Positions 1 through 64,000 of a DNA stretch of 64,000 nt are shown here, piece after piece. The DNA is from Panopea generosa. Taxonomy: Eukaryota; Mollusca; Bivalvia; Adapedonta; Hiatellidae. Position numbers and translations under genes: made by a program. The DNA lies in the NCBI GenBank assembly GCA_029582155.1, contig CM055897.1, positions 14,622,482 through 14,686,481 of the forward strand, in the 5' to 3' direction. The notes below the pieces were generated by a model. That model did not search any database. It was not told the DNA's origin and saw nothing but the letters and a program-made list of their open reading frames with translations. Each line of letters opens with the position of its first letter. Position 1 is the stretch's first letter.

Positions 1-316
1 AGTACTGAGCGTTGTCAGCTTCCTGAGTACAACCAGTACTGAGTGTTGTCAGCTTCCTGGGTAGGACCAGTACTGAGTGTTGTCAGCTTCCTGGGTACAA
101 CCAGTACTGAGCGTTGTCAGCTTCCTGAGTACAACCAGTAATGAGCGTTGTCAGCTTCCTGAGTACAACCAGTACTGAGTGTTGTCAGCTTCCTGGGTGG
201 AACCAGTACTGAGTGTTGTCAGCTTCCTGGGTACAAACAGTACTGAGTGTTGTCAGCTTCCTGAGTACAACCAGTACTGAGTGTTGTCAGCTTCCTGGGT
301 ACAACCAGTACTGAGG
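1..316. repeat. 34-bp minisatellite (about 9 units)
   Basis: Direct repeats of AGTACTGAGTGTTGTCAGCT plus 14 further bases recur every 34 bp from base 1 (starts 1, 35, 69, 103, 137 and so on), with few substitutions. The array is cut by the window edge. The unit resembles bases 455-487 (TTCCTGGGTAGAACCAGCAC...), part of the adjacent SINE-like sequence, so the array looks like an expansion of a SINE segment. Confidence 0.9.
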
Positions 317-585
317 CATTGGGTCGAGCATGGGATTGAACCTGCGTGAGTGGCGAATACTCTATCCACTTCACCTATACTGCCCCGCTTTAAGTTTATT
401 CTAATTTATTTTAGCTCATTTGCGATGAAAGCTTATATGAACTGCTCTCGAGTCTGCTTCCTGGGTAGAACCAGCACTGAGTGTTGTTTTATGAGAGGTA
501 TCGGGTTGATCAGGGGATTGAACCTGCAACCTCTGGCATGAGCGGTCAACACTCTCTATCCATTACACTACTGTCTCACTTTTAA
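317..585 (-). repeat. tRNA-derived SINE sequence, two heads (minus strand)
   Basis: On the minus strand this holds two tRNA-like promoter heads. One is at about 317-395 and one at about 490-580. The second has a good B-box (GGTTCAATCCC) preceded by an A-box-like TAGTGTAATGGATAGAG. The bodies are degenerate. The CTGGGTAGAACCAG segment between the heads is shared with copies at 9170-9310, 10715-10868 and 13785-13912. I read this as SINE debris, not a functional tRNA gene. Confidence 0.6.
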
Positions 586-875
586 CTCTCTTTATGATAT
601 ACATGCAGCTGCCTGTTTTTCAATTAATCAAGATCTAGAATAAATTTCCATATGTATTTTTATGAAATTTCTTACAAAATATTATTGTAATAATTTGTCT
701 TATAAATTGCATATGACGAAGGCAAAACATAAATTGATATGACGTTCATATGGTGCCATGGTAAGGTATTCCCAGGATTGTGAAATTAATAGTACCTCTT
801 TCAATTACTGAAAGGGTTAAAGGTTGTTACCATACAGAAATAAAATAAATAGCAAAAAGACAACTTCTATTTTAG

Positions 876-974
876 GAATCGAAGAGATCGTTCTTGCACA
901 GTGTGGTGAATGAGGGTGGAGACAAGGAGAAACTGGAGAGTTTTGTCAACTTCTGCGAGGATACCATCTTTGAG
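876..974 (+). CDS. RyR: RyR exon 1 of window
   Basis: Acceptor TATTTTAG|GAATC and donor GAG|GTTTGT, 33 codons, phase 0 at both ends. It encodes [16 protein letters not shown] and [11 protein letters not shown], a conserved RyR segment of the cytosolic region just before the channel domain. It is the first exon I can recognise; nothing coding is seen in bases 1-875. Confidence 0.9.
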
Positions 975-3900
975 GTTTGTATGAAGAATTATACCACTGT
1001 TACTGTTAGCAATTCAGTAATAAAAAGAAATCTGGTTTCATCATTACATTAATTTCTCATTTAAAGGGAATGTTTCAGGGGAAAAAAATATGAATGTCTT
1101 GAAAAATGAAATTATTTTTAAAATGGATAAAAGCACCCAATAATCATATATAAATAGAATATGAATGGTTTGGTATGTTAAATCCACACAAACATGACAA
1201 AACCGATATTTCAATTGTAGTGGTAGACTTGCCAAGTACCCATTCTAAAAATATAGACAGCATTTAAATAGGTCTTGACGATATTCACATCATCATTTGG
1301 AGTCTTTCTAAGATAAAACAAATGTTACAACATGTAAACTTGTGTGACAGATTAAATTGAAATGAATATGACATCACAGGACTCATTAAATACACCACAA
1401 AATAGGTTGCAATGTTAGCGGGAAATCTATTTTAGTCTAACCTAGGCGCATAACCCAAGTTAGGAAATCCCTTTTCAATTTTTTATTTTGGCATGTTTGA
1501 ATAAAAATCCTTTTGGTAATACAGGATCAGTGAGTAAATATAGGCATGTTGTAATGGAAATAAATGTGTTTAGCTAATTGGAAATTTTTTGAAATCTTGA
1601 TGTAGTCCCTTTTACAAAAATAAATTCTTGTCAAATTTAAGATTTTGTAAGCTCTGTACAGTACAGTGATGCATGTATAATGATCTCTCTACAGATGCAA
1701 CACGCGACGAGTATCAGTGCAGAAGAACAGAGGATAGCAGCATTACGGAGTGGGGGCCTCCGTCCAGATGAGAGGGGAGGGTATGTGAACAATTCTGTCG
1801 TGATTAATTTTGGTCATTTCTAACAGAATCGGTTATTTTGTCATAGTTTATGACTTTATAGCATCCTGTATATTATTACACAAAAAAGATATTACGATTT
1901 TTTATGTCTGTGTAATGCATAAGAACGCAATTAGTTTATGGTATCGTTATCCTTTTATACAAATTTCAAATATTTAATTTGTCTTAATTGCTTGGAATAT
2001 ATTCAAGACTTTTTTACTGATTGATAGCTATTTTAGAAAGAAAATCAGCTCTGTTTTGCTTATTCAGTTTTTAAAATTGTGCCTATCAAAAATTTGTATT
2101 ATATATGATAACAGTAGAACATGTCGAATTTATTTTTTTTTTATTAATCTGTGAAAGTAATATTTAATTGATCATTCTAAAGTACCCAACACAGGTTGAT
2201 TCTGGTCATTTTGCTTTATATTTTGTAATACTTATTTGTAGCGTCCTGGAACCAATCCGTATGGGTTACAACTTTATTAAGGATGGTATCGGGGCCTTCC
2301 TGTCTCTGTTTACGATGTCAAACATGAAGACGTCGTATCGTACATTCCGCAAGATGACGTACTGGCAATTATTCGCCGCCCTCTTTAAACTCAACTTTAA
2401 AATTGCCTTTATGATTCTCACTGTCCTCTTCCATATATTTTGGTAAGTACTAAACAATAAGCAAGTTCAATCATGAAATGGCCATTTTCAGCACATTACA
2501 GGTTATACACACGTATGGCAGCCACTTTTATAAGCAGAAGAACATCATGGAATAAATTTTTGTAGCACCAGTGTCTTTATGCAAGTAACTGGCAAACTTG
2601 GAAGTTTTTTAATCAAGCTTGACTTGAACAAACAACAGCAGCAGTGAGAAGGAAATAATTTTGAGATGGAGTCTTAGAACACTCCGCCATGGTGTTGATG
2701 TGTAAAAATTGTGTAGAACAAACACTTGACTCAGTTCTGTGATCCTTCATTCTAGCACGTTTGATTCACATACTTCAATACACCAGGGCTGCGTTTCACA
2801 AAATAACATACGATAAAAATCGCCGTAAGTCTATTTGACAATTACTACGTGGTTTGTTTAAATTTTGATCGACACCTGAAATAATTGTATTTCCAGAAAA
2901 TATATCATTTTCTGCACGGTTTTAGCAATTTTGAATTCATTTAGATGAATATTAAAACTAATATGAATAAGTGTTAGTTTACGCTTACAACAATTTTCCT
3001 CGTACGTTTTTTTGTGAAACGCAACCCAGATGTGTTTAAATTATAGATGACATGGAAAATTAATATTAAATTGAAATTGTTACTAGTTTACAAATTAATA
3101 CATTGTTGCGTTTAATTGGATTGATTGATTTTGTAGTTTTATTTGTTTTACATAAACTAATACAAACTTGTATTATACGTTTAACATTTATTTTGTGCTT
3201 TTGGATGAATTATTGATTATTTCACAGTGAACTATTTGTGAGTATTTCATGAAATACAAACGATATTGTTACTGTTTTTGATTATCAGATTAAATAAAAA
3301 CGATATTGTTACTGTTTTTGATTATACTGCTTTTGATATTCAGATGAAATAAAAAAGATATTGTTACTGTTTTTAATTATCAGATGAAATAGAAATACAT
3401 GTAGTTGATTTCATTGTATTTCCTTTGTGGACAATGGCTCTTCAGTTCTCATTCCATAAAAAAAAAGGATTTTTCAGTAAAACGATCAGTGTTTCTGTAT
3501 GTATATTACATACATGATGAAGGGTTTCTATGTGTACATTTCAGGACACTATGTAAATTTATAATCAACATGATGATGGGCGAGCGGGACGAGGAGCCTG
3601 AAGTTCCAACTGGGCCATTGGCCCTGCCAGGACCACCAGTGCCTCCAGATGCACAGCAACCCATTGTGCCACCTGTGGAGATCGAGACTGCAGAACCCAT
3701 GATCGCTTTCGGAGTGGCCATAACTAAAGAAGAAAGGGAAGAGGGCCAAACGTAAGTAATAATTGGCTTTAAGTTGGTATGCAGCTCAGTCCAAAGACTT
3801 TGTGTCGGTGACCAGCCAATAAGGTTGGATATTGGCATTAAGTTCTCAATCAAGTCTTTATTAACATTTTCTGACATGATAAAATGTTAGTAAATATATG

Positions 3901-6900
3901 GAGTCCATTCAAATGACTCTTTGTAAGTGTGTATATTTATTTCTGCTTTTGTCTTCATTGTAACCAGAAGTATGGGTCCTCCAGGTAGAGGTCAAAGGCT
4001 CAATCCCTAGATCATTAACCTCTCACCATTCATAGGTTTGAGTCACATTCGGTCCAATAGTTAATGTGTGAAAGTTTGCAATTACTTGTGGTTTTACAAT
4101 TGTTCTACCATTTATTCTGCAGTCTTCCTCACCAATTAAACAGGATCTGCCATATATAACCTGATTTTTTTTTAAAACGGTGTTAAACCCCTTAAAACAA
4201 ATAGTGGAAATATATCCATGGACAGGGATGCCCTCCTCGCTTTATTCAGATACGCATATGTATGTGCATCACTAACAATATATATGCTCCCTCTTCTACC
4301 ACTGGTTACTGGGGTGTAAAGAGAATTTTTTAATTATGTACATTAAGGTTTTGTAAACTATTTTAAATAAGTTATACCTGTAAATTGAAGGAATGATATT
4401 TTGATATTTCATGGTCAGTGTGATATATGCAGGGCTTGAAATTTCTGATAAAAGCTACTTGTCCTCCCTTTCAAACATTTTTAATTGAATGCTTAAAATC
4501 AAAGAAATATTAAGGTCAGTTTCTTAAATCGTACTAGCGGATGAGTGGAATTTTCCAGCACTGATAGGGTGTTATGTCTTTCTTACAGAATCACACTTGC
4601 GGAGACCAAGAGGTCTGGATCCACCCAGTCGAGTGTGGAGACGAGTGATGACAGTGCTAATGTCAGTTGTGATAAACCAGATCCAGAACCAACTGCAGCA
4701 GTGCCGCCACAACCTTCTGCTCCAATGGTAATATGTCTTTCTCTCTCTCTTCTCTCTCTCTCTCGCTCTCTCTCTCTTTTTATATATATATATATATATA
4801 TGATAAGGAGAATCATACATCTAACAAAACATCTTTCAGGAGCACCGGATCCGCGAAGGATACATAAATCTCTAATTTGCTTGATTCAGTACAATTCCGG
4901 ATTGCCTCAATTTAAAAAGATACAACTCTCTCTCTCACAAACTTGTTTGATTAAGTACAATCTATCTTTGATTGTCTCAATTTAGATAAATGCAACTACA
5001 TGTATCTCTCTTACTTGCTTTATTTAGTTCAGTGCTTGATTGTCTCTGTTTAGAAAAATAGAACTAACTCTCTAATTTGCTTGATTCAGTACAATCCTGT
5101 ATTGTCTCATCATTTGAGAGTTATGTATTACAATGTAATCTCTATATATAAACTGTATTCTCCTCCACGTGCAGGAAGATATGTATTAACCTTTACAATG
5201 TAATCTATTTATAAACTGTATTCACCTCCACGTGCAGGAAGATATATATTAACCTTTACAATGTAATCTATATATAAACTGTATTCACCTCCACGTGCAG
5301 GAAGATATGTATTTACCTTTACAATGTAATCTATATATAAACTGTATTCTCCTCCACGTGCAGGAAGATATGTATTAACCTTTACAATGTAATCTATTTA
5401 TAAACTGTATTCACCTCCACGTGCAGGAAGATATATATTAACCTTTACAATGTAATCTATATATAAACTGTATTCACCTCCACGTGCAGGGAGATATGTA
5501 TTAACCTTTTCAATGTAATCTATATATAAACTGTATTCACCTCCACGTGCAGGGAGATACCAAGACAGCAGAGCCAGATATTAGTGCATACAGATCCTAC
5601 GGTCCTTCTCAATTGTAAGTATTCTGCTGAGTGACATTTCTCCTAAATACATTGTTATGTGTATACCTCTTAGAGTGTGTAGAATTTGTTGAGTTGATTA
5701 CAATGCATGCTATGGATTCAAATTTAAGCAAAAAAAGCTTTCATATATTATACCAGTCGGATGGCATTAAGTAATGTTTCAGTCTCACCCAGGGCTCATG
5801 GTGTCATGCTCCATTCACCTCTGTCAATGTTCCAAGTGTTGCAATTTTCTTTTAAAAAACATTATCAAACCTACACACATATTTGAAATATTTAACACAT
5901 GGTAATTTTACCATATTTCATTTGAACCAAATTTGCATATATACTTCCACATTTGCTTCAGTAAAACAAAGCTCAAGACATTGATAGTGACTTGAAGATA
6001 TCTAAATACTTGGTTCCAGACTTTATATTGGTCATGGAGATATGTCCTTTTTAAGCCCCTGTCATTGGAAGAATGGTAATGAGACAGTCTGTGTCAGTCA
6101 AATTGGGCTCCAATGAATAGCTGTTGAAAAGGTCTATGGTTGTATTTAATTAACATAGGGTCTGTAAATTTATAAAATAAAGGTCAATTTTTATTTTTGT
6201 CGCTGTCAGTCTAATTTTATGGGAGTTGTGGCCCCTATTTAACCCTTTACTCCATAGACACGTTTTCCCGCACCAATCACAGACATCCTTTGAAAACAGT
6301 GCAGGAAGAGTTCTGATTGCTCGTGACAAGCAATCTGAGCACTTCCTGCACTGTTTTCCACTCTGTCAGTTAAAATAAATATAAACATAATTCACCCAAT
6401 AATTCAAAAGCCTTCTATATTTGGTGTCAAAAGGCATCTATATAAGAGGTGTCAAAAGGCGTCTATATGAAGAAAAGGGTTAAACTGGTAAAATTTATTA
6501 TTCTGTATCAGGAGCATCTGTGTCATTTGGACACAATTCTAATTTTGAACTCTTATAGCAGAGGAGCATAATTTACTGTAGTCTGTTTTATTTAATACTT
6601 CAAATAATATCATGAATACCTTTATGTACTTGTTTATTCTTTAGGAGTGGTACAGCGGGCTCGAGTGGGTCCACAACCAATGGTTCAGACACGGATGAGG
6701 AAGTATCATATGAAACAAAGGGATTCGACTATGGAAAATATGCACTTGTAAGTAAACTTGGCAGCCATTATGTCGTACCAAAATTTTGTCAAAGTCTTTC
6801 ATTTTGTTGTTAACTGTAGCAATAATTTTATCTTAAATAATTTCTTTTCTTTTCTTTTTTTATATTTTAACCCTTTACTCCATAGATACACGTTTTCTTG

Positions 6901-9900
6901 CACCAATCACAGAAAGCCTTTGAAAACAGTGCAGGAAGAGTTCAGATACTCGTTATGAGGAATCTGAACACTTCCTGCACTGTTTTCCACTCTGTCAGTT
7001 AAAATAAATATAAACATAATTCACCCTTTAATTCAAAAGCCTTCTATATTAGAGGTGTCAAAAGGCGACTATATAAGAGGTGTCAAAAGGCGTCTATATT
7101 AGAGGTGTCCAAAGGCGTCCATATTAGAGGTGTCAAAAGGCGTCTATATGAAGTAAAGGGTTAATTTGGATTGCTTTCTTTTTGTGTATATCTGATTGCT
7201 TTAAGTTTTATATGTTATTTTACTTGTCTGAGATTGAAAAAAAGGAGTAGCAAGGTTTAAAGAATTTCCTAAAATGTGATGAAAACTGTTGTTACACAGT
7301 AATACTTTGATATGTTTCATTCCTTGATTATAAATTCCACTATATCTGTCCTTTGTGTATTTGATTACTTTGAAACTGTCTGATTTGTGTAAATGTGTAG
7401 ATGAGAGCTGCTCATGTGCAAACTATGATTACAGACTCTTTGTCATATCTTTTGAAGTTTTCGGCATTGTGCAGATTTTGCGAAAACATCTTTTGACCCC
7501 ATCAACAGTACTTTTGTGATTTTGGTATTAAAAGAAAAGAAGAGATTAATCTTTATCTCGTATAGGGGTTATGGGGATAATCACAGCTCTATGTTTACAG
7601 CTGCATTTCATGATGATAAAATTATGATGATTTTCTTCAATTTAAAAATATCACTGGAAGCTTTGTATATTCAGACATTGATGCTATAACTTCTATATAT
7701 ATATACTAGGTTACTTGCCAAAGAACGATGGTTCTACTCAGATTCATTCTGAAGTCTTCCTTCACCAGTAAAACTGAAAAAATCTATTCTGGAAGTGTGT
7801 ATAGAATGCAGCTTTTCATCCACATGTCTACATTTGTTTAAATTGTTCATTGCTGTATATGTTGTGACATGTTTGGTTTTCAGGTCTTCTTGAACAATAT
7901 TGGGGTAATTTTTGTTGGCCCATTAAAAGCATCATAAAATGCTACACTTGTTTCACATCTATACCTAATCTTCAGCCATATAGATAATATTCCTTGTTCC
8001 ACACATTACACGTATTCTTTTCTTGTTGCACTTTTCTACCTGGACAATGAAACATTTTATCCTTTCACAAACTGACGTTACATTAGTTTGTCAGGCTTCT
8101 GTTTCAGCAACACATTGAAGTATTTACTTAAATTCTTACAGCTAGATGATCTTGATTTTTGTCTGGTTCCTGTAAAAATACATATGATTTCTTTGATATA
8201 TATTATATGAAAATAAATAACCAGTCTAAATCGAGTTAAGCACATAATTTCATTTAATGTTGGTGAAATAGAAGCCTTGTATATATTTACACTTGTCATT
8301 TCATGTAACTCATGTCAGCCATAGGTTACCGTGGATTCAGGATTTAATGTTGTTAGTGGGGCGTAGATTTTCAGAAAATGTTCAGTACATGAAAAGGGGA
8401 GGTTGGAATCGTGATTTTAGGGTCGGCGTTAACACAATTTTATATATATTAGTGCTCACTGGTTTTATTACCAGAGAAAGGTTGGGGGAAAATGGTGATG
8501 TTATAGTTGTCTTTTACACAGTTTTAGGGGGCACAAATGTATTGGCATACACTGGTTTTAGCACCAGACAAAGGGTGTTTGAGGGGGGGAATAGTGATTG
8601 TAAAGTTTGCATTTTTAGGGTACACAATACATTTTGGCGTACACTGGTTTCGGCACCAGAGAAAGGTTGTGGGGAATAATGGTTTTAGAATTGTCATTTA
8701 CACAATTTTAGGGGGCACAATACATTTTGGCGTACACTGGTTTCGGCACCAGACAAAGGTTGTGGGGAATAATGACTTTAGAATTGGCATTTACACAATT
8801 TTAGGGGACACAATACATTTTGGCATACACTGGTTTCAGCACCTGACAAAGGTGGGGAATAATGATTTTAGAATTGGCATTTGTACAATTTTAGGGGGCA
8901 CAATAGCAGTCGATCAATTTTACTGTTTAAATATGAGCCCATCTCTCCCTCGATCTTCTAGACATTTTAAAAACTCCATAGATTCCTGTTATAACAATGT
9001 CATAACTTTACCTGTCATATTACATGAATGTGCCTTTTATACCTCCTGTCATTACTTGACGTGTATATTATTTGCAGACATTGGTTCTGATGTCACTTTG
9101 TAGTTATGTTATAATAACTTGAAATATCTGCTTGTTAATAAAGTCATGTTTAATTCACTAATGTGCTAGTCCTCTACAGAGGTCGTGGGTTTGATCCTGG
9201 GCTCAATCCAATGGCCTCCTAAAAACAACTCCCAGTGCTGGTACTACCCAGGAGACTGACTGGAGAGAGAGCTTTTCGTATAGCTGAGCTTACTTTCCAA
9301 TCCAGCTGAAATAAAACATGTTTTTTCTCATAAAAAGCGACAGATTTGTTTCTAATTGTTCATGTACTGTACATGATAAATTATATGCTATATGGTCACC
9401 AATGATTCAAATTTGACAATACAATGGGCGTCAACCTGGGGTGTTGCATAGCACCAATTTAACCAGAGGTATATTATATTTAAATCATTATTCAGTTCTG
9501 CATGCCTGAAATTTTAAAGTATTTACCTAAGTTAAGGTTGGTGCAACTTGATTCCAGTCTATTGATTGACCTCCCTTATTAATTGTTACCTCCCTTATTT
9601 CGTGCTACTCTGACAGGAAGTAGCTCAATGGTGAACCCGTATTGTCCATACACTAAAATATAAATTGCATGCATTTTAAGACATCACTTCCCGTGTTTAC
9701 TGTTACTGGAGATGAATGCCAAGCATTGATTTTGAAGGGAGTGTGAAAAAAGAGTGAAATTGGAAATTTAATATTATTTGTGTTTGGTATTAATGAGTTT
9801 TTGTTATTCATTTTACAACTTTAAAAGGATTACCTATATAAAAAAAATTACAGAATATTGTCTGCATATAATAATAATATGTGTTATTAATAAATGTAAT

Positions 9901-12900
9901 CAAAACTAGCAGTAATAGTAGTTTTATTCACAGGTAATAATACTTTACATGTATATACAACAATACTAACATACTAATGTTTTAGAAGAAATTGTTTGTT
10001 TTTTTATTTCATATTAATAAACTGATGAAAGTTATTCTATTAGCTCATAACGAGCAATCTGAACACTTCCTGCAATGTTTTCCACTCTGTCAGTTAATAT
10101 AAACACAATTCACCCAATAATTCAAAAACCTTCTATATTAGGTGTCCAAAGGCATCTATATTAGGTGTCCAAAGGTGTCTATATTAGGTGTCCAAAGGTG
10201 TCTATATGAAGTAAAGGGTGAAAAAAAACTTCTGAAAGGGTCTGTGTATTTAATCAATATTTGGTTTGTAGTTGTACGTTATAAGCTCAATATTTGTGAA
10301 TATCCGTCAAATGTTACATGAGTTGTGGTCCCTTTTCCATTTAATTTTTGGTTAAAATTACTAACATAATGTAGCACTGGCATATGTTTCAGATAGTCAC
10401 ATTTCTTTTTATAATTTCATTTTATTTCAAATCTGTGTCTTCATGTTCTTTTAATATTTTGGTTAAATCATAATTTAAAAAGTTGTGCTACCTCCTTTAT
10501 TTGTGTGTATCATTTCTAACAACTGATGCTTGTGTTTTACAGAGCTTGTTTGCAAGGAACTTTTACAATTTCAAGTACCTGGCCCTGTTACTGGCGTTTT
10601 TGATCAACTTCATGTTGCTCTTCTACAAGGTAATCTTTGTTTAGTTTTGTTTAAACTTATTTATTTTACTTCAGTTGTAAAACAACTTCTTAAAACTTAT
10701 ACAACTCATGCTTAGAGTTTTCCTGGGTAGAACCAGTACGGAGCATATGCAGATCAAGTGTCTTGCTCAAGGACACTATGGGGCTTGATTCTCTGCCATG
10801 ACCCCTGTAGTGTCCTTGAGCAAGATGCTTCATCTGCATATGCTTAGTACTTGTTCTACCCTGGAAGACTTAAAGTGTGATTTGTCTGAGTGTTTCACAA
10901 TCGATGTAAAATAGATCAGTATGTAAAATGTATTTCTTTATTAAACAGTCATATAAAAAAAAAAATGTAGTGGGCGTGGTAAAAAAAAATATAGGTCATC
11001 ATGTTACTTTATTAATTTGCTGATAAATAACACTGTGATCTTTTATAAATTAATGTCTTTGAATATCAAAATGTAACAGTTGAAAAAGTCACCTCTTGTA
11101 AATGTTGATATAAATATATTTAAGTACATTATATACATTTAAGTACATTATATACATTTAAATGCATTATATACATTTAAGTACATTATATACATTTAAG
11201 TGCATTATTTACATTTACAATTCAGGTTTCGAGAATGACTGGAGACCTAATTGGAGATACCGATTCAGAAATTGATGCCAAAGTGAATATCACAGATGCT
11301 GGTGGAGAAGGCGGGGAGGAAGAAGAAGTAGAAGAGTTCGTTTCCATGGAGGATTCCAGTTACTACATGGATCCAATACTGCGTCTGCTGGCTGTTGGAC
11401 ACTCCTTGGTCGCCTTTTCCATGCTCATTGCTTACTATTGTCTGAAGGTCCCACTGGTTATTTTTAAGCGTGAAAAAGAGATTGCAAGAAAACTGGAATT
11501 TGATGGATTGTGGATTGCCGAGCAACCAAGTGATGATGACTTGAGAGCCCACTGGGATAAACTAGTACTCAGTACACGGTCCTTCCCTGATAGTTACTGG
11601 GATAAATTTGTTAAGAAAAAGGTAATTTGAGCGATATTAAATCATTTTCTGTATGTTAATTTATATCCTGGAGAAGGCTCAGATAGCAGATATGTAAATT
11701 TATAAAATTAACTAAACTGAAAGTTATGTGTCCATGATTCTTAAATTTTTCAAGAAAAAGATAAAATTCATGTTAAATTTTATAAATATTGTCTTTTTTT
11801 AATATACATTGGTAGATACATAGATTTTATCGTTAGTATCACATCATAAACACATACAAATGCAGTCCTTATAGTAGCAGTATATGAATTCAATTAAAAA
11901 TGCTTTCAGTCAGTTTCAGTTTTCTTTGAATAGCTGAACTCTTGGTAATTACTGAAGTTGAACATTTATAGAAAGGATTTGTGTGCCTCTCACTTTACTT
12001 GCTTTCTGTTCTCAGTCAACAATTTCTTAAACACCCAGGCTAGATGAAGATGCAATAGTCCAGAAATAAGCATGGATAATGTTTTATAGTCGTCATGTTA
12101 GGGTTCTAAAAGGGCATTTTTCTGTGTTCTCAGGTGCGCAATCGTTATGCAGAGCAATATGAGTATGAAGCAATCAGTAACCTGCTGGGCATGGAGAAGA
12201 GTGATGCCATTACAATAGACAAAGATGAGGGCAGCGGAGTGTTCAACTTGTACGTTTTTCCTAGTCATCCGATTTTTGTTGTTTAATTTTTGAGTTGTGT
12301 ATAAAGTTGTAAGGGTAAAATAAATCACCATAAAAAAGTGAAAGTTGAACTTGCTTGCATGCTAAAGTTGAAGCGTATTTTGAATACAGAGCCTGGATTC
12401 TCGTTATGACAATATGTCTTTGGAAAGAGCTTAAGCTGTTTAAATTAATTTGATCAACATTTTACATCTACAGTGTTAAATACATTTAAGTATTCTTCAA
12501 AAAGAACAATCCAGAACAATGTGAAAAAAATTCCTTACTCCAGGGCACAAAATATTTCTAGTGACCCATTTTCTATATACAGACCATCAAGGCGGATCAC
12601 AATTCTTCATATTTGTTCATTTAAAAGGAAAATTTATAGCTTATTCATGCAAGCTATATATATATTGTATTGCTAAAATATAAACATTAATAAAAAAAGT
12701 CCTTTACACTATATGAATTTTCTCACATGTATATATAATGGTGCTCATAACCACAAAATGTTCAGGTTATGACTGGTTTCTTTTTCAGCCTACAAAATGT
12801 AGACTGGCAATACCAGATTTGGAAGTGGGGAGTCATCTTTACTGACAACGTGAGTAGTTGTGGCTCTTTTGTGACATTGTCTTTATTGTCTTACCATTTA

Positions 12901-15900
12901 AATGTAGTGAAATTAGTCCCCTGTTACTGTGATTGTTTTTCCTCTATTTTTTTACCATTTGCATAAGTAACATGTAAGCATTTCAATATATAATGTCTTG
13001 TTTTTCTGTCTGAATATAATTTGATTTCCGACTTACGTTGTTTGTTTTTTTAGTTTTTGAAATCTGAAAACCATATTTGGTATCTACAGCTCAGTTGCCT
13101 ATGTATTTACTGAATTTACTTCATAATAAACAATATTTAAATATTCTTATTTGATTTTTATTTCCAGTCATTCCTCTACATTGCCTGGTATTTTATCTTC
13201 TCTTGTTTGGGCAATTTGAACTACTTCTTCTTCGCTGCTCACCTCCTGGATGTCGCCATCAGTTTCAACACTCTGAGGACCATCATGCAGTCAGTCACTC
13301 ATAACGGCAAACAGGTGTGTAAAAATACATGGCATAAATAAAGTTCAGTCTCAAAATGTAACATTTAAAACACACTGTACAATTGTAGTGGTACATTATA
13401 CTGGAGCATAAGGGTGGTATTTTAATGACCAGGAATTCAATTTATATATTGTATTTTGAACTAGGGTATAAATTCATCAACTTTATAGTCTAAAGCCCAG
13501 ACTTGAACTCAGAATTGACGAGTTTTAAATACATTTTGATAGCAAAAGGTTAATAGTTAAAACATATTATTTGTTATATTTACTGATAATGTATGATTGA
13601 AATTAATAGTTTATGTAGGCAAAATACTGTTAATTTCTTGTAAAATTGATTTTAATACAAATTACAAAATTTCAGATTTTTAATCTGAGACTGAAGACTT
13701 TCATGAGTTTATGCCCAGTTTTTTTTTAGTTTAAACTTATTTTACTTTGATTGTGAAGCAAGTTCTTACAACTTAGACAAATCATGCTTGAAGTCTTCCT
13801 GGGTAGAACCAGTACAAAGCATATGCAGTAAAAGTGTCTTGCTCAAGGACACCACACAATCCTCCGATCATGAGTTCTGTGCTCTACCACTGGACCACGT
13901 GCTTCCAGGGGTATAAAGGCAATAAGACTAGCTTAAGGAGAATGATTTAAAAGTACTTATGGTAAACTAGTTGATGTCTGTCATGCTTGTTTTGATTATA
14001 AAAATTATTTTAAAAAACATTTCTATGGAATCATTTTATCATACCATTGAAAACTATTAAATACACTACATTTTGCATCATACATGACCACAAATGTGTG
14101 AAAAAATTTTGTTTTTCATATCTTTGCCAGTGTCTTATCTATTGTAATAGATGTGTAGATTGTGCCAATATTGTCATGAAACTTTGTATGTTACAGCTGG
14201 TACTCACGGTGATGTTACTCAGTATTATTGTGTATATCTACACTGTGATAGCCTTCAATTTCTTCCGTAAGTTCTATGTTAAAGAAGAAGATGGATCGGT
14301 GGACTACAAGTGCCATGACATGTTGACAGTAAGCTTTCTTGTTTTCTTTGACATGTTTCTTTACTCTGTGTGAAATTGAGCAAGAGAAAAAAGTGAAACT
14401 GCTCTGTTCATATAAAATATAAATATGTATAACTTAAGGCATCTCTTAGCTGTCAGTCTTATTTATTCTAGGTAATAATCTACAGGCCTGACCTGTGGAT
14501 AATTCCCTTCCTGGTGAAAAGCCAGAGACATATGTCAGAGAACACTGTAATGATAAATGTTTCATTTAGGTGCATCTTCCGATACATTACTTTATAATCT
14601 TGATCACCTTCCGTGTTCCAACTAAGCAGTTCACAATAACAATTGCGCATCCGCCATAAAAATTATGTTTGTTGTAAATTGTTGCATCTTTCAGGTTTAT
14701 GACCTTTTATACAATATAGCTTTATATGTCACTACCTTTGGAAGCATTTAATACATGACTGTACATGTTATCTATTTCAGTGTTTTGTCTACCATCTACA
14801 CACGGGTGTACGGGCAGGAGGAGGTATAGGTGATGAGATTGAACCTGCTGACGGAGACCCGTACGAGGTTTTCCGAATATTGTTTGACATCAGTTTCTTT
14901 TTCTTCGTTATTGTTATACTGCTGGCCATTATTCAGGGTAAGTTATATTTTATTAAAATAAATTCTGACATCTCAGTTAAGAGTTATAATTGATCAATAT
15001 TGTATTTAGAGACTGCTTGAATGTTTTTTTCAGATTTGTCAATGCACCATGTTTAATACATTTAAGCAGAGTGCAGTGGTAGAATGTTGGCTGCTCACAC
15101 CAAAAATAGCGGATTTGATCCCAGAATCAGTCTGATAACCTTTTAAGAAAAATACTTCATACATATTCCTGGCAAGGAAAGGGACTCTCTGAGCTTCCTT
15201 CATAGCCTAGTTTAAAATGCATCCTGCATCCTGTCTATTATACAGGAGACTAGTTCACTAAGTCAGAAATTATAGGTACCATATTTCATGTCTGCTCTTT
15301 ATCTTGTAAGCCAATTGACAGATTTTGAATTAACATGTCTTAAATGTTCATCATATGAGGACAGCATTGGAGTGCAGGTTATCTTTAGTACTAGTGGGTT
15401 CAACATGTTTTTCTTGTGCATCTTTTATAAAACTAGTATTTCCTAGGCAGGAAGGTATGTCTGGTACATAATATATACAATGCAGACAGTGTTGCAACAG
15501 CCAGAATATCATTAATAACAAGAGACAGGAAAATATTTGCTTTGTATAGATATTGACTGCCATGTTATTTTAGTTACTATACATAATATGATACATGCTA
15601 CTTCAGGTGTTTTAGTTATAATACATAATATGTTACATGCTACTTCAGGTGTTTTAGTTACTATACATAATATGATACATGCTACTTCAGGTGTTTTAGT
15701 TATAATACATAATATGTTACATGCTTCGTCAGGTGTTTTAGTTACAATACATAATATGATACATGCTACTTCAGGTGTTTTAGTTACAATACATAATATG
15801 ATACATGCTACTTCAGGTATTTTAGTTACTATACATAATGCGATACATGCTACTTCAGATGTTTTAGTTATAATACATAATATGTTACATGCTTCTTCAG

Positions 15901-18900
15901 GTGTTTTAGTTACAATACAAAGTATGATACATGCTACTTCAGGTGTTTTAGTTACAATACATAATATGATACATGCCACTTCAGGTGTTTTAGTTACAAT
16001 ACATAATATGTTACATGCCACTTCAGGTGTTTTAGTTACAATACATAATACGATACATGCTACTTCAGATGTTACAATATATAATACGATACATGCCACT
16101 TCAGGTGTTTCAGTTACAATACATAATATGATACATGCCACTTCAGGTGTTTTAGTTACAATACATAATATGTTACATGCCACTTCAGGTGTTTTAGTTA
16201 CAATACATAATGCGATACATGCTACTTCAGGTATTTTAGTTACAATACATAATATGTTACATGCCACTTCAGGTGTTTTAGTTACAATACATAATACGAT
16301 ACATGCTACTTCAGGTATTTTAGTTACAATACATAATATGTTACATGCCACTTCAGGTGTTTTAGTTACAATACATAATATGATACATGCTACTTCAGGT
16401 ATTTTAGTTACAATACATAATATGATACATGCTACTTCAGGTATTTTAGTTACAATACATAATATGATACATGCTACTTCAGGTATTTTAGTTACAATAC
16501 ATAATATGATACATGCTACTTCAGGTATTTTAGTTACTATACATAATATGATACATGCTACTTCAGGTATTTTAGTTACAATACATAATATGTTACATGC
16601 TTCTTCAGGTATTTTAGTTACAATACATAATGCGATACATGCTATTTCAGGTGTTTTAGTTACAATACATAATATGATACATGCTACTTCAGGTATTTTA
16701 GTTACAATACATAATATGATACATGCCACTTCAGGTGTTTGTTACAATACATAATATGTTACATGCCACTTCAGGTGTTTTAGTTACAATACATAATACG
16801 ATACATGCTACTTCAGGTGTTTTAGTTACAATACATAATATGATACATGCCACTTCAGGTGTTTTAGTTACAATACATAATATGTTACATGCTACTTCAG
16901 GTGTTTTAGTTACAATACATAATACAATACATGCCACTTCAGGTGTTTTAGTTACAATACATAATACAATACATGCCACTTCAGGTGTTTTAGTTACAAT
17001 ACATAATGTGATACATGCTACTTCAGGTGTTTTAGTTACAATACATAATGCGATACATGCTACTTCAGGTGTTTTAGTTACAATACATAATACGATACAT
17101 GCTACTTCAGGTGTTTTAGTTACAATACATAATATGTTACATGCTTCTTCAGGTATTTTAGTTACAATACATAATGCGATACATGCTACTTCAGGTGTTT
17201 TAGTTACAATACATAATACGATACATGCTACTTCAGGTGTTTTAGTTACAATACATAATATGTTACATGCCACTTCAGGTAATTTAGTTACAATACATAA
17301 TATGTTACATGCTACTTCAAGTGTTTTAGTTACAATACATAATATGTTACATGCTTCTTCAGGTTTGATCATCGATGCATTTGGAGAGTTGAGAGATCAG
17401 CTGGAACAAGTGAAGGAGGACATGGAGGTAAGTGTTAAAGGGCCATTAGCTCCATTTACATTTGTAGCTCTACTGGTCAAAGATCAACCTCGGGTTTTAC
17501 TAGAAGAGGATGTCAAGGTCATGGGCCTTTCATTTTATTAGTTATTTTATTTATCAGTAAGTTAAAAGTACCTTTCTGACTATCGTAGAATGAATTTGAT
17601 ATTTAATACTCAAAATACTGTTTTAGATACACATTTGCTAGTTCCACCCTTCAATTATTTGTAATTTTCTGTTGATTTTTTTTGTTAATATAATAATTGA
17701 ATGTAGTTTTATCACATGATTTATGGTGCAGGAGTGTAATAAACCCATGACATATTTTTTATATTAACCAGTTGTAATATCACTTCTGATCAATCGTTCA
17801 TTGTTTTCCGTATAACTCAGCTCGCATACATAAATTGTGTAATTACTTTTGGACTTGCCTGAATATATAAATGATGTTGATTTGTCATGGTTAAATTACA
17901 TTTTTTGACACGTTGCGTCATACTGTCATGGTTAAATTACATTTTTTGACACATTGCATCATACGGTCATGGTTAAATTACATTTTTTGACACGTTGCGT
18001 CATATTGTCATGGTTAAATTACATTTTTTGACACATTGCATCATACTTGCGGAATCAAATTTGCTCGATTTTTTTCTCATTCCTATAGAGAAGATTATTT
18101 GTTTTTCCAAGTTATGTGATAACATGAATCTTACATTTATGCTCATTTATAATTAAATTTATCAAATTCATTTGGAAAATTAATATAATGCTCAGCAGAG
18201 CCTCACAAAATATATGTTTTCCAGCTCGTTTAATAATTCAATATTACATAAGCACTCGTGTAAGATGCTCTATATATGTATTAGCTTGGCTAATGTAGCA
18301 TTTTTTACCCCAAACATGCCAGGAAAAGTTGTTAGGTTAACTGACCATCTGTTAGTCCTGGTGACATAATAATGATGCTTTATATTAAACAAACCAAGAA
18401 TTTAAATCTAAGAATTAACAATTTATCTGGGGCTCAGTAGATTGAATTTAAAAAACAGAAAACGGACAAGAAATATGCTTCAGTTTTATTCCTTTTTCTC
18501 TTTTTGTATACATTTGTTTTATTCAACCCTATTTCATGTTTTAACTATTTTGTTTTATTGTATAAAAATGTATTTAAATTGAGAAAATAAAATATGTTTA
18601 AACCAATGTTCAAACTAAACTTAATTATTTGTTGCCTACTGCCATAAAATTGTTTAATAAAATCGTTTATAAACTGCTTAAAAACTTATGACACATTTTC
18701 TTATTTTTCTTTTTTTCAGTCCAAGTGTTTTATATGTGGTATTGGCAAGGAATACTTTGACAAAGTTCCTCATGGTTTTGAGACACATACCCAGAATGAG
18801 CACAACTTTGCTAATTATATGTAAGTATGGAGATTAATAGTGAATAATAACAAATGCTGATTTCAGTGAAATGTTATTGGTTGCTAAAAAAATTTTTTTT

Positions 18901-20809
18901 TTGTAACTTTTATTTCAATTTAGTTACAAAATTAAGTTGGTTGCTAAATATGCATCTTACCAGCTTGTCACAAAATGAATCAAATAGTCATGTCGCAAAT
19001 ATGCCTCCAATAGACATGTCACAAATATGCCTGCATAGACATGTTACAGATATGCTTCCAATAGACATATCACAAATTTGCCTCCAGTAGACATGTCACA
19101 AACATACCCACAATAGGCGTGTCACAAATATGCCTCAAAAAGACATATCACAAATATGCCTCCATATACATGTCACAAATATGCCTCCAATAGACATGTC
19201 ACAAATATGCCTCCATAGACATGTCACAAGTATGTCTTCAATAGGCATGTCACAAATTGAGTCAAATACACATGTCACAAATATGCTTCCAATAGGCATG
19301 TCACAAATTGAGTAAAATACACATGTCACAAAAATGCCTCCAATAGACATGTTACAAATATGCCTCCAATAGACATGTCACAAATACGCCTCCAATAGAC
19401 ATGTCACAAATATGCGTCCAATAGACATGACACAAAAATGCCTCAAATACACATGTCACAAATATGCCATCATAGACATACATGTTACAAATATGCCTCC
19501 AATGGACATGTTACAAATATGCCTCCAATAGACATGTCACAAATACGCCTCCAATAGACCTGTCACAAATATGCATCCAATAGACATGTCACAAAAATGC
19601 CTCAAATACACAATGTCATGTCACAAATATGCCATCATAGACATGTCACAAAAATGCCTCAAATAGACATGTCACAAATATGCCTCCAATAGACATGTCA
19701 CAAATATGCCTCCAATAGACATGTCACAAATATGCCTCCAATATACATGTCACAAAAATGCCTCAAATACACATGTCACAAATATGCCTCCATAGACATG
19801 TCACAAATATGCATCCAATAGACATGTCACAAAAATGCCTCAAATACACATGTCACAAATGTGCCTCAATAGGCATGTCACAAATATGCCTCCAACAGGC
19901 GTGTTACTCATATGAGGTGGGTAGACATTGTCACAAATATGGGTCAGATAAATATCTTACAATATAGTAAAACCTGTCTTATGCAGTCACTCAAGGGAAA
20001 GAGGAAAAATGACCTCTTAAGATAGGTGGTTGCTTAATACAGGTTGATTAAAACTAAACTTACAAAAATTGTAAATACAAAATGTGGCTGTTTTAAACAA
20101 GTGGTTACTTAATAGAGGTGACCACTAACACAGGTTTGACTGTACATATAAATTGGGTAAGGCAGTCTAAAAAATGTGCCGAAATATGTGTGAGATAGGC
20201 ATGTCACAATCAATGATGCATCTTATAATTCAGCATGCCACAAACATGGGTAATATAGGCATGTCACAAAATACAGGTAAGTTGAGCATGTCGCAAGTAG
20301 GGATCAGATAAGCATGTCACAAATAGTTGTATTAAGAATGTCACAAATATTGATCAGATGGGCATGTCACAAATAGGGGTTAAATATACATGTCACAAAT
20401 AGAACTTACATATACATGTCACAAATAGGGGTTAGATATGCTTGTCACAAATAGGGGTTAGATATACATGTCACAAATAGGGGGTAGATATGCTTGTCAC
20501 AAATAGGGGTTAGATATTCATGTCACACATAGGGGTTAGATATACATGTCACAAATATGGGTTAGATATACATGTCACAAATAGATACATGTCACAAATA
20601 CGGGTTAGATATTTTTATTATATTTGTATTTTTGGTGTGTTTTCAGGTTCTTTCTCATGCATCTGATCAACAAGCCGGACACGGAGTACACGGGTCAGGA
20701 GACATATGTATGGGAGCTGTACCAACAACGATGTTGGGATTTCTTCCCAGTCGGTGACTGCTTTAGAAAACAATATGAAGATGAGATAGGCGGGGCCCAA
20801 AAGAGTTGA
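876..20809 (+). CDS. RyR: Ryanodine receptor, C-terminal channel part (17 exons, 5' end outside window)
   Basis: RyR is the homotetrameric calcium-release channel of the endoplasmic/sarcoplasmic reticulum. I rebuilt 17 exons with GT-AG introns and consistent phases: 876-974, 1695-1780, 2242-2442, 3545-3751, 4589-4727, 5553-5614, 6645-6747, 10543-10629, 11226-11621, 12134-12249, 12789-12849, 13168-13314, 14197-14328, 14781-14937, 17363-17427, 18720-18820, 20647-20809. They total 2322 nt, giving 773 residues and a TGA stop. Family hallmarks are [28 protein letters not shown] (S1), [20 protein letters not shown], the pore motif GGGIGDEIE, the S6 gate [16 protein letters not shown], the zinc-binding CFICGIG, and the terminal [17 protein letters not shown]. 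Most of the protein (about 4,000+ residues in the family) must be encoded upstream. The introns are unusually rich in tandem arrays. Confidence 0.97.
1240..1560 (+). repeat. Interspersed repeat family R1, copy in RyR intron
   Basis: Shares TATTTTAGTCTAACCTAGGC, CAAGTTAGGAAATCCCTTTT and GGATCAGTGAGTAAAT-type blocks, in the same order, with 56810-57110 (plus). Part of it recurs on the minus strand at 55840-56010. No ORF and no recognised family. Confidence 0.65.
1695..1780 (+). CDS. RyR: RyR exon 2 of window
   Basis: Acceptor CTCTCTACAG|ATGCAA and donor GGAGG|GTATGT. It continues FCEDTIFE with [17 protein letters not shown], the expected RyR order, and leaves two bases of a glycine codon completed by the next exon. 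Confidence 0.9.
2242..2442 (+). CDS. RyR: RyR exon 3 of window
   Basis: Acceptor TTATTTGTAG|CGTC and donor TTTTG|GTAAGT. It encodes [19 protein letters not shown], then a basic stretch and the hydrophobic [20 protein letters not shown], a membrane-associated helix ahead of S1. The splice leaves TG, completed to Trp by G at 3545. Confidence 0.9.
2786..3027. mobile_element. MITE with GGGyTGCGTTTCACAAAA terminal inverted repeats
   Basis: The left end reads GGGCTGCGTTTCACAAAATA and the reverse complement of the right end reads GGGTTGCGTTTCACAAAAAA, followed by a similar ACGTACGA. About 240 bp, no ORF; a non-autonomous DNA element in a RyR intron. Confidence 0.8.
3250..3395. repeat. about 43-bp tandem repeat (3-4 units)
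   Basis: CGATATTGTTACTGTTTTTG recurs at about 3260, 3300 and 3356 with CAGATgAAATA spacers. It lies in the RyR intron, 150 bp before exon 3545. Confidence 0.8.
3545..3751 (+). CDS. RyR: RyR exon 4 of window (Pro/Glu-rich linker)
   Basis: Acceptor CATTTCAG|GACAC and donor CAAAC|GTAAGT. A short hydrophobic start ([12 protein letters not shown]) runs into a Pro/Glu-rich linker (residues about 130-198 of the fragment). Such linkers between the first hydrophobic segment and S1 are the divergent part of RyRs. A 43-bp tandem repeat lies upstream of this exon in the intron. Confidence 0.88.
3970..4540. other. RyR intron sequence, degenerate repeat debris
   Basis: No gene seen. Bases 4097-4165 resemble a repeated body segment (GTCTTCCTCACCAATTAAAC) also found near 7733, 25610 and 32530. 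Bases 4430-4470 begin like CAGGGCTTGAAATTT-type elements (compare 35883). Confidence 0.5.
4589..4727 (+). CDS. RyR: RyR exon 5 of window (Ser/Thr/Pro-rich linker)
   Basis: Acceptor TTTCTTACAG|AATC and donor CCAATG|GTAATA, 46 codons after the split Thr. Low-complexity [18 protein letters not shown] followed by a Pro-rich stretch; divergent cytosolic linker. A CT/TA microsatellite follows the donor immediately. Confidence 0.82.
4735..4802. repeat. (CT)n-(TA)n microsatellite
   Basis: CT-rich run followed by about 18 alternating T/A bases, directly after the exon 4589-4727 donor. Confidence 0.9.
4855..5110. repeat. about 78-bp degenerate tandem repeat (3 units)
   Basis: Units share CTCTAATTTGCTTGATTCAG, TACAATCC and ATTGTCTCAATTTAGA. 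The array precedes and abuts the 63-bp acceptor array. Confidence 0.7.
5117..5552 (+). repeat. 63-bp minisatellite carrying the 3' splice site (7 acceptors)
   Basis: The motif CTCCACGTGCAG|G(A/G)AGAT recurs with AG at 5173-5174, 5236-5237, 5299-5300, 5362-5363, 5425-5426, 5488-5489 and finally 5551-5552, spaced 63 bp each (62-63 at the last step by exon junction). The last one is the acceptor used for RyR exon 5553. Each unit therefore contains the acceptor, its upstream intron sequence and a near copy of the first exon bases. Read in the exon frame, units contain TAA (GGAGATATGTATTAA), so use of an upstream copy would truncate the protein. Confidence 0.92.
5553..5614 (+). CDS. RyR: RyR exon 6 of window (short linker exon)
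   Basis: Acceptor CACGTGCAG|GGAGATACC and donor CAATT|GTAAGT. It encodes [20 protein letters not shown]. Its acceptor and first eight bases are copied at least six times upstream every 63 bp. The last copy is taken as the real acceptor because the upstream copies lead to in-frame TAA. Confidence 0.82.
6239..6483 (+). mobile_element. TTAA-flanked piggyBac-like MITE, copy 1
   Basis: TTAA at both ends (6239-6242, 6480-6483). Terminal inverted repeats are CCCTTTACTCCATAGACAC and its near complement ending AAGAAAAGGG. A long internal hairpin pairs GAAAACAGTGCAGGAAG with CTTCCTGCACTGTTTTC. TTAA targets and CCC termini are piggyBac features. No ORF. Lies in a RyR intron. Confidence 0.85.
6645..6747 (+). 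CDS. RyR: RyR exon 7 of window
   Basis: Acceptor TTCTTTAG|GAGTGG and donor GCACTT|GTAAGT. It encodes a Gly/Ser-rich start then [20 protein letters not shown], ending in phase 0 immediately before the S1 exon. The following intron (6748-10542) is 3.8 kb and contains a MITE, a 93-bp array and SINE debris. Confidence 0.85.
6867..7164 (+). mobile_element. TTAA-flanked piggyBac-like MITE, copy 2
   Basis: Same element as 6239-6483, with TTAA at 6867-6870 and 7161-7164. Its 3' part has extra AGAGGTGTCAAAAGGCG repeats (about five), so it is longer. Both copies sit within 400 bp on either side of exon 6645-6747. Confidence 0.87.
8340..8905. repeat. about 93-bp minisatellite
   Basis: Blocks ACACAATTTTAGGGGGCACA, TGGCGTACACTGGTTTCGGC and ACCAGACAAAGGTTGTGGGG recur about six times. 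The two ORFs across it (8293-8679 and 8537-9103) are repeat-driven and not considered genes. Confidence 0.85.
9170..9310 (+). repeat. SINE-like remnant
   Basis: GGTCGTGGGTTTGATCCTGG resembles a tRNA B-box, followed by GGTACTACCCAGGAGACTGA, the complement of the CTGGGTAGAACCAG core seen at the window start. The rest of this RyR intron up to 10040 shows no gene. Confidence 0.55.
10038..10219 (+). mobile_element. piggyBac-like MITE, copy 3 (5'-truncated)
   Basis: Begins inside the central hairpin (ACGAGCAATCTGAACACTTC) and ends TATGAAGTAAAGGGTGA. The left half and the right TTAA are lost. Confidence 0.8.
10543..10629 (+). CDS. RyR: RyR exon 8 of window: S1 helix
   Basis: Acceptor TTTTACAG|AGCTTG and donor TACAAG|GTAATC, 29 codons. 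[20 protein letters not shown] then INFMLLFYK is the RyR S1 segment (NFYNLRFLALFLAF-type motif). Confidence 0.95.
10715..10868. repeat. Long inverted repeat (SINE-derived)
   Basis: The left arm CTGGGTAGAACCAGTACGGA...GTGTCTTGCTCAAGGACAC is mirrored on the right by GTGTCCTTGAGCAAGATGC...GTACTTGTTCTACCCTGGAA. The arms are about 60 bp with a short loop. It can form a large hairpin in the transcript between exons 8 and 9. Confidence 0.8.
11115..11225 (+). repeat. 19-bp minisatellite abutting an exon acceptor
   Basis: ATATACATTTAAGTACATT recurs every 19 bp (core starts about 11121, 11140, 11159, 11178, 11197) and runs to ACATTTACAATTCAG at the acceptor of exon 11226. Confidence 0.88.
11226..11621 (+). 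CDS. RyR: RyR exon 9 of window: acidic S1-S2 loop, S2, KREKE linker
   Basis: Acceptor ACAATTCAG|GTTTCG and donor AAGAAAAAG|GTAATT, 132 codons. It carries a very acidic luminal loop ([11 protein letters not shown]), the S2 helix ([20 protein letters not shown]), [20 protein letters not shown] and [20 protein letters not shown], all diagnostic of RyR. A 19-bp minisatellite runs directly up to the acceptor. Confidence 0.97.
12134..12249 (+). CDS. RyR: RyR exon 10 of window
   Basis: Acceptor GTTCTCAG|GTGCGC and donor AACTT|GTACGT. It encodes [20 protein letters not shown] followed by an acidic stretch, the S2-S3 linker of RyRs. Confidence 0.92.
12789..12849 (+). CDS. RyR: RyR exon 11 of window
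   Basis: Acceptor CTTTTTCAG|CCTAC and donor GACAAC|GTGAGT. It encodes [20 protein letters not shown], the segment leading into S3, highly conserved in RyRs. Confidence 0.95.
13168..13314 (+). CDS. RyR: RyR exon 12 of window: S3 and S4
   Basis: Acceptor ATTTCCAG|TCATTC and donor AAACAG|GTGTGT, 49 codons. [20 protein letters not shown] is S3; [20 protein letters not shown] then VTHNGKQ is S4 and the S4-S5 linker. Confidence 0.97.
13785..13912 (-). repeat. SINE fragment with tRNA-like end
   Basis: CTTCCTGGGTAGAACCAGTA and GTGTCTTGCTCAAGGACACC match 10715-10868. The right side (GAGTTCTGTGCTCTACCACT, GGACCACGTGC) is a minus-strand tRNA 5' half. Confidence 0.65.
14197..14328 (+). CDS. RyR: RyR exon 13 of window: S5
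   Basis: Acceptor TATGTTACAG|CTGGTA and donor [32 protein letters not shown] is S5, followed by [13 protein letters not shown] and YKCHDMLT entering the pore loop. Confidence 0.97.
14781..14937 (+). CDS. RyR: RyR exon 14 of window: pore helix, selectivity filter, most of S6
   Basis: Acceptor CTATTTCAG|TGTTTT and donor ATTCAGG|GTAAGT. It encodes [12 protein letters not shown], the filter GGGIGDEIE, and S6 ([18 protein letters not shown]), and ends after the first base of the glycine codon of IIQGLIIDAF. In vertebrate RyR1 this glycine (G4934) is the proposed S6 hinge just before the gate isoleucine. The intron therefore interrupts the gate-forming helix. Confidence 0.97.
15060..15255 (+). repeat. 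Degenerate tRNA-derived SINE
   Basis: GCAGTGGTAGAATGTTGGCT is A-box-like and GCGGATTTGATCCCAGAATC is B-box-like, about 45 bp apart. Lies in the intron that contains the 42-bp array. Confidence 0.5.
15561..17362 (+). repeat. 42-bp minisatellite carrying the 3' splice site (about 43 units)
   Basis: The unit is TTTTAGTTACAATACATAAT + ATGATACATGCTACTTCAGGTG, repeated for 1.8 kb. Each unit ends in TACATGCyACTTCAG|GT, the same sequence as the real acceptor of RyR exon 17363 (ACATGCTTCTTCAG|GT). Two length variants are seen. One unit near 16070 lacks 6 bp. One near 16740 lacks 2 bp (GGTGTTTGTTACAA). Because 42 is a multiple of three and the unit has no stop in several frames, it gives long open frames on both strands (15537-16754 and 16723-17541 plus; 15512-16729 and 16731-17372 minus). 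Those are not regarded as genes in themselves. The second plus-strand frame runs on without interruption into the RyR exon in the RyR reading frame. Confidence 0.96.
17363..17427 (+). CDS. RyR: RyR exon 15 of window: S6 gate, start of C-terminal domain
   Basis: Acceptor GCTTCTTCAG|GTTTGATC and donor ATGGAG|GTAAGT. It encodes the rest of the hinge glycine, [20 protein letters not shown] and E. Its acceptor is the last of about 43 near-identical AG|GT sites in the 42-bp array. Confidence 0.96.
17884..18048. repeat. 41-bp tandem repeat (4 units)
   Basis: TGTCATGGTTAAATTACATT followed by TTTTGACACGTTGCGTCATA; starts at about 17886, 17927, 17968 and 18009. RyR intron. Confidence 0.9.
18320..18392 (+). 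repeat. SINE-B 3' remnant
   Basis: GTTAGGTTAACTGACCATCT, GTTAGTCCTGGTG and AATGATGCT match the 3' body of the SINE-B copies at 49475-49770 and 63033-63320; the tRNA head is missing. Confidence 0.65.
18720..18820 (+). CDS. RyR: RyR exon 16 of window: zinc-binding C-terminal domain
   Basis: Acceptor TTTTTTTCAG|TCCAAG and donor [31 protein letters not shown] then [14 protein letters not shown] contains the C-x2-C and H-x-H... zinc ligands of the RyR/IP3R C-terminal domain. Confidence 0.97.
18970..19963. repeat. 26-bp minisatellite (CATGTCACAAATATGCCTCC AATAGA), left block
   Basis: About 36 diverged units. ORFs reading MSQICLH repeats (18854-19090, 19130-19315, 19758-19967) are repeat artefacts. 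The array continues at 20160-20605 after an inserted MITE. Confidence 0.9.
19965..20143 (-). mobile_element. MITE with ACAGTCAAACCTGT ends, copy 1 (splits the 26-bp array)
   Basis: Ends TAGTAAAACCTGTC and CAGGTTTGACTGTA are inverted repeats next to TA. The interior (GTGGTTACTTAATAGAGGTG, AAACAAGTGG) matches 28498-28679 in reverse orientation. 26-bp repeat units lie on both sides. Confidence 0.8.
20160..20605. repeat. 26-bp minisatellite, right block
   Basis: Units CATGTCACAAATAGGGGTTA GATATA are a variant of the left block, with divergence increasing away from 20400. Ends about 40 bp before the last RyR exon. Confidence 0.88.
20647..20809 (+). CDS. RyR: RyR exon 17 of window: C-terminus and stop
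   Basis: Acceptor GTGTTTTCAG|GTTC. It encodes [53 protein letters not shown] and TGA. Family members end near QYEDQL; the six or so extra residues are unremarkable. Confidence 0.97.
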
Positions 20810-23455
20810 GTCAGAGTGAAGCATGAAATGATATAACCGCAACTAATTGAACCTGTGTTATTAAACAACATTATGTGCCATGTGGTTAATGAGCTATTAA
20901 TCTTGTATTTACGTGACTGAATAATGAGAACTAATCACTGTCTTGAAGTTTTAAGATTTTTTTCAATACAGGCTGGATATGAACACAGGTTGCATATTGA
21001 GGAGGTGATTAAATATGTATCAGAGACCACATACTACCATAGAATTGTGATGCCACTTTGATAGCTGTCACATGGTCTTCTAATACTGATATAGCCTCCA
21101 TTAGCAGTGACTGTTAGCAAATTATGATTCAAAAAGTAAGTGGCCAGTGAAGTGCTGCTGAATTGGAAGTACCATGAGGAATCGCTGAACCAGTAATGAG
21201 ACTTGAGTATCATTTAACAGTGTGTTTTCCGACAATTTATAGTCGCATTGCCAATAGGGCACGGTTAATTGCAGACTATAAAACATTCAGTGATATGTAC
21301 AATCGAGATTCAAAGTTGTACCAAAATGATAGCCATAAACATTTGGCTGTTAAATTTGTTATGTCATTCAAAATGGAAAGAGTAAAAATATGCAATGATA
21401 ATAGTTGCCAATCACCAAATGTTGCTTTTATTTGAACGGACATGTTATAAAGTATGAGTATATCCAGTGTACACAAAAACAGAAGTGCTGTATATGATTG
21501 GGCATACTGTTGTGTGTGGATTAATTTACCCCAAATAAACCATGCGATACCTTGTCTAGCTCTGATAACCAAACACTTTGACTTTTTTTCGCAAAGATGT
21601 GAGCTTAAGGCAGTTTTGCATTGTATGTTCTGTTTCATGTTGATTGATGGGCGTCACAAAATTTCAACTTTCGAAAGTGCAACCTTACTTTGAAAGAGAT
21701 TTTTCGTGTCTATGCCTATAGCTGTTTTTCATATCCATGAACAATTTTTTATGGCAATTCTTGTGCTGTCAGTTATTATTTCAAAGTTCTTACACTTTGC
21801 TTTTTATGCAATTATATTATGGCAGATATTTTATTATATGGTTAAAAATAGATTTTAAGCTAATGTCAACACAAGTAAACTGTATTACCAGTTACATCTA
21901 GTGCTAAGCTATGTGGAACTTTATAGGTGAGCATACCTGATTCAAATAGATTTGTTAACAGTCTTGTTTATTATTTTAAGTTTCACTTTTATCAGTGACT
22001 ATTAATACCATGTGCAATTTATAAACAGAATCTCAGATTTTACTATTTATCAAATGTTTCTATCTATTATTATTTTAGTTGCTAATTTATTACTCTGTTG
22101 TTATTTATTTAACCTTTATTTATTCCTAGTTTATAAGATTTAGGAGATGTAATTACATTATTGTTATTAGAAGTTGTATCTTTTTGTTCTGTATGCTAGA
22201 ATGTTTTATTCAGAAGTAGCCGTCCAGTAAGATTAGAGGTCATGAAATCAGGATGTAGAATGCATTAATATTCGGGCACAATTATTAATATCCAAACTTA
22301 AACATTAAAAACAATGTAGAGAAAAATTGTTAGTAAAAAATAAAAATTGAAGTATTTTCTGTTGTAAACTGAGGAATATTAAATTCAATACATCAATTGG
22401 AATATACAAACTTTGGGCATTTGGCCTAAATTGTTTAGATATTTTTAGCTACAATGTTGTCTGATGTGTCCCTTTTTCATGTAGCGTGTTTTAGTAGAAA
22501 ACAGAACTCCTAGTAGAAATATGAACACCTTCTAGTTTAGTTCTGCCTTACATGTTTTCAATTTTAACATACATGCATTGTTATGTAAGTTTGCTATTTA
22601 TTAATGACTGTAAATGCTTGTCACAATCAATGAAGAACTGTTTTATACTTTGATATATGTTAATTATTTATTAAAATTGTTAAACTATCTGTAGAATACT
22701 GATTGACCATGGGGATATTGTGACAAGAGAGTTTATGTCATATCATGCGTGCGGGCTTGTTAATGCCACATGCTTACATTTAATCACCAATTTTTTTGTT
22801 TAATAATAAAAATAAAAAGATACTTCAAAATGGTGCTATCTTCATATCATAGTTTATTAATTAACTATTGTATTTATTAATTAATGATTGCAGTAATTAC
22901 TTATGATTATGACTGTAAAATTGTTTTGTTTTATATGAAAGAATGTAAGATAACATGTAAGTGGGTATGTGGAATCCAGTCTGTTTTATAACATGTATTG
23001 ACCTATCATGTTGTGTTTTTTTACCAACTGCATGCTAAAATAAGTAAATATTGGATCCAATCACATGTGGGTAATGTTTTCTTCTTTGTTTTTTTTGAAT
23101 GTTCAAATGTCTATTCTAAACATCTTGGAAAGAATAATTTTGTCAAGGATATATTTGACACAGATGGTTCAAATGTGTTTTATATTCAAACATGCCATTG
23201 AAACCATTACATTTTCGTAAAGTTCAGATATTTATCTTGACTGTTAAGATTATTTCTCTTGTTTCAATATTATTTTATTTAAACCATAGTTGAAGCTGTA
23301 CACCTCCGTTAAACCACAGTTTGATTTGGAGTGTTTCTAGAAGAAGTTTTAAACTTCTTGTTTTTAATAAAAGTAAAATAGAAATACCTTGGTTTTTATC
23401 TTTTATATACCAGTATTTGTAAGTTCATGCATTTACATGCAAAAGGAAAGGTCAA
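20810..23455 (+). other. RyR 3' UTR and downstream sequence
   Basis: Unique AT-rich sequence with no convincing ORF; ORFs such as 21276-21638 have no recognisable domain. Candidate poly(A) signals AATAAA lie at 21534, 22805, 22811 and 23366. The true 3' end cannot be fixed from sequence. Confidence 0.5.
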
Positions 23456-23600
23456 CATGAGATGCTCTCACCATTGAGTTGGTAGGTTCAAACCCAGCCA
23501 ATTTCAGGAACTTTGTGTGAGGAAAATTGCCAGTTTCTTATGGAAGGACACCAATAAAGCTGGATGCTATAACTATACAACCTGGTAGGATAAGAAAATG
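23455..23600 (+). repeat. tRNA-derived SINE fragment
   Basis: A B-box-perfect GGTTCAAACCC at about 23487 follows GATGCTCTCACCATTGAGTT. The body TTGCCAGTTTCTTATGGAAG resembles the 32405-32600 copy. Confidence 0.55.
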
Positions 23601-24456
23601 TGTGTTGAACCTAAATTAACTAAAAATGAACAAATTGACACAAATGCCTCGGCTCTGCCTGTGGCCTTATTAGCAATGGAGCAGAATGTGATGATATGCT
23701 TAACTGGGCCTCAAATTGATCTGCAAGTCAAAAACTCTAAAGAATTTGAAATCAGCACAAATGCTCAGCATGTAAACATGATCTGCAGTAGGCAACTTCT
23801 AGTCTTGTTGGTTTGAAGTCGGTAAAAGAGGCGAAATAGGCAGTATTAAGTGGCTGCTCCATAACCTTTGAATGGCTTATTACTTGGTTCTAAGTAATAT
23901 TCACAACAAAAGTTATGGACCAGACATAAATTATTGCCTATTCGACCTCTCAGTGGCTGGAAGTTGCGTTCTGCAAATGGTTTCAACATTGGAAACGTCT
24001 GTGCCAAGTAACTGAAAAATCTCTTTGTACATTTGAAAATTGTGGAGTGAGCATATTGTGACACACAAGGGCAAGCTAAAAACAAAATGTCTAATAACCA
24101 GATGTTTGTTTTTGTCTACACTACCCAAATTCGCTGTTTTAAGTAAAAACTTTACAAGGATTTTATGGAGAGTACACGTGACAAATGCTCTGCACATCAT
24201 CTTTATATATAGAAAACATTTGTGCAAAAGATCCTCGAACTGATGGAAAATACTGAGCGGACACAAAATACTGCTTATTTGATAATTTAGTATGACCTTG
24301 ACCCAACATGGCCAGAAGTTGTGCTCTGCACATAGTTTCAAAATAGCAAAAGTTCATAAAGCATCTAAAAAGATAAGGAGCAAACACAACATATTGACAA
24401 ACCCATTTTTTCCTAAAAACACTCCTGAACAATAATACCAAAAACACAAACATGTA
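23600..24456. other. No gene seen
   Basis: Short overlapping ORFs on both strands with no domain. GTTCTGCACATAGTTTCAAA and related blocks near 23965, 24187 and 24322 suggest a decayed repeat. Confidence 0.4.
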
Positions 24457-25457
24457 CGAGGGGTTATTCAGAAGTATGTGGACAAATTTAATAAAATCCA
24501 TATTTATGCAAGTACATTGTTATATTTTTCACAATTTAATTATTAGTGTATTTGTCATCAATGTATGGTGTTTTAGTATATTTCTTATGTCAGTAATAGC
24601 GTTATGGTATCCATAGCAACAAACATATATGATTAGTGCGGCAGTTCAAAGTGTTGAACAATTCAACAGACATATATGAAAAATAACAATCATTTTCTTG
24701 CAACACTCGTGGTAAATCACATATTATTGAGGACACATCATCAATGTCTGCATGACAGTGTCATTCCAGCTTTACGCACAGGTGTTAAATAAACTTGTAT
24801 TGAAAAGGTAGACTCATTCATATGCAAATAGTGCATCTGATGAAAAGATGAAACAACGAGCAGCAATACAACTTGTGTCAATATTAGCAAAACAGTGATT
24901 CAGATGTTAGATATGCATAGCAAAGCTCCGGGAAAGTTATATGTAGTGCATTTTGTAGTCTACAAATGACACAAATGGTACAGTGAGGAACAAGAAACAA
25001 TACTTGATGATAACAGGTGTGGCATCCTGTGTCAAAATCACACAGTCACATCAACAAGGTGGAAAGTGCCTCAATAAGGTTTGTTTTAATACAATTCATG
25101 AACTATGCTGTGAACAGTACAGTGCACGTGATATTTAAGAATGAATAGCATGCATTCAAGTGCTCGCAGAGTTCCGCAATTGCTAAAAGAATATGAGTGG
25201 AGCGACGAGTAAGAGTAGGAAAATTACTTGTAAATAAATTGATGTCGTAACAATGCAACATAAATCTGGCCTCTGGCAGGAAGGCGTACATAACATATTT
25301 AAAATACATGTTACTGTTTTATTTGAATATATATTTTCTTCATATTTTGCATACAGTTTGCAGTTATATTAAATATAATACATGTAAAACTCCAAATAAT
25401 CAGACATGTCATGTTTATATTATAAGATTTGTCCACAAACTTCTGGATAACATCTCA
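24457..25457 (+). mobile_element. Degenerate mariner-like transposon
   Basis: A 1-kb element between TA dinucleotides (24455-24456, 25458-25459). Terminal inverted repeats are about 34 bp: left CGAGGGGTTATTCAGAAGTA and right (complement) TGAGATGTTATCCAGAAGTT, both continuing TGTGGACAAAT. From 24848 a broken frame resembles a mariner transposase N-terminus: MKQRAAIQLVSILAK, then in another frame VIQMLDMHSKAPGK and VVYK-stop-HKWYSEEQETI. At least one frameshift and several stops, including TGA where the family has Trp. Inactive. Confidence 0.8.
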
Positions 25458-25604
25458 TACATAATTATATAAAATCAAGATGGTTGCTTTTGACTTCAAG
25501 TAAAAAGATTTCCAGCACAAAATTTTTCAAATTAAAATAGCTCCGTTATACACAATATTTAAAACATTGTAATTAAAAACCTTTTACACCTATAAAGTAG
25601 TTAT

Positions 25605-25735
25605 ATGGTTGTTCTACTCAGATTCATCCTGAAGTCTTCCTCCACCAATAAAACTGGATATGCCACATAAAACATGAAATGTGTTGAAAATGTCATTAAT
25701 CCCCACTCAAAAAAGAAACACCTGTAAAGTTGTGG
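25605..25735 (+). repeat. Interspersed repeat body segment
   Basis: GTTCTACTCAGATTCATCCT then GAAGTCTTCCTCCACCAATA and AAACTGGATA match 7733-7790, 32530-32590 and part of 57890-57930. It lacks a clear head here. Confidence 0.6.
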
Positions 25736-26235
25736 TCAAATAAAGATATTTATATATATTTATATATTAGTATAAACAAACAAGGTGACTCTACTAAAGT
25801 TCATATTGATACTCCCATGCAAAAGAACGTTGGTAGTAGAGCTGACAAGAAAGTGTGACTGACTGACGTACATACGGACAGACAGATAAGGGCAACTCTA
25901 TATACCCACGTCCCGATAAAAGGAACGGGTATAAAAAACTTGTGTAAACCTAAACATGGGAACCTTTCACGCGCTTTGAGACAAAACACTGCAAACCAGT
26001 TTGTAGAGACCCCAAAAGCACCACACCTATATAACATTACTATCTGATACTTGTATTAAAGATTAAACTGGCGAGGTCAAGTTAATTTTGAAAATGGATA
26101 AAACTTGAAAAATGCAATTTCACATTTCCACTTTTTATTGTATAGAGACGACTACTGTGTATAAGATACATTTCAACAATTCATAAGAAATATGCCCCAT
26201 TCCAAATTATGACCATTATTAAGAATCTGCAAAGA

Positions 26236-26655
26236 TACAGTCAAACCTCTGCAAGCGGTCACGTCTATTCAGCAGCCACTTGCCTTAAGTAGCCACATTT
26301 GTTATTTCCCATCTATATGCTTTCAGAGCAAATTAATCTGTATCAAGCAACAATCTGTCGTAACCCTTTACTTCATATAGACGCCTTTTGACACCTCTAA
26401 TATAGACACCTTTGGACACGTAATATAGAAGACTTTTGAATTATTTGGGGAATTATGTTTATATTAACTGACAGAGTGGAAAACAGTGCAGGAAGTGTTC
26501 AGATTGCTCGTGACGAGCAATCTGAACTCTTCCTGCACTGTTTTCAAAGGCCTTCTGTGACTGGTGTGGGAAAACGCGTATCTATGGAGTAAAGGGTTAA
26601 AAGGCCACTTTTTCTCCTTCCCTTAATTGGGTGCTTATAACAGGTTTGTCTGAAC
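26236..26655 (+). mobile_element. ACAGTCAAACC MITE, copy 2, interrupted by a TTAA MITE
   Basis: TACAGTCAAACCTCTGCAAG starts at 26236 and the end CAGGTTTGTCTGAACTG lies at about 26641-26657. Compared with the uninterrupted copy at 28498-28679, the sequence CTGTC-TTAA-AATGCC is here split as CTGTC-GTAA [element] TTAA-AAGGCC. Confidence 0.82.
26360..26600 (-). mobile_element. TTAA piggyBac-like MITE, copy 4 (nested)
   Basis: Reverse orientation: CCCTTTACTTCATATAGACG on the left, GGAGTAAAGGG then TTAA (26597-26600) on the right; the left TTAA has become GTAA. It sits exactly at the TTAA of another MITE. Confidence 0.88.
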
Positions 26656-26772
26656 TGTGACATTTTAATTTCATATTTGCATCATTAAGATACCGGTATA
26701 TTACAGTGTTAGTGTATAGAGAAAGTGAAAATTTGTGAAAATTCCCATGTGGCCCTTTAAACATTTTCTTGC

Positions 26773-27000
26773 TGGGCCTGGCTAGCTCAGTAAACATTCA
26801 ACAGTCTGTCAAGTGTCATGAGTTTGAATCCTCATCCTTTCTGCGACGATTAGCAATTAACTTTGTTCTACATCCATGAATCTCCCATCTCTTAATATGT
26901 GGGGAAGAAGTCAGTGACTTACAGAGATAAGGTGTATCTATCATTTTTAAAGCACCTAGAGGGTCCCGAAATGATGGTGGAGTGCATTAAACGCCATTAA
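26773..27000 (+). repeat. tRNA-derived SINE, different body
   Basis: GGGCCTGGCTAGCTCAGTAA and CATGAGTTTGAATCC give A- and B-box-like blocks. The body CAGTGACTTACAGAGATAAG and tail AAACGCCATTAAATAA differ from SINE-B. Confidence 0.65.
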
Positions 27001-28180
27001 ATAACTGAAATACAGTTTAAAAAAGGCGGAAAACCCCATACAAAAACATTCCCTTGAATTAAAACAGCAACAAAGAAAATATTACTGAAGCTTGTTTATT
27101 TATCTCTCATTAATCCAATATTTACAGGAACAAATAATTAATAAATTTCAATTAATAAATTTCCCATAACAAGATGACATTGTCAAGCCATACATAATGA
27201 ATAAAACACAGTTTTCATAAATATGTAAATATATGAGTAAATAGATTAATAACTATATGAAGATGAAGGTAAAGAAGAATTTTGTTATGACTTAATTCTT
27301 ATATCAGTTTTAAACAACAAAAAAAATGTTGTTTAATTTTAAATATTTAGAACACTTATTATGTAATATAAATAAAATTGCATTTTTGCATACTAATTTT
27401 GATGAAATAATATTGAATAATTAACAGAAAAAAACTAAATAAATGTGATTTTATTTTTATAGAAAAAAACAGTTTTAACAAAATTACAATGCACAAGTTC
27501 TCATACACTTACATGTATACAGTATTTTTTTAAAATATATATTTAAACATGTATAGTTTCCCCAGTGACAATCTGCCCTATAAACTTTAACAGCTACGAT
27601 TAATACAATTATTTAAACTAGTTTATAATTATTTTAACAAATATAAGGCATGATGATGATCCTTACAAACCACGAGAAACCACTGGTTACGAAATTTCAA
27701 TGGACTACTTTTTATTGATACAAGTAGTGTTTATAAATGACACGAGACTAGGTAGATTAATGAAGTTTAAGTTAGCCTTGTGTATGAATATCTGAATGCG
27801 TGTGCTCTACTGGAGTAGCAAGTACTTATAATAATCACCTAAATATTATGTTCACTAACATATACATTAACAACAATAACAAGATATATAAATATAACTT
27901 TTCAATAATGTACAGTGCATTTAAGGTATAACTTAATTTTTTTCCATTAAGAACAAATATTAAACCACAGTAAAAAAGTATAGCCCCAAACTACTTTTAT
28001 TCACACAGTAATTGTCTTTTATTGATAAATTTGATTATAAAATGAGGAGTCATAACCAAATACAGATCTTTGGGTTCTCTTGCATTATTTCTATGTGTTT
28101 AATTCCCATGCCTAATTTTGTGTCTACATCACCAGTTTTTCACTACTTTATGCCCAAAAACTTTTCTGCCATATTTTATC
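27000..28180. other. AT-rich sequence, no gene seen
   Basis: No recognisable ORF or repeat. It may hold the ZFPL1 3' UTR or downstream region (TTTATT, the complement of AATAAA, occurs near 27096), but nothing fixes this. Confidence 0.4.
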
Positions 28181-28199
28181 AGATCTATATAATAAACGT

Positions 28200-28880
28200 C
28201 ATGACAGGGAACATGCATTGTACAGTAATATGTGGGAAACACATTATAAAGCATGGTACGGAACACATATTATGCAATATGATGTGAAACACATATAACA
28301 CAGGAGGGTACATGTACGTCACATACATACAGTAGAATACAGGAACATACATTACACAGAATATGGAACACACATTATTCTGTATGTTATGCGATACACA
28401 TTTTATAGGAAAATATGGAACACATATTATACTGTACGATATAGAAAACTGTGTGATATGGAGCACACGTTACACAGTATGATATGGTTAACAAATTATA
28501 GTCAAACCTGTGGATGTGACCACCTCTATTAAGCAGCCACTTGTTTTAAGCAGCCACATTTGCTACTTCTCATTTCTATACTTTCAGAGCAAATTAACAT
28601 GTATTAAGCAACAGCCTGTCTTAAAATGCCACTTTTGCTCCTTTTCTTAACTGGCTGCTTAAGACAGGTTTGACCGTATACAGTATGGTATAAAACACAT
28701 ATTATACTGTGCAATATGAAACACATTATACAGTTTGGTATGGAAAACACACAAGATGGTATGGTATGGAATACATCGTATAGTATATGGAGCACACATC
28801 GTACAGTATGATCTGGAAAACACATTAAACAATATCACATATAATGCAGATTTTACAGTACAGCATGAAACACATACTAT
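28200..28880. repeat. Degenerate minisatellite (ATATGGAACACATATTATAC-type)
   Basis: Diverged 25-35-bp units with GGAACACA(T/C)ATTATAC and GTATGATATGGA recur over 28240-28496 and 28680-28880, split by the MITE at 28498-28679. Minus-strand ORFs with CVFHI repeats are artefacts. Confidence 0.75.
28498..28679 (+). mobile_element. ACAGTCAAACC MITE, copy 3 (uninterrupted)
   Basis: Starts TATAGTCAAACCTGTGG and ends GACAGGTTTGACCGTATA, inverted repeats bordered by TA, 182 bp. It contains the empty TTAA site (CTGTCTTAAAATGCC) filled in the 26236-26655 copy. Confidence 0.85.
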
Positions 28881-29629
28881 ATAGTACAATCAGTTCTCTG
28901 GCTCCCTCAGTTGTCAGTGTCAAGTATAAGTGACTTATATGGTGACAAATATATTTTTGCTCTCCCATATATGCATGAAGTATTTTGAGTAAAAAAAATA
29001 GCAACTCATTAACATTTAAAATTGTTATTTTATTTAGAACATTTTGATTTTTATGTTTGCATAAATATTCCAAAGTTATGTGCCTAGAGTTGATTGTATT
29101 TTAATTCAAAAGATGGCTGATCAAGAACCTAAAACTTCATATAACCCTGGACTGTAGTCAGTCTGAAGTTTACAGCATAAATATTTATGAATGGGAATGG
29201 TTGGCAAATGACTGAAATAAATATAAATAACTCAGTTCATTGATTCACCATTTTGTCACAAACGTAAGCCAACAACTCTAGAAGTAGTTTGCTAACTGAT
29301 AATTATTAAAGCTATTCAATAACTATCAACTGATTATCACTAGGGAGTATCAGCTAACATACCAATGTTTTACTGTTACTGGTAGTGGTCCTGCTGTCAC
29401 TGTATAAGCTTTGAATAATAATAACCGGGAACCAGCTTGCCACATTTAATTACCCAAAATACAATATTGGCAACTAAATCGCCAATCCATTATTGCGAGC
29501 AATCCAGAAATCTATTGCACTGTCCATTCCAGCACATACATGTACGGTTCTCTGTAGTGGTTCACCTGCATACATAATGCTTTTGGTCCTTCACTTCATT
29601 GTTGTTGTTTTTTAAGGCCAATTCATGTT

Positions 29630-37782
<8,153 letters not shown>

Positions 37783-38111
37783 ATGGCAGAAGGTTCTAAA
37801 ATGTGGTAGAAAGTACAACTTGAGAATGTCATTTTAAGGTGTCATTCTTGAATAGGTAAGTCGCACACGTCACGATCTCGGTTATAGATCTGATTTTTCA
37901 AAAATTCACACCCAACTATTAAAGTTGGTGTTACCGGTTTTCTATCACTTTAGCATCGCCATTAAATATTTCAATGTAAAACAAATGTTGACACTAAATG
38001 CTTGTATATAACGTATAAATAACTATGATGAAACATTTCCTACCAAAAAGATAAATACATGCCGATTGCCTTCACCTTCACTAATCACGGTTAGCAAAAT
38101 ATACGGGTGCA

Positions 38112-38678
38112 GGACGAAGCGTACCACTGTCTTTCCGTACCACTACCTTTACGTACCATTTCAGGATGAAGCATACCACATATACATAATATAGTAGTAA
38201 ATACCTGGTGGGACGTTCGATAATACGTTGTCAACTAGGTGTGAACAACAAGTATCATTTGCTCAAATCAGTGGTAAATTAAAGCAAACTGACAAAAAGA
38301 AAGTAGTAATGGGTATTATAAGGTTAATTAATCCCGATAAATGATAAAAGCAGTACAATATAGTAATTGTAAGTTAGGTTATAAAGAACGAGAAAACATA
38401 TTTATCTCTTTATTTTTTATATAAGCATTTTATTTTTCTGCATAAAATAAGCACAAAAATACATACATACATTTTTTTTCTTCATTCATTCATAATAAAA
38501 AATCATAACTCATCGATCAGTATAAGCACATTAAATAACATAATACACATTTGAACAGTTTAACAAACAATACATTAATATTATTAAATTTTCCCTATAT
38601 AATCTATATGTGGTACGCTTCGTCCTAGAAACTGGTATGCTTCGTCCTGGTACGGTAAGGCAGTGGTATGCTTCGTCC
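38112..38678. mobile_element. Foldback-like element with about 80-bp inverted ends
   Basis: Both ends are arrays of GGACGAAGCrTACCA motifs. Left: GGACGAAGCGTACCACTGTC, later AGGATGAAGCATACCACATA. Right (complement): GGACGAAGCATACCACTGCC, CAGGACGAAGCATACCAG and AGGACGAAGCGTACCACATA. The AT-rich core has no ORF. Lies in LYSET intron 1. Family not recognised. Confidence 0.8.
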
Positions 38679-38954
38679 GACATTCAACATATACTTACAA
38701 CAAAATTACATCACCAGATGTCGATCCGTGACTGCCACTGGATGACATTATGTGTTGAGCTAAATTGACACAAAGCTGTAGAAATGCAAATAAATGAGAG
38801 TAGACAAAACTGCACTTAAGATCAATCTATGATGCAATGCTTAGAAAAAACACACCAACAGCACAAAATAAGTGGAAAGAAAAAACTTCCTTATATAAAT
38901 ACTAAAAACTGGAGCCAAATATTTGCACTTCCTTTCAAGAAAACCAAGATACAT

Positions 38955-39330
38955 GACTACAATGGTTCCAGTATAGATTTAACCATAGAATTTTAGGAAC
39001 CAACAATTTACTAAAAAAATGAACATTACCAACTCTGAAACCTGCACTTTATGCAACAAATCTGTTGAATCAATTAAACGTTTATTTTATGATTACTATA
39101 TTGCAAAAACATTTTGGAAAGACTTATCAATTTTTATTAGAAATAAGTGTATTAATATTTTGATTAATTGGTTGGAGTTGGATACAATTCTAGGGAACAA
39201 AAAATATGATACAATACTAAATAATATTTTGATTCTTGGAAAATATTACATATTTAATAGAAAAAAAAATGAAACCATGTTGTGTCAAATCATTCATTTT
39301 TTAAAATCAATTTATAAAATAGAAAAATAA
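38955..39330 (+). pseudogene. LINE ORF2 3' fragment (non-LTR retrotransposon)
   Basis: One open frame reads LQWFQYRFNHRILGTNNLLK, then KMNITNSETCTLCNKSVESI and KRLFYDYYIAKTFWKDLSIF. WFQyRinhRILgtN and C-x2-C...E...LF..y....FW are the hallmarks of the region after the reverse transcriptase in L1/Tx1-like LINEs (zinc-binding RT tail). It is 5'-truncated, with TGA immediately upstream, and ends in TAA at 39330. Confidence 0.75.
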
Positions 39331-39344
39331 TGCTGCGTATAAAA

Positions 39345-41335
39345 ACCTACAACACTTAAACAAAATTTGGAACCATTACAAATGTATAGTTTCTGAACCT
39401 GTATAATTTCTTAAATTATTATCTTGAATACAATATAATATGTATACATAATGGTTAAGGATGCCCTCCTTTTTCTGCTGTTATCTGTTTATTTGTGTCT
39501 TCTTTTCCCTATGTTTTTAAAACCTCTTATAAAAAGGATGTCATCTTTTTCTATCATTACCTTCTCTCGATTTCTTTTTATCTCATTTTACACAAAAAGC
39601 AAAACGGTTTCAACATCACACACAAACTAATCACAAAGCCGGTTTCTTTTTGATATATTTATTCTACATTATTATATCTTTCATTTAAACTGTAATGGTC
39701 ACTACTTAAACATGATGTACGTTCAAAACATAGCTCAGACAATATTCCTGTCTTGCCTCCTAATCCACACATCCACCGGCATCTCAAATTCTAAAACCCC
39801 TGACTTAACTTACTGGCTTCCAGAACTTAACTGTTTGCTTTCCTATCCAAAACCCTCCTTCTATCCTGTATGACCATCTCCCCTACCCACTAATTATCAT
39901 AAAAGTGACAGTTAATTCATATACAAGTCATGTTTCTCATGTATGTGCTGAACAGATGTTCATAAACTAAGTTCATTTCTCTATTTTCAAACCTGTTTAC
40001 GCTGGATTCATAAGTGACCTCTTAAGTATCTCCATTTGCTCAATACAGATATACTAATGATTTTGCTGTCACGCCTTAACCATGAAATATCCCACATAAG
40101 TATTATATCTTGGGTTTAAATTTTACATTATCAAACTAATAAAATCAGTAATTACTGAGTGACTGTCTATAAAACAAAACAAGCTATATAAATATGTATT
40201 TTATAGTACCAAAATTACAAAAACTAACTATTCGAACATAATAAAATAATAACCAGTTATCTTTGAATTTTTTGTTTATATAAAATATCTATCTATTTTT
40301 GTATAATTATCATGTAAAAAAATTCTCTTTCGGAACCTCTATAATTTCTGACATGCGCAGAAGATCATGCTTATAACGTTTGACCTTGACCTGTTATCAG
40401 CAGACATGGTTTGAATTAATTTCGTAATTTTTGCAAGTGATCGAATTGCTGTTGTGATCAAAAACAGGTTACAGCACCATACTTATCTGTACTTCAATGC
40501 TTAACATCAAAAGCACTTCAGTCATGTACCTATAAAAGCTAGCTCAGCAGCAAGGCTGTTGTAAGTGACCTATGTTAAACTACTATACATTCCTCACTCT
40601 TTAAACTTTAGAGCTTGCCGAAGCTCAGGTATAAAAATATGACGGGATTAGAAATACATCTGATGAACATTATATACCAAGTGTATTTTCTAAACCATTA
40701 TTTTACAGATTCCACCATGCAATAATAAAATTACAGATACAGTCATGGACTTACCGTATATAGACGGATAGGAAACTTGTATCTCTCTACTAAATGTTAA
40801 TAAAATATCATGCGAAGAATTGATAATTTGGTAAATTAATCATTCTGATTTCACTGGCAACCCATTTCTTTAACAAAAGGTTCATGTAACCTTAGATGTT
40901 TTATAATGTTTTAAACACACAAAACGATCTTGAATTTGAAATGTTACACTTTGAAGTAAAATTTCAAGTACTTTCCTTGATTTTTTAGTTGCAGTATTTA
41001 CACAAATTCTGTAATCCTAACTACTTCAACAATTTTAAACACAATTTGCTGGGAATTGTCTCATTTTGTAGATAATTCCATCATTCAAAGAAGAAATTTG
41101 ACTTTGTGTTTCTGAGATGAATGAAAAGTAGGATATTTGAAAACGAGATTACGCGAGAGTTTGCGTGAATACACAAGCATTCATAACATCTCAATCAGTT
41201 GCTTTTCCTTCTCTATATAAGTCATTGATACAGTGTCCAAGATACATTGAGTGCCTTTGCCTAATGAAGCAATGGTTTAAGTTAATTAATAAAAAAAAAG
41301 GTTAAAGACCAGTGCCTGTGATTAAACTGCATCTT
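39345..41335. other. LYSET intron 1 sequence, nothing recognised
   Basis: AT-rich unique sequence; no convincing ORF, RNA gene or element ends found. Confidence 0.5.
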
Positions 41336-41339
41336 AGAT

Positions 41340-41632
41340 CACAGCATGGTCTAATGGTAAAGCACCGGCCTCACATGAAAAAGGTTGTGGGTTCAATCCC
41401 CAGTCAGGTCGTACCTAAGACTAGAAAATGGTACTAGAAGCTTGATGCTCAGCATTTAGAGGATGGTTCTAGGTCTTATTGGCCAAGTTTCAGTATAATT
41501 TGACTTGGTAGGGTATCATACCATATGTCTGGGGCATGATACACTAGTGTGACGGCACTTAAAATACTGTCTCAAGTTGACACCATCATGATATGACTGA
41601 AAAGTCGTTGAATGTGATGCTAAACACCATAC
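41340..41632 (+). repeat. SINE-A, copy 2
   Basis: CATGGTCTAATGGTAAAGCA (A-box) and AGGTTGTGGGTTCAATCCCC (B-box), then a body colinear with the complement of 30375-30681 (GCTTGATGCTCAGCATTTAG, GGTAGGGTATCATACCA, CACTAGTGTGACGGCACTTA) ending AATGTGATGCTAAACACCAT. Confidence 0.88.
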
Positions 41633-42314
41633 TACATAAACTGCATCTATTGCCAGAGATGAATAACAAAACGAACTATAAACAAGTATAAACTGTGCTT
41701 GATATTCAACATGGTCAACTTATATAATTGCTCCACTAGGCAGAGGCACCCGCTATATCAATAATTGCATGGGGATATCGCTTAAATAACTGTCCAAACT
41801 CTATCAAACAGCACAAAATAATTAATAGGTAAATGACAAATAAAGGATAATAGGTAAGTTATAACAAAATACAAAATACAGAATTTTATTTATAGTTGGC
41901 ATGAGACACAATAAACATTAGCTGTGTATCGCTATTGACCAATGAAATGTAAGCCTGACTGTTTGTAGTAGTTACTACTGTTAATAATTTATTTAACAAC
42001 CCTTGTGAACTCAAACCAAAATTATTGAAATGATCTCGGGCTATATTTCATTGAAAGGATTTCTAATGTGTTTCTTGCTAATATCTCCATTAAACAACCA
42101 ATTTAAATGGGTTTTTCACTTGATTCTTCTGTGTCGGGTATTTGGATGAATAGAAAGACAAATTTTCATTTTGGGTTACCATATTGCCATATTTTACAGA
42201 GGCTTAATATTCATTACTGATAAAACACATTGTCTTTTTTTTTAATTCAACAATATAATAATTTATATTTTAATCTCTGCAGGTGATGTAGCAATATCTA
42301 ATTCGCGAGAGAAA

Positions 42315-42758
42315 ATGAAGTTTCGTCAGCGAATTGCATGGTTGTTGGTTGCTGTGTATCTGGCATGCACATTTGCTTTCATATACTATGTATTTGAAAT
42401 AAATGACCATTACAACAGCTTTGCATTGGATCATGTGCAAAAATTCCACACACCAGATTTGAACAAAAACAGTGAAAAATCTCTGCCCAAACCATCCATA
42501 TTCTCGACGGTTTGGAGTCATGTGACAGACTTACCCATGCCTTTCTGGGTCATACTTTTTCTCTTGCCATACCTACAACTATTCATGATGATATTGGCAT
42601 GTACACGGGCGGAACCAAAAATGAGTGTAGCGTATCTCTGGCCAGGACTGCTGTACCTCAAATATCAGCAGGTGTTTAACAAGCAGCCAGGTAACTCGAT
42701 CATTCCATTGGAAGCTCACAAATTGACTAAAAATGGATTTACAGTGATTCATACTTGA
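42315..42758 (+). CDS. LYSET: Lysosomal enzyme trafficking factor (TMEM251) homologue
   Basis: LYSET (TMEM251) is a Golgi membrane protein that stabilises and retains GlcNAc-1-phosphotransferase and is therefore needed for mannose-6-phosphate tagging of lysosomal enzymes. The 147-residue protein begins MKFRQRIAWLLVAVYLACTF, matching the family start M-N-FRQRMGW. It has membrane helices at about 7-29 and 75-96, the motif YYVFEIxxxYNxxALxHxQ after helix 1, and PFWV..FLxPYLQxFxxxxxCTRAxPK over helix 2. Coding is a single exon after an acceptor at 42282 (CTCTGCAG). The C-terminal 40 residues are divergent. The first ATG in the exon was chosen because it fits the family N-terminus. Confidence 0.92.
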   Translation: MKFRQRIAWLLVAVYLACTFAFIYYVFEINDHYNSFALDHVQKFHTPDLNKNSEKSLPKPSIFSTVWSHVTDLPMPFWVILFLLPYLQLFMMILACTRAEPKMSVAYLWPGLLYLKYQQVFNKQPGNSIIPLEAHKLTKNGFTVIHT

Positions 42759-43713
42759 TAGAAAGTTTGTCTAGATGTTAGCGTTTGAATAATTGCCATA
42801 GTTTCAATGAGTGTGTCATTGCAAACATTTTATTAGTGAATATAATTTCCTGGATTTTCTACACTTTATTTTGTTGGAGTTATTTATTCATCATTCTCAT
42901 AGGGCATTTTCAGACAGGTTTGTACGTTGTTAAAAATGACATAAGTGTTAAAATGATAATCTCATGGGAATTTTGTTCTGTTAGAGAGTGGATGTGTTAC
43001 ATTTTTACGTTATAATGTGTTGGCGTGTGCATAGTTATGGATGTAAGCAGTGTCATTAAGTAAGTAATTGTTGCCAGGAGTCGTCCAGACAGGGAAAGGA
43101 TATTTCTCATCATTTGAGCCAATGGTTAGTAGTAGATAGCAAAAGAGTGTAAACTACAATGCATAATGCAAATGTATATCGCATCACCCTGCAGGAATCT
43201 CATCCATTACCACATTAACAGGAATATTGCAGAAAAACAACAGAAACCCAGTGATTAATGACATCAATATTACGTGTACCTGAATAACTGACCTGGAAAC
43301 TGGATAACTGCTGACTAAAAGCTCAGCTGCTGACCGCAAGTTATGGTTCAATTATTTCGAAGTTACTTTAGATTCTTATAGAGCTCTGTTCTAATGTGAT
43401 TACGCATGTAGAAATAATATTAATCTATCATTTTGAACACCAGTCTCGGATTTTAAAACTGTGCAGTGGTCATCAATGGTAATTGGACAGATACCACCGT
43501 GGCTGCTTGTAAGTTACGTATAGTATAAGGTAAAGTGAGTCTATAACAATATTGAATTGTGGGATAAGGAAATCTTATCCAAGGGTTAAAGATATTTGAG
43601 AAAAGAAAAGGCTGTGCTGACCTGAGAGTTGGATTTCGTAATACATAAATCACAAGTCACCTACGTAACAGTTACATATAACTTGAATTTGTTAGGAAAA
43701 AATATAAAATAAA
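42759..43713 (+). other. LYSET: LYSET 3' UTR (probable)
   Basis: Unique sequence without ORFs of note after the stop; the first AATAAA is at 43708-43713. The extent is inferred from that signal only. Confidence 0.4.
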
Positions 43714-43754
43714 GCTGGATAATTACGTCACATACCCACATGATCAGCTAGGGT

Positions 43755-43885
43755 ATGCCTGTCTGCGATTGGTGAGGAAGGAATATATTTCCCTTCTTTT
43801 AAATACAGGCAGTACAAGTTGTCTCTGGTGAGATAGGTGAGAAAGGAATATATCTCTTTTTTTTTTAAATACAGACAATGTTTTC
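43755..43885. repeat. Imperfect tandem duplication
   Basis: GATTGGTGAGGAAGGAATAT...TTTTAAATACAGGCA is repeated as GATAGGTGAGAAAGGAATAT...TTTTAAATACAGACA about 75 bp on. The rest of 43886-44700 shows no feature. Confidence 0.7.
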
Positions 43886-44711
43886 TGGTGAAGGTGAAGT
43901 CGGAAATTTGAAAAAAGAGTTTAATAAGACATTGAAATGTTATTATCTTCCCTTCAGAGGATTCATTGTAAAATTTAACTTTATTTCAATATGAAGTATT
44001 GATGTATAGTGCAATACTGTTGCTCTTAAATACATGTGTAAATAATAGTTTGGTTAGTGTACACACTATAAATCAATAAGAAACATTGGTAAAAAAAACA
44101 ACAACACATTAATAGGTTTGCAAATCATACCATGGGCTACATACATACGTTGATAAATCTTATTTAATTTTTGTTTAATAAAAGAAAGAAAAGCATATTA
44201 TAGATTTTAGGCAATTTTAAAGCTGTTGAGGGCAATGGAACTTATAACATTTATATCATCTCTGTTCACTACCTATAGGACATTTTAGGGAGGTCATACA
44301 ATATCTTGGGGAAGTAGGTACAGGTGGTAATTCATATTTAGCCATTTTAGTCCCAGCATTTCCTGTCATTTTAACTACTGAACAGAACAGCTAACCCGCA
44401 ACATTTGCATTTGTCGAGATATTAAGTAGTGTTATTAAATGTGTATATGACATCGACAGTAGTTTTTTTTTAATTTTATATATATAGCCTAAATGCTTTT
44501 TCTTATTCAAGTCCAAATTTCAAGGAAATTGCATTAACACTTTTTGAGAAAATATGATGTCAGGTATTTTAAATGTCAGGTGTTGCGTTCAGTATATATT
44601 TGCCATATTTTAAGGGAGGGATACTCCAGGTGCATCCACACTCCCTCGATCTGTTGGAGGTATTATATCCAGATAATCTGTCATTTCGAGTTTCATTACT
44701 CTAAACTGGCT

Positions 44712-44940
44712 TTAGAGGCAGGCAAGGTTTTAGCGCAGTCATTAGCATGTCTGACTGTCAATTGAGGGGTTTTGAGTTTGAATTCTTGCCTGGCCTCGGT
44801 CTCTGTGATGATGATATAATATTACAACATTATACTGGTTAACCTTCCAGGATCACAGGAAAGAGTGGTTAGGTTAATTGATCTGTTGGCCCTCAATGGC
44901 ATAAAAATTATGCTAAATATTCAAACAAATAAACAAACTA
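44712..44940 (+). repeat. SINE-B, degraded copy
   Basis: GCAGTCATTAGCATGTCTGA, TTTTGAGTTTGAATTCTTGC, ACTGGTTAACCTTCCAGGAT and TGGTTAGGTTAATTGATCTG parallel the 63033-63320 copy; ends in an AAACAAAT tail. Confidence 0.8.
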
Positions 44941-45164
44941 ACCTGGCTTTCATTTCACCAACATATTTACAAATATACCTAAATAAAAGTCTACCTGGGT
45001 TGATCAGGATTTTAGACTGATTCCAAGACAATGTTGGCGAAACAGGAGCTTGGTTCTAGTACCTTTGATATACTTCTATCATGTTTTCTGTCTAATATTT
45101 GTGACACAACATCACAACAATCATACATGTACATGGGATCATAAATAATTATCATTACATGTAG

Positions 45165-45935
45165 TTTACAGTCTGGACAGTCAGTATTATACATATGGTC
45201 ATTAATATCATTATATGTAGTTTACAGTCTGGGCAGTGGACAGTCAGTATTATACATATGGTCATTAATATCATTATATGTAGTTTACAGTCTGGGCAGT
45301 GGACAGTCAGTATTATACATATGGTCAATAATATCATTATATGTAGTTTACAGTCTGGGCAGTGGACAGTCAGTATCATACATATGATCATTAATATCAT
45401 GATATGTAGTTTACAGTCTGGGCAGTGGACAGTCAGTATCATACATATGATCATTAATATCATTATATGTAGTTTACAGTCTGGGCAGTGGGCAGTCAGT
45501 ATTATACATATGATCATTAATATCATTATATGTAGTTTACAGTCTGGACAGTGGACAGTCAGTATTATACATATGGTCATTAATATCATTATATGTAGTT
45601 TACAGTCTGGGCAGTGGACAGTCAGTATTATACATATGGTCATTAATATCATTATATGTAGTTTACAGTCTGGGCAGTGGACAGTCAGTATCATACATAT
45701 GATCATTAATATCATTATATGTAGTTTACAGTCTGGGCAGTGGACAGTCAGTATCATACATATGATCATTAATATCATGATATGTAGTTTACAGTCTGGG
45801 CAGTGGACAGTCAGTATCATACATATGATCATTAATATCATTATATGTAGTTTACAGTCTGGGCAGTGGGCAGTCAGTATCATACATTGGATCATTAATA
45901 TCATGATATGTAGTTTACAGTCTGGACAGCCAGTA
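45165..45935. repeat. 63-bp minisatellite (12 units)
   Basis: GTCAGTATTATACATATGGT CATTAATATCATTATATGTA GTTTACAGTCTGGGCAGTGG ACA repeats every 63 bp with very low divergence. It produces open frames on both strands (45195-45953 plus; 45155-46225 minus with CPDCKLH repeats). Unit length 63 is the same as in the 5117-5552 array but the sequence is unrelated. Confidence 0.95.
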
Positions 45936-46017
45936 ACGAATATATACATATAAATATATATGGACTGAAGCAAGGTACTTAATAATTCCGATGTATATTG
46001 TAATAGGTAAATTGTTT

Positions 46018-46305
46018 TTAGCTCGCCGGAATGAAGTCCAAGGAGAGCTATTGCCATGACCCTGGCGTCATTGTCGTCATCGTCTGTAGACACCCAGGTT
46101 AAACTTTTGTGTTTAAGTTTAAGATATCTATGCAACCACTCATTGGTTGTGAATGAAACTTCGCATGTGTGTTCACCATCATCAATGGAACACACACAGA
46201 CAAGAACCATAACTCTGGATTGCATTTTGGCACAGTTATGGCCCTTTTTCGACTTAAGACACCCGGAGGCGAGCTTTGTTGTCTTCTGACAACTCTTATT
46301 TAATA
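46018..46305 (+). mobile_element. AGCTCGCC-ended interspersed element, copy 1
   Basis: Starts AGCTCGCCGGAATGAAGTCC and carries GGAGGCGAGCT near its end, an inverted match. The body (AAGATATCTATGCAACCACT, GAATGAAACTTCGCATGTGT, AACCATAACTCTGGATTGCA) recurs at 56379-56660 and 58898-59130. ORF 46056-46289 is not a gene. Confidence 0.8.
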
Positions 46306-47300
46306 TTGTCCTGTCTATATGCTGATGTTTTACATATTGTACTAATTTTAATGTTTAAAGAAAGACAACAGTCCCCATGTTTTCCATGAAATCCATAACT
46401 TACGGTATTCTCATGTATATGTATTGTTAAAGCGTCTTGTGTATTATACGTGTATATTAATATCTTGTGAAAATAATTAATATATCAATGTTTGATATAT
46501 AATTATATAGGCAATGCGTCATGCAGGTTTTTTTCTGTTAATTTGGGAACATAGCCTTATTTTTTTTCTTTTTAGAATTGGAAATTTTGGCATGGGTGTA
46601 TTTGGGAAAAAAGGAAATATAACATTTTCAGTGAATTTATTTTGCAGAACAATATTTATATATATGTAGAATTTCTGCATTTAAAACAGCCTAAAACACA
46701 CTTCATTTCAATTGGTCTAGAACATCTACATAGAGGAGTGTAACAAGACTTACCTCATTTTGTTTCTTATTGGGAGTTTATAAGGCAAAATTTCGGGGGG
46801 AAAGATACTTTTTGCTGTTTAAATTTTGGGGAAAAAAATCTGTCCTGGGATATAATAATTCCTATATATAATTATATAAAACAAAAGGCACAGTATCAGT
46901 TGTTTTTTTGTAACTATCACCTATAATACGTATAATACATGTTACTGATTTATGTGATATTCTTTTACTACCTACTGGTATTTGATTTCATGTTTTTAAG
47001 TAAATTCTGAACAAAGTTCATGAAGAGTGTATATTTGATGTTTTTGCAATCGTGCAAAATGAAAAAGGTGAAGAAAACAGCCTGCATATACTCTGATATT
47101 AAAGGCAGTGTGTCAGAGTAATTTTTCAAAATTTTAAAGCAATTTTCTAATATATATTATGCTTAGATATAAAGATATTTTATACTTATCGTGTCCTTCA
47201 TTACTATTTGGGTATTTATTAAAAACATACCAAAATAAACTTGGCAATACTTTTTTATGATGTACAAGATGTAAATGACTGCAATTTAATTTGAACTGGT
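46306..47300. other. No gene seen
   Basis: AT-rich with poly-T/A tracts; no ORF, RNA gene or element ends recognised. Confidence 0.45.
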
Positions 47301-47304
47301 TGCA

Positions 47305-47432
47305 TATAGGTAAATTTGGATGAACTCCATATTGGTGAATTTGGATGAACTCTATATTGGTGAATTTGGATGAACTCTATATTGGTGAATTTGGATGAAC
47401 TTCATATTGGTATATTTGGATGACCTCCATTG
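47305..47432. repeat. 25-bp minisatellite (5 units)
   Basis: ATTGGTGAATTTGGATGAAC TCTAT repeats five times with minor changes. Confidence 0.9.
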
Positions 47433-48289
47433 TATTTTAGTTATGAAATGATAATTAAATACTATATTCATTTTTTTATTATTTGGTAAATTTTTTCTAG
47501 TGATATTTCCCCCCACCCAGCCCCAGACACACTGTCTTTAAACCTGTATTTTATTCGTATTTGCAGTTGTTTAAAACGAGATGCCAAAAGTGTGGGTGTA
47601 AACATTCCAATTAATTTTCTTGTGATTTTTTCTCCTCTGTTTCATTACGGATGTATTTATGTGAAAATGTTTCACTTGTGTTGTTTGGTATTTAGTTTAT
47701 TCAGTATTTAATAGAAATGGTACCTCAGAAATATGTTCTCTCCACACGATATTCCCAGACAAATCTCTGCTAAGATGTTGGCTATTACATCAATGGTTGA
47801 GTGGAAAATTGTTTGTTTCCAAGTCTCACTAGACAGTTGAATTTTGTTCTTTGTTCTATATAAAATAAGGTCTAGGATTTCCATGGTAAAAAAAAAGTTC
47901 AACATAGAATATTTTTTTAAAGTATTTTTTTTCAAAGCAGGAATGTATACTCACATAAAAATGCACAATAACTGGTAGTTTATTTTGAAGTGCTCATAAA
48001 TACATGCATCTGTTAAAATCCTATACAAGTCATTTTCTAACACCAGTGATGTCTTATTGCAGGATAGGCCATGCCAGCTTTTGCTTTACTCATCTGCTGA
48101 AAGAATTCACAGCCACTATTAACAACTTGAAAATATTTCAAACAAAATTACAGGACATTTTTTAAGTGCAAAAAAATTATGTAACCCTAGCAAAAAGCGG
48201 GGCACATCTGTGTAGTGAGACTTAGATACAGGATCATACAGCATATCTGTAGTAAACCTGTAATGATGTACCACTTGTTTTGATACTCA

Positions 48290-48960
48290 TACTTTATTTG
48301 AATATGCATGTATTGGTTGTTCATTTGAATATTATATTATTTTGATATGAGTATTCATTTATTTGGTTATTCATTTGCATCCTTTATTATTTGGATAGAA
48401 ATATTCATGAATTGATTGTTTATTTGCATACTTTATTATTTGAATGTGAATTTTCATGTATGGGTTATTTGAATACTGTTTCATTTGGATAATGAATATT
48501 CATGAACTGGTTATTAATTTGCATACTTTATTAATGGGATGTGTATATTCATGTATTGGTTATTTATTCACACAATATACTCTATAAGATGATATAGTAT
48601 ACATCATGGGTTTAATGTGAAACTGTAGAATACATTTCTTTGTACATATGTAGATACAACATCTTTGTATTGATCCCTCAGCTTGTACACTAATTATTCA
48701 GATGTGAATTTTCATATATTGATTATTTATTCACATCCCAATGTGGTATTATTTATTCACATCCCCATGTGGTCTACAAGATGTTATAGAACAGGTATAC
48801 ATCAATATTTGGATGTAAAAATAGGTTATCTATTTCTTTGTTGACATGAAGTTACAGTATATCTGTATTGATGGTTTGTTTTGTCATTTGTTTTGATATT
48901 GGTTAATTATTATTCGGATATAAATATTCATGTAATGATTATTTATTCAGAATTGTTATT
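48290..48960. repeat. Degenerate AT-rich tandem repeat
   Basis: About 55-60-bp diverged units built on TATTCATGTATTGGTTATTT and GCATACTTTATTATTTGGAT, strongest at 48297-48590 and fading towards 48960. Confidence 0.7.
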
Positions 48961-49109
48961 GCTTGTTTCATGTATCCATTTTGTACAATCTTGTTTCAGG
49001 TATCTACTTTGTACAATCATGTAGTTTTGATGTGCTTAAAGATATCAAGAGGAATTCATTTTTTGTCAGAATATTAGCCGACTTATTTCAATTGATTTTC
49101 ATGGAATAC

Positions 49110-50110
49110 TTTATTAAGTTCACCTGAGCCAATTCCTCAAGTGAGCTAGTTATCCATCCTTGAACTTACTGTCTCAAACAATTTGACAGATTTTCACCAA
49201 ATATGGCAATACACATTGTCATGAAGCTCCCTGAAGCTTGTTCAAACATGAAACTGGGGTCAGATTTGGCTCCTGCCCCAGTGGCTTATCAGTTGTTATT
49301 TCATATATCATTTCTGAAACTACCAATGCCTGGAGTTCTGATATTTTGCATATGGTCCCACCTAATAACTTCCTATCAGGTTTGTTCAAGCCATGAGCCT
49401 TAGGTCAAAATTGGCCTGGTCTTGGAGACATAGGGAAGTTTTCATTTAAAGAACTGACAAGCTAAATTTGTTGATCGGGCCCAGTTAGCTCAGTCATTAG
49501 CGCGGCTGACTATCAATCCAGGGGTCGTAAGTTTGAATCCCTGCCTGACCACAATCTCTGTGATGATTAATATCTGACATTGCGTCTCATTATCATTCAT
49601 CTCTCACTGCTGATTCAAGTGGGAAAGTTACCAGTTACATGCAGAGATGTGGTGTGCTTGAGTACTGGTTAACCTTCCATGATCCCAGGAAACAGTGGTT
49701 AGGTTAACTGATCATCTGTTAGCCCCCGATGGCATACAAATGATGCTCAATATTCAATCAATCGTATTTGGTTTGAATGGGGTAAAGCGACTTCATGGTG
49801 AGTGGGGGGGTGGTTCTCATCTATTTTACGTATAATTTCAATCATTTTGATGTCTGGAGCATTGTTTGGTCACAACAGTTGAGACTGGGTCCATTTAAAG
49901 GGATTTACTATCCACAAGGGGTCAAAAAAGGATAAAATTGTGAAATTTTAAATATCTTTTCAAGAACTGACCAGCCAAATTCGTTCATGTTTGGTTTAAA
50001 AATCTATGAAAAGGTGTTGTAATTTTCATCAAATACAGGTGCTAGGTTGATTACGTCCCAACAGGGTGACCTTGTCTGAATAGTATCACATGTAATTAAA
50101 TGATCATGAG
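49110..50110 (+). repeat. Interspersed repeat R2, split by a SINE
   Basis: TTCACCTGAGCCAATTCCTC, TTTTCACCAAATATGGC and GAACTGACAAGCTAAATTTG form a repeated-looking body. GAACTGACCAGCCAAATTCG at about 49971 repeats the last block, so two related units flank the SINE at 49475-49770. ORF 49203-49403 is incidental. Confidence 0.6.
49475..49770 (+). repeat. SINE-B copy
   Basis: GGGCCCAGTTAGCTCAGTCA, GACTATCAATCCAGGGGTCG and AAGTTTGAATCCCTGCC (tRNA head) followed by a body TGACATTGCGTCTCATTATC, GATTCAAGTGGGAAAGTTAC, ending ATTCAATCAATC. Confidence 0.9.
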
Positions 50111-50369
50111 TCTGTTACTATCATGACTATTCCTGTTTTATTCAAGTAGAAAGTGTTGGATGTTGGAGTGAGTGTTCATCTTTATACTGAAATAAATGTC
50201 GATCAGATCTTCTGGCCAATGAAAACATATTCTTCTTAATTGGTTGCTATGGCTGTTAATGTAAAATTGTACCAAGTGTTTTCTTTTTAGGGAAAAGGGT
50301 CTAGTTTCACCAACATAAACTTTGCTTGGTAAATACTTAAAATACTTGGTAAAAACTGAAGTATGCTGT

Positions 50370-51565
50370 ACAGTGCCTATATAAATGTATAATACTAATA
50401 CAATTGTATACTATAAAGTGCTAATACAATTGTAAACTATATAGTGCTAATACAATTGTATACTATATAGTGCTAATACAATTGTATACTATATAGTGCT
50501 AATACAATTGTATACTATATAGTGCTAATACAATTGTATACTATATTGTGCTCATACAATTGTATACTATATAGTGCTAATATAATTGTATACTATATAG
50601 TGCTAATACAATTGTATACAATATAGTGCTAATATAATTGTATACTATATAGTGCTAATATAATTGTATTCTAAATAGTGCTAATATAAATGTATACTAT
50701 AAAGTGCCTTTATAATGGTATACTATATAGTGCCTATATAAGGGGATACTATATAGTACTTATATAATGGTATACTATATAGTGCCTATATAAATGTATA
50801 CTATATAGTGCTTATATAATTGTATACTATATAGTGCCTATATAATTGTATACTATATAATGCTTATATAATTCTATGTTATATAGTGCCTATATAAATG
50901 TAAACTATATAGTGCTTATATAATTATATACTATATAGTGCCAATATAATTGTATACAATATAGTGCCTATATAAATGTATACTGCCTTTATAATTGTAT
51001 ACTATATAGTGCTTATATGATTGTATACTATATAGTGCCTATATAATTGTATGCTATATAGTGCCTATATAATTGTATGCTATATAGTGCATATATAATT
51101 GTATGCTATATAGTGCTTATATAATTGTATACTATATAATGCCTATATAAATGTATACTACCTATATAATTGTATACTATATAGTGTTTATATGATTGTA
51201 TACTATATACTGCCTATATAATTGTATGCTATATAGTGCCTATACAATTGTAAACTATATAGTACCTATATGATTGTATACTATATATTGCCTATATAAT
51301 TGTATGCTATATAGTGTCTATATAAATGTATAGTGCCTATATAATTATATACTATATAGTGCTAAAATATTTGTATACTATATAGTGCCTATATAATTAC
51401 ATACTATATAATGTTAATATAATTGTTTACCAAATAATGCTAATATAATTGTATACTATATAGTGCTTATATAATTGTATACTGTATAGTGCCTATATAA
51501 ATGTATACTATATAGTGCCTATATAAATGCATACAATATAGTGCCTATATAATTAAATACTATAA
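50370..51565. repeat. 26-bp AT-rich minisatellite (about 45 units)
   Basis: Units TGTATACTATATAGTGCCTA TATAAT, with 5' units having CTAATACAAT instead of CTATATAAT. Self-complementary stretches (TATACTATATAGTG, TATATA) are dense. Subtypes are ordered along the array. Confidence 0.93.
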
Positions 51566-51582
51566 TATATATAACACTATAT

Positions 51583-52262
51583 CAAGGGTCGGGAAAAACA
51601 TTTAAAAGCACTCGTCCGTCTGGTAAAAATACTCGTCTAGATGGAAAATTTACTTGTCCAAAAAAATTATTCTAAAATGTTGTCTGTTACTTCATTTACA
51701 GTAAGAACACCATTAGCTTTAAACTTTATGATCATTCAATAAACATTAATTTTGTTGATGTTTATATATCGCTTTTGTTCCGAATACAAACAGCTTGGAG
51801 TAAAAATTAAAAAGTTGATGCATTCAAGCCTCCTTAACATGTAAATCGCAAATAGACAAAAAAATTTGAAGACCTGGAAATATTCTGAAGACCGAAAACA
51901 GTCCGATTTTTAAACTGGCATTAAAAACCTGCCATGCGCGTCTCGATACCTTTTAAAAAATTATGCCAAACGCTTTGTAATGAAAAGTGTCCTTGGAGAC
52001 TCGCAAGAAATTGCATGATAAAGTTATTGTTGACGAACATTAAATGTCAAATTACAAATAATATTTACAGCAATGAAATATAGAAAGAATATATACCGTA
52101 ACGACTTTGGATCATTTCTTTTTTACAGTTTTCAGATTGTTTATTTAAATATCTCAGTCAAAAAGTTTACTAGTCTAATGGAATAGTTACTGGTAAAAAT
52201 CACTCGTCCGCAGACAAAAAACACTCACAGGATGACGGGCGAGTCATTTTGCCGGCCGCTGC
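51583..52262. mobile_element. Element between two minisatellites, ends weakly inverted
   Basis: The left end GGTCGGGAAAAAC...ACTCGTCCGTC resembles the complement of the right end GGCCGGCAAAATGACTCGCCCGTC. ACTCGTC motifs recur at both ends (51612, 51640; 52201, 52240). No ORF. It separates the 26-bp and 27-bp arrays. Confidence 0.55.
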
Positions 52263-52915
52263 TATATGTTGCAATACAATGTCAAGGTATGTATGCTGAA
52301 ATACCATGTCAAGGTATGGATGCTGCAATACCATGTCAAGGTATGGATGTTGCAATATCATGTCAAGGTATGGATGCTGCAATACCATGTCAAGGTATGG
52401 ATGCTGCAATACCATGTCATGGTATGGATGTTGCAATACCATGTCAAGGTATGGATGCTGCAATACCATGTCAAGGTACGGATGCTGCAATACAATGTCA
52501 AGGTACGGATGCTGCAATACCATGTCAAGGTACGGATGCTGCAATACCATGTCAAAGTACGGATGCTGCAATACCATGTCAAGGTACTGATGCTGCAATA
52601 CCATGTCAAGGTACGGATGCTGCAATACCATGTCAAGGTACGGATGATGCAATATCATGTCAAGGTATGAATGTTGCAGTACCATGTCAAGGTATGGATG
52701 CTGCAGTACCATGTCAAGGTATGGATGCTGCAGTACCATGTCAAGGTATAGATGTTGCAATACCATGTCAAGGTATGGATGCAATACCATGTCAAGGTAT
52801 GGATGCTGCAATACCATGTCAAGGTATGGATGCAATACCATGTCAAGGTATGGATGCTGCAATACCATGTCAAGGTATGGATGTTGCAGTACCATGTCAA
52901 GGTATGGAAGATTCA
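52263..52915. repeat. 27-bp minisatellite (about 24 units)
   Basis: GGTATGGATGCTGCAATACC ATGTCAA repeated; two units lack 3 bp (GGTATGGATGCAATACC). It is open in most frames on both strands (for example 52232-53038 plus, 52200-53105 minus), an effect of the 27-bp period. Confidence 0.95.
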
Positions 52916-53130
52916 ATTTTGGGTTATGACTTGAAATCAGGACTTCATTACTGTTACTCTTACCAATGTGTATGGGAGTGTGTTTGTATAACAATGAGTA
53001 TAGTTGAAGTCCTGTCCCATGGTGCATTAGATATGTAAGTTCTGGAGATTGATCTGACAAGTCAATAATCCATTCAGCGGTCAAAAGTGTTTCAAAGACT
53101 GCCATTTTCCTTAGACAAGTGAACAGTCTA

Positions 53131-53382
53131 TTAACCCTTTACTTCATATAGACGCTTTGGACACCTCTAATATAGATGCCTTTGGACACCTAATATATAT
53201 GGCTTTTGAATTATTGGGTGAATTATGTTTATATTGTAACGAGCTATCTGAACACTTCCTGCACTGTTTTCCACTCTGTCAGTTAATATAAACATAATTC
53301 ACCCAATAATCTTCCTGCATTGTTTTCAAAGGCCTTCTGTGGTTGGTGCAGGAAAACGCATATCTATGGAGTAAAGGGTTAA
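53131..53382 (-). mobile_element. TTAA piggyBac-like MITE, copy 5
   Basis: TTAA at 53131-53134 and 53379-53382; CCCTTTACTTCATATAGACG left, TCTATGGAGTAAAGGG right. The central hairpin is rearranged: CACCCAATAAT occurs in the loop and part of the stem is duplicated or inverted. Confidence 0.87.
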
Positions 53383-54355
53383 AGAAACTCTTGTATCAAC
53401 TTAGACAAGCAATGCCATGTGGTCAATAGATGGAGTGATAGTTGTTCTCACGGCAGGTCAATTATATGTAGATCAATTATATGTAGAGCTGGGTGTGATG
53501 CATGATTTGACTGATATCAAACATATTGTATGGAGTTAATTGTTAGTTCTGTGCACAGCTGTGCAATTGTAATACTACAGAATAAAACAGAATCTCAAGA
53601 AGGGTAATCTACATTGTTATATGTACAGATAGCTCATTTATAAAATGGCTTGACTTTGTTGGTGTTTAATCTTTGATTTGTATTTCTCAAGTATTAAGGT
53701 TGTTTGAAAAGTGCTTTTCATCTATAATTGTAATATGTTGACTTTGGTGAAAATAATAATTAATTCTTAATAGTTAAACTTTGCCTTACATATTAAATTT
53801 AAGTTTTGACTGTTCTTAAACAGTCTATATTTACAAACAGAGTTCTGTTTGCACTATTCCGACCTTTTTTGCAATGCATGTCATATGGCACAAAGTTCCA
53901 CCTGTATTAATTATTAGCCAATGGTAACTGGACTTGTCAGTCAAAATATCATAATTCTAACTGTCAGTCAGTCATTTGAAATATTAGATCTGAATCTGCT
54001 AATTGCTTGTGAGAATACCTAATGGCAAACAGCTCTACTGCCATCTGTCACGTGCACCATGATAACACAATGTGGAGATTCTCCAACATACTATGTAAGG
54101 TATATAGTACAATATTACCATTGGCATTATTATTAATCCAGGTTTTACTAAATATTTCAACTCAATTCTTTACCCGGCCCCAAATTTCCATTCTATTAAG
54201 ATTTTTTCTTCTGTTTCACAAATATTCTCAAATCAGATTTGAGGAAGGTAGGGACGAGCTAATAGAAAATTAAGGATATTACTCAGATAAAACATTTTTG
54301 AAACACATTTTGAGTAAATGATACATCTATATTTGGAAAATCTGAGATTTAAGGT
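53383..54355. other. No gene seen
   Basis: Unique-looking AT-rich sequence; ORF 54022-54273 has no domain. Confidence 0.45.
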
Positions 54356-54364
54356 TAAGGAAGA

Positions 54365-54535
54365 AGTTGAGAAGTTAAGTGAAGATTGGTCCAGGTACTA
54401 ACTGTGTTGAGTTGGGAAGTTAAGTGAAGATGGGTCCAGTTACTTACTGTTTGAGTTGGGAAGCTAAGTGAAGTCAGGCCCAGATATTTATTTACTGTGT
54501 TGAGTTGAGCCAGGGACCATTTTCACTAAACTCAA
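54365..54535. repeat. about 55-bp tandem repeat (3 units)
   Basis: GAAGTTAAGTGAAGATTGGT, CCAGGTACTAACTGTGTTGA repeat at about 54365, 54414 and 54460. Confidence 0.8.
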
Positions 54536-54889
54536 AAATATCCAGATCTCTAAAGGATTATTTGAACTAATTGCACATTAAATAAATACACAGAATCAAA
54601 GTCCTAACAATACATTAGTAAAGGGTATCATGCAAAATGATAAAGTAGCAATTCAAAAAATTGAGTAAATCTCAAGTTAAGATGTTTAGTTTTTACTGAA
54701 ATTATTAGATTGCCAGTTTCATGCTATTTTTCTCTTAAAACTATTTTGAAGTTGCGAGTTTGTTAATTTTAGCAAACATGTGTTTCTACAAGTTATATAA
54801 TTATGTACTTGTATTATATATTTTCACTGCTGTTATAGTGTTGAGAAAAAGAATGATAAAGAAAAGAACAGAAATATTCGACTAGATCA

Positions 54890-55270
54890 TGTTAGTGAAA
54901 ATACTTAAAACATGCAGAAAAGTATTATAAAATGCCTATATAATCATTAACGTTTTTTAAGTATGAACTTAGTGAAGAAGTTAAGTAATATTGGTGACCT
55001 TGACCCTTGGATCAAGCTTCATCAACATTTAAGAAGCTAAGTATTTTTAAAAACTTGAAACATGCAGAAAAGCATACTGATTTAAGTTGAATTAGTAAAT
55101 GCCTTTATAAGGAGTTACACTTTTAAGCATGTACTTAGGTAAGAAGGAGTTAAGTAAATGTTGGTGACCTTTGCCCCTCAGATAGAGCTTCACCAACAAA
55201 GAAGCTAAGTACTTTTACATATTTAAAACTTGAACCATGTAGAAAAGTATACAGATTCAAGTAAAATTAC
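54890..55270. repeat. about 170-bp tandem duplication
   Basis: AACTTGAAACATGCAGAAAA, GAAGTTAAGTAATATTGGTG and AAGAAGCTAAGTATTTT occur twice in order, with a third partial copy at 54895. It shares the GAAG-TTAAGT core with 54365-54535. Confidence 0.7.
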
Positions 55271-55839
55271 TTGAATGTTTGTGAAAACCCTCAAGGTGCA
55301 TTGCTTACTCATTTTAATCAGCTGTTTAAATCTATGATTCAATTTGCAAACAATGATTGACTCTTCATTTCACATGTTTTTACCATACCATTATCATTCA
55401 GAAGTGGGCATTTTGTATAGTTTAGTGAGAATCAAACTATGTAGAACTCAAATGTTTTTTGGGGGGAAATAGTATAGCTGAAATGAACAGTATTCTAAGG
55501 TAACAATGTTGTGGATTTTTAATTTAAAGCATTATTTCAAGAAAATTGTTTGATTTTATGATGACTATTAAAGTATTGGTTAAGTAACTATGTATGTACA
55601 ATGTGTGATGAAGCTTCTTAGAATGAAAATACTCATTACTGACTTTGTTTCATTTCTTTGAAAATGAAACTGGGAATCGAACAATGAAATACATATTTTT
55701 TACTATGCGAGCCTTAAGTTTTTCTTTTCCTCCTGCAGTTTATAACCATGTTGTTATATATTTTGAAATGTACTGTTTAAGCCAGTACCGGTATATCAGG
55801 AATAAACGCTTTAAATGTAATTTCTGAGAATTTAAAATT

Positions 55840-56010
55840 GGATATGAACTTTTTTTTCCAATATATCAAGGCTATATATACTCACTGATCCTGTGTTGCC
55901 AAAAGGGTATCTATTTAAACATGCCAAAATGATATATTGAAAGGGATTTCCTAACTTGGGCTACGTGCCTAGGTTAGACTAACATAGATTTTTTGTGCTG
56001 TATTAAAAGT
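55840..56010 (-). repeat. Repeat family R1, minus-strand fragment
   Basis: GGATTTCCTAACTTGGGCTA and GTGCCTAGGTTAGACTAACA are the complement of the core of 1240-1560. Confidence 0.65.
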
Positions 56011-56378
56011 GTCGCAGGATTTCATTTTAATTTCAATTTGATCAATTCACAATTTTGATTCATCCTTAAATACCAAAGTTGCATACAACATTTCCTTACG
56101 ATTTGGCTTACGGTTTTTGAGAAAAAAGTAAAAAATATCAATTGTTTACGAATTGACAATGCATGACGATGGAAAAAAAGGCGATTGCAAAGCGTCACTT
56201 GAGACAAGGCTCAGGTGACTTAGTAAAAAGACCTGCATTATCTTCTAGACGATGGAGAGAGTTTTGTTGTCATAGCAATCACAAGATTTGTTTGACTGAA
56301 AAAAAAAATAGCCTGCATTATCTCCTTATTGCCCTCTATCTACATGCAAAGTTTCATGAACCTAGCTTGGATACCTTT

Positions 56379-56660
56379 AAGCTCGCCTGGACGAAGTCCT
56401 AGGAGAGCTATTGCCATGACCCCGGCGGTAGCCGGCGTATGTAGACACCTAGGTGCGTTTAAGACTTAAAGTTTAAGATATCTATGCAACCACTCATTAG
56501 ATATGAATGAAACTTCACATGTGTGTTCACCATCATCAGTGAAACACACAGAGACAAGAACTATAACTCTGGATTGCATTTTGGCACAGTTATGGCCCTT
56601 TTTGGACTTAGACACCCAGAGGCGAGTTTGTTGTCTTCTGACAACTTTTGTTGAGTAATC
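56379..56660 (+). mobile_element. AGCTCGCC-ended element, copy 2
   Basis: AGCTCGCCTGGACGAAGTCC start and CCCAGAGGCGAG near the end; colinear with 46018-46305, including GTTGTCTTCTGACAAC. Confidence 0.82.
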
Positions 56661-56809
56661 TTTCCGAATGGACGGACAGAGGGTAAACCTATAGACCCCT
56701 CCAGTGAAACTGATATGGCACTAATAAACTATTTTGGAAATTGATAAAAAGCATTGCATTATTATAAATAAATAAAATCCAAATGGTTTAGCAAAATCTA
56801 TATTTCAAT

Positions 56810-57110
56810 CGGAGTGGTCAACTTGAAATAAAATCCCGATTTTTAAAAATAGACATTACTTAAATATTGCTTGACGACCTTCACAGTCATTCTGACTCTT
56901 TCTACGATGATACAAATGTTGCGTGTAAACATGTATGATGGATCAAATCTCAAAATTAGATGTTAAGCAGGAAATTTATTTTAGTCTAATCTCGGCGTGT
57001 AGCACAAGTTAGGAAATCCCTTTTCAATCTATTTCTTTGGCATTTTTAAAAACATATTTTTTTGACAATACCGGGTCAGTGAGAATATAATTACATGTAT
57101 AAGCATGATA
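56810..57110 (+). repeat. Repeat family R1, copy 3
   Basis: TTTATTTTAGTCTAATCTCG, CAAGTTAGGAAATCCCTTTT and CGGGTCAGTGAGAAT parallel 1240-1560. Confidence 0.7.
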
Positions 57111-57299
57111 TATTGTGAAAAAATGTTTTTACCAATATTAAAATTTGGAAAATCCCCCGATATACCCTTTTTTAAATTCAGAAATATCTCGTACGTAAAG
57201 GGACACCGAGCAATATTGATAAATCTTCACTTATACTTGGAGATATTCATATTGATAAACAGTCGTAGGTGAAAGATTGGCTTGTGTACCTTTAACTAT

Positions 57300-57825
57300 T
57301 CTCACAGGGTCTCAACAGAGTTTTGGATCCTCTGCTGAGTGTCCGAAGGTGCCATCTTTGGATCACTTACCACTGAGATATCGGTTTCAGCCCGTGTGGT
57401 TCTGGCTAAGAATAGAATCACTGTTGATCTCTGCAGAGGGGTAGGAATCCTCCGAATGGGTGACATGTTCATTTTATCATTTTTTGTCATGCTCACTATT
57501 GTGGTTAAATTATCAACCCCTGTGTGGTTCCAGGGAGCCATGAGTGATGGCAAGAATAGGATCACTGTGGCTTATGCTTTTTTAAGAAGCAACAAATTGA
57601 GTAAAACGATAAAATTTGCTGAAACTCTGCAGTTCTGCAGGTATCAAGGTTCTAGGTTCATTCTGCATATTCATTTGTTGATGTATTTATTTAAATCTGT
57701 ATGTTAATTTGTTGTTTTTGTACATGCAGAGTGAACCTGGAATCTTCCTTCCTGTTGGCGTTGAATAATCTATAATGTGTTGGTACGCCATAAAACCCTA
57801 TTCATTCATTATTCATTCATTAGGT
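57300..57825 (+). repeat. Interspersed repeat with (ATTC)n tail
   Basis: The region ends GGTACGCCATAAAACCCTAT followed by ATTCATTC repeats, a SINE/LINE-like tail. GTGTGGTTCTGGCTAAGAAT and GTGTGGTTCCAGGGAGCC are internal near-duplicates. ORFs 57302-57565 (minus) and 57339-57707 (plus) have no domain. Confidence 0.5.
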
Positions 57826-57927
57826 TTCAAGCACAGTGCAGTTGTTAATCTTAATGTGAGAACATTTGCTAGTTATTTCTGGAAGGACGGTACTCATTTT
57901 TATTCTGAGATCTTTCTCCACCAATCA

Positions 57928-58625
57928 AAGCAGGGCCTAGTTAGCTCAGTCTGACTAACAATCAAGGGACTGTGAGTTTGAATCCCTGCTCAGCATAATT
58001 GATGTATGACATTGCGTCTCATAATACCCCCAGATACAAAGTATATGGGTGCTATAATATAGGGCGTCCGCTCGTCCGTCCGTAGGTCCGTCCGTCCGTA
58101 GGTCCGTCCGTCCGTGGACAATTTTTGTGATTCCTATTTCTCAGCAACCATTGTCCAGAATTCAATGAAACTTCACATGAGTGACTGATACCAAGTCTAG
58201 TTGTGCATATTGTCGGAGTAATGGCCCTTTGAATTTTTCATACATGTTTGTCTGTGGACAATTTTTGTGAATGCTATTTCTCAGCACCATTGACCTGTAT
58301 TCATTGAATTCACAAGGGTGACTGGTACCAAGCCTAGTTGTGCATATTGTCAGCATGTTGCGTGAGAATAATTTTTCAATGAGTTATGTGCAATAACTGT
58401 GTCAGGGCGCCATCTAGGGGTATTCATCACCTTCAGTGATATTTCTAGTTATTATTCGTCTCTCACTGCCAGATTGAAGTGGGAAAGGTATCAGTTACTT
58501 GAAAAAGAAGGTGTGCTTGAGTACTGGCTAACTTTCATGATCCCAGGTAAAAGTACTTAGGTTAACTAATAGTCTGTTAGTCCTTGATGGTATAATAGTG
58601 ACGTTCAAATATTCAAACAAATTCC
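57928..58625 (+). repeat. SINE-B copy interrupted by a TIR element
   Basis: Head and first body part (AGTTTGAATCCCTGCTCAGC, GACATTGCGTCTCAT) end at about 58022. The body resumes at about 58451 (TTATTATTCGTCTCTCACTG, AAGTGGGAAAGGTATCAGTT) and ends near 58625. The intervening 430 bp are a separate insertion. Confidence 0.82.
58022..58450. mobile_element. MITE-like insertion inside SINE-B
   Basis: ATACCCCCAGATAC on the left and CATCTAGGGGTAT on the right are inverted. A (CCGT)n-rich tract at 58065-58115 follows the left end. TTCTCAGCA-CCATTG and GGTACCAAGCCTAGTTGTGC blocks are duplicated inside. The outer boundary is uncertain by about 25 bp on the right. Confidence 0.65.
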
Positions 58626-58897
58626 ACCAATCAACCTTGGTGCTAAAATAATTATATAAATAGTAATGTGTTGAAAATGGTCTCAATGTCCTTTTAAAAA
58701 AGAGAATGGAGTTCATCACCTCAACTAAAGGAAGAACTGTAACAGTGATGTGACCAAGATGTCCCCATTCTGATGGTTCAAGGAATACAACAGCTATATT
58801 CTAACTCAATAGGCAATCTCATCAACTTATACATATGTCTACTTTGTAAAGCTATAACAAAAATGGCAGGTGCTTTCAATAGTGTTAGTTTGGTATA

Positions 58898-59400
58898 GTT
58901 TTTAGCTCAACTATTTGTAGAATAGGGGGATGCTATTGTACTCAGCCCTGCGATGGCGGTGATTATTTTAAGGTTAAAGTTTTTTTATTAGGTAAGAAAT
59001 CTATGCAAGCATATATTGGATATGAATGAAACTTCACGTGTGTGTTCAGCATCATTAATAGAACATACAGAGACAAGAACCATAACTCTGGCTTGAATTT
59101 TGGTAGATTTATGGCCTATTAGGACTTTTCATCAATGGCATGCACAAGAACCATAACTCTGGGTTATATTTTAGCAGAATTATGACCCTTTTGGAAGGTA
59201 CACTTTCTTGTTTTCAAAAAAAAAAAAAAAATTATTTATGAAAAATTATTTTTAACAGACAAGCAATAATAATAATAGCTTCATGTTACCACCCCTGAGT
59301 TTTCATATTGATAATCTTCCAACTAATTTTCTGAAATGGCTGTTGTTTTGGAACAGCATCAAAATAGTCGAGTGTGCTGTCTTTCCAACAGCTCTTATTT
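58898..59400 (+). mobile_element. AGCTC-ended element, diverged copy 3
   Basis: AGCTCAACTATTTGTAGAAT start; body TATGAATGAAACTTCACGTG and AACCATAACTCTGG shared with 46018 and 56379; AACCATAACTCTGG occurs twice. The right end near AACAGCTCTTATTT is approximate. Confidence 0.6.
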
Positions 59401-60290
59401 GAACTTGGGGTTCATAATACATTGCTATTAATGAGAGCATAGCGGGAAGGGAATATTGGTATTGTCATGTCCTCTCAGGATTTCGCGTCTGTTCTATAAT
59501 TTTTAAACCCCTTCAAGGATTTGTATCAAACTTGGGTCACTTGTTCAACTTCTAGAGATGACAGTAGAAACCACATTCCAACCATATTAATTATGGTGAA
59601 GGTGACTGTTCAAGGTCAAATATTTTCAGCCTTGATCCTGTGTAAGCTCTGTGAGAAACCCTTTGAAGGATTTTCATGAAACTTAACCCATTACCTTCTG
59701 TACACAATATATGTTGCTTTCACAGTCTCTCTATCAGTGCTGTATGCAACAAATGTTGTTTATATATATGGTTTTTTTTAAAATCCCCTACATGTGATAT
59801 TTTATAGCTTTGTATATAAATTAGTATTGCCATTGGGTAGTACATGAATTTCACAAGCTAAATATAGCATAACAATCCCACAATTTGTGTACAATAATTT
59901 TGATATATAAACTTTTCCTATATGATAGAAAATAAAAAAGTTACACATTATTATATATTGTGATACATTCACTCTTATTTCCGGGAAAAATAGGCAGCAC
60001 TGCAATGAATAACCCATATTGCGTGCACAGCAGGTTAAGGGTCAAGATGTTCACCTCCTTGAGATGATATGCAGAACCAACATTTCAACCATGTGTTTCT
60101 AGGTCAAGACCAGAAGTCAAGGTCATATGTTTTCTGCTTTGTGTTTACTATGTATCTTCTAAACCCCTTGAATGAATTTCATTAATCTTGTGTCAGAAAA
60201 CAAATTCTACCAATTTTGGTCTAAAATTAAGGTCACTATTCAAGGGCAAATGCTGGATTTATTTTGTGTTTGCTCTGTATCTCATAACAT
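59400..60290. repeat. Interspersed repeat R3, interrupted by a TTAA element
   Basis: Blocks AAACCCCTTCAAGGATTTGT, GTCACTTGTTCAACTTCTAG and GTTCACCTCCTTGAGATGAT, CTAAACCCCTTGAATGAATT repeat with about 175-bp spacing after removing 59683-60038. Confidence 0.65.
59683..60038. mobile_element. Second TTAA-flanked MITE family
   Basis: TTAA at 59683-59686 and 60035-60038. The left end CCTTCTGTACACAATATATG and right complement CCTGCTGTGCACGCAATATG are inverted repeats (6-7 bp offset next to the left TTAA). It is inserted in repeat R3; removing it restores GAAAC-TTAA-GGGTCAAGATGTTCAC. Confidence 0.75.
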
Positions 60291-60575
60291 AAACCAACAA
60301 CAACATAAAAACATTAAAGCTAACATCAACTATAATACACTAAAGCATTAACAATTACAATAACAACAACAACAACAAAATTCACAACAACAACAATTTA
60401 ACACACTAAACAATAAAAATTATAACAACAACATAAACATGTTAAAGCTATATTAATCATAACATCAACCATAATACACTAGAGAATTAAAATCAAAACA
60501 ACAACATAAACATATTAAAGGTACATTCATTATAACATCAACCATAATACACTAAAGCATAGAAAGAGAGAGAGA
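60290..60575. repeat. AAC-rich degenerate tandem repeat, left block
   Basis: About 65-70-bp units of ACAACAACATAAACATATTA and CATCAACCATAATACACTAA. The same array resumes after the 2.1-kb element. Confidence 0.8.
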
Positions 60576-60577
60576 AA

Positions 60578-62682
60578 CAGTGAGCTCGACTATTTAAGTA
60601 TTTGTCACAAAAGTACAAATTTGATTGAGACAAGTCCAAGCAAAATTTAATAAGAGTTATCTAAGATTGACAAAATTGAGTAGGTCTTAAAACTGCAATA
60701 CCTTGTATGAAGTTTCAATTCAATACATGCAGTGGCTGGCGAGTTATAAAATTTCTATGTCAAACAAATGCTCTAATTTGTAAAAAAAATCTGGCAAGAA
60801 TTATCCCACTTGATTAATTCTGACTACAAAGCCATATGTAAAGTTTCGATAAAATATATTGAGTGGTGTGATATGGACTCGACGGTATTGGCACGCAAAA
60901 CTTTAAAAAAAAATCTAAGTCAAAGAAGGACAACGATTTGTAGTATATTCATGTAAGAGTTATCTAACTTAGTTATTGTAGTACAGTTGATGACTGGGAA
61001 TGCTTGTGTAAAATTTCAATCAAATACATTGAGTGGTTGGTGAGATATGGACTTGATTGTACTTGCATGCAAAACTTTAACCAGAATTTCTTTGTCAAAC
61101 AAGGGCAATACTATGCATTATATTCAAGCAGGAGTTATATAACTTAGTTTTTGTAGCAGGCTTGATGACTGGGAAGTCTTGTGTAAGGTTTCAAGTCAAT
61201 ACAATCATGCAATGGTCACAGAGATATGTACTTGCACGCAAAACTTTAACCAGATTTTCCAAGTCAAACAAAGAAAATAAATTGCATAAGCAAGAATTAT
61301 TTAACTTAGTTATTGTAGTAGTGTTGGTGACTGGGAAGGCTTGTGTAAAGTTTCAATCAAATACCTCGAGTGATTGGTGACTGGTGAGATATGGATTTGA
61401 TGGTACTTGTGTGCAAAACTTTAAACAGAATTTCTAAGTCAAACAAGGGCAATAATTTGCATTATATTCAAGCAAGAGTTATCTATCTTAGTGACTGTAG
61501 CAGTTTTGATGACTGGGAAATTTTGTGTAAAGTTTCAAGTCAATACATGCAATGGTTACTGAGATAGAGACTTGCGTGTAAAACTTTAATCAGATTTTCT
61601 AAGTCAAACAAGGGCAATTATTGCATTATATTCAAGCAAAAGTTATTTTATTTAGTTACTGTCATAGGATTAATGACTATGAAGCATGTGTGAAGTTTCA
61701 ATCAAGTACACTGAGTGGTTGGTGAGATATGATAGTACTTGCATACAAAACTTTAACCAGAATGTCTAAGTCAAACAAGGGCAATAATTTGCCTTATATT
61801 CAAGCAAGAGTTATCTATCTTAGTGATTGTAGCAGTTTTGATGACTGGGAAATTTTGTGTAAAGTTTCAAGTCAATACATGCAATGGTTACTGAGATAGA
61901 GACTTGCGTGTAAAACTTTAATCAGATTTTCTAAGTCAAACAAGGGCAATAATTTGCATTATATTCAAGCAAAAGTTGTTTTATTTAGTTACTGTCATAG
62001 GATTAATGACTATGAAGCATGTGTGAAGTTTCAATCAAGTACACTGAGTGGTTGGTGAGATATGATAGTACTTGCATACAAAACTTTAACCAGAATGTCT
62101 AAGTCAAACAAGGGCAATAATTTTGCATTATATTCAAGCAAGATTATCTCACTTAGTAATTGTAATAGGTTTGATGACTGGGAAGTTTTGTGTGAAGTTT
62201 CAATCTAATACATTAAGTGGTTGGTGAGATATTGATTTGATAGTACTTGTGTGCAAAACTTTAAACAGAATTTCTAAGTCAAACAAGGGCAATAATTTTC
62301 ATTATAATCGAGCAAAAGTTATCTAACTTAGTTATTGCCATAGGGTTAATTACTATGAAGCTTGTGTGAAGTTTAAATCAAATACACTGAGTGGTTGGTG
62401 AGATATGATAGTACTTGCAAGCAAAACTTTAACTAGAATGTCTAAGTCAAACAAGGGCAATAATTTTGCATTATATTCAAGCAAGAGTTATCTAACTTAG
62501 TTATTGTAGAAGGGTTGGTGACTGGGATGGCTTGTGTAAAGTTTAAATCCAATACATGCAATGGTTACTGAGATATGAGCTTGCACACGATACTTTTACC
62601 AAGGTGTGACGCCAACGCCAATGCCACGCCCGGGTGAGTAGAATAGCTCTCCCTTATTCTTCGAAAAGTCGAGCTAAAAATA
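60578..62682. mobile_element. 2.1-kb TIR element with internal about 168-bp satellite
   Basis: Ends AGCTCGACTATTTAAG (left) and, as complement, AGCTCGACTTTTCGAAG (right). Between them, about 12 units of 162-182 bp repeat: GTCAAACAAGGGCAATAATT, TGCATTATATTCAAGCAAGA, GTTATCTAACTTAGTTATTG, TGATGACTGGGAA and GTGTAAAGTTTCAATCAAAT. Units at 61511-61840 and 61841-62171 form a nearly identical two-unit repeat. AGCTC ends link it to the 46018, 56379 and 58898 elements. No transposase. Confidence 0.82.
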
Positions 62683-63030
62683 AAATAACAACAAAAACAA
62701 CAACATTAACACAGTAAAACAAAATCTATCATAACATCAACTATAATACACTACAGCATGTGAACACTACAACATCAACAGTAATAAAAGCAACAACAAC
62801 AATATTATCATAGTATAACAAATTGATCAGTCATAATGAAATAAAGTATTAAAACAACATCAACAACAACTTTAACATATTAAGTCACCAAAACTCCCTA
62901 CAACATTATCAACAACAACCTAAAAATCATAAAAATCACATTTAAACAGAGATCATAACAATAATACACTAAAATCATGACAAAAACAATAACTTAACAC
63001 AATAAACAACAAAAATCCTTACAACAACCT
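62683..63030. repeat. AAC-rich degenerate tandem repeat, middle block
   Basis: Continuation of 60290-60575 (ACAACATCAACAGTAATAAA, AACACAATAAACAACAAAAA). Confidence 0.8.
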
Positions 63031-63032
63031 AA

Positions 63033-63320
63033 GCCGGGCCCGATTAGCTCAGTCGGTTACGCGTCTGACTATCAATCCAGGGGTCGTGAGTTTGAATCCC
63101 CCGCCCGGCAACAGTCTCCGTGATGATTGATATATGACATTGCGTCTCATTATCATTCGTCTCTCACCACTGATTCAAGTGGGAAAGTTATCAGTTACTT
63201 GTGGAGACGGGGTGTGCTCGAGTACTGGTTAATCCCAGGAAACAGTGGTTAGGTTAACTGATCGTCTGTTAGCCCTCGATGGCATAAAAATTACGCTAAA
63301 TATTCAATCAATCAATCAAT
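63033..63320 (+). repeat. SINE-B, best-preserved copy
   Basis: The tRNA head 63033-63110 has perfectly pairing ends GCCGGGC and GCCCGGC, an A-box TTAGCTCAGTCGGTTA, and a B-box GAGTTTGAATCCC. The body is TGACATTGCGTCTCATTATC, GGGGTGTGCTCGAGTACTGG, TGATCGTCTGTTAGCCCTCG, ending in an (AATC)n tail at 63300-63320. The anticodon arm does not pair well, so not a tRNA gene. Confidence 0.92.
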
Positions 63321-63560
63321 ACAACAACCTAAACATATTAAAGCTACATTAATTATAACACCAACCACAATATATTAAAGCCTTAAACTCACAACAACAA
63401 CCTAAACATATTAAACAACAAAACTCCAAACAGCAATCTGAAAACATTAAGCTACAGAAATCCCAACATCAACCATAATACACTAAAGTATTAAAAATTA
63501 CAACAATCTGAACACATTACAACAACACAGGACAGAAATCAGGGAATGGAACGGAACACA
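63321..63560. repeat. AAC-rich tandem repeat, right block
   Basis: ACAACCTAAACATATTAAAG and CATCAACCATAATACACTAA units again; the array is broken by the SINE-B copy. Confidence 0.78.
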
Positions 63561-64000
63561 AGCTGGAAACCACACAGAAAAAGAAGGACAATACATAGGA
63601 TAGGAAGCGAACCATACAGGGTTGGAAACACACAGGGTTAATCATCTCTACAACAAAAAAAAATAAACTGATGAGAATATTCCAGACCTACTCTCTCTTG
63701 TCAGTGGAGGTAAAACTTTGATAATCACCAACAAATAAAGAGAACAGAAAAGATAGACTGACAACACAGAGATGTAAATACATGTGCCAAGAGACAGGAA
63801 CTTCAAACAAGCAACTGGTATTGACTTAGCCTGATTAAATAAGGCGTGAATGGACAGCTTTTTTATTATTTTGATATCTGATTTGCTGTCCATAATCGGG
63901 AGATGCAAAACAAAAATCTTTAAAAGGCTCCATAGAGACGTGCAATATGTCGCACTAGTATTGACTGACTCACCTGAATGATTAAAAGCTCTTTTCTTTT
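63561..64000. other. No gene seen
   Basis: Purine-rich, then unique sequence; the minus-strand ORF 63648-63908 has no recognisable domain. Confidence 0.45.

Follow-up and report, generated by a model that had tools for sequence, protein, structure and literature searches.

A 42-bp minisatellite repeating an intron's 3' splice site in front of the gate exon of a ryanodine-receptor gene in Panopea generosa

Intron 13 of a ryanodine-receptor (RyR) gene of the bivalve Panopea generosa ends in a 42-bp minisatellite of 43 units (15568–17364, + strand), and each unit closes with a copy of the 3' splice site of that intron. We regard this array as a passive minisatellite of the type called mirage in lancelets, in which the last acceptor would win through features of exon 14, downstream of it; we give this reading a probability of about 0.65. 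The window, that is, the whole stretch of DNA that was analysed, is 64,000 nt long (assembly GCA_029582155.1, contig CM055897.1, positions 14,622,482 to 14,686,481 of the forward strand), and all coordinates refer to it.

The ryanodine-receptor gene and the array in intron 13

The + strand of the window carries the 3' end of the RyR gene. Reading frame and splice consensus served to place sixteen exons, numbered locally, from position 876 to a stop near 20809. Exons 7 to 16, a ten-exon model, encode a single open protein of 474 residues, of which residues 2–468 matched RyR2 (E 2.4e-204). Exons 1 to 6 were placed by eye, and their assignment to RyR, by likeness, is putative; exons 5 and 6 are out of phase, so that a boundary or an exon is missing there. 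The tail of the receptor seems to be of protostome type.

Exon 13 (14781–14937, +) has a RyR match and covers the end of the pore region and the first part of S6. It terminates with the residues AIIQ and the first base, G, of the codon for the hinge glycine, and is followed by a GTAAGT donor at 14938. Intron 13 (14938–17362, +) is 2425 nt long, lies in phase 1 and cuts this codon, leaving its GT to exon 14 (17363–17427, +). The latter exon is 65 nt long and purine-rich, has a GTAAGT donor, and contains, after the rest of the glycine codon, the gate isoleucine and the start of the cytosolic S6. By alignment position, the split glycine is G4934 of RyR1 and the isoleucine three residues on is I4937, which are listed as the S6 hinge and the gate, respectively (PMC12119028, in excerpt). 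The location at the channel gate, claimed in the preliminary description of this DNA, is thereby sharpened to the hinge glycine codon. The exon starting at 17363, which that description took to be real, is borne out by the open model running across it. Moreover, the model over the 14937/17363 junction agrees with the solved RyRs. Conservation shows, at the protein level, that a working channel would need exon 13 to be joined to 17363.

Tandem Repeats Finder gave for the array a period of 42, with 43.0 copies, 92% matches and 0% indels, which confirms the forty-odd copies reported earlier. At its right end the array extends two bases into exon 14. Cutting after each CTTCA[AG] divided it into 43 units, of which 40 are exactly 42 bp long; the others are a partial unit at the left edge, a unit of 36 bp (ending at 16104) and one of 40 bp (ending at 16774). 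The AG is retained in 42 of the 43 units, the exception being the unit ending at 17320 (CAA), and CAG/GT, where the slash marks the splice junction, is found in 40, with CAG/AT at the acceptors 15858 and 16068. Every unit had been said to end, like the real acceptor, in TACATGCyACTTCAG/GT. This exact motif is present in 34 of the 43 units, and the real site is not among them. A 29-base core, searched with up to three mismatches, gave 42 matches in the window, all 42 inside the array, versus 0.00 expected from 100 shuffles. We found no sign that the AG was kept by selection, many other columns of the unit being equally constant.

The list of tandem repeats in the window has 55 rows, some of them overlapping. 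A 19-bp minisatellite of 5.5 copies (11114–11217) terminates 8 bases upstream of the exon 8 acceptor of RyR (11226), and the degenerate copy at its end reaches over the likely branch and pyrimidine region of that acceptor. Two 26-bp arrays in intron 15 (18966–19895 and 20233–20600) have the common core TGTCACAAATA, and the second stops 46 bases short of the final RyR exon. An acceptor-like 28-bp tandem is located at 48962–49022, where no exon was recognised by reading. Further large minisatellites occupy 45174–45929 (63 bp), 50398–51564 (26 bp), 52266–52908 (27 bp) and 60914–62584 (units of 333 bp). Outside the RyR gene, a reading frame at 42246–42755 (+) matches TMEM251 (PF15190, E 1.6e-27), and 38989–39327 (+) has a weak match, below the curated cut-off, to the reverse-transcriptase zinc-binding domain PF13966, and is perhaps a retroelement relic. 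Scans of the window for Rfam families and, with a scan that uses the bacterial code, for tRNAs both gave 0 hits.

Origin of the array

A near-copy within −4000/+3000 bases was found for a single one of the 31 splice sites of the gene, the exon 14 acceptor (33 of 36 bases). For the other 30 sites there was none within this distance, the best agreement being 25 of 36 bases among the three best matches listed per site. Because only the exon 14 acceptor has such a near-copy, the simplest origin is a duplication of the 3' end of the intron itself, and the proposal of the preliminary description that the array grew in this way is upheld at that level. The duplicated stretch would have been the final 42 nt of the intron, copied in tandem, and the repeat runs through the AG and two exon bases. 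To the right of 17364 the sequence is unlike the unit (p 0.87), and the exon bases common to the unit are the GT only.

Alternatively, the array may have arisen independently within the intron, its end later replacing an older acceptor. Such a history would fit a last unit that is no closer to the others than is typical (rank 22 of 42 in mean identity), as well as the degenerate unit piece that lies at 15465–15483, about 85 bp left of the array (a weak match, its score being reached by 1 of 500 mononucleotide shuffles). However, minisatellites homogenise, so that the rank in mean identity says little, and an independent origin requires both that the reading frame be taken over exactly and that the old site be lost, neither of which is required by a founder duplication. 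We consider it rather unlikely.

A much smaller probability is given to an assembly artefact, in which the copy number or the order of the units would be wrong. The array consists of 1.8 kb of units that are 92% alike, and one lancelet mirage was aberrantly assembled in a draft genome (PMC3087553, in excerpt), which makes such an error conceivable. On the other hand, there are 27 distinct unit sequences, including that of the left edge, and their order is non-periodic. Neighbouring units were no more similar than expected (permutation p 0.32), nor did unit identity decay over distance (permutation p 0.28; 42 units in both tests, the left-edge one being dropped). This is unlike a copied block, and the end units would persist even with a wrong count. 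In the same permutation test, growth of the array could not be read as a likeness of neighbours.

Choice between the real acceptor and its copies

The real acceptor, at the end of unit 43 (17321–17362, +), reads TACATGCTTCTTCAG/GT. Its better pyrimidine run had been proposed to mark it out. This proposal fails, as the same variant is present at 15900, 16608 and 17152, and the unit ending at the last of these (unit 38, 17111–17152, +) is identical to the last functional unit at 42 of 42 bases. The deciding information therefore lies outside the unit. In the copy closest upstream the AG is gone (CAA at 17320), a point absent from the preliminary description, which leaves 41 intact acceptors upstream. 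With one dead AG among 42 upstream units, the chance of its being the nearest is about 1 in 42. A one-base-shifted AG at this dead copy would be followed by a stop as the third codon.

Acceptors were scored with a matrix derived from the 15 remaining acceptors of the gene; the splice matrices are rough, with 15 sites each, including those of the out-of-phase exons 5 and 6. The real acceptor scored 7.61, within the spread of the other 15 (−2.3 to 12.3, leave-one-out). It was surpassed by three of the 130 other AGs in 14949–17361, at 15245 (11.2), 15033 (8.9) and 15900 (7.99). Application of a splice-site model to every site, which the preliminary description had in view, thus places the units near the real site (up to 7.99 versus 7.61), but not the real site at the top. 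The AGs at 15033 and 15245 lie upstream of the array; therefore, if the model is right, strong AGs outside the array are bypassed as well. Secondary structure found no support as the deciding feature: the single stretch folded (17195–17460) had no unusual fold (z 0.56).

In the reading that we prefer, recognition would be set from the side of exon 14, by its consensus donor and by purine enhancer-type motifs. The donor is GAG/GTAAGT. For a list of purine-rich enhancer-type four-letter motifs that was picked after exon 14 had been seen, this exon contains 18.5 motifs per 100 nt, the top value of the 16 exons (the next is 13.1), and one reached by none of 1153 overlapping 65-nt intron windows. 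The density in the array is 0.0, because its one 42-base unit has no such motif. Every copy would be a plausible 3' splice site, and the last acceptor, closest to the exon 14 donor and motifs, would be favoured, its closest rival being without AG and the array without purine motifs. Upstream copies would then be used rarely, and the array may be tolerated for that reason. The charged protein sequence of exon 14 alone could account for its purine richness, and a need for such motifs is argued against by exons 3, 7, 11 and 15, which have 2.0 to 3.4 per 100 nt (2.0 in exon 11, 3.0 in exons 3 and 15). Normal mRNA has been reported despite the copies in lancelet mirages, Adh and TnC included (PMC3087553, PMC3902484, both in excerpt), which counts in favour of a passive array, whereas the second array site of human ABCA7 is used to some degree (PMC5954066, in excerpt), which counts against it.

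Thirteen upstream acceptors (16774 to 17278) are in frame with exon 14 and stop-free into it. Their use would lengthen the message by 84 to 588 nt and so place 28 to 196 extra residues at the hinge glycine; the acceptor of unit 38, for instance, would add 210 nt (70 residues). The remaining 28 (15606 to 16734) are frame-shifted by a 2-bp deletion in the unit at 16735–16774 (+), and run into a stop. Two exons follow, so that messages bearing such a stop should be open to nonsense-mediated decay, and those from the 28 out-of-frame acceptors probably decay. With six of the intact acceptors upstream, the exon would measure 149–359 nt, inside the range of the gene's own exons (61–396 nt), and exon size alone therefore cannot explain the choice.

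The array acceptors, above all the 13 in frame, might instead serve alternative isoforms in some tissues, with 14-residue repeats at the S6 hinge. The frames running open into exon 14, and unit scores close to that of the real site on the gene's own matrix, speak for such isoforms. We nevertheless find them unlikely. The open frame of the array is unremarkable; the chance that a given frame is open in a random unit of equal composition is 34%. The 40 full interior units contain 17 distinct variants, and in the exon frame 3 of these were synonymous and 14 non-synonymous, so that there was no excess of synonymous change (30 synonymous and 92 non-synonymous changes are possible). This pattern gives no support to a protein-coding tandem repeat, and the long open frames seen on both strands of the array are due to its 14-codon period. 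Furthermore, insertion of 28 or more residues into a very conserved helix, three residues before the gate, should destroy gating.

A recursive use of the array was also considered. GT follows every unit except two, and a splice from exon 13 into an array acceptor would therefore recreate a possible donor (AGG/GT). Upstream acceptors might then be used routinely, and repeated splicing from the recreated donors would walk such errors down to the last acceptor, in a self-correcting ladder. The final rung would be offered by unit 42 (17279–17320, +), which follows the intact acceptor 17278, starts with the best recreated donor, GTAATT, and ends in the lost AG, resulting in an 84-nt step to 17362. 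The juxtaposition of acceptor and donor in the 40 units with CAG/GT favours this possibility, as do the scores of the recreated donors, 5.45 for GTGTTT, 6.92 for GTATTT (11 sites) and 8.61 for GTAATT after 17278; the true junction scores 3.81. However, the gene's own donors score 5.7–11.4 (15 donors, the same ones that trained the matrix), and most recreated donors (GTGTTT) are below the lowest of them. Drosophila recursive-splicing ratchet points, where acceptor and donor also stand back to back (AG/GT), sit in long introns (PMC8605326, in excerpt), whereas intron 13 is 2.4 kb long and has tens of tandem copies with mostly weak donors. We judge a recursive ladder, its self-correcting use and its last step to be quite improbable. 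If it were true, the gate exon would be protected by the same duplication that puts it at risk.

Related arrays and significance of the Panopea case

Through AG/GT of exon 14, the array unit includes the splice site of the adjoining exon, which is one mark of a mirage. Lancelet mirages, in Adh3, globins, troponin C and PGBD5, are minisatellite-like tandem duplications of an intron-exon boundary, with AG/GT retained in many units (PMC3087553, PMC3902484, both in excerpt). They are in different genes, and the present unit differs from theirs in having two exon bases only. As to copy number, the excerpts give 3 and 6 for two lancelet BflGb6 haplotypes, versus 43 here. Among the matches listed in the literature searched, no report of a mirage outside lancelets was found.

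On the donor side, the array is mirrored by the VNTR of human ABCA7 intron 18, whose 25-bp units, not a multiple of three, have as their first two bases the exon 18 donor. Its alleles have about 12 to 427 units, and cases of one retained unit and of exon 19 skipping have been observed (PMC5954066, in excerpt). Effects of length on splicing have been shown in that case; the array described here lies on the acceptor side. In fission yeast, tandem units of 24-bp AGGT repeats are able to act as donor and acceptor, and an intron spans four AGGT copies in one gene (PMC4974935, in excerpt). There, in an intron gain by tandem duplication, exonic sequence turned into intron; here, it is the end of an old intron that was multiplied.

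The kind of array is therefore already known, and what is notable is the copy number, the exact duplicate of a whole functional unit, and the place. How identical splice sites compete is a question usually approached with engineered duplicates. The Panopea gene is a natural case, where an acceptor has 41 intact copies upstream of it, one of them identical over 42 nt, and in which an in-frame error would put at least 28 residues at the gate hinge of a calcium channel. Should alleles differ in length, they would reveal whether splicing is affected by the repeat, as it is by repeat length in ABCA7 (PMC5954066, in excerpt).
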